From Pseudarthrobacter sp. ATCC 49987 (GTDB taxonomy: Bacteria > Actinomycetota > Actinomycetes > Actinomycetales > Micrococcaceae): a DNA stretch of 64,000 nucleotides. Under the pieces are notes generated by a model that saw nothing but the letters and a program-made list of their open reading frames with translations, was not told where the DNA came from and made no database searches. The stretch spans positions 930,001-994,000 of the forward strand of contig NZ_JAABNS010000001.1 of the NCBI RefSeq assembly GCF_009928425.1. Reading direction: 5' to 3'. This document shows, piece after piece, positions 1 through 64,000 of the stretch. The stretch's first letter is position 1. Each line of letters starts with the position of its first letter. Position numbers and translations under genes: made by a program.

Positions 1-1061
1 CGGGTACCCACCCGCGCCGCATGATGGAGTACTGGGCCCACGAGGCCAGCTTCATCCGCCCCGACCATTTCCAGGACCTGGTCCTGTGGCAAAGCCGGAA
101 ATGGGTGGGGGCGCACTCCATGGACCCCGAGCTCAGGAACGGTGTCGCGTCCCGGGTGCTCGAGGCACTGGCCGCCGGCCGGCCAATGACCGCCGCCGAA
201 CTCACCGCGCACCTTGGCTATGTGGAGGACCGGCAGCAGGACAACTGGGGCTGGAACTGGAACGCCGTGAAACGGGTGCTGGAGCACCTCTTCGAAGCGG
301 GCCTCATTTCGGCCGCGTCCCGCACGGAGTCCTTTGAACGGCGCTACACCCTCACCGCCAAGGTCCTGTCCGGGCGGCCGGAGGAAAATCCGGAAGTCCC
401 GGACGCCGGGGCGGACCAGGAGGCCGCGCTGGTACGCCTCATCGATGCCGCCGCCCGGGCCCACGGCATCGGCACGCTGCGCTGCTTTGCGGACTACTTC
501 CGGACACCCATGCGTCCGTCCGCCATCGCAGTGGACCACCTCCTCGAAGCGGGACGGCTGCTGCCCGTCACTGTGACCGGCTGGAACAAGCCCGTCTACC
601 GGCACGTCGAGGCGAAACTGCCCCGCACGGCCACCGGTCGCGCGCTGCTGAGCCCCTTCGACTCGCTGGTCTTTGAGCGGCAGCGCCTTGAGGCCTTGTT
701 CGGTTTCCACTACCGCATCGAGATCTACACCCCGGAGCCGAAGCGCCGCTACGGCTACTACGTGCTGCCCTTTCTGCTGCGCGACGGGATCGTGGCCCGA
801 GTCGACCTCAAAGCCGACCGGGCCAACGGCCTCCTGCTGGCGAGGGCTGCCCACGCGGAACCCGGCGCCCCCGCCGACACCGCCGTCGAACTCGCTGCCG
901 AACTGCAGCTCATGGCAGAGTGGTTGGAACTGGACCGGGTTGTGGTTTCCCAGAAAGGGGACCTGGCACCGGCGCTCGCAGACGCCGTGTCCGGGGAGGA
1001 AGCGGTGTATCCGCTGAGAGGGAACAGGCGTAACCGGCCCTGCGTCTCTCCCGTAGACTAA
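1..1061 (+). CDS. Winged-helix DNA-binding protein, YcaQ-type (5' end cut by window edge)
   Basis: The open frame runs in from the left edge: codons before the ATG at 21 read GTHPRR without a stop, so the start lies outside and the true protein is longer than the 346 residues from that ATG. The C-terminal part has the family's typical block, with SPFDSLVFERQR followed by FHYRIEIYTPEPKRRYGYY and LLRDGIVARVDLKADR. This matches the winged-helix (HTH_42) family that includes the interstrand-crosslink DNA glycosylase YcaQ. The family unhooks or excises alkylated, crosslinked bases; that activity for this copy is inferred from family only. It lies 42 bp upstream of secA on the same strand with no terminator between, so some read-through into secA is possible. 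Confidence 0.8.
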   Translation, partial: GTHPRRMMEYWAHEASFIRPDHFQDLVLWQSRKWVGAHSMDPELRNGVASRVLEALAAGRPMTAAELTAHLGYVEDRQQDNWGWNWNAVKRVLEHLFEAGLISAASRTESFERRYTLTAKVLSGRPEENPEVPDAGADQEAALVRLIDAAARAHGIGTLRCFADYFRTPMRPSAIAVDHLLEAGRLLPVTVTGWNKPVYRHVEAKLPRTATGRALLSPFDSLVFERQRLEALFGFHYRIEIYTPEPKRRYGYYVLPFLLRDGIVARVDLKADRANGLLLARAAHAEPGAPADTAVELAAELQLMAEWLELDRVVVSQKGDLAPALADAVSGEEAVYPLRGNRRNRPCVSPVD

Positions 1062-1103
1062 ACACGCCAGAATTCGGCAGCTTGAGACTGGGAGCAACTT
1101 CAC

Positions 1104-3839
1104 GTGGCATCACTTATCGAAAAACTTCTCCGCACGGGTGACAAAAAAACCCTGAGGCAACTGCGGAACTATGCCGATTCCATCAATGCCCTGGAAAGCT
1201 CCTTCCAGACCTTCAGCGACGCAGAATTGCGCGAAGAGACGGACCGGCTCCGCGCGCGCCACGTCGACGGCGAAAAGCTCGATGACCTCCTGCCCGAGGC
1301 GTTCGCCGCCGTTCGCGAAGCCTCGTCCCGCACCCTCGGGATGCGCCACTTCGACGTCCAGCTGATGGGCGGCGCCGCCCTGCACCTGGGCAACATCGCC
1401 GAAATGAAGACTGGTGAAGGCAAAACCCTCGTGGCCACCGCTCCGGCCTACCTGAACGCCCTCGCCGGCAACGGCGTGCACGTCATCACCGTCAACGACT
1501 ACCTTGCCGAATACCAGTCGGACCTCATGGGCCGTGTCTACCGCTTCCTGGGCCTGACCAGCGGCTGCATCCTGTCCAACCAGGACCCGGCCGTGCGCCG
1601 CGAACAGTACGCCGCCGATATCACCTACGGCACCAACAACGAATTTGGCTTCGACTACCTGCGCGACAACATGGCGTGGGACAAGTCCGAGCTCGTCCAG
1701 CGCGGCCACCACTTCGCCATCGTCGATGAGGTGGACTCCATCCTCATCGACGAGGCACGGACCCCGCTCATCATTTCCGGCCCCGCCCAGGGCGACACCA
1801 ACCGCTGGTACAGCGAGTTCGCCAAGGTCGTCACCCGGCTCAAGTCCGAGGAGGACTACGAAGTCGACGAGAAGAAGCGCACCGTCGGTGTGCTCGAGGC
1901 CGGCATCGAGAAGGTCGAGGACTACCTCGGCATCCACAACCTCTACGAGTCCGCGAACACCCCGCTGATCGGATTCCTGAACAACGCCATCAAGGCCAAG
2001 GAACTGTTCAAGCGGGACAAGGACTACGTCATCCTCGACGGCGAAGTCCTGATCGTGGACGAGCACACCGGCCGCATCCTCGCCGGCCGGCGCTACAACG
2101 AAGGCATGCACCAGGCCATCGAGGCCAAAGAAGGCGTCGAGATCAAGGCCGAGAACCAGACCCTCGCCACGGTGACGCTGCAGAACTACTTCCGCATGTA
2201 CGGCAAGCTCGCGGGCATGACCGGCACCGCCGAAACGGAAGCCGCAGAGTTCATGAGCACGTACAAGCTCGGCGTCGTCGCGATCCCCACCAACCGGGAC
2301 ATGACGCGCATCGACCAGGCGGACCTCGTCTACAAGAACGAGGCCGTCAAGTTCGACGCCGTCGTCAAGGATATTGCCGAACGGCACGAAAAGGGCCAGC
2401 CGGTCCTGGTCGGCACCACGAGCGTCGAGAAGAGCGAATACCTCTCCCGGCTCCTGGCCAAGGAGGGCGTCCGCCACGAGGTCCTGAACGCCAAGAACCA
2501 CGCCCGTGAGGCCGCGATCGTGGCCCAGGCAGGCCGCAAGGGCGCCGTCACGGTGGCGACCAACATGGCCGGCCGCGGTACCGACATCATGCTCGGCGGC
2601 AACGCCGAGTTCACCGCTGTCGCCGAACTGGCCAAGCGCGGGCTGGATCCGGAAGAGAACTCTGAAGAATACGAGGCCGCCTGGCCGGCCGCCTTCGAGG
2701 CCGCCAAGCAGTCCGTCAAGGACGAGCACGAGGAAGTCCTCAACCTCGGCGGCCTCTACGTGCTGGGCACCGAACGGCACGAATCACGCCGGATCGACAA
2801 CCAGCTCCGCGGCCGCTCCGGCCGCCAGGGCGACCCGGGCGAGTCCCGGTTCTACCTGTCGCTGACCGATGACCTGATGCGCCTGTTCAACTCCGGCGCG
2901 GCGGAACGTCTGATGAACAGCTCGGTGCCGGACGACGTCGCCCTCGAATCCAAGCTCGTCTCGCGCGCCATCGCCTCCGCCCAGGGCCAGGTGGAGGGCC
3001 GCAACGCCGAACAGCGCAAGAACGTCCTGAAGTACGACGACGTTCTGAACCGCCAGCGCGAGGCCATCTACGGCGACCGCCGCCGCATCCTCGAAGGCGA
3101 CGACCTCCACGAAAAGGTCCAGTTCTTCCTGGAAGACACGATCACCGCGTTCATCGAGCAGGCCACCGCAGAGGGCACCGGCGACGACTGGGACTTCAAC
3201 CTGCTGTGGTCCAACCTCAAGACCCTCTACCCGGTGAGCGTCACCCCGCGCGACCTCATCGACGAGGCCGGCGGCAAGTCGCGGATCACGGTCGACTTCC
3301 TCAAGGAAGAGATCCTCTCCGACGCCCGCCTGGTCTACCAGGCCCGCGAAGAAGCCATCGGGCACGAGAGCATGCGCGAACTCGAGCGCCGCGTTGTGCT
3401 TTCGGTGATCGGCCGCAAATGGCAGGAACACCTCTATGAGATGGACTACCTGAAGGAAGGCATCGGGCTGCGCGCGATGGCCCAGCGCGATCCCCTGGTG
3501 GAATACCAGCGCGAGGGCTTCATCATGTTCCAGGCCATGATGGAGGCCATCCGGGAGGAAAGCGTCGGCTTCCTGTTCAACCTTGAGGTCGAGGTGACGC
3601 CCGCCGAGGACGTCGTCGTCGCGGACGCCGCGGGCCAGCACACCGAGCACCACGAACCGCAGATCCATGCTGCCGGGCTGGAGGCCCCCGAAAAGCCGGC
3701 GCAGCTGCAGTACACGGCCCCCGGCGAGGACGGTTCGGCCCAGACCCGTGTGGAGGCCAAGGCCTCCGGCCGTTCCGGCAACCCGGCCAAGGCCGGGCAG
3801 GATGCCCCGCGCCGCGCCAACAAAAAGAAGAAGCGCTAG
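1104..3839 (+). CDS. secA: Preprotein translocase ATPase SecA
   Basis: 911-residue motor of the Sec pathway that pushes unfolded preproteins through SecYEG at the membrane. Visible parts are Walker A (GEGKT, residues 104-108), DEAD-type Walker B (DEVD, 208-211), the preprotein-binding and second helicase lobes ([21 protein letters not shown]), and the helical wing/scaffold. The GTG start at 1104 follows GGGAG by about ten bases. The tail is a linker ending in a lysine-rich run (NKKKKR) and lacks the Cys-rich zinc motif of many proteobacterial SecAs, as expected for actinobacterial SecA1. The next genes downstream (Rv3235-like, LysM) are on the opposite strand, and a long hairpin closes the gene. 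Confidence 0.98.
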
Positions 3840-3880
3840 CCGATCGGCTGCTGCCGACACGGGCAGCCTGGCCTAACGGC

Positions 3881-3932
3881 GCAGTAATGACAGAGGACCG
3901 GAACATGAGTTCCGGTCCTCTGCCATTACTGC
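3881..3932. terminator. Long perfect hairpin terminator after secA
   Basis: The left arm 3881-3903 pairs with the right arm 3910-3932 over 22 of 23 positions (one A/C mismatch), around a six-base loop CATGAG. It lies about 40 bp past the secA stop and between convergent genes, so it can end transcription from both sides. There is no long T-tract, which is common for actinobacterial terminators. Confidence 0.85.
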
Positions 3933-4000
3933 TGCCTCCTCCTTCCGTCGCTTCCCTCAGCCAGCCCCCAGCCCGTTTGAGTGATCTTCCGCGTTGGTTG

Positions 4001-4495
4001 TCAGCCGATTTCCAGCACAGTGACCCGCCAGGCGAGCCTGCTTCGCTCCAGCCGCAGGGCGACCGCCCGCACCCGCAATTCCTCGACCACGACGGCGCTG
4101 GCCTCGTAGATGTCAGCGGATACCCGGCAGGCCCGGACGGAGCGGACAGAGGCGTTGCGGTGCAGTCGTCCCGCCGTCGGTGACGCCCCGCACGGCACAC
4201 GCCGGGTCAGGGCGGCCCGGTGTTGGAGGGCCGCGAGGCAGCGCTCGTCGAGCCGCCGGGCAAGTTGTTGTGCCGGCCGGGTGCCGGCCAGCACTTCGAT
4301 GGCGGCCTGAACCGTGCTGCGGGAAATCGCACACACCTCCCGTTCCTCATCGGCCCTGCGCGGCAGCGGCGCTGCCGGAACGCGGGGACTGGCCGGCGGC
4401 GCGGCCGGTGCCGCACCGCACGGAACCAGGTGCAGAGGCGGGGGGATCGATGGGACGGCGTCCGCGGTGGCGCGGGGGCTGGTCATGGCGGTCAT
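4001..4495 (-). CDS. Rv3235-family conserved protein
   Basis: 164 residues. The N-terminal third is proline/alanine-rich and probably disordered. The C-terminal two thirds hold the conserved family blocks: a helix with EVLAGTRPAQQLARRLDE, then VRSVRACRVSADIYEASAVV and RAVALRLERSRLAWRVTVLEIG at the very C-terminus. The same family sits near secA1 in mycobacteria (Rv3235 near Rv3240c), so this is conserved synteny. Biochemical function is unknown. The ATG at 4495 has AAGGAAG about six bases upstream; a second ATG at 4486 is an alternative. The gene is followed downstream by the shared secA terminator and preceded by the LysM gene 78 bp away, probably one operon. Confidence 0.75.
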   Translation of the reverse strand: MTAMTSPRATADAVPSIPPPLHLVPCGAAPAAPPASPRVPAAPLPRRADEEREVCAISRSTVQAAIEVLAGTRPAQQLARRLDERCLAALQHRAALTRRVPCGASPTAGRLHRNASVRSVRACRVSADIYEASAVVVEELRVRAVALRLERSRLAWRVTVLEIG

Positions 4496-4573
4496 GGTGC
4501 TTCCTTTGCTGTTGGGGTGTGCGGTTGAACGTCTGCCGTTTCGTCACGTCGTGCTGGTGTTCTTGATTCGGAT

Positions 4574-5407
4574 TCAGGGCCCGGGTGGCAGCTTGAGCAC
4601 CTGGCCCGGCCGCAGAAGGTGTGGGTTGCCGCCGATGATGTCCCTGTTGGCCTGGTAGAGCCGCGGCCAGTCGAGGGCGATGTCGACGTCGGAGGCGAAC
4701 GGCCCCAGACGGGCTGCCGAGAGGCTCCACAGCGAGTCCCCGGGGCGTACTGTCACCTCGCTTGCCTGCTCCGCGGGTTGCTGGTGCCGCAACGGGCGCC
4801 CCGCCAGCGGACCGGGTTCGACGACCGGGCTCAGCGGCCGCCACTGGGGATTCGCGACGGCCGGGGCTTCCGCTGGGGTTCCGGGTTGTGGCGTAGGCCC
4901 TGGTGCCGCTGTGTCGGGCGCCGCCGGAGTCGCAGCCGCGGCCGGGACCGCCGTCGGCGTCCATGCCGCGGATGCTGCGGATGCTGTGGATGCCGCGGGC
5001 GCGCCGGGGACAGGCGGTGCGGTGGAGGCTGCGGCCAGCGGTGCGGTGAGGAGTTCGAGTCCGACTGCCGCGAGGGCGAGCCGGCGCATAAAGGCCGGGG
5101 CGAACTTTCCGGCTGCCGAGGCTGCGCGGACGTTCCCGCTGCGCTCCAGGAAGGCCGCCGCGGCAGCAATGGCCAGGGACATGGCCCACCAGGCGATCAC
5201 AATCAGGCCGGCCGTGTTCGCTGCGATACCGAGCTGGTCTTCGAACCCGGGGGACTGGTGACGTGCCGGGGAGGACCGCCAGCGCTGGACGAGGCTGCCT
5301 CCCGTTCCGGCGAGGAAGAGCCCCAGCAGCAAGACGACGGCGGCCATGGCCGCGTCGGCGGTAAGCACGCGCCGTTGCCTGGATCGCGGAAACTCTGCTG
5401 CCCTCAT
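4574..5407 (-). CDS. LysM-domain membrane protein
   Basis: 277 residues. Hydrophobic segments occur at about 20-40 and 58-88, with a third at about 108-128, then a long Ala/Pro/Thr-rich linker (about 128-212) and one C-terminal LysM domain (217-274; VTVRPGDSLWSLS, NRDIIGGNPHLLRPGQVLKLP). LysM binds the glycan strand of peptidoglycan, so the protein probably spans the membrane and reaches the wall through the linker. No catalytic domain is visible, which argues for a structural or anchoring role. ATG at 5407 is preceded by AAAGGCGGA. Its upstream region carries four phased TTTGAT repeats, listed separately. The Rv3235-like gene follows it in the same direction. Confidence 0.85.
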   Translation of the reverse strand: MRAAEFPRSRQRRVLTADAAMAAVVLLLGLFLAGTGGSLVQRWRSSPARHQSPGFEDQLGIAANTAGLIVIAWWAMSLAIAAAAAFLERSGNVRAASAAGKFAPAFMRRLALAAVGLELLTAPLAAASTAPPVPGAPAASTASAASAAWTPTAVPAAAATPAAPDTAAPGPTPQPGTPAEAPAVANPQWRPLSPVVEPGPLAGRPLRHQQPAEQASEVTVRPGDSLWSLSAARLGPFASDVDIALDWPRLYQANRDIIGGNPHLLRPGQVLKLPPGP

Positions 5408-5438
5408 GGTGGTCCGCCTTTCATCGGAATATCGCCTG

Positions 5439-5474
5439 TTTGATGCTATTTGATATTGTTTGATGTATTTAGAT
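5439..5474. repeat. Four 10-bp-phased TTTGAT direct repeats
   Basis: TTTGAT starts at 5439, 5449 and 5459, with a one-mismatch copy TTAGAT at 5469. The exact 10-bp spacing puts every copy on the same face of the helix. The stretch is strikingly AT-rich for this genome and lies 32-67 bp upstream of the LysM gene start, where its promoter should be. It looks like a cooperative binding array for a regulator. Confidence 0.6.
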
Positions 5475-5528
5475 CAATCTTGAACCCTGTTGGTAATTTT
5501 TGTCTACAGTTATTTCTCGAGGGTGCGG

Positions 5529-5557
5529 TTGACCCTTGAGCAGGCCGCGCCTACGCT
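5529..5557 (+). promoter_or_regulatory. Sigma-A type promoter, leaderless gene
   Basis: -35 TTGACC (5529-5534), 17-bp spacer, -10 TACGCT (5552-5557), then six bases to the ATG at 5564. The expected transcription start falls on the start codon itself, so the mRNA is probably leaderless. No Shine-Dalgarno sequence is present. Confidence 0.7.
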
Positions 5558-5563
5558 TTCGCC

Positions 5564-6148
5564 ATGCGCTGGGATGCCCTCTTTGACGACCTGGAGACAC
5601 AAATGGCTGCCAGCGAGCGGCTGGATCTCGACGCGGAAGTGACGGAGCGGACGCGGGCGGAGGCGGCAGCGGTGGAGCTCGCGGACCGGGTGCGGGGTTC
5701 GCTGGGGCTGCTGATTGTGGTCCAGCTGGCGTCGGGATCCACGGTCGAGGGAACCTTGAGCCACGCCGGAAGCCAGGCGCTGGTGCTGGACGAACCACTG
5801 CACCAGGTGCTGGTTCCCTATGCCGCGGCGGTGCGCTACCGCGGGCTTTCGCGGCTGGCCGTACCCGAGTCGTCCAGGGTCCGGCAAAGACTTGGCCTGG
5901 CCAGCGCCCTGCGCGGGCTGGCACGGGACCGCGCCGCCCTGGCTGTCCTGCTGACCGGTGGCTCAGCGGGGGAAACGGTACTCCACGGGGTGATTGACAG
6001 GGTGGGGCGAGACCACCTTGACCTGGCGGTCACCGGAGACGGCGAGGACCGGCGGACGGCCAACGTCCGCCAGGTGGCGACCATACCCTTTGGCGCGCTG
6101 GCCGGGATCAGGTCGGCCCGGACGCCAGGTTACGCAGTGCAGGATTAG
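5564..6148 (+). CDS. Conserved actinobacterial protein of unknown function
   Basis: 194 residues with no signal peptide or membrane segment. I do not recognise a named family. The N-terminus (MRWDALFDDLETQM) is an acidic amphipathic helix that continues as a helical region to about residue 45. A small beta-rich segment follows (LLIVVQLASGSTVEGTLSHAG ... ALVLDEPLHQVLVPYAAAVRYRG), and a second similar one near 140-180 (VLHGVIDRVGRDHLDLAV ... ATIPFGALAGIRSA). The two beta segments look like an internal duplication of an Sm- or PRC-barrel-like fold; that is inference. The ATG at 5564 fits a canonical promoter six bases away. It converges on the small HTH gene at 6186. Confidence 0.65.
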   Translation: MRWDALFDDLETQMAASERLDLDAEVTERTRAEAAAVELADRVRGSLGLLIVVQLASGSTVEGTLSHAGSQALVLDEPLHQVLVPYAAAVRYRGLSRLAVPESSRVRQRLGLASALRGLARDRAALAVLLTGGSAGETVLHGVIDRVGRDHLDLAVTGDGEDRRTANVRQVATIPFGALAGIRSARTPGYAVQD

Positions 6149-6185
6149 TAGGCCGAGGTGCCATGCCGCGCACGGCAGGCCCCAC

Positions 6186-6401
6186 TCAGCGGGTCTTGGA
6201 CTTGGCTTCTGCGATCATCCGGCTTGCTTCGGCGTACCGCTCCTCGATGTACTGCTCGAGCATCTTCTCCTCAACACGCCACTGGCCGCGGCCGCCCACC
6301 TGGATCGCCTTGAGCTCACCACTGCGCACGAGCGCGTAGGCAGCCGGGGCGTTGATTTGGAGCTGCTCTGCAACGTCGGCAAGGGTCAGGAATCGGGGCA
6401 T
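6186..6401 (-). CDS. Small helix-turn-helix (excisionase/BldC-like) DNA-binding protein
   Basis: 71 residues starting MPRFLTLADVAEQLQIN. The first 50 residues form the MerR/Xis-type winged helix-turn-helix (LTLADVAEQL ... AAYALVRSGELKAIQVGGRGQWRVEEKMLEQYI), followed by a charged C-terminal helix (EERYAEASRMIAEAKSKTR). The frame stays open upstream to 6596, but that extension would lie across the 5' region of the SAF gene and lacks protein-like character, so the ATG at 6401 is preferred. Proteins of this size and fold (BldC, excisionases) bind direct repeats cooperatively as head-to-tail arrays. It diverges from the SAF/CpaE-like pair. The target is unknown; the phased repeats at 5439 are a candidate. 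Confidence 0.75.
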   Translation of the reverse strand: MPRFLTLADVAEQLQINAPAAYALVRSGELKAIQVGGRGQWRVEEKMLEQYIEERYAEASRMIAEAKSKTR

Positions 6402-6550
6402 GCTTTCATTTTGCCACCGATGACTCCATCTGAGGGCGTTATCCACAGTTTGCACTTCTTTGGTCCTGCATCTTCCCGTCAGGGCACGAAGGCGTAACAA
6501 TGATGATGCCCGGCCAGTGCCAGGCGGCGACGACGGGGGGGAGCATGCGC

Positions 6551-7195
6551 ATGAGTGTGGGCACGGTAACCGGCGGGGCGCGGCTGAAGAAACCATCCTG
6601 GAAAGACCCCAGGCTACTCATTGGCATCCTGCTCGTCCTTGCCTCCGTCGTGGGCGTCATCTCCCTGGTCGGAGCGGCCGACCAAACCGCCGAGGCCTAC
6701 ACCGCGCGGGAATCGATCGCCGTGGGTGAAAAGCTGACCATGGACAAACTGAACCTCGTCAAGGTCCGTCTGGGCGACGTCGAGCAGTACTACCTGACTC
6801 CCGCGACCGGTGTGCCTGACGGGCTCGTTGCCGTCCAGAGAATCGGCAAGGACCAGTTGGTGCCGCGCGGCAGTTTCGGCCAGCCCGATGGCCTGGACCG
6901 GAAGCCCGTGGCAGTCACCGTTGATGAGGCCCTGCCGGCGCAGGCAGCGGCCGGCTCCCGGGTGGATGTATGGGTGGCACTGCCCGATAGCCGGAACGGA
7001 TTCAGTCAGCCCACCCTGCTGCTGCCGGGCGCAGAAATCGCCCAGGTCACTCCGGGCAGCACAGCGCTGGGGTCTGCCCGGTCCACGGTCGTGATGGTGC
7101 TGGTGACGGACGCGCAGATGCCGAACCTGCTGGGCGCGCAGGCCAATAAGTCAAAGATTTCAGTGGTCTGGAACCCGGGGGGTGCTGGCTCGTGA
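6551..7195 (+). CDS. SAF-domain membrane protein, CpaB/RcpC-like
   Basis: 214 residues from ATG 6551. One transmembrane helix lies near the N-terminus (DPRLLIGILLVLASVVGVISLVG), followed by an extracytoplasmic SAF domain (AYTARESIAVGEKLTMDKLNLVKVRL ... GLVAVQRIGKDQLVPRGSF) and a C-terminal beta-rich part. The layout matches CpaB/RcpC proteins of Tad pili, which sit in the secretion channel; with no outer membrane here the partner is uncertain. An ATG at 6545 and others further up are possible, but GGGGGGGAG (6535-6543) is best spaced (seven bases) for 6551. It overlaps the next gene by four bases (GTGA), so the two are co-translated. The core Tad genes lie about 38 kb away at 45.6 kb. Confidence 0.75.
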   Translation: MSVGTVTGGARLKKPSWKDPRLLIGILLVLASVVGVISLVGAADQTAEAYTARESIAVGEKLTMDKLNLVKVRLGDVEQYYLTPATGVPDGLVAVQRIGKDQLVPRGSFGQPDGLDRKPVAVTVDEALPAQAAAGSRVDVWVALPDSRNGFSQPTLLLPGAEIAQVTPGSTALGSARSTVVMVLVTDAQMPNLLGAQANKSKISVVWNPGGAGS

Positions 7196-8505
7196 GCATC
7201 CCGGTAGTCACCGTCGGGGACTCGCGCGAGGACCTGGTCGGCCGGCTGGAGCGCCTTCACGGCCCGGTGTCGGTCGTCCGGCGGTGCCACGAACTGGCGG
7301 AACTGCTGGCGGCGTGCCAAGGCGGCCTGGCCCGTGCCGCGGTCGTAGCCCAGGGCAGCGAGGAGCTGACGGCGTCGCTGGTCGACCGGCTGTCCGCCGT
7401 CGGCGTCGCCGTCGTGGCCCTGACCGACAGACCGGAGGAGAAGGACCGGCTGCGGGGGATCGGCGTGGCCACCGAACTCACCGGGGTCGACGCCGCCACC
7501 CTTGCCGGCCGCATCACGGGGGCAGTCGCACAACTGGCCGGCGCGGACCCGCGGCTCCGGCCGGAGGGAAACCCCGGCTTTGCCGACGCCGGCCCGGCAT
7601 CCGGCCCCTCCGGCGGCACTCCCGCGGAGGTGCCCGATCGGGCCGGTGCGGGGCAGATCATTGCGGTTTGGGGGCCCGCGGGTTCGCCGGGCCGGACTAT
7701 GCTCGCCGCCAACATGGCGGCCGAGCTCGCCGCCGAGGGAAAGTCCGTGCTGTTGGTGGACGCCGACAGCTACGGCGCCAGCGTCGCAGCAATGCTTGGA
7801 CTGCTGGACGAGGCCGCCGGGATCGCGCAGGCCTGCCGCCTGGCGGACCAGGGCCTCCTCGACCCGGAGGCGCTGCTCAGGATCGCTGCCCCGGTGGTGA
7901 CAAAGGCCGGTACTTTCCATGTGCTGACCGGAATCACCCGGGCGGACCGCTGGACGGAACTGCGTGCGGCAGCACTGTCCCTGGTGCTGGCCAGGGCCAG
8001 GCAGGTGGCTGAAGTCATCGTGATCGATACGGGGTTCTGCCTCGAGTCCGACGAAGAACTGAGTTTTGACACGATGGCTCCGCGCCGGAACGCCGCGACG
8101 CTGCGGAGCCTTGAACTGGCGGACACAGTGTTCGCGGTGGGGGCGGCTGACTCGATCGGTGTCCCGAGGCTGGTCCGTGGCCTGGCTGAACTTGACGCGG
8201 CTGTTCCCCATGTGACCCCGCGCGTGGTGCTGAACAAGGTCCGTCAGTCCGCCGTGGGACGGTCCCCGGAGCGGCAACTACGCGACGCGTGGGAGCGGTA
8301 TGGCCCCACAGCACCGCTCTTGGCGTTCCTCCCGGCTGATCCGGTGTCGAGTGACGCGGCGCTGCTCTCGGGATCGCTCCTGCTCGAGGCTGCGCCTGAT
8401 TCCGCTCTTCGGAAGGGCATTGCCGCACTGGTTTGTGCACCCGTCCAGCGAAACAGCCGATCCTCTGTATTTTCTTCCACAGCGAGGCGTCGGGTAAAGG
8501 GCTAG
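7192..8505 (+). CDS. CpaE/TadZ-like P-loop protein with degenerate Walker A
   Basis: 437 residues with a GTG start overlapping the SAF gene. The first 125 residues resemble an atypical receiver domain (VVTVGDSREDLVGRLERL ... AAVVAQGSEEL). After a Gly/Pro-rich linker comes a ParA/MinD-like ATPase fold (IIAVWGPAGSPGRTMLAANM, residues about 160-180; VLLVDADSYGASVAAMLG; VIVIDTGFCLE). The phosphate loop reads G-x-x-G-S-P-G-R-T, so the usual GK[ST] lysine is arginine and the MinD signature lysine is absent. CpaE/TadZ proteins place the Tad machine at the cell pole and often have altered P-loops. Nucleotide hydrolysis is therefore doubtful. Partner of the SAF protein; probably part of the Tad system encoded at 45.6-50.3 kb. 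Confidence 0.7.
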   Translation: MSIPVVTVGDSREDLVGRLERLHGPVSVVRRCHELAELLAACQGGLARAAVVAQGSEELTASLVDRLSAVGVAVVALTDRPEEKDRLRGIGVATELTGVDAATLAGRITGAVAQLAGADPRLRPEGNPGFADAGPASGPSGGTPAEVPDRAGAGQIIAVWGPAGSPGRTMLAANMAAELAAEGKSVLLVDADSYGASVAAMLGLLDEAAGIAQACRLADQGLLDPEALLRIAAPVVTKAGTFHVLTGITRADRWTELRAAALSLVLARARQVAEVIVIDTGFCLESDEELSFDTMAPRRNAATLRSLELADTVFAVGAADSIGVPRLVRGLAELDAAVPHVTPRVVLNKVRQSAVGRSPERQLRDAWERYGPTAPLLAFLPADPVSSDAALLSGSLLLEAAPDSALRKGIAALVCAPVQRNSRSSVFSSTARRRVKG

Positions 8506-8508
8506 GCT
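8503..8508 (+). promoter_or_regulatory. -10 element upstream of gdh
   Basis: TAGGCT, a hexamer that recurs as the -10 of several genes in this window. It overlaps the end of the preceding gene and would start a leader of about 50 bases before the gdh ATG at 8565. No convincing -35 is visible. Confidence 0.45.
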
Positions 8509-8564
8509 CGCTTTGAGGGCCGCAACGAAGCGGCCATGAACTTTTTTGATGGAGGCGTTTGTCG

Positions 8565-11500
8565 ATGTCGTCTGGGTCCAGCGTGGAGGATCAACCCGTT
8601 TCGATCGGTGCCGGAGAAGGCTACCTGAGGGACTACTACGAGCACCTCGCCGAAGAAGACGCCCGGGCGTATCCCGAGGAGTTGCTCGCTGCACGCGCAG
8701 CGATGCACCGCCACACGGCGGCGACCCGGTTCCCGGGCAGCGCCAGCATTACCATCTCCGACGAAGCCGACCGCAGTGTCGTCTACATCATCACCGACGA
8801 CATGCCCTTCCTCGTTGACTCGGTCAACGCGGAACTGGTCCGGCAGAATGCCCCCATCCACCTGGTGATGCACCCGCTGTTCGTCGTGACCCGCAACCGT
8901 GAGAGCGGTGACCTCGTCAAGGTCTCGCGGGTTCCCTCGCACCTGGGCATCTCCAGTGGCGACACTGCGGCCATGCCCAACCTGTCGCACCTGATCGCCC
9001 AGGGTGACAACGCCTCCCACATGGAATCGTGGATCGCCGTCGAAATCGACCCTGTCGACGACGCGAAGCGCGCGGCGCTGACCGAGGGAATCGGGCGGGT
9101 GCTCGCCGATGTCCGGGCCGCCGTCGAGGACTGGCCAAAGATGCGGAACAGGGCTCTCCAGATCGCCGAGGGCCTGGACAAGCTGGCCGATGCCGCGCAG
9201 ATCGCCGAACTCCGCCAGGCCCAGGAGCTGCTGCGCTGGCTCGATGACGGGAACTTCACGTTCCTCGGATACCGCGAATACGACCTCAAAAACGAATCCG
9301 GCGAGGACGTCCTGGAACCCCGCGAAGAAAGCGGCCTCGGGCTGCTGCGCGGCGGCGCCGACACCCCGCACCAGATCCAGCACCTCACCGAGACCGGCCG
9401 GAAGAAAGCACGCGAAAAGCGCGCCCTCGTCATCACCAAGGCCAACTCGCGCTCCACCGTCCACCGCTCCGCCTACCTGGACTACATCGGGGTCAAGAGC
9501 TTCGACGCGGCCGGCAACGTCAACGGCGAACGCCGCTTCATCGGACTCTTCGCCACCACGGCCTACGCCGGATCCGTGCGGGACATCCCGGTGGTCCGCG
9601 AGAAGGTTGCCGCGGTGCTCAACGATGCCGGCTTCCCGCCGGACTCGCACTCGGGCAAGGACCTCCTGGGCATCCTCGAAACCTACCCCCGCGACGAGCT
9701 CTTCCAGATCGAAATCCCCGATCTGGCCGCCATCGCCACGGGCATCCAGCGGCTTCAGGAACGGCGCCGGACCCGGCTGTTCCTCCGCCCGGACATTTAC
9801 GGCCGCTTTATGTCCGCCCTCGTGTACCTTCCGCGTGACCGGTACACCACCAACGTGCGCCTGCGCATCGAGCAGGAACTCCGCGAAACCTTCGACGCCG
9901 TGTCCATCGACTACGAGGCGCGGATGACCGAATCCGCACTGGCGCGGCTCTTCTTCCGGATCAGGCTCCCGAAGAACGCCGATGTCAGCAACGTCAACAG
10001 CGACGACCTCGAAAAGCGGCTGGTCCGGGCGGCCCGCTCATGGAGTGAAGGCATCGCCGAAGTCCTGCACGCCCGCGCCGACGGAGCCGGCGGCCTCAAG
10101 GACGACGGCGCCAAGGAGCTTGCCTCGGTCTGGGCCGAGGCCTTCCCGGCGAGCTACCGCGTGGACTACGAGGTGGAAGATGCCCTGGAGGACATCGCCC
10201 GCTTCGAAAAGTACGGCGCCCTGGCCGAACGCGCCGGGGAAGCCGTCAAGGAACAGCCTGGCGTCCATGTCTACCTCCCCGACGGCGCCGGAGCAACGCT
10301 GGAAGAGGACGCCCGCGTCAAGCTCTACATGCTCGAGCCCAAAAGCCTGAGCCAGATCCTGCCGTACTTCCACAATCTGGGCCTGGAGGTCCTGGACGAG
10401 CGCCCGTTCGAGATCGAAACAGCGGACCACCGCGACTTCTTCCTTTACGACCTGGGCCTGAAGTACCCCGCCGGGGTGGACCCCCTCAAAACGGGGCAAC
10501 TGCTCGCCGACTCCTTCGGCGCCGCGGTCTCCGGTGCCGTGGAATCCGACAGCTTCGACCGGCTGGTGCTGCGCGAGGGCATGCACTGGCGCCAGGTCGT
10601 CGTGCTGCGCGCCTACGCCAAGTACATGCGGCAAATGGGCAACACCAACTCCTACGGATTCCTGGCAGACACCCTGCTGGCCAACCCCGATGTCAACCGC
10701 GGGCTCAGTGCCCTGTTCGAAGCCCGCTTCGATCCGGCACTGGGCGAGGACGCGCGCCGCATCAGGCAGGACGAGGTCCTCGCCGGACTGGACGCAGCGA
10801 TCGAACAGGTCGCAACCCTCGACGCCGACCGAGTGCTGCGGACCTTCAAGAACCTGATCCAGGCGACTCTGCGGACCAACTACTACCAGAACAAGGCGCA
10901 CCTGAGTTTCAAGCTGAACCCGTCGGCGATTGAGGGCCTGCCGTTCCCGACTCCCATGTTCGAGATCTGGGTCTATTCGCCCCGGGTCGAGGGTGTGCAC
11001 CTGCGTTTCGGCAAGGTGGCCCGCGGCGGGCTCCGCTGGTCGGACCGCCGCGAGGATTTCCGCACCGAAATCCTTGGCCTGGTCAAGGCCCAGACGGTCA
11101 AGAACGCCGTGATCGTGCCCACCGGCGCCAAGGGCGGGTTCTACGCCAAGCAGCTCCCGGACCCGGCCTCGGACCGCACCGCGTGGATGGCGGAGGGCAT
11201 CGAAAGCTACAAGACGTTCATCCGCGGCCTCCTGGACGTGACCGACAACCTCGTGACGACGCCGGAGGGCGAGCAGCTGGTGCCGCCGGCCGCTGTCGTC
11301 CGGCACGACGACGACGACTCCTACCTCGTGGTCGCGGCCGACAAGGGAACGGCGTCGTTCTCCGACATCGCCAACGGCCTTGCCGCGGAATACGGATTCT
11401 GGCTCGGCGACGCTTTCGCCTCCGGCGGCTCGGTCGGCTACGACCACAAGGCCATGGGCATCACGGCCCGCGGTGCCTGGGAATCCGTCAAGAGGCACTT

Positions 11501-13439
11501 CAGCGAGCTTGACCTGGACACCCAGTCCGAGCCGTTCACCGTTGTCGGTGTCGGCGACATGTCAGGCGACGTGTTCGGCAACGGAATGCTGCTGTCGAAG
11601 CACATCCGGCTGCTCGCGGCGTTTGACCACCGGCACATCTTCCTCGATCCCACCCCGGACGAAGCGGTCTCCTTCGCCGAGCGCCGGCGGCTCTTCGAGC
11701 TGCCCCGTTCCTCCTGGGACGACTACAACAAGGCACTGATCAGCGAAGGCGGCGGTGTATTTGCCCGCCAGTCGAAGTCCATACCGGTCTCGGACCAGGT
11801 CAGGTCCGCGCTGGGACTGCCCGACGGGACCACGAAGCTCAGCCCGCCCGAACTGCTGCGCGCGATCCTGCTGGCCCCGGCCGACCTGCTCTACAACGGC
11901 GGAATCGGCACCTACGTCAAGGCCAGTACGGAAACCCATTCCGAGGTCGGCGACAAGGCCAACGACTCCATCCGAGTCGACGGCCGCGACCTGCGCGTGA
12001 AGGTGGTCGGCGAGGGCGGCAACCTGGGCATGACACAGCGTGGCCGCATCGAAGCTGCCCTCCAGGGCGTCATCCTGAACACTGATGCGATCGACAACTC
12101 CGCCGGGGTGGACTGCTCCGACCACGAGGTCAACATCAAGATCTTCGTGGACCGGATGGTGGCCGCGGGGAAGCTCGATCCCGCGGAGCGATCGGAGTTC
12201 CTGGCCTCGATGACCGACGAAGTCGGCCGGCTGGTGCTGGAGGACAACATCGACCAGAACATCCTGCTGCTCAATGACCGGATGCGGGTCTCCGAATGGA
12301 GCCCCAGCTACGAACGCCTCATGGACTGGCTGGAGAAGTCCGCCGACCTCAAGCGCGACCTGGAAGCGCTGCCGACGACGGCGACGCTGCGGGAGAGGCT
12401 GGAGCAGGGCCAGGGTTTGACCTCGCCCGAGCTCTCCGTACTGGCGGCCTACGCCAAAATCGAACTCGCCTCGGCACTCCGGGACAGCGACTTGTCCGAG
12501 GACCCGTGGTTCCGGGCGACCCTGCGGAACTACTTCCCGCAGCAGTTGCGGGACAGGTTCGATGCTGACCTCGACACCCATCCGCTGCGCCGCGAAATCA
12601 TCGCGACGGTGGTGGCGAACGACATGATCAACATGGGCGGCATCACCTTCGCGTTCCGTGCCATGGAGGAAACCTCGGCCTCCGAGGCCGCCGTCGCAAA
12701 GGCCTTCGTGGCCCTCCGTGAAGTCTACGAACTGGACATCATGGTCGGGGAACTCAACGAGCTCCCCGCGTCCTTCCCGACGGAGCACTGGAGCACTGTC
12801 CACCTGGATATCCGCCGGCTTCTGGACCGGGCCGTGCGGTGGGTCCTGAGCCAAAGCAACGCCTCCCGGCCCATTGCCGAGACCGTTGCCGAGTTCAAGC
12901 CGCTGATGGATCCGATGCGGGCACGCCTGCTGGACTACCTGCGCGGCGACGACCGTGCCCGGGTGGCCGAATGGCTTGAGAAGGCGCGCGGCTGGGACCT
13001 GCCCGAGGATCTGGCGCACCGTTGGGCAGAACTGTTCGAAAGCTTCGTGCTGCTCGACATCGCCAAGATTGTCCACGTCAGCCCCGAACCCGTCGAGAAC
13101 ATCGCCCACGTGTACTACGTGGTGTTCAACCGGTTCCACGCCGACTCCCTGCTCGAACGCATCACCAAGCTGCCCAGGAAAGACCGCTGGCAGGCCCTGG
13201 CCAGGGCGGCCCTCCGTGACGATCTCTACTCGACAGTTTCGGACATGACGACGGCGGTGCTGGAGACAACGCCTCCGGAGATGCCGGCCGAGGAGCGGCT
13301 GGCGGCCTGGGAAAGCCAGAATGTTGAGCAGCTGGACCGGGCGAAGAGCATGTTTGAAGAGGTGAACGCCCTCGAGGCCGATGACATGGCCTCGCTGTCG
13401 GTAGCATTGAGGCTCTTGAGGTCAATCGTTCGACGCTAG
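8565..13439 (+). CDS. gdh: NAD-dependent glutamate dehydrogenase, large 180-kDa type
   Basis: 1,624 residues; catalyses NAD-linked oxidative deamination of glutamate to 2-oxoglutarate and ammonia. The size and architecture are those of the large class found in Streptomyces and mycobacteria: a long N-terminal region with ACT-like modules, a central catalytic domain (RFGKVARGGLRWSDRREDFRTE, then VPTGAKGGFYAK, with the catalytic lysine region), a Rossmann part (VVGVGDMSGDVFGNGMLLS, KVVGEGGNLGMTQRGRIE) and a helical C-terminal domain. ATG 8565 lies nine bases after GGAGG; a TTG at 8559 is too close to the site to be preferred. The sensor kinase follows 37 bp later and may be co-transcribed. Confidence 0.96.
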   Translation: MSSGSSVEDQPVSIGAGEGYLRDYYEHLAEEDARAYPEELLAARAAMHRHTAATRFPGSASITISDEADRSVVYIITDDMPFLVDSVNAELVRQNAPIHLVMHPLFVVTRNRESGDLVKVSRVPSHLGISSGDTAAMPNLSHLIAQGDNASHMESWIAVEIDPVDDAKRAALTEGIGRVLADVRAAVEDWPKMRNRALQIAEGLDKLADAAQIAELRQAQELLRWLDDGNFTFLGYREYDLKNESGEDVLEPREESGLGLLRGGADTPHQIQHLTETGRKKAREKRALVITKANSRSTVHRSAYLDYIGVKSFDAAGNVNGERRFIGLFATTAYAGSVRDIPVVREKVAAVLNDAGFPPDSHSGKDLLGILETYPRDELFQIEIPDLAAIATGIQRLQERRRTRLFLRPDIYGRFMSALVYLPRDRYTTNVRLRIEQELRETFDAVSIDYEARMTESALARLFFRIRLPKNADVSNVNSDDLEKRLVRAARSWSEGIAEVLHARADGAGGLKDDGAKELASVWAEAFPASYRVDYEVEDALEDIARFEKYGALAERAGEAVKEQPGVHVYLPDGAGATLEEDARVKLYMLEPKSLSQILPYFHNLGLEVLDERPFEIETADHRDFFLYDLGLKYPAGVDPLKTGQLLADSFGAAVSGAVESDSFDRLVLREGMHWRQVVVLRAYAKYMRQMGNTNSYGFLADTLLANPDVNRGLSALFEARFDPALGEDARRIRQDEVLAGLDAAIEQVATLDADRVLRTFKNLIQATLRTNYYQNKAHLSFKLNPSAIEGLPFPTPMFEIWVYSPRVEGVHLRFGKVARGGLRWSDRREDFRTEILGLVKAQTVKNAVIVPTGAKGGFYAKQLPDPASDRTAWMAEGIESYKTFIRGLLDVTDNLVTTPEGEQLVPPAAVVRHDDDDSYLVVAADKGTASFSDIANGLAAEYGFWLGDAFASGGSVGYDHKAMGITARGAWESVKRHFSELDLDTQSEPFTVVGVGDMSGDVFGNGMLLSKHIRLLAAFDHRHIFLDPTPDEAVSFAERRRLFELPRSSWDDYNKALISEGGGVFARQSKSIPVSDQVRSALGLPDGTTKLSPPELLRAILLAPADLLYNGGIGTYVKASTETHSEVGDKANDSIRVDGRDLRVKVVGEGGNLGMTQRGRIEAALQGVILNTDAIDNSAGVDCSDHEVNIKIFVDRMVAAGKLDPAERSEFLASMTDEVGRLVLEDNIDQNILLLNDRMRVSEWSPSYERLMDWLEKSADLKRDLEALPTTATLRERLEQGQGLTSPELSVLAAYAKIELASALRDSDLSEDPWFRATLRNYFPQQLRDRFDADLDTHPLRREIIATVVANDMINMGGITFAFRAMEETSASEAAVAKAFVALREVYELDIMVGELNELPASFPTEHWSTVHLDIRRLLDRAVRWVLSQSNASRPIAETVAEFKPLMDPMRARLLDYLRGDDRARVAEWLEKARGWDLPEDLAHRWAELFESFVLLDIAKIVHVSPEPVENIAHVYYVVFNRFHADSLLERITKLPRKDRWQALARAALRDDLYSTVSDMTTAVLETTPPEMPAEERLAAWESQNVEQLDRAKSMFEEVNALEADDMASLSVALRLLRSIVRR

Positions 13440-13476
13440 GCAGCTGCCGCTCCCCGCGTCGCAAAATGGAGGTGCT

Positions 13477-14946
13477 GTGGCAATCTTTACGGACCCTATC
13501 AGGGAGCATGCTGATTTCGGGCCGGGGGATGCCGAGTGGCTGCACCTCCTCGTCGGCGACTGGCAGATGGTCGCGGACTTGGCGTTCGCCGACCTGGCGC
13601 TGTGGTTTCCGCACCCTGAATTCGGCTACGTGGCGCTTGCCCACGTCCGCCCCTCCACCACGCATACGGTGTTCCACGCCGACTTCGTGGGGGAGGGGAT
13701 CAGGTCGGACCTGTTGCCGCTCGTCAACAAGGCGTGGGAGAGCCGAACGATCGAGCGCTCCAACGAGACCAACTGGAGTAGCGACATGGCCCTCCGGGTC
13801 GAAGCCGTGCCGATGGTCCGGAACGGCCGGACGCTGGCCATCGTCACGACCCACATGGACCTCTCCAGCTCCCGCATGCCGTCGCGGCTGGAGCTGACCT
13901 ACCGGCAGTGCGCCTACGACCTGCTGCGGATGGGGACGCTGGGGCTGTGGCCGGACTTCGCCTCGCCCACCGGTTCCCGCCGCGGCGCGCCCCGCGTCGG
14001 TGACGGCCTGATCAGGCTCGACGCCGAGGGCATCGTCCAGTACGCGAGCCCCAACGGCGTCTCGGCCTTCCGGCGGCTCGGCGACGGCGAGTCGCTCGAG
14101 GGCCGGAGCCTGGCCGAATTAACCGCGGGCCTGCTCAAGGACCGCCGCCTGGTGGACGAGACCCTGCCGCTCGTTGTCACGGGACGCATGCCATGGCGCA
14201 GTGAAATCGAGTCCCGCGGGGTCAGCCTGTCCCTGCGTGCCATTCCCCTGCGGGATGAACAGCAGCGCTTTGGTGCCCTGGTGCTCTGCCGCGACGTCAG
14301 CGAGTTGCGGCGCCGGGAGCTGGAACTCGTCACGAAGGACGCCACGATCCGGGAGATCCACCACCGGGTGAAGAACAACCTGCAGACCGTTGCCGCGCTG
14401 CTTCGGATGCAGTCACGGCGCATGGTCAGCGACGAGGCTAAACAGGGACTCGAGCAGGCCATGCGGCGGGTGGCCACGATCGCCCTCGTGCATGAGACGC
14501 TGTCGCAGGGCCTGACCCAGAGCGTCGACTTCGATGAGCTCATCGGCCGCCAGTTCCGGCTCTCGGCCGAGGTTGCGTCCCCGTCGCAGCAGGTCAAGAC
14601 CGCGCGCTCCGGACTCTTCGGCGAACTGCCGAGCGACTTCGCCACCCCGCTGGCCCTGGTGATCAACGAGCTGGTGACGAACGCCGTCGAACATGGCCTG
14701 GAGGGCCGCACCGGAACTGTCTGGCTGATCGCGGACCGCTCCGAAAGCGAGGACGGGGAGGAGCTGCTCACGGTGACGGTGGCGGATGACGGGGTCGGCA
14801 TTCCCGCTAAACCCTATGTGGAGGGACTCGGCCTGCAGATTGTGCGCACCCTGGTGACGAGCGAGTTGGGCGGCAGTATTCAGTGGAAGGCCAGGGAGGG
14901 CGGCGGAACGGCTGTCCAGATTGTCTTGAGCCTGGCCAAACCGTAG
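13477..14946 (+). CDS. pdtaS: PdtaS-type cytosolic sensor histidine kinase
   Basis: 489 residues with no membrane segment. It has an N-terminal GAF-like domain (about 1-150), a PAS domain (about 165-275), a HisKA_2 phosphoacceptor block (IREIHHRVKNNLQTVAALL, with the HHRVKNN box) and a HATPase_c domain with N box (LVINELVTNAVEHG) and G1 box (DDGVGIP). The layout matches mycobacterial PdtaS (Rv3220c), which phosphorylates the RNA-binding antiterminator PdtaR. Its neighbour whiB1 is also the neighbour in mycobacteria (Rv3219), so synteny supports the name. No response regulator is encoded in this window. GTG 13477 follows GGAGG by four bases. Confidence 0.88.
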   Translation: MAIFTDPIREHADFGPGDAEWLHLLVGDWQMVADLAFADLALWFPHPEFGYVALAHVRPSTTHTVFHADFVGEGIRSDLLPLVNKAWESRTIERSNETNWSSDMALRVEAVPMVRNGRTLAIVTTHMDLSSSRMPSRLELTYRQCAYDLLRMGTLGLWPDFASPTGSRRGAPRVGDGLIRLDAEGIVQYASPNGVSAFRRLGDGESLEGRSLAELTAGLLKDRRLVDETLPLVVTGRMPWRSEIESRGVSLSLRAIPLRDEQQRFGALVLCRDVSELRRRELELVTKDATIREIHHRVKNNLQTVAALLRMQSRRMVSDEAKQGLEQAMRRVATIALVHETLSQGLTQSVDFDELIGRQFRLSAEVASPSQQVKTARSGLFGELPSDFATPLALVINELVTNAVEHGLEGRTGTVWLIADRSESEDGEELLTVTVADDGVGIPAKPYVEGLGLQIVRTLVTSELGGSIQWKAREGGGTAVQIVLSLAKP

Positions 14947-14988
14947 TTGGCCAGCCGGCCCGTGCCTGTTGCGGCGGTTAACCGGCAG

Positions 14989-15014
14989 TGGCCGCAGACT
15001 GAGGTCTGCGGCCA
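14989..15014. terminator. Hairpin between convergent pdtaS and whiB1
   Basis: TGGCCGCAGAC (14989-14999) pairs perfectly with GTCTGCGGCCA (15004-15014) around the loop TGAG. It sits about 40 bp past the kinase stop and 58 bp past the whiB1 stop, so it can serve both genes. Confidence 0.75.
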
Positions 15015-15071
15015 TTGCTGTCCTGCCGGTGAAAGCGGGCCGCCGGTTTCGCCGGCGTCAGGATCCTTGTG

Positions 15072-15320
15072 TCAGGAGGCGCGGCGGGCGCGGGCTGCGC
15101 GGCGCTTCAGGGCGCGGCGCTCGTCTTCGCTCATGCCGCCCCACACGCCGGCGTCCTGCCCGGACTCAAGGGCCCACTGAAGGCAGGTGTCGACGACAGG
15201 GCATCGACGGCAAACACTTTTGGCTTCCTCGATCTGCAGGAGGGCAGGACCGGTGTTTCCTACGGGGAAGAAAAGCTCCGGGTCCTTGTCAAGGCACGCT
15301 GCGCGGTTACGCCAATCCAT
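15072..15320 (-). CDS. whiB1: WhiB1, iron-sulfur transcriptional regulator
   Basis: 82 residues with the four invariant cysteines (C9, C37, C40, C46) that hold a [4Fe-4S] cluster, the GVWGG turn (58-62), and a basic C-terminal DNA-binding tail (RRALKRRAARARRAS). In mycobacteria WhiB1 is essential, binds the primary sigma factor and reacts with nitric oxide; the same role is inferred here from length, Cys spacing and the pdtaS neighbour. ATG at 15320. The upstream region carries a CRP-type palindrome (15363-15378) and further on a GC-rich hairpin, so transcription is probably under cAMP-receptor control, as known for mycobacterial whiB1. Confidence 0.93.
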   Translation of the reverse strand: MDWRNRAACLDKDPELFFPVGNTGPALLQIEEAKSVCRRCPVVDTCLQWALESGQDAGVWGGMSEDERRALKRRAARARRAS

Positions 15321-15362
15321 GCTGATCAGTCACTCCATTCCTGGGAACTCGTTAAATGCCTT

Positions 15363-15378
15363 TGTGAAATTATTCACT
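15363..15378. promoter_or_regulatory. CRP-like operator upstream of whiB1
   Basis: TGTGA, six bases, TCACT: one mismatch from the CRP consensus TGTGA-N6-TCACA. It lies 43-58 bp upstream of the whiB1 start codon in an otherwise AT-rich stretch. Mycobacterial whiB1 is a known CRP target. Confidence 0.6.
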
Positions 15379-15395
15379 AGAGGCTTCATAAGAAA

Positions 15396-15413
15396 GGGGC
15401 CCTCTGGGGCCCC
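15396..15413. other. GC hairpin in the whiB1 upstream region
   Basis: GGGGCCC (15396-15402), loop TCTG, GGGCCCC (15407-15413). It lies 76-93 bp upstream of whiB1. It could be part of a leader RNA or an insulator between the divergent promoters; which is not clear from sequence. Confidence 0.5.
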
Positions 15414-15547
15414 CTCGGTCATCTGGATTAAGCGTGTCATGTTAACGCTGTGTAAACAAGGGGTACTTGGCTGCAAAATACCTTGGAATCGTGAGCGATG
15501 CATCACATTGGCTGGCGGCGGCCTCACATCTAGACGACTGTGTCCGG

Positions 15548-15553
15548 TACTGT
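15548..15553 (+). promoter_or_regulatory. -10 element of a leaderless gene
   Basis: TACTGT fits TANNNT and ends six bases before the GTG at 15560, the spacing expected if transcription starts on the start codon. No clear -35 is seen. Confidence 0.4.
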
Positions 15554-15559
15554 GCCAGT

Positions 15560-16045
15560 GTGTCAAGAGCCTCTGAAAACCCCTCCGAACCTCCCCGCGA
15601 CGGCGATACCGCTGGGTCCCCCGCATGCGGGGCCGGCGCTGGCGCACCCGCCCGGCCCGCGGGAATCATGGTGATTGCGGTCATCGTTGCACTGGAAGCG
15701 ACGGCGCTGCTGGTGGCAGCCATCTGGTACGGAAGCCAGCTGCTGACCGGGGCCCCCGTGCTCTCGTTCTGGGGCGCGGTGTTCACGCTGGGGCTCCTCC
15801 TGGCCTTCTCCGCCTGGCTCTTTGCAGTGTCGACCTTCCTGTTCCGCGGCTACCGGTGGCCGCGTGCCGGCGCGCTGGTGGCGCAGCTCTTCACACTCAC
15901 TATCGGCTTCCCCACGATGTCGGGCGGATACCCCGTGGCGGGCCTGGCCATGCTGGTGCCCGCGGTTCTCGCCATCATTTTGCTGTTCGACAGGCGTGTC
16001 ATCGCCTTCGCCTCACGCGCTGGCGGGGCGCCGCCCGCCCTTTAG
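15560..16045 (+). CDS. Small integral membrane protein, unknown function
   Basis: 161 residues from GTG 15560 (VSRASENPSEPPRDG). A hydrophilic, Pro/Gly/Ala-rich N-terminus of about 35 residues precedes four predicted membrane helices (IMVIAVIVALEATALLVAAIW; FWGAVFTLGLLLAFSAWLF; AGALVAQLFTLTIGF; VAGLAMLVPAVLAIILLF). I do not recognise the family by name. The frame is open back to 15467, but the extra stretch (AAKYLGIVSDASHW) looks non-coding and the GTG has a -10-like TACTGT six bases ahead. It converges with the FHA/FtsK ATPase gene 20 bp downstream. Confidence 0.6.
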   Translation: MSRASENPSEPPRDGDTAGSPACGAGAGAPARPAGIMVIAVIVALEATALLVAAIWYGSQLLTGAPVLSFWGAVFTLGLLLAFSAWLFAVSTFLFRGYRWPRAGALVAQLFTLTIGFPTMSGGYPVAGLAMLVPAVLAIILLFDRRVIAFASRAGGAPPAL

Positions 16046-16065
16046 GCTGCACTCTCGCCGGAGCC

Positions 16066-23491
<7,426 letters not shown>

Positions 23492-24361
23492 ATGGCCGGA
23501 CAAGTCGACCAACTAGTAAAACCCGGAAGCGGCCGCGGACTGCTCGACGTCTACGGTGACCGGTTCCTGCTGAAGCTGCTGGTACGCAAGGAAATCAAAA
23601 TCCGTTATCGCGGATCAGTGCTCGGGCTGATGTGGTCCTATGTGAAACCACTGATGCAGTTCCTGATCTACTTCATCGCGCTGGGCATATTCCTGAATCT
23701 TGAGCACGGGACGCCCAACTATGCGATCTACCTCTTTTCGGGCATCGTGCTGGTCAACTTTTTTACGGAGTCATTGTCCAATGCCACCCGATCAATCGTT
23801 GACAACCGAGACCTCATCCGAAAGATCTACTTGCCGCGGGAGCTATTCCCGGTGGCAACGGTATGGGTCTCGGCGGCGCACTTCCTGCCACAACTGCTCG
23901 TCCTGATCGCTGCCTGCCTGTTTGTGGGCTGGACCCCGTCGATCCTGCAGATAGCCGCTGCGGTCCTGATTTTCGTTATGGTCGCAGTGCTGGCTACGGG
24001 CCTCGGTCTGATGTTCGGCGCCGTCAACGTCTACTTCCGCGACTCCGAGAACATTGTGGACATGATCGTTATGGTCGTCACGTGGGCTTCTCCGGTGCTC
24101 TACGTATGGACCATGGTCGAGCGTGTCATGGGACAGTGGTTCTGGGTCTACATGCTGAACCCGATGACCACCGCCGTCGGAGTTTTTCACTGGACTTTTT
24201 GGGAACCGACACTGAAGGCCGACCAGGTGGTCAGCGATCCAATGCCCCCGGACCTGCTGAGCTTCTGGCTTCCAGTTTCCATGCTCACCTCCGTCGCCAT
24301 CCTGTTCCTTGGCCAGTTGATGTTCCGCCGGCTTTCCGTCCACTTCGCACAGGAGCTCTAA
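23492..24361 (+). CDS. wzm: Polysaccharide ABC exporter permease (Wzm type)
   Basis: 289 residues with about six membrane helices of the ABC-2 type; the amphipathic entry helix LKLLVRKEIKIRYRGSVLG precedes the first helix, as in Wzm/TagG proteins. The ATG at 23492 abuts the previous stop codon, and the ATPase starts one base after its own stop. In mycobacteria Rv3781-Rv3783 export the galactan precursor, and the gene order here supports the same role: moving lipid-linked galactofuranan across the membrane. Confidence 0.9.
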   Translation: MAGQVDQLVKPGSGRGLLDVYGDRFLLKLLVRKEIKIRYRGSVLGLMWSYVKPLMQFLIYFIALGIFLNLEHGTPNYAIYLFSGIVLVNFFTESLSNATRSIVDNRDLIRKIYLPRELFPVATVWVSAAHFLPQLLVLIAACLFVGWTPSILQIAAAVLIFVMVAVLATGLGLMFGAVNVYFRDSENIVDMIVMVVTWASPVLYVWTMVERVMGQWFWVYMLNPMTTAVGVFHWTFWEPTLKADQVVSDPMPPDLLSFWLPVSMLTSVAILFLGQLMFRRLSVHFAQEL

Positions 24362-24362
24362 G

Positions 24363-25115
24363 ATGACGAAGCGCGGCCACGTTGCCATCAGCTGTATCGG
24401 CGTCCGCAAGCAGTTCGTTCTGCGCCACACCCGGTCCCTCAAGGAGGCTCTGGTCTGGCTGGTCAAGGGACGTAAGGGGGACCTGTCGAAAAGATTCCTC
24501 GCGCTCGACAACGTATCGCTCGAGGTCAAACAGGGCGAAACTGTCGCACTCATGGGGCTCAACGGTTCCGGAAAGTCGACACTACTGAAGCTGATCTCTG
24601 GAGTCCTGCAACCTGACGGCGGCACGGTGCGGACCCGGGGGCGCGTGGCCGGCCTGATTGAAGTCGGCGCAGGCTTCCACCATGACCTCAGCGGCCGGGA
24701 CAACGTCTATCTCAACGGCGCCATCCTTGGCATGTCAGAGAAGCAGATCGATGAGATGTTCGATTCCATCGTCGAGTTCTCCGAGATCGGAGAATTCATT
24801 GACACGGAAGTGAAGTTCTACTCCTCGGGAATGTACCTGCGCCTGGCGTTTTCAATTGCGGTACACACAGACCCTGAGGTCTTCCTGATTGATGAAATTC
24901 TTGCTGTGGGCGACGAGCCGTTCCAGCGCAAGTGCATCGCCAAGATCAAGGAACTTTCGGAAATGGGGAAGACCCTGTTTGTGGTGAGCCATGACCTGGA
25001 TCTGGTCGCCACCGTGTGTGAACGGGGCGTCCTGCTCGAACACGGCAAGGTGGTCATGGACGCTGAAGTGCACGAGGTCGTAGACGAGCTCCGGCGAAGG
25101 TCTTCGGTGGGTTAG
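24363..25115 (+). CDS. wzt: Polysaccharide ABC exporter ATPase (Wzt type)
   Basis: 250 residues with Walker A GLNGSGKST (65-73), a polysaccharide-exporter signature YSSGMYLRLAF (153-163) in place of LSGGQ, Walker B FLIDEIL (174-180) and switch histidine VVSHD. It lacks the C-terminal carbohydrate-binding domain found in O-antigen Wzt proteins of the ligand-recognising class, so export is probably not tied to a capped chain end. Last gene of the glf operon; it converges with the lipoprotein gene 71 bp away. Confidence 0.9.
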   Translation: MTKRGHVAISCIGVRKQFVLRHTRSLKEALVWLVKGRKGDLSKRFLALDNVSLEVKQGETVALMGLNGSGKSTLLKLISGVLQPDGGTVRTRGRVAGLIEVGAGFHHDLSGRDNVYLNGAILGMSEKQIDEMFDSIVEFSEIGEFIDTEVKFYSSGMYLRLAFSIAVHTDPEVFLIDEILAVGDEPFQRKCIAKIKELSEMGKTLFVVSHDLDLVATVCERGVLLEHGKVVMDAEVHEVVDELRRRSSVG

Positions 25116-25186
25116 CCCTTCCGCGTGGGAAAACGGCGGTCGATGCCTATTCGGGGAGATTGGCGCCCGAGACCGCAATCGTGCCG

Positions 25187-25831
25187 TTAGAAACTGATCT
25201 GAGCCGCCAGAGCCTCAAGAACCTCTCGTCCCTTCGCCTTATCCCACTGGGAAGACGACGAGGGCAGCGCAACGAGCACGCGCGTGGACCGAACTCCCGC
25301 CACCACCGTAAGAACGTACTCAGAGGTTCCGGACAACCGGTTCACTGCAAACCTAGCCCGTTCCCCCAGGCCAGGGACATCCTCCGGTTCTGTCATTAGT
25401 TTGAAGGGGTCGTCGGCTGCCAGGGACTCGCGGGACGGGTAGGTTGTCACTTCGGTGATAAGGGCGTTTGTTGTCAGGCCGCTTGCATCCAACGCGTAGA
25501 TGCAGGAATCCTTCTTGACTCCGGCCGTGTCCTGCACCGCGGAAGGCTGTGCACCCTGGAGGTCGGACGCCAGGGTGCCAAGCGCCTTCCTGATGGCCTC
25601 CGGGCTGAGGACCTGGCAGGCGGTCGCTGACGGTGCCGGCAGCACGGTTCGCCCGTCGTGCGCGATGCTTGGCGTCGGAGTCCCGGTTGTCCGGCCTCCC
25701 TGAGGAGATTCCGTTGCGGATCCGTGGCCGGTACAGCCTGCCAGGGCGAGCGCGATAGCGAGCGACGTGCAGGCAACTCCCGCCCGGACCGCACTGTGCG
25801 TTTTGCTAGCGGAAAACATCGGCAACGACAC
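25187..25831 (-). CDS. Secreted lipoprotein, DUF3558-like
   Basis: 214 residues with a lipoprotein signal (AVRAGVACTSLAIALALAGC, lipobox LAGC) and then a Ser/Thr/Pro-rich spacer. The mature part starts with a Cys (ATACQVLSPEAIRKAL) and has a second Cys (DSCIYALDA), the pattern of DUF3558/sensor-like actinobacterial lipoproteins; the family call is tentative. GTG 25831 overlaps the end of the L,D-transpeptidase gene by 26 bases; ATG 25819 is an alternative. Downstream partner of the LGFP/L,D-transpeptidase, so probably also at the wall surface. Confidence 0.65.
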   Translation of the reverse strand: MSLPMFSASKTHSAVRAGVACTSLAIALALAGCTGHGSATESPQGGRTTGTPTPSIAHDGRTVLPAPSATACQVLSPEAIRKALGTLASDLQGAQPSAVQDTAGVKKDSCIYALDASGLTTNALITEVTTYPSRESLAADDPFKLMTEPEDVPGLGERARFAVNRLSGTSEYVLTVVAGVRSTRVLVALPSSSSQWDKAKGREVLEALAAQISF

Positions 25832-27767
25832 CCATCACGATGTGGTCGCCGGGGACGGCGCTGTTCATGAAACGCACCACATCAGGTTCGTTCATAGCGA
25901 TGCACCCCCAACTCGGATACCGGTTTGCATGCAGGAAGATTGCGAATCCGGCATTCATGACAATGCTCGAATCCGGCTCGCGGTTGTAGTTGATGACGAC
26001 ACCCTGCCGGTAGTCGTGGGCAGGTCGAGTGGCATAATACCACATGTTCTCGTCCGGGAAAATGTCCGCGCTGGACTCGAAGTACCTGTTGTAATTGGCG
26101 TTGAGCCGGCCGCCCCACCGAGAGTAGGGGTTCAGGGTCAGGTAGTTGAGTGCAGTGCCCGGGTTGCCGAGCCCGAAAGCATCCGTCACTGTGAAAGAAC
26201 CCGTTGGGGAGAACTTGTTGATGGTGGGTCCCGAGGCGACCCCGGGCCTCGCAAAGCCGGATTCTCCGGCCTGGGCCCAAGTTGACCATTCATAGGCGTA
26301 ATGGCCTCCGGATTTCGCACATGTGACAGATGTGACTGGCGACGTGGAGTACTGCTCTGCGATGGCGAACGTGACACGCTGCGCGCCGCCGGTTCCGTAG
26401 TTAACTGACCCTCGGTTTATGGCCTCGCAATAGCCACTGGGCGAGATGTAAAGTTTCGGTCCTGAAATTGGTGTCCAGCTTAGGGAGCCATTCTCGAACC
26501 ACTGTTGGCAACCGCCGCTCCAGCACTTCTCGGTCTCAGTGGGGTACCCCAATGAACCGCTGGGTCCTCCGCGACTCGTCCAAGTGGCGCCTACGGCACC
26601 CCAGACGGTGTTTGACCCCGTGGTTGGGGACCAAAAGAGTTGGCCGCCTTGGAAGTTCTGCATACAACCGCCTGCCCGCAATCCGCAGATTTCGGATCCA
26701 ACGGGGTACCTTAGTCCTCCATTCTGCGCGCCCTGGTTGATGTATGCGGCGCGGTTGGCACCCCAGAGTGGACTGGAACCGGTGGCAGGCGACCATAGCA
26801 GTTGACCACCCTGGAAAATCTGGGAGCAACCGCCGTCGCGAAGGCCGCAAATCTCGGCTCCTGTCGGATAGTGCAGGCCCCCCGATGCGGCGTTGTGGTT
26901 CTTGTAAGCCACAAGGTTGGCACCCCAAACGGGATTGGACCCGGTGGCCGGGGACCAGTAGAGCTGGGCCCCTTGGAAGGCCTGGGAGCAGCCACCATCC
27001 GCGAGCCCGCAGATCTCTGGACCTGTGGGGTAGCGGAGTCCACCGTTCTGTGCCCCATAGTTCATATACGCGACGCGGTTTGCGCCCCATACCGGGTTCG
27101 ACCCTGTGGCCGGCGACCAAAACAGTTCCCCGCCCTGGAACAGTTGAGAGCAACCGCCATCGCGATACCCGCAAATCTCGGCTCTCAGAGGATAGCGGAG
27201 ACCGCCCCCCTGTGCACCAAAATTCTTGTAGGCGACCAGGTTGGCGCCCCATACTGGCTGGGCGCCGGATATTGCCGACCAGTACACGTTGCCATTCTGG
27301 AATGTTCTGTGGCACCCGTCGTCAGCCAGTCCACAGATAATGTCGGCGGTGGCCGCGCCGAGCGCGCCGGAGGCTCCGCCAAGGCCCGACCACACGGCGG
27401 TAATTGCCGCCGCGGCCCCCGGCGGCGGCGTCACTGCGGTGGCGGCCGCGCCCTCAACCGCTGGCTGTGTTGGCAGAGTCCCTGTGGTTGGAGAATTGCC
27501 CGGGGTTACCGCCGGCCGCGGTGACACTGCGAGAGAGCTGTCAGGCGCTGACGGTTTTGGTGTGGCAGTCTCCGGCCCTGTGGCCGGGGGAGTTGTCGCC
27601 GGCGGCGTGGGTTCTGGGGTTGCAGTTGGCGACACCGGAATTTCCATGGTTATTGCCCGATGCATCGGCAATTGGCTCGCCTGTGAAGCACCCGCCGACC
27701 CGAGTATAAGGCCGACAATCGTCAAACCGACGAAGACGCTCCCGGTGACTGGTCGCAATAAGCTCAA
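25806..27767 (-). CDS. LGFP-repeat L,D-transpeptidase
   Basis: About 653 residues. Signal peptide (VFVGLTIVGLILGSAGASQA), Pro/Thr-rich linker to about residue 120, six LGFP-type repeats (about 130-430, each with WG/LRYP and a paired CGLxDGGC), then a C-terminal L,D-transpeptidase-like domain ending HANRYPSWGCIAMNEPDVV with the catalytic Cys in S-W-GC (Trp replaces the commoner His). The enzyme would make 3-3 crosslinks or attach proteins to peptidoglycan, and the repeats would bind a wall polymer. The start is uncertain: TTG 27767 has GGGGGA four bases before it, and TTG 27779 is also open. It is followed by the lipoprotein gene in the same direction. Confidence 0.8.
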   Translation of the reverse strand: MSLLRPVTGSVFVGLTIVGLILGSAGASQASQLPMHRAITMEIPVSPTATPEPTPPATTPPATGPETATPKPSAPDSSLAVSPRPAVTPGNSPTTGTLPTQPAVEGAAATAVTPPPGAAAAITAVWSGLGGASGALGAATADIICGLADDGCHRTFQNGNVYWSAISGAQPVWGANLVAYKNFGAQGGGLRYPLRAEICGYRDGGCSQLFQGGELFWSPATGSNPVWGANRVAYMNYGAQNGGLRYPTGPEICGLADGGCSQAFQGAQLYWSPATGSNPVWGANLVAYKNHNAASGGLHYPTGAEICGLRDGGCSQIFQGGQLLWSPATGSSPLWGANRAAYINQGAQNGGLRYPVGSEICGLRAGGCMQNFQGGQLFWSPTTGSNTVWGAVGATWTSRGGPSGSLGYPTETEKCWSGGCQQWFENGSLSWTPISGPKLYISPSGYCEAINRGSVNYGTGGAQRVTFAIAEQYSTSPVTSVTCAKSGGHYAYEWSTWAQAGESGFARPGVASGPTINKFSPTGSFTVTDAFGLGNPGTALNYLTLNPYSRWGGRLNANYNRYFESSADIFPDENMWYYATRPAHDYRQGVVINYNREPDSSIVMNAGFAIFLHANRYPSWGCIAMNEPDVVRFMNSAVPGDHIVMGVVADVFR

Positions 27768-27855
27768 AGAATCCCCCAAAATCTAATGGCCCGACTGCTC
27801 GAATAGTCCGTGCAGTTTTCTCGAACGCCACGTGTCTACAGCAAACTTCTCAAAG

Positions 27856-27876
27856 TGTACCTGCCGATCAGGTACA
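27856..27876. other. 8-bp inverted repeat between DUF6541 and L,D-transpeptidase genes
   Basis: TGTACCTG (27856-27863), five bases, CAGGTACA (27869-27876). It lies 89-109 bp upstream of the transpeptidase start and 40-60 bp downstream of the DUF6541 stop, so it could be an operator of the former or a terminator of the latter. There is no T-tract. Confidence 0.5.
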
Positions 27877-27915
27877 TGCAGGGCGGTGGGAGGGATACCG
27901 TAAAGAAAGTCGCGC

Positions 27916-29889
27916 CTAGCGGCATCCGACTATTTCATAGAGCCGCGCGTTGCCGCGTTTCTCCACGAGCCGGAAGGAAGGCCGGCTTTCGAGGTTAGAA
28001 ATTCCCGTATATGGATGGGATCCCCCGTGTACTTCCAATTTGCCGAAGTCGAGAACCCAGTAGCTTTTCAGCGTACGAACCGCATCGCAGACCGTTGGGT
28101 CCGAATCCAGCTGATTCAATCTTCGTTCGATCAGCCTGACAGTCTCAGATGGTTCGCCCAGCATGTGCGGTTCCAATGTTTTTCTGTCGCTCAGCGCGTA
28201 AACCAGGGATGCGCCGGTCCATGGATTGCCGATGACGATTTCGTCGGAGGGCACGTGCTCGTCGACTGCAGCCAGCAGTGCTCTCTCGTCCTTTGAGAGC
28301 AATTTGGAGTCATCGGTCAACCGATAAGAGTTGGCGCCGTTGCTGACTTCCGGTTCGACCGTCTGAAATTGTGTTATGCCTGCGAAAGAAACCCAGACTA
28401 AGGCCACACTTCCCGCGTAGGCGAAGCGCCGCCATGAGCTAGGAAGCGCGCGCAAGATTGCGGTGCCATAGGCTTTGTACCGGCTTACCGCAAGCCCGGC
28501 GATCCATACGGCGCCTAGGGCCACCACGGGCACTGTAACAACCGGCAAGAGCGCCGCGATCCGGTTGCTGTCGTTGTACCACCCTCCGGTAAGGAAGGAG
28601 CGGAAGCGTCCGAACCACATGCCGCTGACCACAACGTACAGGGCGACGGCGGCCGTGAACGACATCAGGAGGGGCCAAAGCCGCCTCGCTGAAGCAGCAA
28701 CACACACCCCTGTCACCGTGAGGACGGCGAGAACGACGGGCATGGGGCGGCCCATTCCGGAAGCCGTCACAGCCTCCCCGAAGGCTTGCGATAAGGATTG
28801 GATAGGCGGCCAGAAAGCGGCCTCCGCTTCGGGCCTCAGTGCCTTCCAGAAAATATAGGCACCAAGAACGAAGCAAAGCATCACTGCAAACGGAAGAACA
28901 CGGGACAATGGTTTCGCGGTCTTTGGTACAAGTGCGGCGTTCCACGTGATGAGGCGCTTCAAGACCCAAGGCGTCCCGAATGCCAGCAATGCCAGGAGGG
29001 CGGAGGGGTGTGCAAGTGCTATCCCCGGGACGGTCATTGCCAATACAAGAGCAGAAGAGCCAATTCCATGCCTTTCGGCGTTGCCCGTATCCAGTACTGA
29101 GACGACCAGACTTAAGGCAAACGGCAGGACAGCAGTGGCAAGCATCAGGGGATACAACACGCCAAAGTCCAGCAGCAAATAGGGAAACTGGCTGAAGCCG
29201 GCCGCCGCAATTGCCGCAACCCATGTGGCCACGGGGTTTGCCCCCAGAATGCGTCGGGTGAGGTACACGCATCCGGCAGGCCAAATGAGCGCTCCAATGA
29301 GCACATTGCAGACATTGACAACGCCGGGAATCGGGAGCGCTGTCAGCTGAACTGTGAGCGAAACGAACGCATGCCATGCGGCCGGATAAATGCCCGGGTG
29401 CCCGGTACTATCTACGAGGTTACCGATCGTCAGGGACGAGGCAGAGCCCGTGTCAAGAATGAATCTGATGGCATTGAGGTGGAAAACATTGTCGAATGTT
29501 TGCGAAATGTTGTCGGGCGATTCGAAGATCGAAATAATTCGAAAACCCACTATTGAGCCGCTGACGATCAGCGACGCCGGGACCAGCCACGCGCGTCCCG
29601 TAGAAGAAGTCAGGGCCGGAGTTCCGCGGGGTGGCCAAATCCATCGCCGCAGGGCAAGCCCAACAAGGCAGGCAAGTACTGATAAGCCGGTGACTGCCAG
29701 GATTGACCAGGGAATCCCTGCTGCCGCCGCAAGCACTGCCGATGCACCAATCAGCGAAACGCTCAACGGCCCGGCTCCCGCCCAGAGCATCAAGCCGCGG
29801 GCACCAAAGGCATATCCCGCGCCGAGCCCTGGCAGGAGCAGGATGCAGGCCCCCGTCAGGAACGCGGGCACGTAGTCGAACCAACTCAT
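27916..29889 (-). CDS. DUF6541-type polytopic membrane protein, copy A
   Basis: 657 residues with about 12 or more membrane helices and a C-terminal soluble portion. The signature segment ISQTFDNVFHLNAIRFIL follows the first helices, as in DUF6541 proteins, which look like GT-C glycosyltransferases that use lipid-linked sugars; activity is inferred from fold and context only. It is paralogous to the next gene (same length; matching VFHLN.R blocks and similar C-terminal GNPWTGASLVYALSD versus GDPWNGSGLAYLYSG). ATG 29889. The two copies are 31 bp apart and probably co-transcribed. Confidence 0.75.
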   Translation of the reverse strand: MSWFDYVPAFLTGACILLLPGLGAGYAFGARGLMLWAGAGPLSVSLIGASAVLAAAAGIPWSILAVTGLSVLACLVGLALRRWIWPPRGTPALTSSTGRAWLVPASLIVSGSIVGFRIISIFESPDNISQTFDNVFHLNAIRFILDTGSASSLTIGNLVDSTGHPGIYPAAWHAFVSLTVQLTALPIPGVVNVCNVLIGALIWPAGCVYLTRRILGANPVATWVAAIAAAGFSQFPYLLLDFGVLYPLMLATAVLPFALSLVVSVLDTGNAERHGIGSSALVLAMTVPGIALAHPSALLALLAFGTPWVLKRLITWNAALVPKTAKPLSRVLPFAVMLCFVLGAYIFWKALRPEAEAAFWPPIQSLSQAFGEAVTASGMGRPMPVVLAVLTVTGVCVAASARRLWPLLMSFTAAVALYVVVSGMWFGRFRSFLTGGWYNDSNRIAALLPVVTVPVVALGAVWIAGLAVSRYKAYGTAILRALPSSWRRFAYAGSVALVWVSFAGITQFQTVEPEVSNGANSYRLTDDSKLLSKDERALLAAVDEHVPSDEIVIGNPWTGASLVYALSDRKTLEPHMLGEPSETVRLIERRLNQLDSDPTVCDAVRTLKSYWVLDFGKLEVHGGSHPYTGISNLESRPSFRLVEKRGNARLYEIVGCR

Positions 29890-29920
29890 GCTGCTGCCGT
29901 CCTCTGCCCAGATTCCACTT

Positions 29921-31894
29921 TCAGCTCCAGCACGCGGTTATCCTATACAAAGAGGCAGTTCCAACGGCGGTGACCAGGCTGAAACCCTTGGCATGGTCGA
30001 TATTGAAAAGGCCATCGTATTGGGCATCCTTTGGATAGCCGTGTTGGAACGGCTGTTGAGTTGACTGCAGGACATAGTGAATGTTTAGCGACCGAACGGC
30101 GTCACAGACCTCGGGACGCTTGGAAACCCACCGCAGCGAGCGGGCCACGAGGTCCTTCGCCGGAGTCATGGCCGTGAAAATCTGGTTGAACGTCATGTTT
30201 GTGCCTGAATAGAGGTAGGCCAGTCCGCTCCCGTTCCACGGGTCGCCGACTACGAATTCGCTCGGGCCTACGAAGTCGCCCAGCTTCTTGTACAGCTCCA
30301 GTTCGTCGGAGGACATCATGGCGGAGGTCGGCGTAATGGCGAAGTTTCTCTTCGCCGAATCAATGGCCGGCTGCGTTGAGACGGCGAAGGACACTCCCAG
30401 GACCACCACCGTTAGCAACGCGATGATCAAATTGGCGGCGCGTTTTCGCGGAGTTCGTTTGAGGTCGGGGATGCGGCGGTTGATCGTCTCGGCGAGTGCA
30501 GTCGCTCCGGCGACAGACATCGGAAGTGCTACCAGTACAAAGCCCGCAGCCAGGCGGTTGTAGTCGTCATACCAGACACCGGTGAGGAAGGACCGCAGCT
30601 CCGACGGCGGGAAGCCCGCGACTGCGACAAATAGCAGGCCGAAGAGCAGGTACGAGGCAACGAACCACCGCTGGGTGTTCTTTCGCCACACAGCAACGGC
30701 GCCGATGATGACCAGCGGTGCCACGGCAAAGGATGGAAGGTTCCAGGAATGCGTCACCCACAATGCTTCGCCGATCGCCTGCTGTGGGTTCTGGTAGGGC
30801 GGATTGAACTGTATCGCGGACAAAGGCTGGGGGCGTAGGGTCAGCCAGGCCAAGAGTATGACGGTCACCGACAGAGGGGAGGCGACCTGCCTCCAACCCA
30901 GGCCGCGGAGGCCGCCTTGCAAGGGGAACAGTCGCGACTGCTTCAGCCAAGAGCCGATGATCATGGGAAGAACGAGGCCAAGGACCAGCAGAACGCCGCT
31001 GGGGTGGCTGAAGAACATGCCGGGGACGGCGATGAGGAGTAGAGCCGCGACCATTCCTGGGTGGAAGCAGTCCCCGCTTCTCGTCCTCCGGAGGAGAATC
31101 ACTACCAGGCCGGCTACCGGCAGTACCAGCGCGGTGGACAGCAAGTTCGGATACAGGACGCCCCAGTCCAGCAGGCGGAACGGAAAGGTTCCGAAGCAGG
31201 TGATCAGGAGACCCGTTCCGAGGATATAACGCCGGCCGTTTCCGAAGAGCTGGCGGACAAAGAAGACTGCGCCCAAGGGCCAAACCAAGGCACCGATGAT
31301 CAGGTTCAAAGCAATGACGGATTCCGGAATTGAAGCACCGGAGGCCGTCGCGATCAGTGCAGCGAAGGAATGCCATGCTGCGGGGTAGGCAGACGGAGGG
31401 CCGCCGTTGAGCCCCAGCGATGCGGAGAAGATTGACCCATCGCCGCTGTCCACCATGTATCTGACAGAGTTCAGGTGAAACACACCATCGGTGGTCTGTG
31501 AAATCCAATCCGGTGAGCCGAAGACGTAGATAAGCTCGGCCCCCAGGATAATTGCGGCGACGCCAACTGCGATTGCGATCGTTCCCAAGGGGTTGGGCGC
31601 CGTCGCCGGGGGCGCCGCAACGGGCCACCGGCGCTCCACCAGTCGTCGGAGGACGAACGCCGCCGAGCACGCCACACCGACGAACGCGGCGAATCCCAGG
31701 AGATTCCAAGGGAGTTTTACTACCCAAAGAAAGGTGGAGGCAACGACAACGAGCGACGTGGAAACGACCGGCGCGAGACCGATGGCTGCGGCTGCGCGGC
31801 CACCGGCCGCACGGACCATCAGGAATCCCGGGCCGAGGACCAAGGTAGCTGCCAGCAAAGCCGGAAGTATGATCAGCGGCCAGGTCGTTTGCAT
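29921..31894 (-). CDS. DUF6541-type polytopic membrane protein, copy B
   Basis: 657 residues, start MQTTWPLIILPALLAATLVLGPGFL. About 12 membrane helices and the family block ISQTTDGVFHLNSVRYMVDSG near residue 170. The C-terminal soluble part carries VGDPWNGSGLAYLYSG, matching copy A. It probably transfers a sugar or repeat unit outside the membrane during surface polysaccharide assembly. Upstream is rfbA on the same strand, with a 90-bp gap, so rhamnose supply and these transferases may share transcription. Confidence 0.75.
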   Translation of the reverse strand: MQTTWPLIILPALLAATLVLGPGFLMVRAAGGRAAAAIGLAPVVSTSLVVVASTFLWVVKLPWNLLGFAAFVGVACSAAFVLRRLVERRWPVAAPPATAPNPLGTIAIAVGVAAIILGAELIYVFGSPDWISQTTDGVFHLNSVRYMVDSGDGSIFSASLGLNGGPPSAYPAAWHSFAALIATASGASIPESVIALNLIIGALVWPLGAVFFVRQLFGNGRRYILGTGLLITCFGTFPFRLLDWGVLYPNLLSTALVLPVAGLVVILLRRTRSGDCFHPGMVAALLLIAVPGMFFSHPSGVLLVLGLVLPMIIGSWLKQSRLFPLQGGLRGLGWRQVASPLSVTVILLAWLTLRPQPLSAIQFNPPYQNPQQAIGEALWVTHSWNLPSFAVAPLVIIGAVAVWRKNTQRWFVASYLLFGLLFVAVAGFPPSELRSFLTGVWYDDYNRLAAGFVLVALPMSVAGATALAETINRRIPDLKRTPRKRAANLIIALLTVVVLGVSFAVSTQPAIDSAKRNFAITPTSAMMSSDELELYKKLGDFVGPSEFVVGDPWNGSGLAYLYSGTNMTFNQIFTAMTPAKDLVARSLRWVSKRPEVCDAVRSLNIHYVLQSTQQPFQHGYPKDAQYDGLFNIDHAKGFSLVTAVGTASLYRITACWS

Positions 31895-31984
31895 CGGTTT
31901 TTCATCGCTTACTGTTTGCTCTAGGGCATAGATGAAGGGGCTTTTGTCGGCCCTCTACGCCGGGTTACCGAAGTCTGGGTTCCG

Positions 31985-32860
31985 CTACAATTTCTTTCCG
32001 CGTTCCAGCAGTGACATGAGGTAGCCGCCGTATCCGCTCTTCATCAGGGGCTGGGCGCGCAGGCTAAGGTCGTCGTCCGAGAGGAAGCCTTGACGCCAGG
32101 CGATCTCTTCGGGGGCGCCGATCTTCAGTCCCTGGCGGTTTTCGACGGTTCTTACGAAGTTCGACGCGTCGTTCAGATCGCTAAACGTTCCGGTGTCCAA
32201 CCATGCCGTACCCCGCGGGAGGACTTCCACATGAAGTTTTCCTTCGTCAAGGTAGTGGCGGTTCACATCCGTTATCTCCAGCTCGCCCCTCGGCGAAGGC
32301 TTCAGGGATTTGGCTATTTCTACGACATCGTTGTCGTAGAAGTAAAGTCCAGGGACCGCGTAGTTACTCTTGGGCTTGGCGGGTTTCTCCTCGAGTGAGA
32401 CAGCCCGTCCTTCTTCATTGAACTCCACCACGCCGTAGGCCTTCGGGTCCGCCACCCAGTAGCCGAATATTGCGCCACCGTCTAGGCCGCTGAAACGCTG
32501 GAGCTTGCTGCCCAGGCCTGCCCCGTAGAAGATGTTGTCTCCCAGTACGAGACAGACATCGTCGGAGCCGATGTGATCTGCGCCAAGAATGAAGGCCTGG
32601 GCCAGCCCATCCGGTGACGGCTGTTCGACGTAGCTAAGGCTCACCCCGAAGCGGCTGCCGTCGCCAAGAAGCCTCTTAAAAGGGACTGCATCCTGAGGCG
32701 TCGTCACGATGAGAATATCGCGGATTCCCGCCAGGATCAGGGTCGACAGGGGGTAGTAGATCATCGGCTTGTCGAATACCGGTACCAACTGCTTGCTGAT
32801 GCCCAAGGTAATAGGGTGCAGGCGCGAGCCTGTTCCGCCCGCCAGAATGATTCCACGCAT
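31985..32860 (-). CDS. rfbA: Glucose-1-phosphate thymidylyltransferase
   Basis: 291 residues from ATG 32860 ([16 protein letters not shown]), the exact conserved start of RmlA; AGGGGA lies eleven bases upstream. The longer frame to 32971 is rejected because it would cross the rfbB start region. It makes dTDP-glucose from dTTP and glucose-1-phosphate, the first step to dTDP-L-rhamnose. Key motifs are GGTGSRL for nucleotide binding, [21 protein letters not shown] and [10 protein letters not shown]. Divergent from rfbB, with which it forms the rhamnose pathway. Confidence 0.95.
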
Positions 32861-32902
32861 GCCTGCCATCTTCCCCTGAGCCGGTCGCTTTGACCAAACC
32901 GG

Positions 32903-33913
<1,011 letters not shown>

Positions 33914-33916
33914 ATT

Positions 33917-35347
33917 ATGCCGATCGAGTTCTCGAAGAAGCTCACCGCGCACGACACCCCGATTCCCGGCGTCGTCCTCTACGACCTTCCGGTCCACGGC
34001 GACAACCGGGGCTGGTTCAAGGAGAACTGGCAGCGGGACAAGATGGTGGCCCTCGGGCTGCCGGACTTCCGGCCGGTGCAGAACAACATCTCGTTCAACG
34101 AAAAGGCCGGCACCACCCGCGGCATCCACGCCGAGCCGTGGGACAAGTTCATTTCCGTCGCCACCGGCCGGATTTTCGGGGCGTGGGTTGACCTGCGCGA
34201 AGGCCCCACGTTCGGTGCCGTGTTCACCGCCGAACTCGACGCCAGCCAGGCCATCTTCATCCCCCGCGGGGTGGGCAACGGCTTCCAGACCCTCGAGGAC
34301 TCCACCGCCTACACGTACCTGGTCAACGACCACTGGTCCGCCGACGCCCAGGGCCAGTACACCTTCCTGAACCTCGCCGACGAGACCGTGTCCATCGCCT
34401 GGCCGGTCCCGCTGGAGGAGGCCGAACTCTCGGACAAGGACAAGAACCACCCCCGGCTCGCGGACGTTACCCCGATGCCGCCGAAGAAGACCCTTGTCGT
34501 CGGGGCCGACGGCCAGCTCGGCAAGGCGCTGCGGAAACTCTACGACGGCGACCCTTCCGTCGAGTTCGCCGGCCGGGCAGAGTTCGACCTCAGCGACGAG
34601 GATGCGTTTACCGCCCGGAACTGGAAGAACTACGCCACGATCATCAACGCGGCCGCCTACACCGCGGTCGACGCCGCGGAGACCCCCGAGGGCCGCAGGG
34701 CTGCCTGGGCGGTCAACGTCACCGCTGTCGCCCGCCTGGCCCGGGCCGCCGTCGACCACGACCTGGTCCTCGTTCACGTCTCGTCGGACTACGTCTTCGA
34801 CGGCACCCGCGAGGTCCACGCCGAGGATGAACCGTTCTCCCCGCTGGGCGTCTACGGCCAGACGAAAGCGGCGGCCGACGCCGTCGTCAGCGTCGTGCCG
34901 CGCCACTACATCGTGCGGACCAGCTGGGTGATCGGGGAGGGCACCAACTTCGTCCGCACCATGGCCTCGCTGGCCGAACGCGGCATCGAACCGTCCGTCG
35001 TCAACGACCAGATCGGCCGGCTCAGCTTCACCGAAGACATCGCCGCCGGCATCCGGCACCTGCTCCAAACGGGCGCCGAATACGGCACCTACAACCTCAG
35101 CAACGACGGCGAACCACAGTCCTGGGCCGATGTGGCCGCGGACGTCTACGAACTCTCCGGCAAGTCACGGGACGCCGTCACCGGAGTCAGCACTGAAGAG
35201 TACTTCAAAGGCAAGTCTCCGGCGCCCCGACCGTTGAACAGCGCACTCGGGCTCTCCAAGATTTCCGCCTCGGGCTTCCGGCCGAGTGACGGTCAGGTGG
35301 CGCTGGCAGCTTACTTCGAAGCTTCGGAGGTCTCCCGCCGTGGGTAG
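33917..35347 (+). CDS. rmlCD: Fused dTDP-4-dehydrorhamnose 3,5-epimerase / reductase
   Basis: 476 residues that join two enzymes. Residues about 1-190 are an RmlC-type cupin (DLPVHGDNRGWFKENW, NNISFNEKAGTTRGIHAEPWDKF, IFIPRGVGNGFQTL). Residues about 192-476 are the RmlD reductase (TLVVGADGQLGKALRKL, INAAAYTAVDAAE, HVSSDYVFDGT, YGQTKAAAD with YxxxK). Together they complete dTDP-L-rhamnose. Separate genes are usual; the fusion is seen in some actinobacteria. It sits three bases after rfbB, and the next gene overlaps its stop by eight bases, indicating one operon. Confidence 0.93.
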   Translation: MPIEFSKKLTAHDTPIPGVVLYDLPVHGDNRGWFKENWQRDKMVALGLPDFRPVQNNISFNEKAGTTRGIHAEPWDKFISVATGRIFGAWVDLREGPTFGAVFTAELDASQAIFIPRGVGNGFQTLEDSTAYTYLVNDHWSADAQGQYTFLNLADETVSIAWPVPLEEAELSDKDKNHPRLADVTPMPPKKTLVVGADGQLGKALRKLYDGDPSVEFAGRAEFDLSDEDAFTARNWKNYATIINAAAYTAVDAAETPEGRRAAWAVNVTAVARLARAAVDHDLVLVHVSSDYVFDGTREVHAEDEPFSPLGVYGQTKAAADAVVSVVPRHYIVRTSWVIGEGTNFVRTMASLAERGIEPSVVNDQIGRLSFTEDIAAGIRHLLQTGAEYGTYNLSNDGEPQSWADVAADVYELSGKSRDAVTGVSTEEYFKGKSPAPRPLNSALGLSKISASGFRPSDGQVALAAYFEASEVSRRG

Positions 35348-36398
35348 TTCCAATCTGTTGACGATTGCCACGTACGGCCGATCGGGGAGCAGTGCACGCG
35401 TGCGAATCCATGACTGGCTTGAATATCTCGGTGTTTCCGCAGAGCACTTGAGCTACACGGGACAGGGCAACAACAGCATCTCCACGTTGCTGAACAACCT
35501 GGACAAGGTTTTCGAGGCTGAGGTGTCACTGGCCCGACTGGCGTCGAAAGGTTTCGACGGGACAGTTCTGATGAGCCGGGAAGCTTCGCCGCTAAGTAAC
35601 GGCAGGCTGGAAGCAAAGATCCTCCGAGGCGCCGACCGGTCGATCTATGATTTCGACGACGCGATTTTCCATAGCGCGGCACCGTTCCCGTATAGTCTCT
35701 GGCCCAAGGACAAGCTGTGGCTGCGGTCGGTTCAGTCTGCCTCGCACATCATCGCCGGAAACGAGTACCTGGCCGAGGAAGCTTCGAAGCACGCGGAAAA
35801 CGTGACTCTCATTCCCAGTTGCGTGGATCTGGCCGCGTACGCCCGCAAGACTTCGTTCGATCTGCGCCCTGTCCCCACCCTGGTCTGGCTTGGATCCCCA
35901 GCCACCGAACCATACCTGGCGGGCATTGCCGACGCGCTCCTGCGCGTCAACGCCGAGACTCCGATCCGGCTGACCGTTATTAGCGCCGGCCAGCGCAGCC
36001 TGGGCGCTCTCGATGAAATCGTGGACCGCGTGGACTGGCGCGAGGACAACTTTGGTCAGCTCCTCAAGGAAGCCGATCTCGGAATCATGCCATTGCCGAA
36101 TGACGAATTCGCTCGCGGAAAGTGCGCTTACAAGCTCCTCCAGTACGGCGCTGCCGGTCTCCCCGTCATGGGCAGCCCGGTGGGGGCCAACGAGCAAGTA
36201 CTGAAGAAAATGGAAGGGTTTGCCGCAGCCGGAACTGCAGCCTGGGTCGCGGGCCTGAGTGATTTCCTGGCATCAACGGCGTCCGAGCGCCGGGCGAGGG
36301 GCGAGGCTGGCTACAACGAGATTGCGCAAGGGTTCAGCTTCGGGGCCTGGGCGGATACGTGGAAAAGAGTTGTCGGGGTCAGTGCGGCCGCGCAGTAA
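35340..36398 (+). CDS. Glycosyltransferase, GT-B fold
   Basis: 352 residues from GTG 35340, nine bases after GGAGG and overlapping the rmlCD stop. Two Rossmann halves are visible: an N-terminal acceptor part (TIATYGRSGSSARVRIHDWL) and a C-terminal nucleotide-sugar part with GIMPLPNDEFARGKCAYKLLQ and GAAGLPVMGSPVGAN, including the E/G-K pattern of GT4-like enzymes. Translational coupling to rmlCD suggests a rhamnosyltransferase, but donor and acceptor cannot be read from sequence. It converges with the flippase gene. Confidence 0.78.
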   Translation: MGSSNLLTIATYGRSGSSARVRIHDWLEYLGVSAEHLSYTGQGNNSISTLLNNLDKVFEAEVSLARLASKGFDGTVLMSREASPLSNGRLEAKILRGADRSIYDFDDAIFHSAAPFPYSLWPKDKLWLRSVQSASHIIAGNEYLAEEASKHAENVTLIPSCVDLAAYARKTSFDLRPVPTLVWLGSPATEPYLAGIADALLRVNAETPIRLTVISAGQRSLGALDEIVDRVDWREDNFGQLLKEADLGIMPLPNDEFARGKCAYKLLQYGAAGLPVMGSPVGANEQVLKKMEGFAAAGTAAWVAGLSDFLASTASERRARGEAGYNEIAQGFSFGAWADTWKRVVGVSAAAQ

Positions 36399-36420
36399 GA
36401 GTCGCCAGTCCTGACCTTCC

Positions 36421-37608
36421 TCAGTGGACCGGAGCCTCGGACCGCTGGACTTGGTTCTGATATTGGACAAGGAGCAACCAGCCGGCGGACGAGACCGCGC
36501 TTGCCGCGACGAAGCCCCAGATGGCACCGGAAAGTCCGCCCAGGAGCAGGCCAAGCATCGGACCGGCAATCGCGCCGACAGTTTGGACGACACGTCCGGC
36601 GAATAGTTCACGGCGGGGCAGGTGGTTCCGGGAAGCGATGTAGTAGAAGTGGCCCAGGAAATTCATGGCCACGAAGATTGCGCAGGCAACCGCGAACTCG
36701 CTAAGGGAACCAAGCGTCGTAGAAGCCAGCCCGGTTTGAGGGACGATGGCGGCCAACACCACGTAACATCCGGCCGCCATCATTCCCGCGACTCCCATGA
36801 CGGCGAAGAGGTACCGGCGTCCCGCCAGCACGGGAAGTGTGAGTTGGGCCAGCGTCGGCCGCAGTGGATCGAGGACCAGCTGGACCGGCGTGGCAACACT
36901 GGAGATTCCCCGGTAAATGCCGAAGTTCTTAGCACCAAGCAAGGGTGCCAGGACTGCAGGTACCGCATTCGCACCAAGATCCATCAGGAGTGAATCACCC
37001 AGCAGCGTGTGGACGACCGTCTTGCGGGCTCGATACCAGGTCACCAGACCGGAACCGGGTGCTGCCTTGGCCGGAAGGAAGAAGAGTGCGCCGGCCAGGC
37101 TGGAGGTGGCCCATGCCAATGTGACCGTGAAGAGGTCATCACCAATGGGAAAAATGCGGAAGACGATGACCGTCGCAGCAAAGACAGCGATCGTTGATGC
37201 GTCCGAGCCTACCGGCAACCTGCGATGGCCCATCGCCGAGTAGTAGAACCGCCCGCCAAGCCGATAGAGATTGAGCGCCACTGACACAACCAGGAGCAGG
37301 GCGATACTCACATCATGGAACACTGCAACTGTCGCTGCACCGGCCGCGACACCTGCAAGCAATGACAGCTGCATCACGGGCGGCCAATAGCTCCTCCAGG
37401 CGGACGGCAAACCTGCAACCCCTCTGGTCCTGGCCCAGGAATCGCAAATGATCGACAGCTGAAGGGACCAGCCGAAGGCAAACACCAGATATCCGAAGGA
37501 GAATGTGCCATATCCTTCCGGTGGCAGGATGACGAGAGCGGATATTGGAACCAAAGCAGCGGCTAGGGCGCCGACCATCGAGACCAGGAGAAGCTGAATG
37601 CGGGTCAT
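36421..37608 (-). CDS. Polysaccharide flippase, Wzx-like
   Basis: 395 residues, almost wholly hydrophobic, with about ten to twelve predicted membrane helices and few charged loops, typical of MOP-family (MviN/Wzx) exporters that flip lipid-linked repeat units. It begins MTRIQLLLVSMVGALAAALVPISALV. ATG 37608 overlaps the stop of the upstream glycosyltransferase by ATGA. No Wzy-type polymerase is evident nearby unless one of the DUF6541 proteins acts as one. Confidence 0.75.
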   Translation of the reverse strand: MTRIQLLLVSMVGALAAALVPISALVILPPEGYGTFSFGYLVFAFGWSLQLSIICDSWARTRGVAGLPSAWRSYWPPVMQLSLLAGVAAGAATVAVFHDVSIALLLVVSVALNLYRLGGRFYYSAMGHRRLPVGSDASTIAVFAATVIVFRIFPIGDDLFTVTLAWATSSLAGALFFLPAKAAPGSGLVTWYRARKTVVHTLLGDSLLMDLGANAVPAVLAPLLGAKNFGIYRGISSVATPVQLVLDPLRPTLAQLTLPVLAGRRYLFAVMGVAGMMAAGCYVVLAAIVPQTGLASTTLGSLSEFAVACAIFVAMNFLGHFYYIASRNHLPRRELFAGRVVQTVGAIAGPMLGLLLGGLSGAIWGFVAASAVSSAGWLLLVQYQNQVQRSEAPVH

Positions 37609-38738
37609 CGGACCAGCGACGACAGTAACGCTGCGTATTCGCGGCTCCGTGCTGACCAGTCGAAGCTTTCCACAAGTTCTGCTGAGGCCGGGGTCCAGCC
37701 GACATCCAGGAACGAGCGCGTGGCCGCCACCCAGGCTTCTGGCTTGTCCTCAGCGACGATCTTGACGTTCGCCCCGATCTCCGCAAGGTACTCGGCTGCG
37801 TTGACTGGGGTGCTCACCACCGCACCCTCGGCCGCGATTGCCTCGAGCAACGTTGTCTGGAAGCCCTCGGACAGGGTGGTGGGGTTAAGGAGGATCCCCG
37901 CGTGCAAATAGCCCGCGATCGTGGCAGAGTCCAGAAATCCATGGACGGTGATTCGTCCTGACGCAGGGGAGCCCTCCACCCGGCGGCGCAGCCTACCCAT
38001 ATCAGGCCCGTCGCCGATGAGGTGCAGGTGAACATCCCGGCCTTCGCCGTGAAGGCATTCGGCGGTTTCGATCGCCCGCTCCCAACCCTTGCCCGGGACG
38101 ATCCTGCCGAGGAAGACGAGATGTCCGCTGTGGCCGGACAATGACGATCCGGCGAACCGCTCCGTGTTGATGGCGTTCAGGAACAACGTACTGTCCTTGC
38201 CGCCCAGCTTCCTGACGAAAGCCTGCACGGAAGCGGAAATTGCCAGCACCGCGCTGGAACTCCGGAGCACATAGCGTCCGAGGGTGTAGTCGACGGCGCG
38301 GCTTGCCAAACCGACGAAAGGGGAGACGCCCGACACAAAGTCAGAGCCGTGCTCCGTGTGGACCACCGGGACCTTCAATGCGCGGGCCACGCGTATCCCG
38401 ACGTAGGACATCGGAAAGAACCTTGTGTGGGTCGAGACGTGGGTGACGCCTTCGGCGCGCAACAACTTCACAAGCTTCCGTTTGGTGCCCGGATAGGGCC
38501 ACGACATCACACCAGCGAGGGTGGGGCTTGCCGGCAGCCTGAGGACCGTGACCTGGTTGACTTCGGTCCCCACATGATCAGGGTCCAAGGTGACGACCGT
38601 TGTCCTGATGCCGAGGTCACTTACTGACTTCGCAAGTGCAGCGACGTGCTGTTCAAGGCCGCCGACTTTTGGTGGGTAGTTATTGACGATGAAGGCGACG
38701 TGCGACTTGTCCTCGCCGGGCGAGCGGTCGTAGGGCAT
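37605..38738 (-). CDS. Glycosyltransferase family 4
   Basis: 377 residues, GT-B fold. N-terminal glycine loop NNYPPKVGGLEQHVAALAK, middle HTRFFPMSYVGIRVA and HTEHGSDF, and C-terminal donor block LVFLGRIVPGKGWERAIE, HLIGDGPDMGRLRR and NPTTLSEGFQTTLLEAIAAEG with the ExFGxxxLE-like motif (EGFQTTLLE). ATG 38738 is five bases past GGAGGA. Coupled to the flippase; 96 bp downstream of the DUF2304 gene. Confidence 0.87.
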   Translation of the reverse strand: MPYDRSPGEDKSHVAFIVNNYPPKVGGLEQHVAALAKSVSDLGIRTTVVTLDPDHVGTEVNQVTVLRLPASPTLAGVMSWPYPGTKRKLVKLLRAEGVTHVSTHTRFFPMSYVGIRVARALKVPVVHTEHGSDFVSGVSPFVGLASRAVDYTLGRYVLRSSSAVLAISASVQAFVRKLGGKDSTLFLNAINTERFAGSSLSGHSGHLVFLGRIVPGKGWERAIETAECLHGEGRDVHLHLIGDGPDMGRLRRRVEGSPASGRITVHGFLDSATIAGYLHAGILLNPTTLSEGFQTTLLEAIAAEGAVVSTPVNAAEYLAEIGANVKIVAEDKPEAWVAATRSFLDVGWTPASAELVESFDWSARSREYAALLSSLVR

Positions 38739-38834
38739 GGATCCTCCTCATCCGGCCGGCAAGCCAGATTGGTTGAACTGTGATCGAACACCGGGCGTCG
38801 TTGAACGCAGGGAGCGCTGAAGGCGGCGGCCGGG

Positions 38835-39233
38835 CTAGTTCTGCGAGGTGTTGGCGGCGGACCGCTCTACGGCCAGGTCTTCGCCTGACTGTGCGGACTT
38901 CAGTTCGTCGACCATGACCCGGATGATGGCTACTTCCTCTGCCAGCGCCCGAGCCTCGTCTTCTACCGTCGAGAGTTCCCAGGCCAGGTGCAGGGTGATC
39001 CCGACCAGCAGCAGGAGGGCAACCGCAAATATGAGATTCGACGGGACCTGCACCCCTAGGAGCTGGCTGGCCCAGAGCAGGATCTGGGGGAAACCCGAGA
39101 GGACCATGGTCACCAAGGACAGGAACAGCCAAAGGATTGCGTACTTTTCACGCAGATGCCCGCGGCGCAAGAGCATGATGACCAGGGACAGAGTCAGCAA
39201 CGCGATGACGAAAGTGACGATATTACCAAACAC
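38835..39233 (-). CDS. DUF2304 membrane protein
   Basis: 132 residues: three hydrophobic helices (IVTFVIALLTLSLVIMLL; AILWLFLSLVTMVLSGF; SNLIFAVALLLLVGITLHL) and a charged C-terminal helix. The loop LREKYAILWL is the DUF2304 hallmark. Such small proteins nearly always sit beside a GT2 dolichyl-phosphate-mannose-type transferase, as here, where the GT2 gene ends four bases upstream; they probably help it at the membrane. GTG 39233 with GGAAGG about eight bases before. Confidence 0.82.
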   Translation of the reverse strand: MFGNIVTFVIALLTLSLVIMLLRRGHLREKYAILWLFLSLVTMVLSGFPQILLWASQLLGVQVPSNLIFAVALLLLVGITLHLAWELSTVEDEARALAEEVAIIRVMVDELKSAQSGEDLAVERSAANTSQN

Positions 39234-39237
39234 GTTC

Positions 39238-39981
39238 TTAGCCTTCCAGCTTCGTCAGCACGGAGCGTTTCCGCGTCAGAGCCAGAAGGAGTGCGAGCCC
39301 GGAGCGGGCCAGGTATATCCCCGATTTGAAGGGATTATGGCTGGGCACTCCGCCCTGGCGGACACGCATTTCAACCGGAACCTGTGTGACCCGGCACCCG
39401 GACCGAATGGCCACGACCAAGGAGTCAACAGTGTCCCCGAGGTATTCGGCAGGGTAGTGGTCAAGGTACTGACGTATGGCCCGCTGATTGGCTGCCCGGA
39501 ATCCGGACGTGACGTCGGTAAGACGTACCTTGGCAAGTCTTGAGATGACGAAGGCGAGAAACTGCATAGCCCATTTTCTGGGGCCGGTCACCTTGTAGGA
39601 CCCACGCTCGGCGAACCGTGCGCCAATACAAATGTCCGCTGCATCGAGTCCGTCCAACACCTTGGCAATATCGCGGGGATCGTGTTGGCCATCCGAATCG
39701 ACTTGGATCGCCGCGCGGTACCCCAGGCGGTCGGCATACCTGAAACCGGCGCGCATCGCGCCGCCCACGCCAAGATTGAAAGGCAGCGACAGCACGCGCG
39801 CGCCAGCCTGCATTGCAACCGCTCGGGTCGAGTCCGTGGATCCGTCGTCGACGACCAGGAGGTCGCAATCCGGCGCGAACTTCATGACTTCTCGGATGGT
39901 GTCCGGGACAGCTATCTCTTCATTCCAGGCAGGCATGATGATAAGGGCCCGTGCGTTAGTAATTGACATCGTCCTCATCAT
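39238..39981 (-). CDS. Polyprenyl-phosphate glycosyltransferase, GT2
   Basis: 247 residues from ATG 39981 (start choice uncertain; ATGs at 39978 and 39969 also fit, and the open frame to 40098 would overlap the muramidase gene). It has a GT-A fold with IIMPAWNEE, LLVVDDGSTDST, VQVDSD-type metal site (IQVDSDGQHDPRD), ARFAERGSY and TSGFRAANQRA, the DPM1-like pattern. There are no long C-terminal membrane helices, so the DUF2304 partner may provide the membrane anchor. It would charge polyprenyl phosphate with a sugar for the extracellular GT-C-type enzymes. Confidence 0.85.
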   Translation of the reverse strand: MMRTMSITNARALIIMPAWNEEIAVPDTIREVMKFAPDCDLLVVDDGSTDSTRAVAMQAGARVLSLPFNLGVGGAMRAGFRYADRLGYRAAIQVDSDGQHDPRDIAKVLDGLDAADICIGARFAERGSYKVTGPRKWAMQFLAFVISRLAKVRLTDVTSGFRAANQRAIRQYLDHYPAEYLGDTVDSLVVAIRSGCRVTQVPVEMRVRQGGVPSHNPFKSGIYLARSGLALLLALTRKRSVLTKLEG

Positions 39982-40039
39982 ATCAATGTTGGAGCCGATG
40001 AATTTTCGGGTGTGCTTGATCAACTTGACGCCGGCAGAT

Positions 40040-42727
40040 TCAGCCGAGGAGTGTGCCCCCCGTAAAGCGCTGGGTGCAGAAGGTTGAGCAGACGGCATCG
40101 GCTATTGCGTATCCGTAGATTCCGCCTTGGCCGCCGGCTGTCCAGTAGGCGGTGCGGATGGTGCCGGTTACGGTGCGTGTTCCGTTTTGGGGTGTGATGT
40201 AGATGGTGCCGCCCTGGAAGTCTTGTTGGCAGCCGCCTCCAACGAGGCCACAGCGTTGGTCTGTTGTGGCGTAGCCCAGGGCGCTTCCTTGGCCGCCGGT
40301 GGTCCAGTAGGCGGTGCGGATGGTGCCGGTTACGGTGCGTGTTCCGTTTTGGGGTGTGATGTAGATGGTGCCGCCCTGGAAGTCTTGTTGGCAGCCGCCT
40401 CCAACGAGGCCACAGCGTTGGTCTGTTGTGGCGTAGCCCAGGGCGCTTCCTTGGCCGCCGGTGGTCCAGTAGGCGGTGCGGATGGTGCCGGTTACGGTGC
40501 GTGTTCCGTTTTGGGGTGTGATGTAGATGGTGCCGCCCTGGAAGTCTTGTTGGCAGCCGCCTCCAACGAGGCCACAGCGTTGGTCTGTTGTGGCGTAGCC
40601 CAGGGCGCTTCCTTGGCCGCCGGTGGTCCAGTAGGCGGTGCGGATGGTGCCGGTTACGGTGCGTGTTCCGTTTTGGGGTGTGATGTAGATGGTGCCGCCC
40701 TGGAAGTCTTGTTGGCAGCCGCCCCCAACGAGGCCACAGGTGAAGTTCGACACCGGGAGTCCGAGTGTGCCGGCCGTCGCACCATCCGCTGTCCACCGCT
40801 CGGCAATGCCGCCTGACACCGCGATATTGGCGCCGGAACTAGTAGTGACAATGAACCCGGTTTCGAACCTCTGCAGGCAGGAACCTTGGCTGAGTCCGCA
40901 TGTCCTGTCCCCAACGGGATAGCCCAAGGCGCCGTCGTGTCCCCCGAAAGACCAGTAGGCTCCGCGCGTCACGGCAGGTACGGAGTGCGTTCCGGTTCTC
41001 GCCGCGGAGTAGAAGCTTCCGCCCTCAAAGTCCTGGAGGCAGCCGGAGTCCCGCAACCCGCATACTTGGTCCGACGCTGGATATCCGAAAACCCCGGTTT
41101 CATTGCTGGCGGCCGCCCAGGCTTCCCGGATAGTGCCGACAACTGCATGCTCTCCTGTAGCTGGGGATGTGTATATGTTCGCATTCTTGAACTGCTGGAC
41201 ACAGCCCGATCGGACTAATCCACAAATCTGTGTGACCGCCGGATATCCAAGTACGCCGCCCTGACCGAGCAAGGACCAATACTTTGCCCTGATCGGATTG
41301 ACTACGGCGACCGTTGGCCCGGACGGAACTATGTAATAAGACCCTTTCTGAAAGTCTTGGACACAGCCGCCCCCTACCATTCCACAGACCTGCGGAGATA
41401 TCGGGTAGCCGAGAGGCCCGAGTTCGGCGCCCGTAGCGTTCCATTGCGTTCGGATAGGGTCGGCCACGACTCGGATCTGCCCGTCGAAAGTCCGGTATAT
41501 GGAACCGATCCCGTGGTGCCGCACACACGCATCTTGGCTCAGCCCACAATGGATGGCTGTGGTCGGGGCATCCAGGCCATAGTAAGTCGCAACATCATTG
41601 AATTGCTGCAATAGTCCCTGCGGATAGCGGCCAAGTGCAAAAGCCCTCAAGTCTGCGTCGCTGCCGTTCCAGACGTTGGAGTCTCCATCGAATGGCCCTG
41701 TGCTGCTGTATTGCCAGATGCTGTATGTATCCCAGCTGGCGGGAATCGGTCCCGCGTCGTTGGTAGGAGAGCCTGGATAGGCCGCGACCCAAAGGGGATA
41801 GTCTCCAAAGCCGGGGGCGTCCGCAGTGCATTGCTTCCACCAGGAAGTGTTCGTGTAGATCACCGGGAGCCGGCCAGTTTGCTGCAGCATCGTGGTACCG
41901 AAGTCTCGTACCCAGTCGGTCAGCTGGCTCGGGGACATCCCGTAGCAGGTGTTCCCGAAATAGAAACCTTCGATGGTGCGGCCGGCGTAGGGATTGAACT
42001 CGAAGTCGAGCACCGGGGGGAGTGTCGATCCGTCGGGGCTCCAACCGCCGCCATTTTGCACGAAGTATCGCGCCTGATCTGCGCCAGATGACCAGTTCGG
42101 AATGGCGAAGTGGTAGGCCCCCCGGATCATTCCGACCCCGCGCGAGCCTGCATATTGGGACCCGAAAGAAGCGTTCGTGAAGTAGTTGCCTTCAGTGGCT
42201 TTGACGTAGGCGAACCTGGAGCCCTTGTTCCACTGTTGCTGCCAATCAACGAGGGGCTGGTGTCCGCTGACGTCAAGGCCCTGGACCCCGAACGTCGGGG
42301 TCCACGTTCCCTCTGTTGACAGGGACTCCTGGACTGCCGAGCCGCTCTTCGCGCCACCGGAGGATATCGTGACGCGAGTGGAACGCTGGCCCATTTCGGC
42401 GCCTCCGCTGCCGACTGCCAAGGCCATCGCTGCCGAGCGGGCACGTTCCGCGTCTGTCGTGGAACCCTCGGTCTTCACCAGAGGTGTCGGGGTCTGCTGA
42501 GTCACGCTTGGAGCGGGCGCCGACGACGGGACTGTGGTCGTGGAAGTTATCGCCGGGGCCGGCGTTGTAGGATTCGTCGTCGGTGCCGGCGTCGCTGAGG
42601 ACGTTGGCGAGGGCTCTACGGCGGCGGATGGCGATGCTAATCCAGGGCCGGCCAGCAGCGAGAGAAGCAGCACAAGCGTCCCAGTGCGGCCGAGGTAGGG
42701 GCTGGGGGAAAGTTGGGTCCGCTGCAT
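40040..42727 (-). CDS. GH25 muramidase with nine LGFP repeats
   Basis: 895 residues from ATG 42727 (GGAG eight bases upstream); the frame reaches 42835 but the signal peptide (LGRTGTLVLLLSLLAGPGLASPSAA) fixes the shorter start. Then a Thr/Pro-rich linker to about 110, a GH25 lysozyme domain (about 148-365; GLDVSGHQ, VKATEGNYF, catalytic DFE at about 241-243, SIWQY), and about nine 54-residue LGFP-type repeats with paired cysteines (CGLVGGGC) to the end. GH25 cleaves the MurNAc-GlcNAc bond of peptidoglycan. The last repeats are nearly identical in DNA. The gene starts a minus-strand group leading into the GT2, DUF2304, GT4 and flippase genes. Confidence 0.9.
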   Translation of the reverse strand: MQRTQLSPSPYLGRTGTLVLLLSLLAGPGLASPSAAVEPSPTSSATPAPTTNPTTPAPAITSTTTVPSSAPAPSVTQQTPTPLVKTEGSTTDAERARSAAMALAVGSGGAEMGQRSTRVTISSGGAKSGSAVQESLSTEGTWTPTFGVQGLDVSGHQPLVDWQQQWNKGSRFAYVKATEGNYFTNASFGSQYAGSRGVGMIRGAYHFAIPNWSSGADQARYFVQNGGGWSPDGSTLPPVLDFEFNPYAGRTIEGFYFGNTCYGMSPSQLTDWVRDFGTTMLQQTGRLPVIYTNTSWWKQCTADAPGFGDYPLWVAAYPGSPTNDAGPIPASWDTYSIWQYSSTGPFDGDSNVWNGSDADLRAFALGRYPQGLLQQFNDVATYYGLDAPTTAIHCGLSQDACVRHHGIGSIYRTFDGQIRVVADPIRTQWNATGAELGPLGYPISPQVCGMVGGGCVQDFQKGSYYIVPSGPTVAVVNPIRAKYWSLLGQGGVLGYPAVTQICGLVRSGCVQQFKNANIYTSPATGEHAVVGTIREAWAAASNETGVFGYPASDQVCGLRDSGCLQDFEGGSFYSAARTGTHSVPAVTRGAYWSFGGHDGALGYPVGDRTCGLSQGSCLQRFETGFIVTTSSGANIAVSGGIAERWTADGATAGTLGLPVSNFTCGLVGGGCQQDFQGGTIYITPQNGTRTVTGTIRTAYWTTGGQGSALGYATTDQRCGLVGGGCQQDFQGGTIYITPQNGTRTVTGTIRTAYWTTGGQGSALGYATTDQRCGLVGGGCQQDFQGGTIYITPQNGTRTVTGTIRTAYWTTGGQGSALGYATTDQRCGLVGGGCQQDFQGGTIYITPQNGTRTVTGTIRTAYWTAGGQGGIYGYAIADAVCSTFCTQRFTGGTLLG
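40125..40739. repeat. 162-bp tandem repeat, about 3.8 near-identical copies
   Basis: Copies are aligned at 40141, 40303, 40465 and 40627 (exact 162-bp period, 54 codons). Sequences differ at only a few bases, mostly in the outermost copies (for example CTCC versus CCCC near 40721). The array encodes the last LGFP modules of the muramidase, so a copy gained or lost keeps the frame. Confidence 0.95.
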
Positions 42728-42778
42728 TCTCTGCTCCGAAACGATGATGCGCTTCGCGAGCGCTGACTTGACGCGCTC

Positions 42779-42818
42779 ACCATAGCACCGCAGTAATGTT
42801 GTAACCAGTGTTACTGGT
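42779..42818 (-). promoter_or_regulatory. Promoter and GTAAC-repeat region of the muramidase gene
   Basis: On the minus strand TATGGT (42784-42779) is a -10 candidate. Upstream of it are GTAAT (42793), GTAAC (42801) and GTTAC (42810), read on the plus strand at 8-9 bp spacing, with an inner dyad ACCAGT-GTT-ACTGGT (42804-42818). GTAAC-type direct repeats resemble the box of the envelope regulator MtrA; that link is inference. Confidence 0.4.
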
Positions 42819-42955
42819 GATGCGGATGTGACCAAGGGGACCCACGATCCCCATTCCGGATTCGTTGTGGGTGTCTCAGCGGTGTGCCGGCGCCATCAGA
42901 GGCGGGAGTCGCATCAGTCGCGGTCGCGGCGTTTTCACAGTACCGCGGTACCTCC

Positions 42956-42961
42956 TAAGCT
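42956..42961 (+). promoter_or_regulatory. -10 element of galE
   Basis: TAAGCT ends seven bases before the ATG at 42969; TTTTCA (42932-42937) lies 18 bp upstream as a weak -35. The GGAGGGT between -10 and ATG is too close to the ATG for a normal ribosome site, so leaderless translation is likely. Confidence 0.5.
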
Positions 42962-42968
42962 GGAGGGT

Positions 42969-43988
42969 ATGAAGGTATTGGTCACCGGCGGGGCCGGGTA
43001 CATCGGATCGCACACAACACTCTGTCTACTTGAGGAGGGACATGATGTCGTCGTGCTGGACAACTTGATGAACTCAGACCGGGAGTCGCTGCGCCGCGTG
43101 GAGAAGCTCACGGGCCGGCCGGTGAGATTTCTTGAGGTCGATCTTCTGGACGCCGCCGCCGTCGACAGTGTCTTCGACGGGGGAGGCTTCGACGCTGTCA
43201 TCCACTTTGCGGGGCTGAAGGCGGTGGGTGAATCCGTGGCGAAGCCGCTGATGTACTATCAGAATAATGTTGTGGGGACGTTGAATTTGCTTCACAGCAT
43301 GGACGCGGCAGGCGTCCGGACGCTTGTTTTCAGTTCCTCCGCCACCGTATACGGGACCTCGGAGAGTGTCCCGCTTGTCGAGAAGTCCCCGCTGGATGCC
43401 ACTAACCCATACGGTCGGACAAAGGAACAGATCGAGGACATCCTCTCCGATCTGGGTGCCGCCGATCCCCGGTGGAGCATTGCATTGCTTCGCTACTTCA
43501 ACCCGGTCGGGGCGCATGAATCGGGCTTGATCGGTGAAGACCCTCAGGGTGTTCCCAATAATCTCCTGCCGTTTGTGGCCCAGGTCGCCGTTGGACGGCG
43601 CGAGAAGGTCATGGTTTTCGGCAACGACTATCCGACGGCGGACGGTACCGGGGTGCGCGACTACATCCATGTAATGGACCTTGCCTCCGGCCACCTTGCC
43701 GCGCTGGAATATCTGAAAGGCAAGGCCGGAGTGTTCCGCTGGAATCTCGGAACCGGTCGAGGCTCCTCGGTGCTTGAAGTGATCGAGGAATTCGGCCGCG
43801 CAGCAGGCCATGCTGTGCCATATGAGTTTGCGCCAAGGCGGCCTGGCGATGCGGCCGTAAGTTACGCTGACCCCTCGGCGGCCCTGGCCGACTTGGGTTG
43901 GTCTGCCCGCCGGGATTTAGCCCAAATGTGCGAAGACCACTGGCGCTGGCAGAGCAGCAACCCTGATGGCTACTCCGTGGCGGGCTGA
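42969..43988 (+). CDS. galE: UDP-glucose 4-epimerase
   Basis: 339 residues, extended SDR. GGAGYIGSHTTLCLLEEGHDV at the N-terminus, VIHFAGLKAVGESV, SSSATVYGT, active-site YGRTKEQIE (YxxxK), and GTGVRDYIHVMDLASGH. Interconverts UDP-glucose and UDP-galactose, so it supplies the substrate of Glf encoded at 20.3 kb. The frame opens at 42828 but ATG 42969 matches the conserved family start and a -10 element. Divergent from the muramidase. Confidence 0.95.
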   Translation: MKVLVTGGAGYIGSHTTLCLLEEGHDVVVLDNLMNSDRESLRRVEKLTGRPVRFLEVDLLDAAAVDSVFDGGGFDAVIHFAGLKAVGESVAKPLMYYQNNVVGTLNLLHSMDAAGVRTLVFSSSATVYGTSESVPLVEKSPLDATNPYGRTKEQIEDILSDLGAADPRWSIALLRYFNPVGAHESGLIGEDPQGVPNNLLPFVAQVAVGRREKVMVFGNDYPTADGTGVRDYIHVMDLASGHLAALEYLKGKAGVFRWNLGTGRGSSVLEVIEEFGRAAGHAVPYEFAPRRPGDAAVSYADPSAALADLGWSARRDLAQMCEDHWRWQSSNPDGYSVAG

Positions 43989-44177
43989 TTCGCCGCTTCA
44001 ATTGCCGCGCGGATTTCGTTTTGCAGAGCCACCCCCGGCCGTAGGAATCGGCCGCGGACGCCAGCACCGCGCCGTCCATGTCCCCATTGGTAGACTTGTC
44101 ACGGTCCAAGGGAGTCCGTGAAGCGGCGCGCTCGGTGAACGCTCCCTGACCGGTCTAACCCCGATCCTAGGTATCTG

Positions 44178-45440
44178 ATGACTTCTCCCGCTGCGACCCC
44201 CCGCAGGCATAGACTGCGATCCCTCGACGGGTGTAGGGGAATAGCTGCTCTGATTGTGCTGATCCATCATTCTGCGCTGACAGTCCCGGAGTTCGCCAAT
44301 CTCTATCTGGGGAACCTAGTCCTGCCGAAAGAGGGGAGTCTGCTCTGGTGGCTGAATGGCACACCCTTGAAGGTTTTCACAGCTGGCGGCGAGGCAGTTC
44401 TTCTCTTCTTCGTTCTGAGCGGACTGGTGGTTTCCCTCCCTGTTCTCCGGGCCAGGCAGTTCGACTGGGTTGCCTACTTCTTCACGCGAACCATCCGGCT
44501 TTGGGTTCCAGTCGCGGCCTCATTGGTGCTGGCCGCAATCTGCCTCTCGATAGCCGTACCAGACGCAAATGTCGCAGTAAGCAAGTGGGTCACGCTCTCC
44601 AACGTGCCAGTCCCCGAGTGGCAGGAAGTCGTCCGGGGGTTCGACGCGGTGCGCGGGCCGACCCGGATTAACAACCCGCTATGGTCGCTCCAGTGGGAGT
44701 TTCTATTCTCTCTCTTGCTGCCAGTCTTCGTGGGCATCGCAGTTGTGTTGAGACGCTGGGCGGCAGCGACCATCACCCTCTGCACAGGTTTCGCTGCCAT
44801 TGGATACCTCCACCAGATTGAGTACCTGGTTTACTTTTCCGCGTTTCTGGCAGGTGCGCTGATCGCGTTTACTGTGATTGATCGACCACGGAAAGCCGCC
44901 AAGGCCGGCACGTCTTTCCGTGGCCAACTAGTTTGGTTTGCCGTCTTCGTCGCCGGGATCCTGCTCATGTGCGCGTATTGGATGTTGTTCGTGGGATCCG
45001 TGTCGGACCACCCGACATTGGCGTTCGCCAAGTCACTGAGCATTCCCGGAGCGGTGCTTATCGTGCTTTCAGCCGTGTTCTCGCGGCCCGTTTGCCGGCT
45101 TCTCGAACTCCCCCCGGTACAGTGGCTCGGCAGGATCTCCTTCAGCCTCTACCTCGTCCATGTGCCGATTCTGGTCCTTTTCAGTCGAATGCTGGGCTCG
45201 GATCACTGGATGCGGGCTCTGCTCTTTGCCGTACCGACAACCTTTGTCGTTGCCTGGCTGTTTTCCCGGATCATCGAAGTGCCCTCTCACCGCCTTGCCA
45301 AATGGACGGGAAGTCTTATGAGCGGGAAGGTGTCCGAGGTCATCACCCGTCCTCCGGCACGCAAGAGTGAACCGCTGGAATCCGGCCTTGAGCCCGTAAT
45401 CAATGACGCACGGCATCCCTTGGGACAGTCGGGCGATTGA
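44178..45440 (+). CDS. Acyltransferase family 3 membrane protein (OafA-like)
   Basis: 420 residues with about ten membrane helices. The N-terminal block RLRSLDGCRGIAALIVLIHH contains the R-x-D-G-x-R-G motif and His residues typical of AT3 enzymes, followed by LFFVLSGLV. The family moves acyl groups (often acetyl) from the cytoplasm onto surface sugars, so this is the probable polysaccharide O-acylation gene of the region. The soluble C-terminus is short, with no SGNH domain. The 190 bp before it show nothing definite. Confidence 0.85.
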   Translation: MTSPAATPRRHRLRSLDGCRGIAALIVLIHHSALTVPEFANLYLGNLVLPKEGSLLWWLNGTPLKVFTAGGEAVLLFFVLSGLVVSLPVLRARQFDWVAYFFTRTIRLWVPVAASLVLAAICLSIAVPDANVAVSKWVTLSNVPVPEWQEVVRGFDAVRGPTRINNPLWSLQWEFLFSLLLPVFVGIAVVLRRWAAATITLCTGFAAIGYLHQIEYLVYFSAFLAGALIAFTVIDRPRKAAKAGTSFRGQLVWFAVFVAGILLMCAYWMLFVGSVSDHPTLAFAKSLSIPGAVLIVLSAVFSRPVCRLLELPPVQWLGRISFSLYLVHVPILVLFSRMLGSDHWMRALLFAVPTTFVVAWLFSRIIEVPSHRLAKWTGSLMSGKVSEVITRPPARKSEPLESGLEPVINDARHPLGQSGD

Positions 45441-45539
45441 CTCGTACGGAGCAGAAAATCGTTCGTGGCGAGTGAACCCTAACTCATCAAAAAATCGTCC
45501 CGATGATCGCAGTGTTTTGCACAAGCAGTGACTGCACCC

Positions 45540-45568
45540 TTGCCCTGCCAGGCGGCCTCCCCTAGCTT
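45540..45568 (+). promoter_or_regulatory. Promoter of the tad operon
   Basis: -35 TTGCCC (45540-45545), 17-bp spacer, -10 TAGCTT (45563-45568). The leader would be about 47 bases to the tadA GTG and contains a hairpin. Confidence 0.55.
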
Positions 45569-45581
45569 TAACCCAATTGCA

Positions 45582-45601
45582 CCGCCCAGGGGACAGGGCG
45601 G
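45582..45601 (+). other. Leader hairpin upstream of tadA
   Basis: CCGCCC (45582-45587) pairs with GGGCGG (45596-45601) across an eight-base loop, ending ten bases before the GGGGG ribosome site of tadA. It could modulate translation. Confidence 0.45.
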
Positions 45602-45621
45602 CAGTCATATTGGGGGCCACC

Positions 45622-46845
45622 GTGGAGGCTGTACGCATTGTCGAGGACGAAGTCCGCGAGTTAATTCGCCGGCGCGGCCTCGACCCCCTGCTGCAGGCCG
45701 GTGAAGTCCGGCGCCTCGTCGAGGCAGCGGTCATGGATTACGACGAGCGCGCCTTGCTGGCGCCCCTCCCGCCGATCGGCCCGTTGGAAACCGCCCGGAG
45801 GTTCGTCTTCGACGCCGTCGCCGGGTTCGGCGCCCTCCAGCCCCTGCTCGACGACCCCGCCATCGAGGAAATTTGGCTCAACGCGCCCAACGAAATCTAT
45901 GTGGCACGCAACGGCGAATCCGAGCTGACCTCGGTCTCGCTCACGGACCAGCAGGTCCGGGACCTCGTGGAACGGATGCTCAAAAGTTCCGGGCGCCGCC
46001 TGGATATGTCTTCCCCCTTCGTGGACGCCGCGCTGCCTGACGGGTCCCGCCTGCACGTCGTGATTCCGGACGTGACGCGGCGCCACTGGGCCATCAACAT
46101 CCGCAAATTCGTGGTGAAGGCCAGCCGGCTGGAACACCTCGTGGAACTTGGCACGCTGACGCCCCAGGCAGCCCGGTTCCTCGGCGCGGCTGTGGCCAGC
46201 GGGCTGAACATCCTGGTCTCCGGTGCAACCCAGGCCGGCAAAACCACCATGCTTAACTGCCTGGCGGCGAGCATTGGAACCCGCGAACGCGTCATCACCG
46301 TCGAGGAGATCTTCGAGCTGCAGTTTCCCCTGCGGGACGTCGTCGGGCTGCAGTGCCGGCAGCCAAACCTGGAGGGCGAAGGCGAAATTCCCATGCGCAG
46401 GCTGGTCAAGGAGGCTCTGCGCATGCGCCCCGACCGGTTGGTGGTGGGCGAAGTCCGGGAAGCCGAGAGCCTGGACATGCTCATCGCCTTGAATTCTGGC
46501 CTTCCAGGGATGTGCACGGTCCACGCAAACTCGGCCCGCGACGCAGTCACGAAGATCTGCACGCTGCCGTTGCTAGCTGGCGAGAACATCTCGAGTGCCT
46601 TCGTGGTGCCGACAGTCGCATCCTGTATCGACCTCGTGGTCCACTGCGCCCGGCACGCGAGCGGACGGCGCGAAGTGACGGAGATCCTGTCGTTGGGCCG
46701 GCGCGTGGAAAACGGCATCATCGAATCCTCCATGGTCTTCGCCCTCGCCGACGGCCGGCTGCAGCCCAGGGCCAACTCGATGCCGGCAGCCGAGAAGTTT
46801 GCCCGGGCTGGGTACGACGTCGCGGCACTGCTGGAGCCACGCTGA
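45622..46845 (+). CDS. tadA: Tad pilus ATPase TadA/CpaF
   Basis: 407 residues, GTG start five bases after GGGGG (45612-45616). N-terminal helical domain, then the secretion-ATPase core with Walker A GATQAGKTT (201-209), the Asp box (VITVEEIFELQ) and the His/Walker B region LVVGEVREAES (273-283), and GMCTVHANSARDAV. It powers assembly of type IVb (Flp/Tad) pili at the inner face of the membrane. First gene of a tightly packed operon; it overlaps tadB by one base. Confidence 0.93.
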   Translation: MEAVRIVEDEVRELIRRRGLDPLLQAGEVRRLVEAAVMDYDERALLAPLPPIGPLETARRFVFDAVAGFGALQPLLDDPAIEEIWLNAPNEIYVARNGESELTSVSLTDQQVRDLVERMLKSSGRRLDMSSPFVDAALPDGSRLHVVIPDVTRRHWAINIRKFVVKASRLEHLVELGTLTPQAARFLGAAVASGLNILVSGATQAGKTTMLNCLAASIGTRERVITVEEIFELQFPLRDVVGLQCRQPNLEGEGEIPMRRLVKEALRMRPDRLVVGEVREAESLDMLIALNSGLPGMCTVHANSARDAVTKICTLPLLAGENISSAFVVPTVASCIDLVVHCARHASGRREVTEILSLGRRVENGIIESSMVFALADGRLQPRANSMPAAEKFARAGYDVAALLEPR

Positions 46846-47699
46846 TGGCGGCGCTGCTCGGCATGCTTGCCGGGGCCGGACTCCTGCTGATCTGGTGGTC
46901 CGCCTGGGAACAGCCCACGGCGGCCCGCCCCAGGGAGCGAAGCAGCCGGCTGGAGGATTTGCTGCGATCAGCAGGAATTGAGAAGGTCAGCGGCGCCGGC
47001 CTGCTGGCGACCTGCCTCGGCATCGGAGCGGTCACGATGCTCGTTTTCTTCGCCGTGACCAGGTCATGGCCGATCTCTGGCTGCTTTGGCCTGTTTGGCG
47101 GCTGGCTGCCCATGGCCGTCGTCAAGTGGCGCGCACGGAAGCGGAGCGCTGTCCTGCGCCAGTTATGGCCCGACGTCGTCGACCACCTCCGGTCGGCGAT
47201 CCGCGCCGGGCTGTCGCTCCCGGAAGCCGTCATCCAGCTGGGCGACAAGGGTCCCGAAGAGCTCCGACACGTGTTCCGGGACTTCGGCTCGGACTACCGC
47301 TCCGGCGGGCAGTTCGATCCCTCCTTGACGCGGCTGAAGGACCGGCTGGCGGACCCCGTGGCGGACCGGATCGTCGAGGCACTCCGACTGACGAGGGAGG
47401 TGGGCGGGTCGGATCTGGGCCGGCTGCTGGGCACGCTGGCGGAGTTCCTGCGCGAGAGCGCCCGCACCCGGAGCGAGCTGGAGGCCCGGCAGTCCTGGAC
47501 CGTCAACGCCGCGCGCCTCGCTGTGGCCGCCCCCTGGCTGGTCCTGGTCCTGCTGGCAAGCCGGCCCGAAGCGGTGGCTGCCTACAACACTCCCCTCGGG
47601 GCTGCCGTCCTGCTGGGGGGACTGGTGGTCTCTCTGGTCTCCTATGCCATCATGCTGCGCATTGGCGCGCTCCCGGCAGATGAGCGGGTCCTTCGATGA
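46845..47699 (+). CDS. tadB: Tad pilus membrane platform protein TadB
   Basis: 284 residues. Two N-terminal membrane helices, a cytoplasmic T2SSF domain (LRQLWPDVVDHLRSAIRAGLSLPEAV ... LRLTREVGGSDLGRLLGTLAEFLRE) and two C-terminal helices. ATG 46845 shares the A of the tadA TGA. With TadC it forms the inner-membrane platform on which TadA acts. Overlaps tadC by ATGA. Confidence 0.9.
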   Translation: MAALLGMLAGAGLLLIWWSAWEQPTAARPRERSSRLEDLLRSAGIEKVSGAGLLATCLGIGAVTMLVFFAVTRSWPISGCFGLFGGWLPMAVVKWRARKRSAVLRQLWPDVVDHLRSAIRAGLSLPEAVIQLGDKGPEELRHVFRDFGSDYRSGGQFDPSLTRLKDRLADPVADRIVEALRLTREVGGSDLGRLLGTLAEFLRESARTRSELEARQSWTVNAARLAVAAPWLVLVLLASRPEAVAAYNTPLGAAVLLGGLVVSLVSYAIMLRIGALPADERVLR

Positions 47700-48637
47700 C
47701 CGGGCTGACGGCGGCTGCCGTTGTCTGCGGAGTCGTACTAGGCAGCGGAGTCTGGTTGCTGCTGGTCAGGCTGCCGTTCATGCGGCCGACCACGTTCGTC
47801 GAACGCATCCGCCCGCAGCTGAAGTCCCACAACCTGGAATCCCGGCTCCTGCGAACCGTGCCGGGCAACATCACCCCGTTCGGGCCCCTGGAACGAATCC
47901 TGCGTCCTGTCATCGGCGACGCCGTCACCTGGCTGGGCAGGCTGAATCCCGGGTCCTTGGCCTTGAACCGCCGCCTGGCCAGGGCCGGGAGCGCCAAGAC
48001 GCCCGCCGACTTCCGGGCCGAACAGCTCCTCTGGGGCGCGGGCGGCTTCGTTGCGGCGGTCGGGGCAGTCGTGCTCTTCGGCGCGGCCGGACGGTTCAGC
48101 CCCCTGCTCGCCGTCGTCCTGGTGATTGGCAGCGCCGCCGGCGGATTTCTGTTGCGGGACTATCTGCTGGGCGCCCGGATCAGGAAGCGCGAAGCGCGCA
48201 TGATGGCGGAATTCCCCAGCATCGCCGAACTCATGGCGCTCGCCGTCAGTGCGGGAGAAAGTGCCACAGGCGCGCTGGACCGGGTGTGCCGCAGCGCCCG
48301 GGGAGAGCTGTCCAAGGACTTCACCCGTGTCCTGGCGGAGACCCGGGCGGGGAAACCACTCGTGGAAGCACTCCAGGAGTTTTCCGCACGGACCGAGCTT
48401 GGCCCGTTGCTCCGCTTCGTGGACGGGCTGATCGTCGCCGTCGAACGCGGGACACCGCTCGCTGAGGTGCTGAGGGCGCAGGCCCAGGACGTCCGTGATA
48501 CGGCAAAGCGCGAGCTGATGGAGTCGGCAGGCAAGAAGGAAATCGGAATGATGGTGCCGGTCGTCTTCGGCGTCCTGCCGCTGACGGTCGTGTTCGCCGT
48601 CTTTCCCGGCCTGGCCGCCATCAGCATGGGTTTGTAG
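47696..48637 (+). CDS. tadC: Tad pilus membrane platform protein TadC
   Basis: 313 residues with the same organisation as TadB: N-terminal helix (LTAAAVVCGVVLGSGVWLLLV), a middle helix pair, a T2SSF domain (EFPSIAELMALAVSAGESATGALDRV, then FVDGLIVAVERGTPLAEVLRAQ), and a C-terminal helix (MVPVVFGVLPLTVVFAVFPGL). Four-base overlap with tadB and 63 bp before the pilin candidate. Confidence 0.9.
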   Translation: MTGLTAAAVVCGVVLGSGVWLLLVRLPFMRPTTFVERIRPQLKSHNLESRLLRTVPGNITPFGPLERILRPVIGDAVTWLGRLNPGSLALNRRLARAGSAKTPADFRAEQLLWGAGGFVAAVGAVVLFGAAGRFSPLLAVVLVIGSAAGGFLLRDYLLGARIRKREARMMAEFPSIAELMALAVSAGESATGALDRVCRSARGELSKDFTRVLAETRAGKPLVEALQEFSARTELGPLLRFVDGLIVAVERGTPLAEVLRAQAQDVRDTAKRELMESAGKKEIGMMVPVVFGVLPLTVVFAVFPGLAAISMGL

Positions 48638-48700
48638 CAGCAAAGGAACCAGCAAGGAAGCACCAGGACAACAACCGCACCGCCGACCAAAGGGGAGACC

Positions 48701-48967
48701 GTGAAACAGATCCTAAACCGCATGGCACTGTTGCTCTGCACCATCAGCCTGGTGCCCGGGCTGGCCAGACATCCCGGGGCACACGGGTCCACGGGGCGGC
48801 TGCCTGAGCGGGGCGGCGATCACGGCGACCATCGCGAGCGGGGCGACGTGCCCGGTTGGGTGATGATCACCCTGATGTCGGCCGTCCTGGTCGCCGCACT
48901 CCTTGCGCTCGCCGGGCCGGCACTGGAAGGGCTGTTCAACCAGGCCATGGACAAGGTCGGGCAGTAA
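48701..48967 (+). CDS. Small Flp-type pilin candidate
   Basis: 88 residues, GTG start five bases after GGGGAG. An unusual N-terminal half (an early hydrophobic stretch MALLLCTISLVPGLA, then a His/Gly/Arg-rich segment) is followed by RGDVPGWVMITLMSAVLVAALLALAG and a short tail ending AMDKVGQ. The single helix preceded by Gly and a charged block is what a Flp-family pilin looks like after prepilin processing, and the position between tadC and the TadE-like genes fits. No prepilin peptidase (TadV) gene lies in the window. Pilin identity is inferred. Confidence 0.6.
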   Translation: MKQILNRMALLLCTISLVPGLARHPGAHGSTGRLPERGGDHGDHRERGDVPGWVMITLMSAVLVAALLALAGPALEGLFNQAMDKVGQ

Positions 48968-48970
48968 CCC

Positions 48971-49369
48971 GTGCGCCTGCCCGGCACCGGCCGGGGCCGA
49001 AGTGACGAACGGGGTTCGGCGGTGGTGGACTTCGTCCTCGTGGGTGGACTGCTGACGCTGTTCTTCCTCGCGATCGTCCAGCTCACCCTTGTCCTCCACG
49101 TCCGGAACACGCTGATCGACGCCGCCGCTTCAGGCGCGAGATACGGCACCCTCGCGGACCGCGGCCCCGCGGACGCCCGGGAGCGGACCGCCCAGCTGAT
49201 CGGGGTCGCGCTGAACCAGGACTTTGCCACCGACGTGACCACAAGCGAAGCCACCTACCAGGGCATCCGGACCCTCGAAGTCACGGTCCGCGCGCCCCTG
49301 CCCGTAATCGGGCTGATCGGTCCCCGCGCAGTGCTGGAGGTGAAGGGGCATGCCGCCATCCAGCCCTAG
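48971..49369 (+). CDS. tadE: TadE-like pseudopilin
   Basis: 132 residues. N-terminal DERGSAVVDFVLVGGLLTLFFLAIVQLTLVLHVRNTLIDAAASGARYG is the TadE family block: Gly-Ser-Ala then V-V-[ED]-F and one membrane helix. The rest is a small extracytoplasmic domain. GTG start three bases after the pilin stop. TadE/F minor pilins are processed by the same peptidase and prime pilus assembly. Overlaps the next gene by 20 bases. Confidence 0.82.
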   Translation: MRLPGTGRGRSDERGSAVVDFVLVGGLLTLFFLAIVQLTLVLHVRNTLIDAAASGARYGTLADRGPADARERTAQLIGVALNQDFATDVTTSEATYQGIRTLEVTVRAPLPVIGLIGPRAVLEVKGHAAIQP

Positions 49370-49793
49370 CAGCGGCGACGTTGCCGAACGGGGAAGCGCC
49401 GTCGTCGAATTCACGTTTCTGTCACTGCTGCTGATGGTGCCGCTGGTCTACTTCATCATCACCATGGGCCAGCTCCAGGGCGGCTCCTTCGCGGTCGTCG
49501 GAGCCGCGGACCAGGCCGCCAAGGTCTTCGTCGCCCAGCCCGACGCCGGGGCCGGCCGGGCCGCCGCCGAGCAGGCCGTACTGCTGGCGCTCGCCGACCA
49601 CGGGCACCCGGCGGCGGACGCCCACATTGAAACGACGTGTGAACCGGCGGACTGCATGGCAGCTGGCTCGGCCGTGACGGTCACCGTCCATCTCACGGTG
49701 CCGCTGCCGTTCGTCCCGTTCAGCGAGGTGCTGGACCTGAACGCCGGGCAGCTCAGCGCCTCCGCCACCCAGCTGGTGGGCCGCTTCCGATGA
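49350..49793 (+). CDS. TadE/TadF-like pseudopilin
   Basis: 147 residues with ERGSAVVEFTFLSLLLMVPLVYFIITMGQLQGGSFAVVGAADQAAKV at the N-terminus, again the TadE block with the key glutamate. The soluble domain has two cysteines (ETTCEPADCMAA). Its start lies inside the previous gene (20-base overlap) and it overlaps the next by four bases, so all three are translationally coupled. A second minor pilin, equivalent to TadF. Confidence 0.8.
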   Translation: MPPSSPSSGDVAERGSAVVEFTFLSLLLMVPLVYFIITMGQLQGGSFAVVGAADQAAKVFVAQPDAGAGRAAAEQAVLLALADHGHPAADAHIETTCEPADCMAAGSAVTVTVHLTVPLPFVPFSEVLDLNAGQLSASATQLVGRFR

Positions 49794-50260
49794 GCCATGA
49801 CGGGACGGAGCAACCACACGGCGGCCAACCCCGCGACGCCGGGCAGCTGATGGTGCTGATTATCGGCTACGTGCTTCTGGCGCTGCTGCTCACCACCGTG
49901 GTCATCGCCGCCTCCAGCGTCTACATCGAGCACAAGAAGCTCCTGTCGATGGCCGACGGCGCCTCGGTGGCCGCTGCAGACAGCTTCACGCTGGGACAGC
50001 TCGAAACCGGTGGCGGCACCCCCACGGCAGTCCTGACCGGTGCCCGCGTGCGCAGCGCCGCCGTCGAGTTCCTGGACCGCAGCAGCGCCTTTGCCCGTTT
50101 CAGTGGACTCGCCGTCGGGCCGGGCACGGGCAGCCCGGACGGCTCGACCGCCGTCGTCGTGCTCAGCGCCGCTGTCCACCCGCCGGTGGTCAACTTCCTG
50201 GTCCCGGACGGCATCAGGATCGAGGCCAGTTCGACGGCGCGTTCCCGGCTCACGCGCTAG
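49790..50260 (+). CDS. TadG-like pilus assembly protein
   Basis: 156 residues. After a short hydrophilic start the segment DAGQLMVLIIGYVLLALLLTTVVIAASSVYIEHKKLLSMADGASVAAADSF is the N-terminal helix and adjacent motif of TadG/TadE-like (PF13400-type) proteins. The long von Willebrand domain of full TadG is absent. ATGA overlap upstream; last gene of the tad operon, 78 bp before prfB. Confidence 0.78.
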   Translation: MSHDGTEQPHGGQPRDAGQLMVLIIGYVLLALLLTTVVIAASSVYIEHKKLLSMADGASVAAADSFTLGQLETGGGTPTAVLTGARVRSAAVEFLDRSSAFARFSGLAVGPGTGSPDGSTAVVVLSAAVHPPVVNFLVPDGIRIEASSTARSRLTR

Positions 50261-50323
50261 GCCCGATATCACGTCCCGCAGCAATGTCCCGCGACCCAGT
50301 CCGGGCGGCCCGCACGGATAGCG

Positions 50324-50329
50324 TAGGCT
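50324..50329 (+). promoter_or_regulatory. -10 element of prfB
   Basis: TAGGCT ends nine bases before the prfB ATG. The transcript would have a leader of only two or three bases, and no Shine-Dalgarno sequence is present, so prfB is probably translated from a (nearly) leaderless mRNA. Confidence 0.5.
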
Positions 50330-50338
50330 TAAAAAACC

Positions 50339-51454
50339 ATGGCAAACATTGATTTTCCCGCAGAAATCCGCGCCCTCCGCGCCACCTACGCCTCGATCGA
50401 GAACGTTTCGAATGTCGACGCGCTGAAGGAGGACATCGCCGAACTCAGCGAACGGGCCGGCGAACCCAATCTGTGGGACGATCCCGCGGCCGCCCAGGTG
50501 ATCACATCGAGGCTCTCGCACCGCCAGTCCGAACTGGCACGCCTCGACTCGCTCGTCTCCCGGATCGACGACCTCGAGGTCCTCGTGGAGCTGGGCCAGG
50601 ACGAGGACGACGCCGCCTCGATGGGCGAAGCCGCCACGGAACTGGAATCGATCCGCAAGGCGCTCAAGGATCTCGAAGTCGTGACGCTGCTGTCCGGCGA
50701 GTTCGACGAGCGCGAAGCTGTCGTCACGATCCGCGCCGGCGCCGGGGGAGTGGACGCCGCGGACTTCGCGGAAATGCTGCTCCGGATGTACCTGCGCTGG
50801 GCCGAACGCCACGGCTACCCGACCACCATCATGGACACCTCCTACGCCGAAGAAGCCGGACTCAAGTCCGCCACCTTCGAGGTCAAGGCACCCTACGCCT
50901 ACGGCACGCTCAGTGTGGAGGCCGGCACCCACCGCCTGGTCCGGATCAGCCCCTTCGACAACCAGGGCCGCCGCCAGACCTCGTTCGCCGCCGTCGAAGT
51001 CATCCCGCTGATCGAGCAGACCGACTCCATTGACATCCCGGACAACGAGATCCGCGTCGACGTCTTCCGTTCCTCCGGCCCGGGCGGCCAGTCGGTCAAC
51101 ACCACCGACTCCGCCGTGCGCCTGACGCACATCCCCACCGGCACCGTCGTGTCGATGCAGAACGAGAAGTCCCAGCTGCAGAACCGCGCGGCGGCGCTGC
51201 GCGTGCTGCAGTCCCGGCTCCTGCTGCTGAAGAAGGAGCAGGAGGACGCGGAGAAAAAGGCGTTCGCCGGCGACGTAAAGGCCTCCTGGGGCGACCAGAT
51301 GCGCTCCTACGTCCTGAACCCGTACCAGATGGTCAAGGACCTCCGCACCGAGCACGAGGTCGGGAACACCTCGGCCGTGTTCGACGGCGAGATCGACGAC
51401 TTCATCGACGCCGGCATCCGCTGGCGGACCGACAACCGCAACGCGGACAAGTAG
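50339..51454 (+). CDS. prfB: Peptide chain release factor 2
   Basis: 371 residues. SPF tripeptide for UGA/UAA recognition (204-206) and the catalytic GGQ (249-251, [17 protein letters not shown]). The whole gene is in one frame: the programmed +1 frameshift at an early UGA seen in many bacterial prfB genes is absent, so autoregulation by that route is not available here. The ATG at 50339 follows a -10 element closely. The gene starts the prfB-ftsE-ftsX group common in actinobacteria. Confidence 0.97.
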
Positions 51455-51658
51455 CGGCACGCTAGCATCACCTTCTGCCTCTCGCGTCACACCTGTCCCT
51501 CCCGTCTAATCCTGCGACACGCCCCTGCACGCGGTCCGATCCGCCGGAGCCCGTGCGTATAGTCGAGAAGCCGGAGCTCTACTTCCCCCACTAGAAAGCC
51601 CGCGCACCGGCAGCAGAACTGGGCCGTACCCGTCCACGTCCTGCAGGGTATTAGGTCC

Positions 51659-52468
51659 ATGATCCGTTTCGAAAATGTCACCAAGGTCTATGACCAGAAG
51701 GCGCGCCCCGCGCTGGATTCGATCAACCTTGAGATCGACCGCGGCGAATTCGCCTTCCTCGTCGGGGCCTCCGGTTCCGGCAAATCGACCTTCCTGCGCC
51801 TTGTCCTCAAGGAGGACCGCGCCTCGTCCGGCGCCGTCTACGTGGCCGGCCAGAACGTCGCAAACATCTCCAGCTGGCGCGTGCCCCGGCTCCGCCGCGG
51901 GATCGGCGTCGTGTTCCAGGACTTCCGCCTGCTGCCGCAGAAGACCGTCTTCGCCAACGTCGCCTTCGCGATGCAGGTCATCGGCAAGAGCCGCAGCGTC
52001 ATCCGCGACACCGTTCCCGAGGTCCTCAAGACCGTCGGCCTCGAAGGCAAGGAAAACCGCCTTCCGCACGAGCTCTCCGGCGGCGAGCAGCAGCGCGTGG
52101 CGATCGCCCGCGCCGTCGTCAACCGCCCGGGAATCCTGCTGGCCGATGAGCCCACCGGCAACCTGGACCCGACGACCTCCATGGGGATTATGGGCGTGCT
52201 GGACAAGATTAACCAGAACGGCACCACCGTGGTGATGGCCACCCACGACGACGACATCGTCAACGAGATGCGCAAACGCGTTGTCGAACTCCGCAACGGC
52301 GTCATCATCCGTGACGAGGCCAAGGCCCTCTACACCTCCATGATTCCGGTCGTCGGGCAATCGCGCCGCTTGCGGGATGCCAGCGGACGCGACGAACCGC
52401 AAGCCGCGGTAACCACCCGCAGCGAAGCCCGCGCCGAAGCGCGTGCCGCAGGGGAGGGGCAGCTGTGA
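51659..52468 (+). CDS. ftsE: Cell division ATPase FtsE
   Basis: 269 residues: ABC ATPase with Walker [10 protein letters not shown] (36-44), signature LSGGEQQR (139-146) and Walker B ILLADEP (159-165). FtsE is usually about 220-230 residues; here a basic/acidic tail of about 40 residues ([15 protein letters not shown] onward) is added. It drives the FtsX membrane partner to activate a wall hydrolase at the septum. GTGA overlap with ftsX. The 204 bp before it show no clear second promoter. Confidence 0.95.
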
Positions 52469-53379
52469 GGCTCCAATTCGTCCTCGCCGAGATCGGCAGC
52501 GGCCTGCGCCGCAACCTCTCCATGGTGGTCTCCGTCATTCTGGTGACGTTCGTGTCTCTGACCTTCGTCGGCGCCGCGGGCATGCTGCAGCTGCAGATCA
52601 ACCAGATGAAGGGCTACTGGTACGACAAGGTCCAGGTCGCCATCTTCCTCTGCAGTGACGGTTCGACGGCGGCCGGCTGCGCCAGCGGCCCCGCCACCCC
52701 GGAGCAGCAGGACAACCTTGCCAAGCTGCTGGAATCGCCGGCGGTGGCCCAGTACGTCAACGACTTCCAGTTCGAGTCCAAGGACGACGCCTACAAGCAC
52801 TTCAAGGAACAGTTCTCCAACTCCCCGATTGTCGACTCGGTCACGCCGGACCAGCTCCCCGCCTCCTTCCGGATCAACATGAAGGACCCGGAGAAATACC
52901 AGATCATCAGCGAGACCTTCTCCTCGCAGGCCGGGGTCGAAACCGTGATCGACCAGCGCCAGCTCCTGGAGCGGCTCTTCTCGGTCATGAACGCCGCGTC
53001 CCTCGTGGCTGTGAGTGTCGCCGGCGTGATGATTGTCTGTGCCATCCTGCTGATCGCCACCACGATCCGGCTGTCGGCCTTCAGCCGGCGCCGGGAGACG
53101 GGGATCATGCGCCTGGTCGGGGCGTCGAAGATCGTGATCCAGCTGCCGTTCATCCTCGAGGGCGTGATTGCCGCCGTGATTGGCGCAGCCCTGGCCTCGG
53201 GAACGCTGTGGGCTGTGGCGCATTTCTTCCTCGGCGGTTACCTGTCCAAGCAGTATCCGGACACCGCCTTCATCTCCGCAGGTCAGACGCTGATCCTGGC
53301 GCCGGCTCTGATCGGACTCGGCGTCCTGCTGGCAGGCGTATCATCACTCCTGACCCTTCGTCGATACTTGAGGGTCTAG
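52465..53379 (+). CDS. ftsX: Cell division protein FtsX
   Basis: 304 residues, GTG start preceded by GGGGAGG. Membrane helix near residues 20-45, a large extracytoplasmic domain (about 45-175, with two Cys in [14 protein letters not shown]) that contacts the hydrolase, then three more helices ([53 protein letters not shown]). Standard FtsX topology. The partner hydrolase is encoded next. Confidence 0.95.
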
Positions 53380-53404
53380 CGTGCGCAACGAAAAAGGGAA
53401 CCCC

Positions 53405-54808
53405 ATGACACCGATGCACCGAATCGCCCCCCGGCCGGGTTCCGCCCGGCTCGCCGTGGGCGGACGCCGCACCCGCATCGTCAGCGCCGCACTGGCACTC
53501 GTCCTGGCGGCCACCATGGGCGCCTCGACGCCGGTGGCATTCGCCGACACCCTCGAAGACCAGCAGGCCGCCCTCCGTGAGGAAGCGGCCCGGGTCCAGC
53601 ACTCCCTCGAGTTCGTCGACGCCCGGATCGCCCAGGCTGCCGGGGACCTCGTCCTGTACCAGGGCCAGCTCCCCGGTGCCCAGCAGGCCCTGCTCGAAGC
53701 CCAAGGCCGCGTGGCCAGCGCCGTCAAGGAAGCCGAGGCCCTCGCCGCCCGCGTGGACCTGGCGCAGCAGAACAAGGCCAAGATCACCCAGCAGCTCGAG
53801 ACGGACAAACAGAAGATCGCCGACACGAAGAAGCTGATCGGGCAGATCGCCACCCAGGCCTACAAGTCCGGGGGGGTCCCCTCCAACCTTTCACTGTTCT
53901 TCGGCTCCAACAACACCGGCAGCCTCACGGACACGATCGACCTGGCCGACCAGGCCATGCGCAGCCAGAACTCCGCCATGGACAAGCTCACCCAGCAGAA
54001 CGCCACCAACGTCAACTCCCAGGCGCGGCTCGAAGCGGTGGAAGCCGAAATCAAGGACCTCAAGGCCAAGGCCGACGCCGCGCTGGCCCGCGAACAGGCA
54101 GCCCGCGACGAGGCCGAGGCCAAAAAGGCCCAAGTGGACAAGCTCATCGCCGACACCACCCGGCTCGACGCCGAACTCCAGGCCGCCAAGCCGGGAATCC
54201 AGACCCAGCTCGCCCAGGTCAAGGCCCAGCAGGACGCCGTCGCCGCGGACATCGCCGAACGCGACCGGAAGCTGCGCGAGGCCTACGAAGCCGAACAGCG
54301 CCGGATCGCCGAGGCCGCCGCGGCCGCCGCCCTCGCCCAGGGCCAGGCCAAGCCACCGTATGTCCCCGCCCCGCCCGGCTCGCCGTCGGCGTTTGGGCTG
54401 CAGCATCCCCTGAACGGCGTCCCGATCACCTCCGGCTTCGGCTGGCGTGCGACCCCGCCGGGCACCATCGACTTCTACGGCCAGGGCGGCTACATGCACA
54501 CCGGCATCGACTTCGGCGCCGCCTGCGGCACGCCGGTCTTTGCCGCGGCGGCCGGCACCGTGTTCTCGGCCGGGTGGGCCAACGACGGCGGCGGCAACAA
54601 CGTGAAGATCTCCCACGGCGTCATCCAGGGCAACTCGCTGACCACGATTTATTACCACAACACCAGCGTTGTGGTCTCGCCGGGCCAGCAGGTGAGCCGC
54701 GGCCAGCTGATCGCCTACTCCGGAACCACCGGAAACTCCACAGGCTGCCACTCGCACTTCGAGACCTGGCTTAACGGCCGGGCCGTCGACCCGATGAACC
54801 TGCTCTGA
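53405..54808 (+). CDS. Coiled-coil M23 peptidase, FtsEX-activated type
   Basis: 467 residues from ATG 53405 (AGGGAA four bases upstream); a GTG at 53381 is possible. Signal peptide (RIVSAALALVLAATMGASTPVAFA), then about 270 residues of heptad-rich coiled coil (EEAARVQHSLEFVDARIAQ ... ADAALAREQAARDEAEAKKAQV) and a C-terminal LytM/M23 domain with the zinc motif residues HTGID and HSHFE intact. The domain order and position after ftsEX match EnvC/PcsB/RipC-type proteins, which FtsX unlocks. The intact zinc site suggests an active endopeptidase rather than an EnvC-like activator. Confidence 0.92.
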   Translation: MTPMHRIAPRPGSARLAVGGRRTRIVSAALALVLAATMGASTPVAFADTLEDQQAALREEAARVQHSLEFVDARIAQAAGDLVLYQGQLPGAQQALLEAQGRVASAVKEAEALAARVDLAQQNKAKITQQLETDKQKIADTKKLIGQIATQAYKSGGVPSNLSLFFGSNNTGSLTDTIDLADQAMRSQNSAMDKLTQQNATNVNSQARLEAVEAEIKDLKAKADAALAREQAARDEAEAKKAQVDKLIADTTRLDAELQAAKPGIQTQLAQVKAQQDAVAADIAERDRKLREAYEAEQRRIAEAAAAAALAQGQAKPPYVPAPPGSPSAFGLQHPLNGVPITSGFGWRATPPGTIDFYGQGGYMHTGIDFGAACGTPVFAAAAGTVFSAGWANDGGGNNVKISHGVIQGNSLTTIYYHNTSVVVSPGQQVSRGQLIAYSGTTGNSTGCHSHFETWLNGRAVDPMNLL

Positions 54809-54852
54809 TCCGCCCGGAGCGGAAGCCACACGGCCGGGCTGCGGCCCTGCCG

Positions 54853-54858
54853 TAAACT
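54853..54858 (+). promoter_or_regulatory. -10 element upstream of smpB
   Basis: TAAACT, 58 bp before the smpB GTG, in the gap after the M23 gene. A likely separate promoter for smpB. Confidence 0.4.
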
Positions 54859-54916
54859 GGAAGAAGCCTGCGCCGCTCCGGCATAGGGCCCACCCCTCGA
54901 TTCAAGGAGTTCTACC

Positions 54917-55387
54917 GTGCCGAAAGAAAGTGGCCGTAAGGTAGTGGCCACCAACCGCAAGGCCCGGCACGACTACCACATCCTCGACACCTACGAGGCC
55001 GGGATCGCACTCATGGGAACGGAAGTGAAGTCCCTCCGCGAGGGCCACGCCTCCATGGTCGACGGTTTCTGCACCTTCTACAACGACGAGCTGTGGATGG
55101 AGGGCATCCACATCCCCGAGTACCACCAGGGGAGCTGGACCAACCACGCCGCGCGCCGCCGTCGGAAGCTGCTGCTGCACCGCGACGAACTCACCAAGAT
55201 CTCGCACAAGATCCGCGAGTCCGGTTTCACGATCGTCCCCCTCCAGCTGTACTTCCTGGACGGCCGGGCGAAGGTGGAGATCGGCGTCGCCCGCGGCAAG
55301 AAGGAATACGATAAGCGCCAGGCCCTGCGCGAGCAGCAGGACAAGCGTGAGGCCCTGCGCGTGATGCGCGAGCGGAACCGGCGCTAG
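54917..55387 (+). CDS. smpB: SsrA-binding protein SmpB
   Basis: 156 residues with the SmpB core: [34 protein letters not shown], the tmRNA-binding beta barrel, and the basic tail ([19 protein letters not shown]) that mimics mRNA in the A site. GTG 54917 has AAGGAG seven bases upstream. It binds the tmRNA encoded 131 bp downstream to rescue stalled ribosomes. Confidence 0.97.
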
Positions 55388-55434
55388 GGAGAACTGCACT
55401 GAACCCGCGGGAATGAATCTGCCCGGACGTGCGT

Positions 55435-55440
55435 TATGCT
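55435..55440 (+). promoter_or_regulatory. -10 element of ssrA
   Basis: TATGCT, about 79 bp before the mature tmRNA 5' end, so a precursor leader of about 70 bases would be trimmed by RNase P. The -35 is not obvious. Confidence 0.45.
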
Positions 55441-55518
55441 TGGTACTCCGGGAAGGAACGGAGCAGAATCCGCTACAGCGGTTCAGCAAGAGTCCTGAAC
55501 GGTTTGATAAAAAAATAC

Positions 55519-55887
55519 GGGGATGATCGGTTTCGACGATGTTAGTCGCGACAGGTGAAGCGGGCCGAGGATGCAGAATTATCTCGTAAACGCTGTCTGC
55601 AAACCAATAAGTGCCGAATCAAAACGCACTGACTTCGCTCTCGCTGCCTAAGCAGTAAGACAGTCCGTCAGCCCGAGGTTGCTATTGCCCCGGATCCTGG
55701 CGTCATTTAGATAGCCACTGCTGTTTACCCCCGTCATCGGGGTGAACGGGACTCTTAGATGACTGGGCCCGGATCAGCCAGCTGTTTGTAGCATGGCTGG
55801 GGCCGAGAAAATCCACCGCAAACTGCGCCCGGAGAAGCCCTGACAACACGACATCGGACGGGGGTTCAATTCCCCCCATCTCCACCA
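55519..55887 (+). ncRNA. ssrA: Transfer-messenger RNA (tmRNA)
   Basis: The 5' GGGGAUG (55519-55525) pairs with CAUCUCC just before the 3' ACCA end (CCA at 55885-55887), giving the alanyl acceptor stem, and GGUUCAAUUCC forms the T arm. The tag frame runs from GCC at 55613 to TAA at 55649-55651 and encodes AESKRTDFALAA; with the alanine carried by the RNA the added tag is A-AESKRTDFALAA. It ends in the ALAA degron read by ClpXP. It rescues ribosomes together with SmpB encoded upstream. Confidence 0.97.
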
Positions 55888-55930
55888 TCGGGGCACCGGA
55901 AACGGTGCTCCACCCCGTAAAGTTCCACAC

Positions 55931-55962
55931 AAAAGGCCGGAAGCGTCAGCTTCCGGCCTTTT
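55931..55962 (+). terminator. Intrinsic terminator after ssrA
   Basis: AAAAGGCCGGAAGC (55931-55944) pairs perfectly with GCTTCCGGCCTTTT (55949-55962) around GTCA; a 14-bp stem with T residues on its 3' side. It lies 44 bp past the tmRNA CCA. Confidence 0.9.
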
Positions 55963-56009
55963 GCTTTGCCCTTTGTTGGAAGACGCGGCAGCCCGGCTGG
56001 CGGGCGTGC

Positions 56010-56144
56010 TCAACGCTTCTTGATGTGGGCGACCGGGTCCGCGTGCGTTTCCGCGACGTTCTTGGACTTCTTCTCGGCCCGTTTTTCCTTGATGGTTTTC
56101 ACCGGTTTCTTGGCCATGCTCCGGTGCGGCGATTTGTCAGGCAT
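56010..56144 (-). CDS. 44-residue lysine-rich small protein
   Basis: Starts MPDKSPHRSMAKKPVKTIKE and ends with VAHIKKR. Eleven lysines and five arginines make it strongly basic; there is no Cys, signal or membrane segment. ATG 56144 has GGGAG about seven bases upstream, which is a good site and supports a real gene despite the size. No named family recognised. A small basic protein could bind nucleic acid or ribosomes; that is inference. An in-frame ATG at residue 10 is a possible second start. It lies after the ssrA terminator, transcribed towards it, and 50 bp downstream of the next minus-strand gene's stop. Confidence 0.65.
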   Translation of the reverse strand: MPDKSPHRSMAKKPVKTIKEKRAEKKSKNVAETHADPVAHIKKR

Positions 56145-56194
56145 GTGGGCGCTCCCTAACGGCAGGGGGCCGGGATGGCCCCCGTGTTATTAAG

Positions 56195-56566
56195 TTACGC
56201 CTCGGGCACCGCAACGTCCACGATGCCAACGAAGCGGCTGCCCACACCCTCATATTCGCTGCGGACCAGGCCGGCACCGACGTCGGGGATCTCCACCGAA
56301 GAATGGTGCGCGCAGCACACGTAGGTGAACTCCGGCCACCACTTCTTCGGCCGGGCCGCCTCGGAGAATCCGCAGACGGCACACGTCAGCTGGACCCAGA
56401 CCGGGCGTTTACCGGTCCGGTTGGCCTTGGACTGAACCAGCCACTGCGGCGGGTTGTCCAGGAGTTCGCCGAGCTCAGCATCGCTCAACCGGGACGGGAT
56501 GCCGTGACGGTGTGCCATTTCCAGCGGAATGTCGAGGACCTGGGCTGCTTCACGGCGGGTAATCAT
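56195..56566 (-). CDS. Unknown protein with a Cys-rich ribbon
   Basis: 123 residues. The N-terminal MITRREAAQVLDIPLEMAHRHG looks like a short helix-turn-helix-like segment. LSDAELGELLDNPPQWLVQSKAN follows, and a zinc-ribbon-like part has CAVC and, about 20 residues on, CCAHH. The CxxC plus CCxHH arrangement could bind zinc. I do not recognise the family. ATG 56566, just after an AGGATGATT stretch. It may be co-transcribed with the small lysine-rich gene downstream. Confidence 0.6.
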   Translation of the reverse strand: MITRREAAQVLDIPLEMAHRHGIPSRLSDAELGELLDNPPQWLVQSKANRTGKRPVWVQLTCAVCGFSEAARPKKWWPEFTYVCCAHHSSVEIPDVGAGLVRSEYEGVGSRFVGIVDVAVPEA

Positions 56567-56628
56567 CCTTCAACGATACGGGATGGGAGGGTCCTCCTAC
56601 CGCCGCCGGAGCGCAGGCATGACGCTCG

Positions 56629-57003
56629 TCACAGGCCGGTGAGGGCCAGGCCGAGCGCCGCAGCGGCCAGGCCCGTGACCAGGTTGGCGGCAATATTGAC
56701 GGCGGCTGCGCGGTAGCGCGTCTCGCTGACCAGGCGCACCGTGGCGGTGGTCCAGGAACTGAAGGTGGTGAGGCCGCCGGCGAGCCCGGCCGAGAGGCCG
56801 GACTGCCATTCGGGCCCCAGCCCCAGCTGCCCGGTAATCCCCAGGGCGGCGCCGATGATGAAGGAGCCGGCCACGTTGACGGCGAGGGTTGCCCAGGGCC
56901 AGTGGGGATGGGGTCCCGGGTGGTGCGCAAACCAGGAGTCGACGGCGAAGCGCAGCAAGGCGCCCGCGACGCCAAGGACTCCCACGAGCACGGCGGTGGT
57001 CAT
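56629..57003 (-). CDS. crcB: Fluoride ion channel CrcB/Fluc, subunit 1
   Basis: 124 residues from ATG 57003 (MTTAVLVGVLGVAGALLRF). Four membrane helices, with the family blocks GALLRFAVDSW, NVAGSFIIGAALG and GGLTTFSSWTTATV (the TTFS pore motif). The longer frame upstream to 57387 is the shadow of the other crcB. It overlaps crcB2 by ATGA, and a tandem pair of this kind usually forms a heterodimeric channel that exports fluoride. Confidence 0.93.
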   Translation of the reverse strand: MTTAVLVGVLGVAGALLRFAVDSWFAHHPGPHPHWPWATLAVNVAGSFIIGAALGITGQLGLGPEWQSGLSAGLAGGLTTFSSWTTATVRLVSETRYRAAAVNIAANLVTGLAAAALGLALTGL

Positions 57004-57458
57004 GACGCCCCGCCGGTCAGGTCGGCCAGGGCCTTGCCGGTCTTCCACCCGGCGGCCGCGGCGGCGAGTCCCAGCACGAGCGAGAGCGCCAGGTAGGCCA
57101 GCCAGCTGGCATGGAAGCCGGCCCGGAACTGCTGGTCGATGGCGAACACCACGGCCGAAAACGTGGTGAAGGAACCCAGCAGCCCGGGACCGAGCCCGGC
57201 CCGCAGCCAGAAGGCGGTCTTTGGCCGGGCGATCCAGACCGTGGTCAGGGCCGCCAAAACAAAACTTCCGACGACGTTGATCACCAGGGTGGTCCAGGGA
57301 ATGGTGCCCGCTGCCTCCGGGAAAGCCAGGCCGGCCCCATAGCGCAGTTCCGTTCCGATCAGGCCGCCGACGGCGACGGCAGCCCACGCGCGCCAGCCCG
57401 GCATCCCGGGACGCGGCGCAGCGACAGCTGGTGATAACGCCTTCGCCGCGCGCTTCAT
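57000..57458 (-). CDS. crcB: Fluoride ion channel CrcB/Fluc, subunit 2
   Basis: 152 residues with a longer, basic N-terminus, then GGLIGTELRYGAGLAF, NVVGSFVLAALTTV and LGSFTTFSAVVFAID. Same fold as subunit 1 but clearly diverged. Starts at ATG 57458 and runs in an operon into subunit 1. I looked for the fluoride riboswitch motif upstream and did not see one; mntR ends 29 bp upstream on the same strand. Confidence 0.93.
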   Translation of the reverse strand: MKRAAKALSPAVAAPRPGMPGWRAWAAVAVGGLIGTELRYGAGLAFPEAAGTIPWTTLVINVVGSFVLAALTTVWIARPKTAFWLRAGLGPGLLGSFTTFSAVVFAIDQQFRAGFHASWLAYLALSLVLGLAAAAAGWKTGKALADLTGGAS

Positions 57459-57487
57459 GCGGCGGCTCCGGTCAGCAGGGCCAGCAC

Positions 57488-58201
57488 TCAGGACCGCTTG
57501 AGGCTGCAGCCGGGATGGACGGTGTCGCTGTGGACCCAGAGGGCGGAGGCGACTTCCTCGGCGAGGTCGACTTCCTGGCGGGTGGCGCCGGAGCCGATGC
57601 GGACCACCAGGGCACCGCCGAACGGTTTGCGGCCCAGAACCTCGACGTCGGCGTCGAGATCGATGTCCTCCGCGGAAAGGTAGCGCAGGAGCTCGGGGTT
57701 TTCGTCGCTGATCCGGGTGATCCGGCCGATGTGCCCGTCGTCGAGCTCGCTCATCCGGTGGGCCGGCGGCATCAGCACGGAGCCGTCCGCGGCAGGGATC
57801 GGATCGCCGTGCGGGTCCCGCACCGGGTTCCCAAGCTTGGCGGCCATCCGTTCGATGAAGGTGTCAGAGACCGCGTGTTCCAGGAGCTCGGCTTCGTCGT
57901 GGACCTCGTCCCAGCGGTAGCCGAGCTCCCGGACCAGGAACGTTTCAATGAGCCGGTGCCGCCGGACCATGGACAACGCCAGCCGGACACCGTCGGCCGT
58001 GAGCGTGATGGCGCTGTAGGGCTGGTGGTCCACCAGGCCCTGGTCCTTGAGCTTGCGGACCATTTCGGAGACCGAGGAGTTGGCCACGCCGAGGCGCTGG
58101 GCCAGCTGCGTGGAGGTGATGGGCTTGTCCTGCCACTCCGTGAAGGAGTAGATGACCTTGACGTAGTCCTCGATCGAGGAGGAGGGCAGACTGGTCTTCA
58201 C
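57488..58201 (-). CDS. mntR: DtxR/MntR-family metal-dependent repressor
   Basis: 237 residues: winged helix at the N-terminus (IEDYVKVIYSFTEWQ ... TSTQLAQRLGVANSSVSEMVRKLKDQG), then the metal-binding and dimerisation domain (RRHRLIETFLVRELGYRWDEVHDEAELLEH, with the conserved His and Glu ligands), then an FeoA/SH3-like C-terminal domain. It follows mntH by 16 bp, so manganese sensing is the likely role, although the DtxR-like length leaves iron possible. GTG 58201: GGAGG is only two bases away, while TAGGCT lies seven bases upstream, so a leaderless start may also operate. Confidence 0.87.
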   Translation of the reverse strand: MKTSLPSSSIEDYVKVIYSFTEWQDKPITSTQLAQRLGVANSSVSEMVRKLKDQGLVDHQPYSAITLTADGVRLALSMVRRHRLIETFLVRELGYRWDEVHDEAELLEHAVSDTFIERMAAKLGNPVRDPHGDPIPAADGSVLMPPAHRMSELDDGHIGRITRISDENPELLRYLSAEDIDLDADVEVLGRKPFGGALVVRIGSGATRQEVDLAEEVASALWVHSDTVHPGCSLKRS

Positions 58202-58208
58202 AGCCTCC

Positions 58209-58214
58209 AGCCTA
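58209..58214 (-). promoter_or_regulatory. -10 element of mntR
   Basis: TAGGCT on the minus strand, ending seven bases before the GTG of mntR, in the 16-bp gap after mntH. It would give a leaderless mntR transcript separate from the mntH one. Confidence 0.35.
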
Positions 58215-58217
58215 CCG

Positions 58218-59501
58218 TCAGGCGGCGCCGGAGAACGTCAGCCACAGCAGGACGAGATTGAGCGCCACGACCAGGATCACGCTGATGACGGCGGCAATCC
58301 GCAGGGCCATCCCATCGGCGAAGCGGCCCATCAGGGCCTTGTTGCTGGTCAGGACAACCAGCGGGACAAGCACGAAGGGGATACCGAAGCTCAGGACAAC
58401 CTGGCTGAGTACCAGGCCCCAGGTGGGATCGAAGCCGATGCTCAACAGCACAACGGCCGGGATCAGGGTGACCACGCGGCGCGTCATCAGCGGGATCCGG
58501 ATTTTGAGCAGCCCCTGCATGATGGATCCGCCGGCATAGCAGCCCACGGACGTCGAGGCCAGGCCGGAGGCGAGCAGGCCGACGGCGAAGATGACACCGA
58601 TGACCGGACCCAGATTGGTGGTGATCGCGGCATGGGCGCCTTCGATGGTGTCCGTTCCCTCCTCACCGCCCAGGGTCGATGCGGCCAGCAGCAGCATCCC
58701 GATGTTCACGATGCCGGCGACGGCCAGGGCCGCGACGACGTCCCAGCGGGTTGCCCTGACGAGGCGGGCGAGGGCCTGCGGGGGGACATGGAGGTGCGGG
58801 TTCGGACGGTGCCGGTCCCTGGACAGGGCCGAGTGGACGTAGATGGCGTGCGGCATCACGGTGGCGCCGAGCATGCTGGCGGCCAGCAGCACGGTGTCCG
58901 GACCCTGGAAGCCTGGGATCAGTCCGGCGGCGACGCCCGCGGGGTCGGGCGGACTGATGAAGAGGCCGGCCAGGAACCCGATCGTGATGATGCCCAGCAG
59001 GAACATGATGATGAATTCGAAGGGCCGCTGCTTGTTCCGGGCCTGCACGGCGAGCAGGGCCATGGAGACGCCGCCGACGATCACTGCGCCGAGGGGAAGG
59101 GGCAGCCCGAAGAGCAGGTAGAGCGCAATCGCGCCGCCCACCACCTCGGCAAGGTCGGTGGCAGCGGCCACGATCTCGGCCTGGACCCAGAACGCGCGCC
59201 GCCAGAACGGCTTGAGCCGCTCGCCGAGAATCTCGGGCAGGCTCTTCCCGGTGACGATCCCGAGTTTGGCTGACTGGTATTGCACCAGCACAGCCATGAT
59301 GTTGGCCGCCACGAGGACCCAGACCAGGAGGTAGCCGTACTGGGCGCCGGCCGTGAGGTTGGCCGCAACGTTGCCGGGGTCCACGTAGGCGATCGCGGCG
59401 ACGAAGGCCGGGCCCAGCAGGCCGATGATGGCGCGGCGGCCCGCTTTCGGCCGGAGGGGCGCTGCCGGCACCGCAGATTCGGGTCCTGTTACTTCCAGCA
59501 C
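58218..59501 (-). CDS. mntH: Manganese/divalent metal transporter, Nramp
   Basis: 427 residues, about eleven membrane helices. Helix 1 metal site AIAYVDPGNVAANL (DPGN) and helix 6 site LGATVMPHAIYVHS (MPH) are intact, so it should transport Mn2+ with protons. GTG 59501 lies about six bases after GGGGAG. The upstream region contains a perfect dyad (59579-59601) that may be the MntR operator. Operon with mntR. Confidence 0.95.
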   Translation of the reverse strand: MLEVTGPESAVPAAPLRPKAGRRAIIGLLGPAFVAAIAYVDPGNVAANLTAGAQYGYLLVWVLVAANIMAVLVQYQSAKLGIVTGKSLPEILGERLKPFWRRAFWVQAEIVAAATDLAEVVGGAIALYLLFGLPLPLGAVIVGGVSMALLAVQARNKQRPFEFIIMFLLGIITIGFLAGLFISPPDPAGVAAGLIPGFQGPDTVLLAASMLGATVMPHAIYVHSALSRDRHRPNPHLHVPPQALARLVRATRWDVVAALAVAGIVNIGMLLLAASTLGGEEGTDTIEGAHAAITTNLGPVIGVIFAVGLLASGLASTSVGCYAGGSIMQGLLKIRIPLMTRRVVTLIPAVVLLSIGFDPTWGLVLSQVVLSFGIPFVLVPLVVLTSNKALMGRFADGMALRIAAVISVILVVALNLVLLWLTFSGAA

Positions 59502-59578
59502 GGTGGGCTCCCCTGGTAGGTGCGTCGACGGCGACGCGGCCGGTAGCGGCGGTTCGCGCCGGCACCGGAGTTTGCGGG

Positions 59579-59601
59579 TGCCTACAAATAATTATTAGGC
59601 A
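59579..59601. promoter_or_regulatory. Dyad operator candidate upstream of mntH
   Basis: Perfect arms TGCCTA and TAGGCA are separated by an 11-base AT-only-but-one spacer, centred at 59590, about 90 bp before the mntH GTG. The size and AT core fit a DtxR/MntR-type box, and the core also supplies the AT-rich -10 region. Assignment to MntR is inference from the adjacent gene. Confidence 0.55.
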
Positions 59602-59670
59602 TACCGAAACCATAAGCCAGCGCGCCTGTCCGGGGCAATCCCGGAGGTCACGGAGTGCGGCCCGTCGGGG

Positions 59671-60483
59671 TCAGGCCCGGACGGCCCGCCAGCTTTGGGT
59701 CAGGTAGGGGAGCGCGATGACGTCGTCCGGGCGGTGGCCCAGATGCTCGTGCAGATACCAGTCGAGGTTGCCCAGCACCTTGGCGCGGGTCGTCTCACTG
59801 GCCGCCAGGTAGTAGCTGCGGGACTTCGTCAGCTCCATGATGTCCGCGGTGCGGACCGGATCTTCCCAGCGCGTGAGGTGGCTTTCCAGCCCCGTGAATT
59901 CCGGGCCCAGCGGCGGTGTGAAGTGTGGTTTGTGCACATCCCCGGCATGCATGATGCGCGAGAGCCGGTGCACCCAGGGAACGGATGTGTCCAGCTGGTT
60001 CCAGATCAGCCCCAGCATCCCGTGCGGGCGGAGGATCCTGGCGATCTCCGTGCTGGCAGGCAGCGGATCGCACCAGTGCCAGGCCTGGGCGACGGTCACG
60101 ACGTCGAACGCTTCGCCGGGGAGCCCCGTGTGCTCGGCGGTACCCACGACGGCGGCGACGCCCGGAAGCGTCCGGCGCAGCTGCCCGAGCATGTCGGCGG
60201 ACGGGTCCACCGCCACCGTGTGCAGGCCGCGCCCGACCAGCAGGGCCGTGAACTTCCCGGTTCCGGCGCCGAGGTCCGCGGCCTCCCGGGCACCGGCCGG
60301 GATCAGCCAGCCGGCCGAATCCCCGGGGTACCCGGGGCGGACGCGGTCGTAGTGCTCCCCGCCGTCCTGGAAGCTCTGGCCCAGCTCCTGGCGCCGCTCC
60401 TGATCCAGCTTGGGGCCGCCGCCCAACGTGGGGCCGCCGGGCAGCTTGGGTCCGCCGGGCAGCTTGGGTCCGCCGCTTGCCAC
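59671..60483 (-). CDS. Class I SAM-dependent methyltransferase
   Basis: 270 residues from GTG 60483 (AGGAG eight bases upstream). Core: AREAADLGAGTGKFTALLV (SAM motif I), VAVDPSADML (acidic loop), AFDVVTVAQAWHWCD and LRPHGMLGLIWNQ; this UbiE/Methyltransf_11-like set does not tell the substrate. The first 26 residues are an odd low-complexity tail: GGPKLP repeated, with GGPTLG and GGGPKLD. It lies 93 bp upstream of nothing on its own strand except the aminotransferase gene, which ends at 60577 and may be transcribed into it, placing it under the SAM riboswitch. Confidence 0.83.
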   Translation of the reverse strand: MASGGPKLPGGPKLPGGPTLGGGPKLDQERRQELGQSFQDGGEHYDRVRPGYPGDSAGWLIPAGAREAADLGAGTGKFTALLVGRGLHTVAVDPSADMLGQLRRTLPGVAAVVGTAEHTGLPGEAFDVVTVAQAWHWCDPLPASTEIARILRPHGMLGLIWNQLDTSVPWVHRLSRIMHAGDVHKPHFTPPLGPEFTGLESHLTRWEDPVRTADIMELTKSRSYYLAASETTRAKVLGNLDWYLHEHLGHRPDDVIALPYLTQSWRAVRA

Positions 60484-60576
60484 GTGCGATCTCCTTCGGC
60501 AGGTCCGGATGGGTACCTTTCGAATTTACCGCACGCGGCAGGGCCGTGTTTTCACAGGGCTGGCGGATCCGCGCTG

Positions 60577-62043
60577 TCAGTCCCGGGTACAGGGGGCCGC
60601 GCCGGCGGTTCCGGGCGTGTTGGGGGCCCAGTGCGGGTAGCTGCGGGTGTCGTTGGAGGGCACCCAGCGGCCGGCGTCGACGACGTAGTCCCAGCCGAGG
60701 CCGTTCCGGCGCAGCTCCTGGATTGCTGCCAGCAGACGCTCGGCGTCCGCCAGCCGGGAGCCCAGGCCGAAGCTTGCCCGCAGCGAACCCGAGGGCAGGC
60801 CGAGCCGCCGGAGCAGGGGGTGCGCGCAGAAGCGGCCGTCGCGCAGCCCGATGCCGTGCTCGGCCGACAGGTACGCCGCCACCAGGCCCGCGTCGTAGCC
60901 TTCCACCGAGAAGTTGACGACGCCGATGGTGCCGGTGCCCGGGACGGCTCCGGATCCCGCGTCGAAGGAAACGTCGAAGGAAGCACTGTCCGGGAAGATC
61001 TGGTGGACGCTCACGCCGTCGATCCGGGCAAGGCCCTCGACGAGGAAGGACCGGATGGCGTTTTCGTGCGCGTGCCACTGCTCCACATCCAGGTCGGCGA
61101 TGACCTGGGTGGCCCGGGCCAGCGTGGCGGCGCCGAGGACGTTGGGGGAGCCGCCTTCATGCCGGGCCGGACCGGTGGTCCAGCTGACAGCGTCGATCCG
61201 GGCGTCCTGCACGGCTCCGCCGCCGGCCAGGTGCGGGGTGCCGGCGTCGAGCCAGTCGGGACGGCCGATCAGCACCCCGGCGCCGAACGGCGCGTAAAGC
61301 TTGTGCCCGGAGAAGGCGAGGTAGTCGACGTCGTCCGCGGCGATGTCGATCCGCCGGTGCGGCGCCAACTGGGCGGCGTCGACGACGATCCGGGCGCCGT
61401 AGTCGTGGGCAAGGGCGGCGAGGGCCCGGATCGGCAGGATCTCGCCGGTGACGTTGGAGGCGCCGGTGACGGCGAGGAGGCTGACGCCGCCGTGGGCGAG
61501 TTCCCCACGGAGCAGTTCCAGGGTGGCGGCGAGGGTCGGCGCGGCGATGACGCTGCGGTGGGGCACCCGCTGCCACGGCAGCAGGTTGGCGTGGTGCTCG
61601 ATGTCGAGGTAGAGCACCTCGCCGGTGTGCACGCCGTCGACGGCGGGCAGGCAGCCTGCCAGCAGGTTCAGGGAGTCGGTGGTGTTCCGGGTGAAGATCA
61701 CCGAATCGTCCGGCCGGCCGCCGACGAAGTCGCGGACAATGGTCCGGGCATTCTCGTAGACCGAGGTGCTGATCTGGGAGGCGTACCCGGCACCGCGGTG
61801 GACGCTGGCGTAGAACGGCAGGATCTCGTTGAGGTAGGCCGAGACCACGGACAGGGCAGGGGCCGAGGCGCCATAATCCAGATTGGCGTAGCGGACGTGC
61901 CCGCCCTGGATGAGGGGGGCCTGGATCTCCGCGCCGGTCACCGCGGCCAGCGGCCGGCGGGTGGCGGCGAACCGCGCCTGGGGACGGGCCCGGCCGGCGC
62001 CGGACTGGAGTTCAGGGGTGGCAGGAATCGTGGCAGTCGTCAT
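60577..62043 (-). CDS. Class V aminotransferase, cysteine-desulfurase-like
   Basis: 488 residues from ATG 62043 (GAGG four bases upstream). PLP fold with the lysine block FSGHKLYAPFGAG, the aspartate IVVDAAQLAPH, the phosphate/ring residues near VYENARTIVRDFVGG and TRNTTDSLN, and the C-terminal domain with RDGRFCAHPL. It resembles SufS/NifS/CsdA enzymes and selenocysteine lyases, which remove sulfur from cysteine. The N-terminal 35 residues are extra. The start codon sits 14 bp after a riboswitch terminator, so expression should fall when S-adenosylmethionine is plentiful. True substrate not settled by sequence. Confidence 0.85.
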   Translation of the reverse strand: MTTATIPATPELQSGAGRARPQARFAATRRPLAAVTGAEIQAPLIQGGHVRYANLDYGASAPALSVVSAYLNEILPFYASVHRGAGYASQISTSVYENARTIVRDFVGGRPDDSVIFTRNTTDSLNLLAGCLPAVDGVHTGEVLYLDIEHHANLLPWQRVPHRSVIAAPTLAATLELLRGELAHGGVSLLAVTGASNVTGEILPIRALAALAHDYGARIVVDAAQLAPHRRIDIAADDVDYLAFSGHKLYAPFGAGVLIGRPDWLDAGTPHLAGGGAVQDARIDAVSWTTGPARHEGGSPNVLGAATLARATQVIADLDVEQWHAHENAIRSFLVEGLARIDGVSVHQIFPDSASFDVSFDAGSGAVPGTGTIGVVNFSVEGYDAGLVAAYLSAEHGIGLRDGRFCAHPLLRRLGLPSGSLRASFGLGSRLADAERLLAAIQELRRNGLGWDYVVDAGRWVPSNDTRSYPHWAPNTPGTAGAAPCTRD

Positions 62044-62056
62044 GGGACCTCGCTCG

Positions 62057-62082
62057 AAAAGGACCCCACATACCGGGGATCC
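62057..62082 (-). terminator. Riboswitch expression-platform terminator
   Basis: On the minus-strand RNA, GGAUCCCC pairs with GGGGUCC (one bulged U) around a seven-base loop, followed at once by UUUU (62060-62057). It is 14 bp before the start codon at 62043. A separate hairpin GCCGGUCCG/CGGACCCGGC at 62089-62110 lies between aptamer and terminator and may act as an anti-terminator or linker. Confidence 0.7.
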
Positions 62083-62112
62083 GCGCTTGCCGGGTCCGTT
62101 CCGGACCGGCCA

Positions 62113-62191
62113 GGTCGTCACCCGGGGCACCCCACCGCGAATGGAGGGTTGCCGGCCAGCAAACCGGGGTTTCGCGCTGGCACTCGTGACC
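62113..62191 (-). promoter_or_regulatory. SAM-IV riboswitch aptamer
   Basis: Read on the minus strand the element holds the SAM-IV family blocks in order: GGUCACGAGUGCCAGCG, then AAACCCCGGUUUGCUGG, CCGGCAACCCUCC, CGCGGUGGGGUGCCCCGGG and UGACGACC closing the outer stem. SAM-IV binds S-adenosylmethionine and is largely confined to Actinobacteria. It sits directly upstream of the class V aminotransferase gene and starts about one base from the predicted transcription start, with a terminator after it. Confidence 0.88.
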
Positions 62192-62198
62192 TGTGTCG

Positions 62199-62204
62199 AG
62201 CCTA
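62199..62204 (-). promoter_or_regulatory. -10 element of the riboswitch transcript
   Basis: TAGGCT on the minus strand. Seven bases on (about 62192) is the first base of the aptamer, so the RNA would start almost exactly with the riboswitch. TTTTCC about 18 bp upstream is a weak -35. Confidence 0.55.
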
Positions 62205-62297
62205 GGCCATGCCTGCTGCCGCGGAAAAGGCAGGGCAGGAATGTGAAGTGTTTTGTTACGGGACGCGTCCGGACCTGCAGGACGACGCCGGAATTCC

Positions 62298-63110
62298 CTA
62301 CAGCAGGTCGTCGAGCCCCGGGTTGAGGCGCTTGAGGACCTCCGAGTGCAGGATGGAGTTGGTGGCGAGGGCGTTGCCGCCGAACGGGCCGTCTTCTCCT
62401 TCGAGGGAGGTAAAGCGCCCGCCCGCCTCCGTGACGATCGGGACCAGCGCGGCCATGTCGTAGAGGTTCAGTTCGGGCTCGCAGGCGATGTCGACGGCGC
62501 CTTCGGCCACAAGGCAGTAGGACCAGAAGTCGCCGTAGGCGCGGGTGCGCCAGACTTCCTCGGTGAGGCCGAGGAACTCATCGAGGTTGCCGCGCTGCTT
62601 CCAGCCGCCCAGGCTGGAGTAGGACAGCGAGGCGTCCGAGAGTTTGGAGACGTTGGAGACTTTCAGCCGGGTGGCGGCCGCCAGCGACCGGCCCATGTAC
62701 GCACCGGCGCCCTTGGCGGCCCACCAGCGTTTGCCCAGTGCCGGGGCGCTCACGACGCCGACGACCGGCTCGCCCTCGTCAACAAGGGCGATCAGCGTGG
62801 CCCAGACGGGGACGCCGCGGACGAAGTTCTTGGTCCCGTCAATCGGGTCGATGATCCAGCGGCGGGAGCCGTGGCCGGAGCTGCCGAACTCCTCGCCGAG
62901 CACGGCATCGCGCGGCCGGGACCGGGACAGCTGGCCGCGGATGGCTTCCTCGGCCGACTTGTCGGCGTCGGTCACCGGGGTCAGGTCCGGCTTCGTCTCA
63001 ATCCGAAGATCGAGCGCCTTGAAGCGGCTCATGGTCTGGGAATCTACGGAATCTGCCAGTACATGGGCAAGGCGCAGGTCATCGTTGTAGCTCGAAGCGG
63101 GTTGACTCAT
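62298..63110 (-). CDS. hisN: Histidinol-phosphatase, inositol-monophosphatase family
   Basis: 270 residues with the metal-phosphatase motifs LGEEFG (metal-binding Glu), [12 protein letters not shown] (the DPIDGT motif) and [23 protein letters not shown] (third metal Asp and GG). In actinobacteria this branch (Rv3137-like) is the HisN histidinol-phosphatase of histidine synthesis; an inositol-monophosphatase specificity cannot be excluded by sequence. ATG 63110. It follows rsgA by 55 bp on the same strand. Confidence 0.88.
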
Positions 63111-63165
63111 GGTTCCAAACTACCGCCAAAGCGGGCGGGGGAGCGGTAGGCTGCGCCGCAGCCCG

Positions 63166-64000
63166 CTAGGAGACGGTGCCCAGTTCCTTGACGTCCTGGG
63201 CTTCCATGCGGGGATCTGTTCCGAGCAGGCGGCGGAGTGAGGCGAGCCGGGCCGGGCCGGATTCGCCCGCATGGCCGGCGGCCACCCAGGCGTCCACGCC
63301 GCAGTTGACGGCGCTGGAATCGTGTTTGCAGCCCCGCTCGCAGTCGTCGGTGCCAGGCTCAAGATCGGGGAAGGACCGCAGGATGCGGTCCGGGTCCACA
63401 TGGGCCAGGCCGAAGGAGCGGATGCCCGGGGTGTCGATGATCCAGCTGCCTGCCGGCGCATCGTTGACCTTGAGGGCCAGCGCGGAGGAGGAGGTGTGGC
63501 GGCCGCGCCCGGTCACGGCGTTGACGCCGCCGGTGGCGCGCTCGGCGCCGGTGAGGGCGTTGACCATGGTGGACTTGCCGACGCCGGAGTGGCCCAGCAT
63601 GACGGTGACCTTCCCATCGAGATGGGCGCGAAGCTGGGAGACGGCGTCCTTGTCCAGCCGGGCGGAGAGCCCGTCGTCCGAGCGGGCATCGATGCCGGAC
63701 GCGGCGGAGTCCGCCGTTTTGGAGATGATGACCGGGAAGTCGAGGTGCTGGTAGTTGGCGAGGAGTTCCGCGGGGTCCTTGACGTCGGCCTTGGTGACGA
63801 GCAGCAGCGGCTCGATGCCGGCGTCGTACGCGGCCACGAGGGCACGGTCGATGAACCCGGTCCGGGGCTCAGGATTGGCGGCCGCCACCACGATCACCAG
63901 CGTGTCGGCATTGGCGACGACGGCACGCTCGATCGGGTCGGTGTCGTCGGCGCTGCGCCGCAGCAGTGTTTTGCGGTCCTGGATCTTGACCAGACGTGCG
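63166..64000 (-). CDS. rsgA: Ribosome small-subunit GTPase RsgA (5' part outside window)
   Basis: The coding frame runs off the right edge, so the N-terminal OB-fold is missing. What remains is the circularly permuted GTPase order: G4 TKAD first, then G1 GHSGVGKST, then G3 DTPG, followed by the zinc domain with CERGCKHDSSAVNCGVDAW. RsgA checks 30S maturation. In actinobacteria it commonly lies next to hisN, as here. Confidence 0.93.
   Translation of the reverse strand, partial: ARLVKIQDRKTLLRRSADDTDPIERAVVANADTLVIVVAAANPEPRTGFIDRALVAAYDAGIEPLLLVTKADVKDPAELLANYQHLDFPVIISKTADSAASGIDARSDDGLSARLDKDAVSQLRAHLDGKVTVMLGHSGVGKSTMVNALTGAERATGGVNAVTGRGRHTSSSALALKVNDAPAGSWIIDTPGIRSFGLAHVDPDRILRSFPDLEPGTDDCERGCKHDSSAVNCGVDAWVAAGHAGESGPARLASLRRLLGTDPRMEAQDVKELGTVS

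Follow-up and report, generated by a model that had tools for sequence, protein, structure and literature searches.

The SAM-IV class of riboswitches is reportedly founded on the paper of Weinberg et al. in 2008. According to passages of a cryo-EM study, the pseudoknot PK-2 of this class is present in the ligand-free aptamer too (PMC6890682), and passages of a review describe it as unknown whether the conditions had induced a bound-like free form (PMC11477058). In C. glutamicum, an RNA-seq study, available in excerpts, places a transcription start 2 nt upstream of such an aptamer (PMC3890552). A SAM-IV riboswitch also lies before SLIV_26975 of Streptomyces lividans, a gene called 'cysteine desulfurase' in passages of the source, so that the association between this riboswitch class and this kind of gene is already published (PMC8079986). 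Neither expression platform nor terminator nor Shine-Dalgarno came up in a term search of the cryo-EM paper (PMC6890682), and in the literature searched, which consisted of listings and passages with the founding paper outside it, there was no account of a SAM-IV expression platform.

The locus analysed here lies in a 64,000-nt stretch of DNA, referred to as the window, from Pseudarthrobacter sp. ATCC 49987, an Arthrobacter-type soil bacterium. An Rfam scan of the whole window gave two matches over the gathering score. One is SAM-IV (RF00634) on the minus strand at 62191-62078, with 114.9 bits (gathering score 38) and an E-value of 1.6e-20; it is complete, covering model positions 1-116 of 116. 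The other is a tmRNA gene (RF00023) at 55519-55887 on the plus strand, with 164.8 bits. Judged by its sequence, the aptamer (62078-62191) is a genuine member of the SAM-IV class, with a match far beyond chance, as the first-pass annotation had proposed. It comprises P1, P2a/b, P3, P5, PK-1 and PK-2, and what had been described in that annotation as a separate linker hairpin turns out to be the P5 helix of the aptamer itself. PK-2 can form 7 pairs in the window, joining the P3 loop to the 3' tail through a 5' strand AUUCGCG (62136-62142, minus strand) and a 3' strand CGCGGAU (62079-62085, minus strand). Across 76 aligned leaders PK-2 is paired in 96.4% of cells, with no covariation.

Upstream of the aptamer is a -10-like hexamer TAGGCT (62199-62204, minus strand), with 7 nt between its end and the first aptamer base. 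To judge such hexamers we took 136 distinct upstream sequences from orthologous leaders and compared them with single-base shuffles: TANNNT starts 11-15 nt 5' of the aptamer in 94 of the 136, against a shuffled mean of 6.9. This enrichment makes the promoter and start-site reading credible, with transcription expected to start at 62191 or within 1-2 nt of it, and the earlier proposal of a TAGGCT -10 with a start at the first aptamer base holds up. Taken with the start mapped in C. glutamicum, the Rfam match and the TANNNT enrichment give good support to the SAM-IV class and to the start site.

The controlled gene (60577-62043, minus strand) encodes a SufS-like class V PLP enzyme of 488 amino acids, identified from Pfam and TIGRFAM scores, an SGHK lysine motif and an RDGRFCAH cysteine motif. 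The match to Aminotran_5 (PF00266) has 253.3 bits, well over the cut-off of 21.5, which places it in the class V superfamily. The nearest NCBI family is SufS (TIGR01979), for which its 256 bits fall short of the 475.1 that membership requires. Among 130 orthologous sequences, some of them near-identical, the SGHK lysine motif occurs in 129 and the active-site signature RDG[RK]FCAH in all 130. The second-best matches from six genomes of the family all carry RVGHHCAQ at the same site, and the two of these six proteins that were scanned pass the SufS cut-off with 515.8 and 525.1 bits. The genome studied here, source of the first of these two, therefore encodes two desulfurase-like proteins: one over the SufS cut-off, and a second, distinct one under the riboswitch. 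Its earlier description as a class V aminotransferase resembling a cysteine desulfurase is thus upheld by the PF00266 score, SGHK and the active-site cysteine, and the enzyme would move cysteine sulfur towards methionine.

The riboswitch accompanies this gene across a wide range of genomes. An orthologue of at least 63% identity was found in 33 of 120 family genomes, and SAM-IV lies directly 5' of it in all 33. Among the best 80 of 178 matches, all from Arthrobacter or Pseudarthrobacter, a core-motif match to SAM-IV precedes the gene in 79, and the remaining locus starts at a contig end, with no DNA upstream. A search of the order gave a match at E 1e-80 or better in 73 of 248 genomes; outside the family SAM-IV adjoins the gene in 47 of 52 loci examined (of 65), and for family and order loci combined it precedes the gene in 54 of 59. 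In other orders of the class the figure is 19 of 20 loci examined (of 97 matches). The association is therefore widespread, and on this distribution it is probably old. The five order loci lacking SAM-IV (L189, L191, L193, L194 and L196) belong to one genus, and the 6.5 kb retrieved for them contain no riboswitch that reaches an Rfam gathering score, so regulation of the enzyme in that genus probably differs.

A methyltransferase-domain gene (59671-60483, minus strand) is the downstream neighbour in the window, and it is conserved inside the family only. It lies on the same strand less than 400 nt downstream in 79 of 80 Arthrobacter-type loci (the best 80 of 178), in the remaining one at a distance of 1.5 kb, and again less than 400 nt downstream in seven of seven further family loci. 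It was not found in stretches of 3.9-6.7 kb from 52 order loci outside the family, and we therefore rule it out as part of the general SAM-IV unit.

To place the enzyme among the other targets of these riboswitches, frames were read after each riboswitch and chosen neighbours were scanned against protein families. Four SAM-IV elements were found in the Pseudarthrobacter genome. The other three precede metX (482.4 bits against a cut-off of 475), an O-acetylhomoserine sulfhydrylase gene (770.5 against 703) and an operon of DUF1737, rhodanese and O-succinylhomoserine sulfhydrylase genes, the last with 754.4 bits against 618. All three thus stand before sulfur or methionine genes, which agrees with the link to sulfur metabolism suggested at first. 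We know of no role for the DUF1737 protein. The leader of this operon (L004, C1:4087244-4087358) and L228, which also stands before DUF1737, rhodanese and O-succinylhomoserine sulfhydrylase genes, have the Shine-Dalgarno a few bases after PK-2.

A divergent SAM-I riboswitch adjoins the desulfurase-like gene in 13 of 59 family and order loci, excluding L185, where SAM-I lies elsewhere, and in 1 of 20 class loci. Two classes of SAM riboswitch, SAM-I and SAM-IV, here stand back to back in a single intergenic region. The gene behind SAM-I reads as metF in four loci (L179, L184, L190 and L192), all of one family (f14), of which one was scanned (MTHFR, 196 bits), and as rhodanese in five loci (L168, L171, L175, L178 and L227), all of another family (f8), of which one was confirmed by family scan. 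Taken together, these other targets of SAM-IV and SAM-I (metX, sulfhydrylases, metF and rhodanese) support a role in methionine and sulfur supply. The desulfurase-like family is likely to be part of methionine supply, and the reaction described above would be its contribution. A second SAM-IV was seen before luciferase-like flavin monooxygenases identified by family scan in L172 (3573-3682) and L176 (4704-4814), and another in L184 (3543-3653), where the target looks like a luciferase-like monooxygenase, hinting at SAM-controlled sulfur scavenging.

Between aptamer and start codon the window contains two arms that can form a hairpin (62082-62061, minus strand). Arm A, GGAUCCCC (62075-62082), is an anti-anti-Shine-Dalgarno strand that overlaps the PK-2 3' strand and shares GGAU with it. 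Arm B is GUGGGGUCC (62061-62069). In the A:B hairpin, GGAUCCCC at 62082-62075 pairs with GGGGUCC at 62067-62061. The same arm B can instead pair with the ribosome-binding-site arm GAGGUCCCAU (62042-62051), which runs from GAGG (62051-62048) through the AU of the start codon. Arm B is thus predicted to pair with A when SAM is low and with the ribosome-binding site when SAM is high, an assignment based on the helices, their energies and their spacing. Arm B is followed by UUUU (62057-62060), which is unconserved and whose first two U extend the anti-Shine-Dalgarno helix in the predicted fold.

Both helices are kept in relatives. In the alignment of 76 leaders, 96.8% of cells are paired for A:B, and 97.2% for the six pairs of B with the ribosome-binding site, a U-U position being excluded. 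One B column covaries with both of its partners, the A-B-ribosome-site combination being C-G-C in 32 of 76 leaders and U-A-U in 29, with minimal changes of 2, 7 and 2 in an alignment that has some misaligned rows. As proof, covariation inside A1 is weak, amounting to one column and few independent events, and for that reason we do not rest the case on it. By eye, the 3' strand of P5 had also seemed able to pair with the Shine-Dalgarno in the window, but inspection of relatives did not show this pairing to be kept, and it was dropped.

Comparison with shuffled sequences gives a more general measure. Against shuffled linkers, the A:B hairpin of 78 family and order leaders has a mean z of -1.64, and z is negative in 95% of them. 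Downstream pairing by the GGA of PK-2 occurs in 74 of the 78 leaders, compared with 0.75 of shuffles. The ribosome-site hairpin in the absence of A has a mean z of -0.80 in the 78 leaders, with 76% below zero, and Shine-Dalgarno pairing without A is slightly above shuffles in the diverse leaders (0.74 against 0.68). A single arm common to A and the ribosome site occurs in 38 of 78 diverse leaders against 0.28 of shuffles; for the 68 Arthrobacter-type leaders the figures are 61 and 0.26. Without A, B finds a downstream pairing partner in 52 of 78 leaders, against 0.27 of shuffles, and fails to do so in 26. Arm B stops 18-25 nt short of the start codon in 71 of the 73 diverse leaders, compared with 0.29 of single-base shuffles, and in 12 of 17 leaders of other orders. 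Start codons were assigned by rule, which probably picked the wrong one in some leaders (L185, L225, L248 and others). As the leaders are related by descent, these counts are not independent.

The first-pass annotation had read the hairpin and its U tract as an intrinsic terminator that stops transcription with SAM bound, making the locus a complete transcriptional switch. Hairpin and UUUU (62060-62057) are both present in the window, 23 of 141 leaders have a run of at least four U behind the hairpin, and passages of the C. glutamicum study describe termination there as incompletely understood (PMC3890552). But 20 of those 23 leaders are Arthrobacter-type; among 73 diverse leaders (family and order, the window and two relatives) such a run occurs in only 3, and in other orders, where 17 hairpins were identified, it is absent after every one. 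A terminator scan of 59500-62500 returned only this site, with a 5-pair stem, where shuffles give 1.0, which is the chance level, and a terminator would not be expected to keep a near-constant spacing of 18-25 nt from the start codon. The hairpin moreover borrows GGAU from the PK-2 3' strand and is weakened by PK-2; it should therefore form best without SAM, and would terminate transcription when the gene is needed, the wrong direction. A G+C-rich hairpin with a U tract that is both conserved and above chance was thus not found, and we reject the terminator model, to which we leave a slim chance. The hairpin itself is conserved, seemingly as part of a different device, in which its 3' arm pairs alternatively with the Shine-Dalgarno and start codon.

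To examine how PK-2 and the ribosome site are coupled we calculated energies with a nearest-neighbour model, imposing PK-2 by removing its bases. In the window, the A:B hairpin has -12.0 kcal/mol, falling to -7.3 once PK-2 holds CGCGGAU, and the hairpin closing the Shine-Dalgarno and start codon has -11.4 kcal/mol. With these values, a slight shift in the pseudoknot could tip the balance between the two hairpins. With PK-2 imposed, opening the ribosome site in the window costs 4.3 kcal/mol instead of 0.9. A first fold of the whole tail, including CAAGCGC and unconstrained, gave a mixed result, with 71 of 146 leaders for the coupling and 16 against, which we put down to mispairing of the free tail; it was replaced by fragments starting at the GG of PK-2.

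With these fragments, the opening cost of 76 diverse leaders rises by a mean of 1.94 kcal/mol, against 0.09 when shuffled. The change is above +0.5 in 55 leaders, below -0.5 in 9 and above the leader's own shuffled mean in 62; with each leader compared to its own shuffles, the empirical p averages 0.27. For 68 Arthrobacter-type leaders the mean rise is 3.54 (shuffled, -0.36), above +0.5 in 67, with a mean empirical p of 0.08. Single leaders are therefore rarely decisive. Leaders of other orders were fetched once the model had been fixed, and the 18 that could be analysed have a mean rise of 2.35 kcal/mol against 0.32 when shuffled, above +0.5 in 12, below -0.5 in 2 and above their own shuffled mean in 14. 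Leaders with SAM-IV in front of other genes show the same trend: across 24 of them, most judged metY-type by first residues (three scanned), the mean rise is 2.83 against 0.37 when shuffled, above +0.5 in 21 and below -0.5 in 2. The metY leader of the Pseudarthrobacter genome (L003, C1:2458672-2458787) behaves in the opposite way to most relatives, its opening cost falling by 3.8 kcal/mol. Mutually exclusive helices that tie the state of the aptamer to ribosome-site access, the mark of a translational riboswitch, are thus found computationally, with exceptions.

An alternative arrangement would have the A-B hairpin serve as a spacer or stability element only, with SAM acting through formation of PK-2 near the ribosome site. 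The Shine-Dalgarno does directly follow PK-2 in the metX leader of the same genome (L002), in L031 and in L242, and with such an adjacent position this mode of action seems likely, but in the window it starts 27 nt after PK-2, and the coupling to the ribosome-binding site is specific relative to shuffles in the sets of 76, 68 and 18 leaders. We consider this arrangement very improbable.

The reading we prefer, and think probably correct, is a translational OFF switch in which plentiful SAM would shut translation of the cysteine-desulfurase-like enzyme. The transcript would begin at the aptamer. When SAM is low, PK-2 would not be held and its 3' strand, as part of arm A, would pair with the GGGGUCC of arm B; this A-B hairpin can form while the ribosome site is still to be transcribed, and the site would stay open. 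With SAM bound, PK-2 would keep GGAU, the A-B hairpin would be too weak, and B would pair with the Shine-Dalgarno and start codon, closing the ribosome site. Here we infer that SAM binds this aptamer, that it stabilises PK-2 during transcription and that the direction is OFF. The presence of PK-2 in the free aptamer, as given in passages of the cryo-EM study, means that SAM may act on rates and not on the existence of PK-2 (PMC6890682). The switch may thus be kinetic.

In bacteria, translation and Rho are coupled. From this known coupling it follows that translation could be blocked as proposed and the mRNA then lost mostly by Rho-dependent termination or decay, so that the output looks transcriptional; we regard this variant as unlikely. 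Returning to the translational OFF switch, a broader and much more tentative reading, which we think possible but would not favour, joins two ideas. In it the SAM-IV class of Actinomycetes as a whole would switch through the PK-2 3' strand, handed between the aptamer and the anti-Shine-Dalgarno arm, with unrelated leaders and different genes following one logic. The RDG[RK]FCAH enzyme would at the same time be a dedicated desulfurase of the methionine regulon which, with rhodanese and O-succinylhomoserine sulfhydrylase, carries cysteine sulfur to homocysteine without cystathionine. Rhodanese stands beside the desulfurase-like gene in one other family, and in the Pseudarthrobacter genome rhodanese and O-succinylhomoserine sulfhydrylase are under a separate SAM-IV. 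From the comparison comes a model of this class of actinobacterial regulators that is specific and open to mutation. The comparison also points to the desulfurase-like family, which stands behind SAM-IV in nearly all loci examined, as a likely part of methionine supply.

Set beside the systems already described, the locus shares with SAM-IV (RF00634) the whole aptamer over 116 model positions, P5 and both pseudoknots; it differs in that the PK-2 3' strand is proposed here as the switching strand. With SufS (TIGR01979) the enzyme has in common the fold family, the PLP lysine motif SGHK and the active-site cysteine, and it differs in its score (256 bits against the cut-off of 475.1) and in having RDG[RK]FCAH in place of RVGHHCAQ. 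The SAM-IV leader of C. glutamicum cg1478, as listed in the excerpts available, starts 2 nt before the aptamer, much as predicted here, but its listed end is 16 nt after the aptamer, which would leave little room for a separate hairpin (PMC3890552). Riboswitch class and kind of target gene are alike in S. lividans SLIV_26975, for which the passages of that account give no mechanism (PMC8079986). The aptamer class and its association with the gene are therefore known; what this analysis adds, in testable form, is a switching strand shared with PK-2 and a desulfurase-like family of its own kind.
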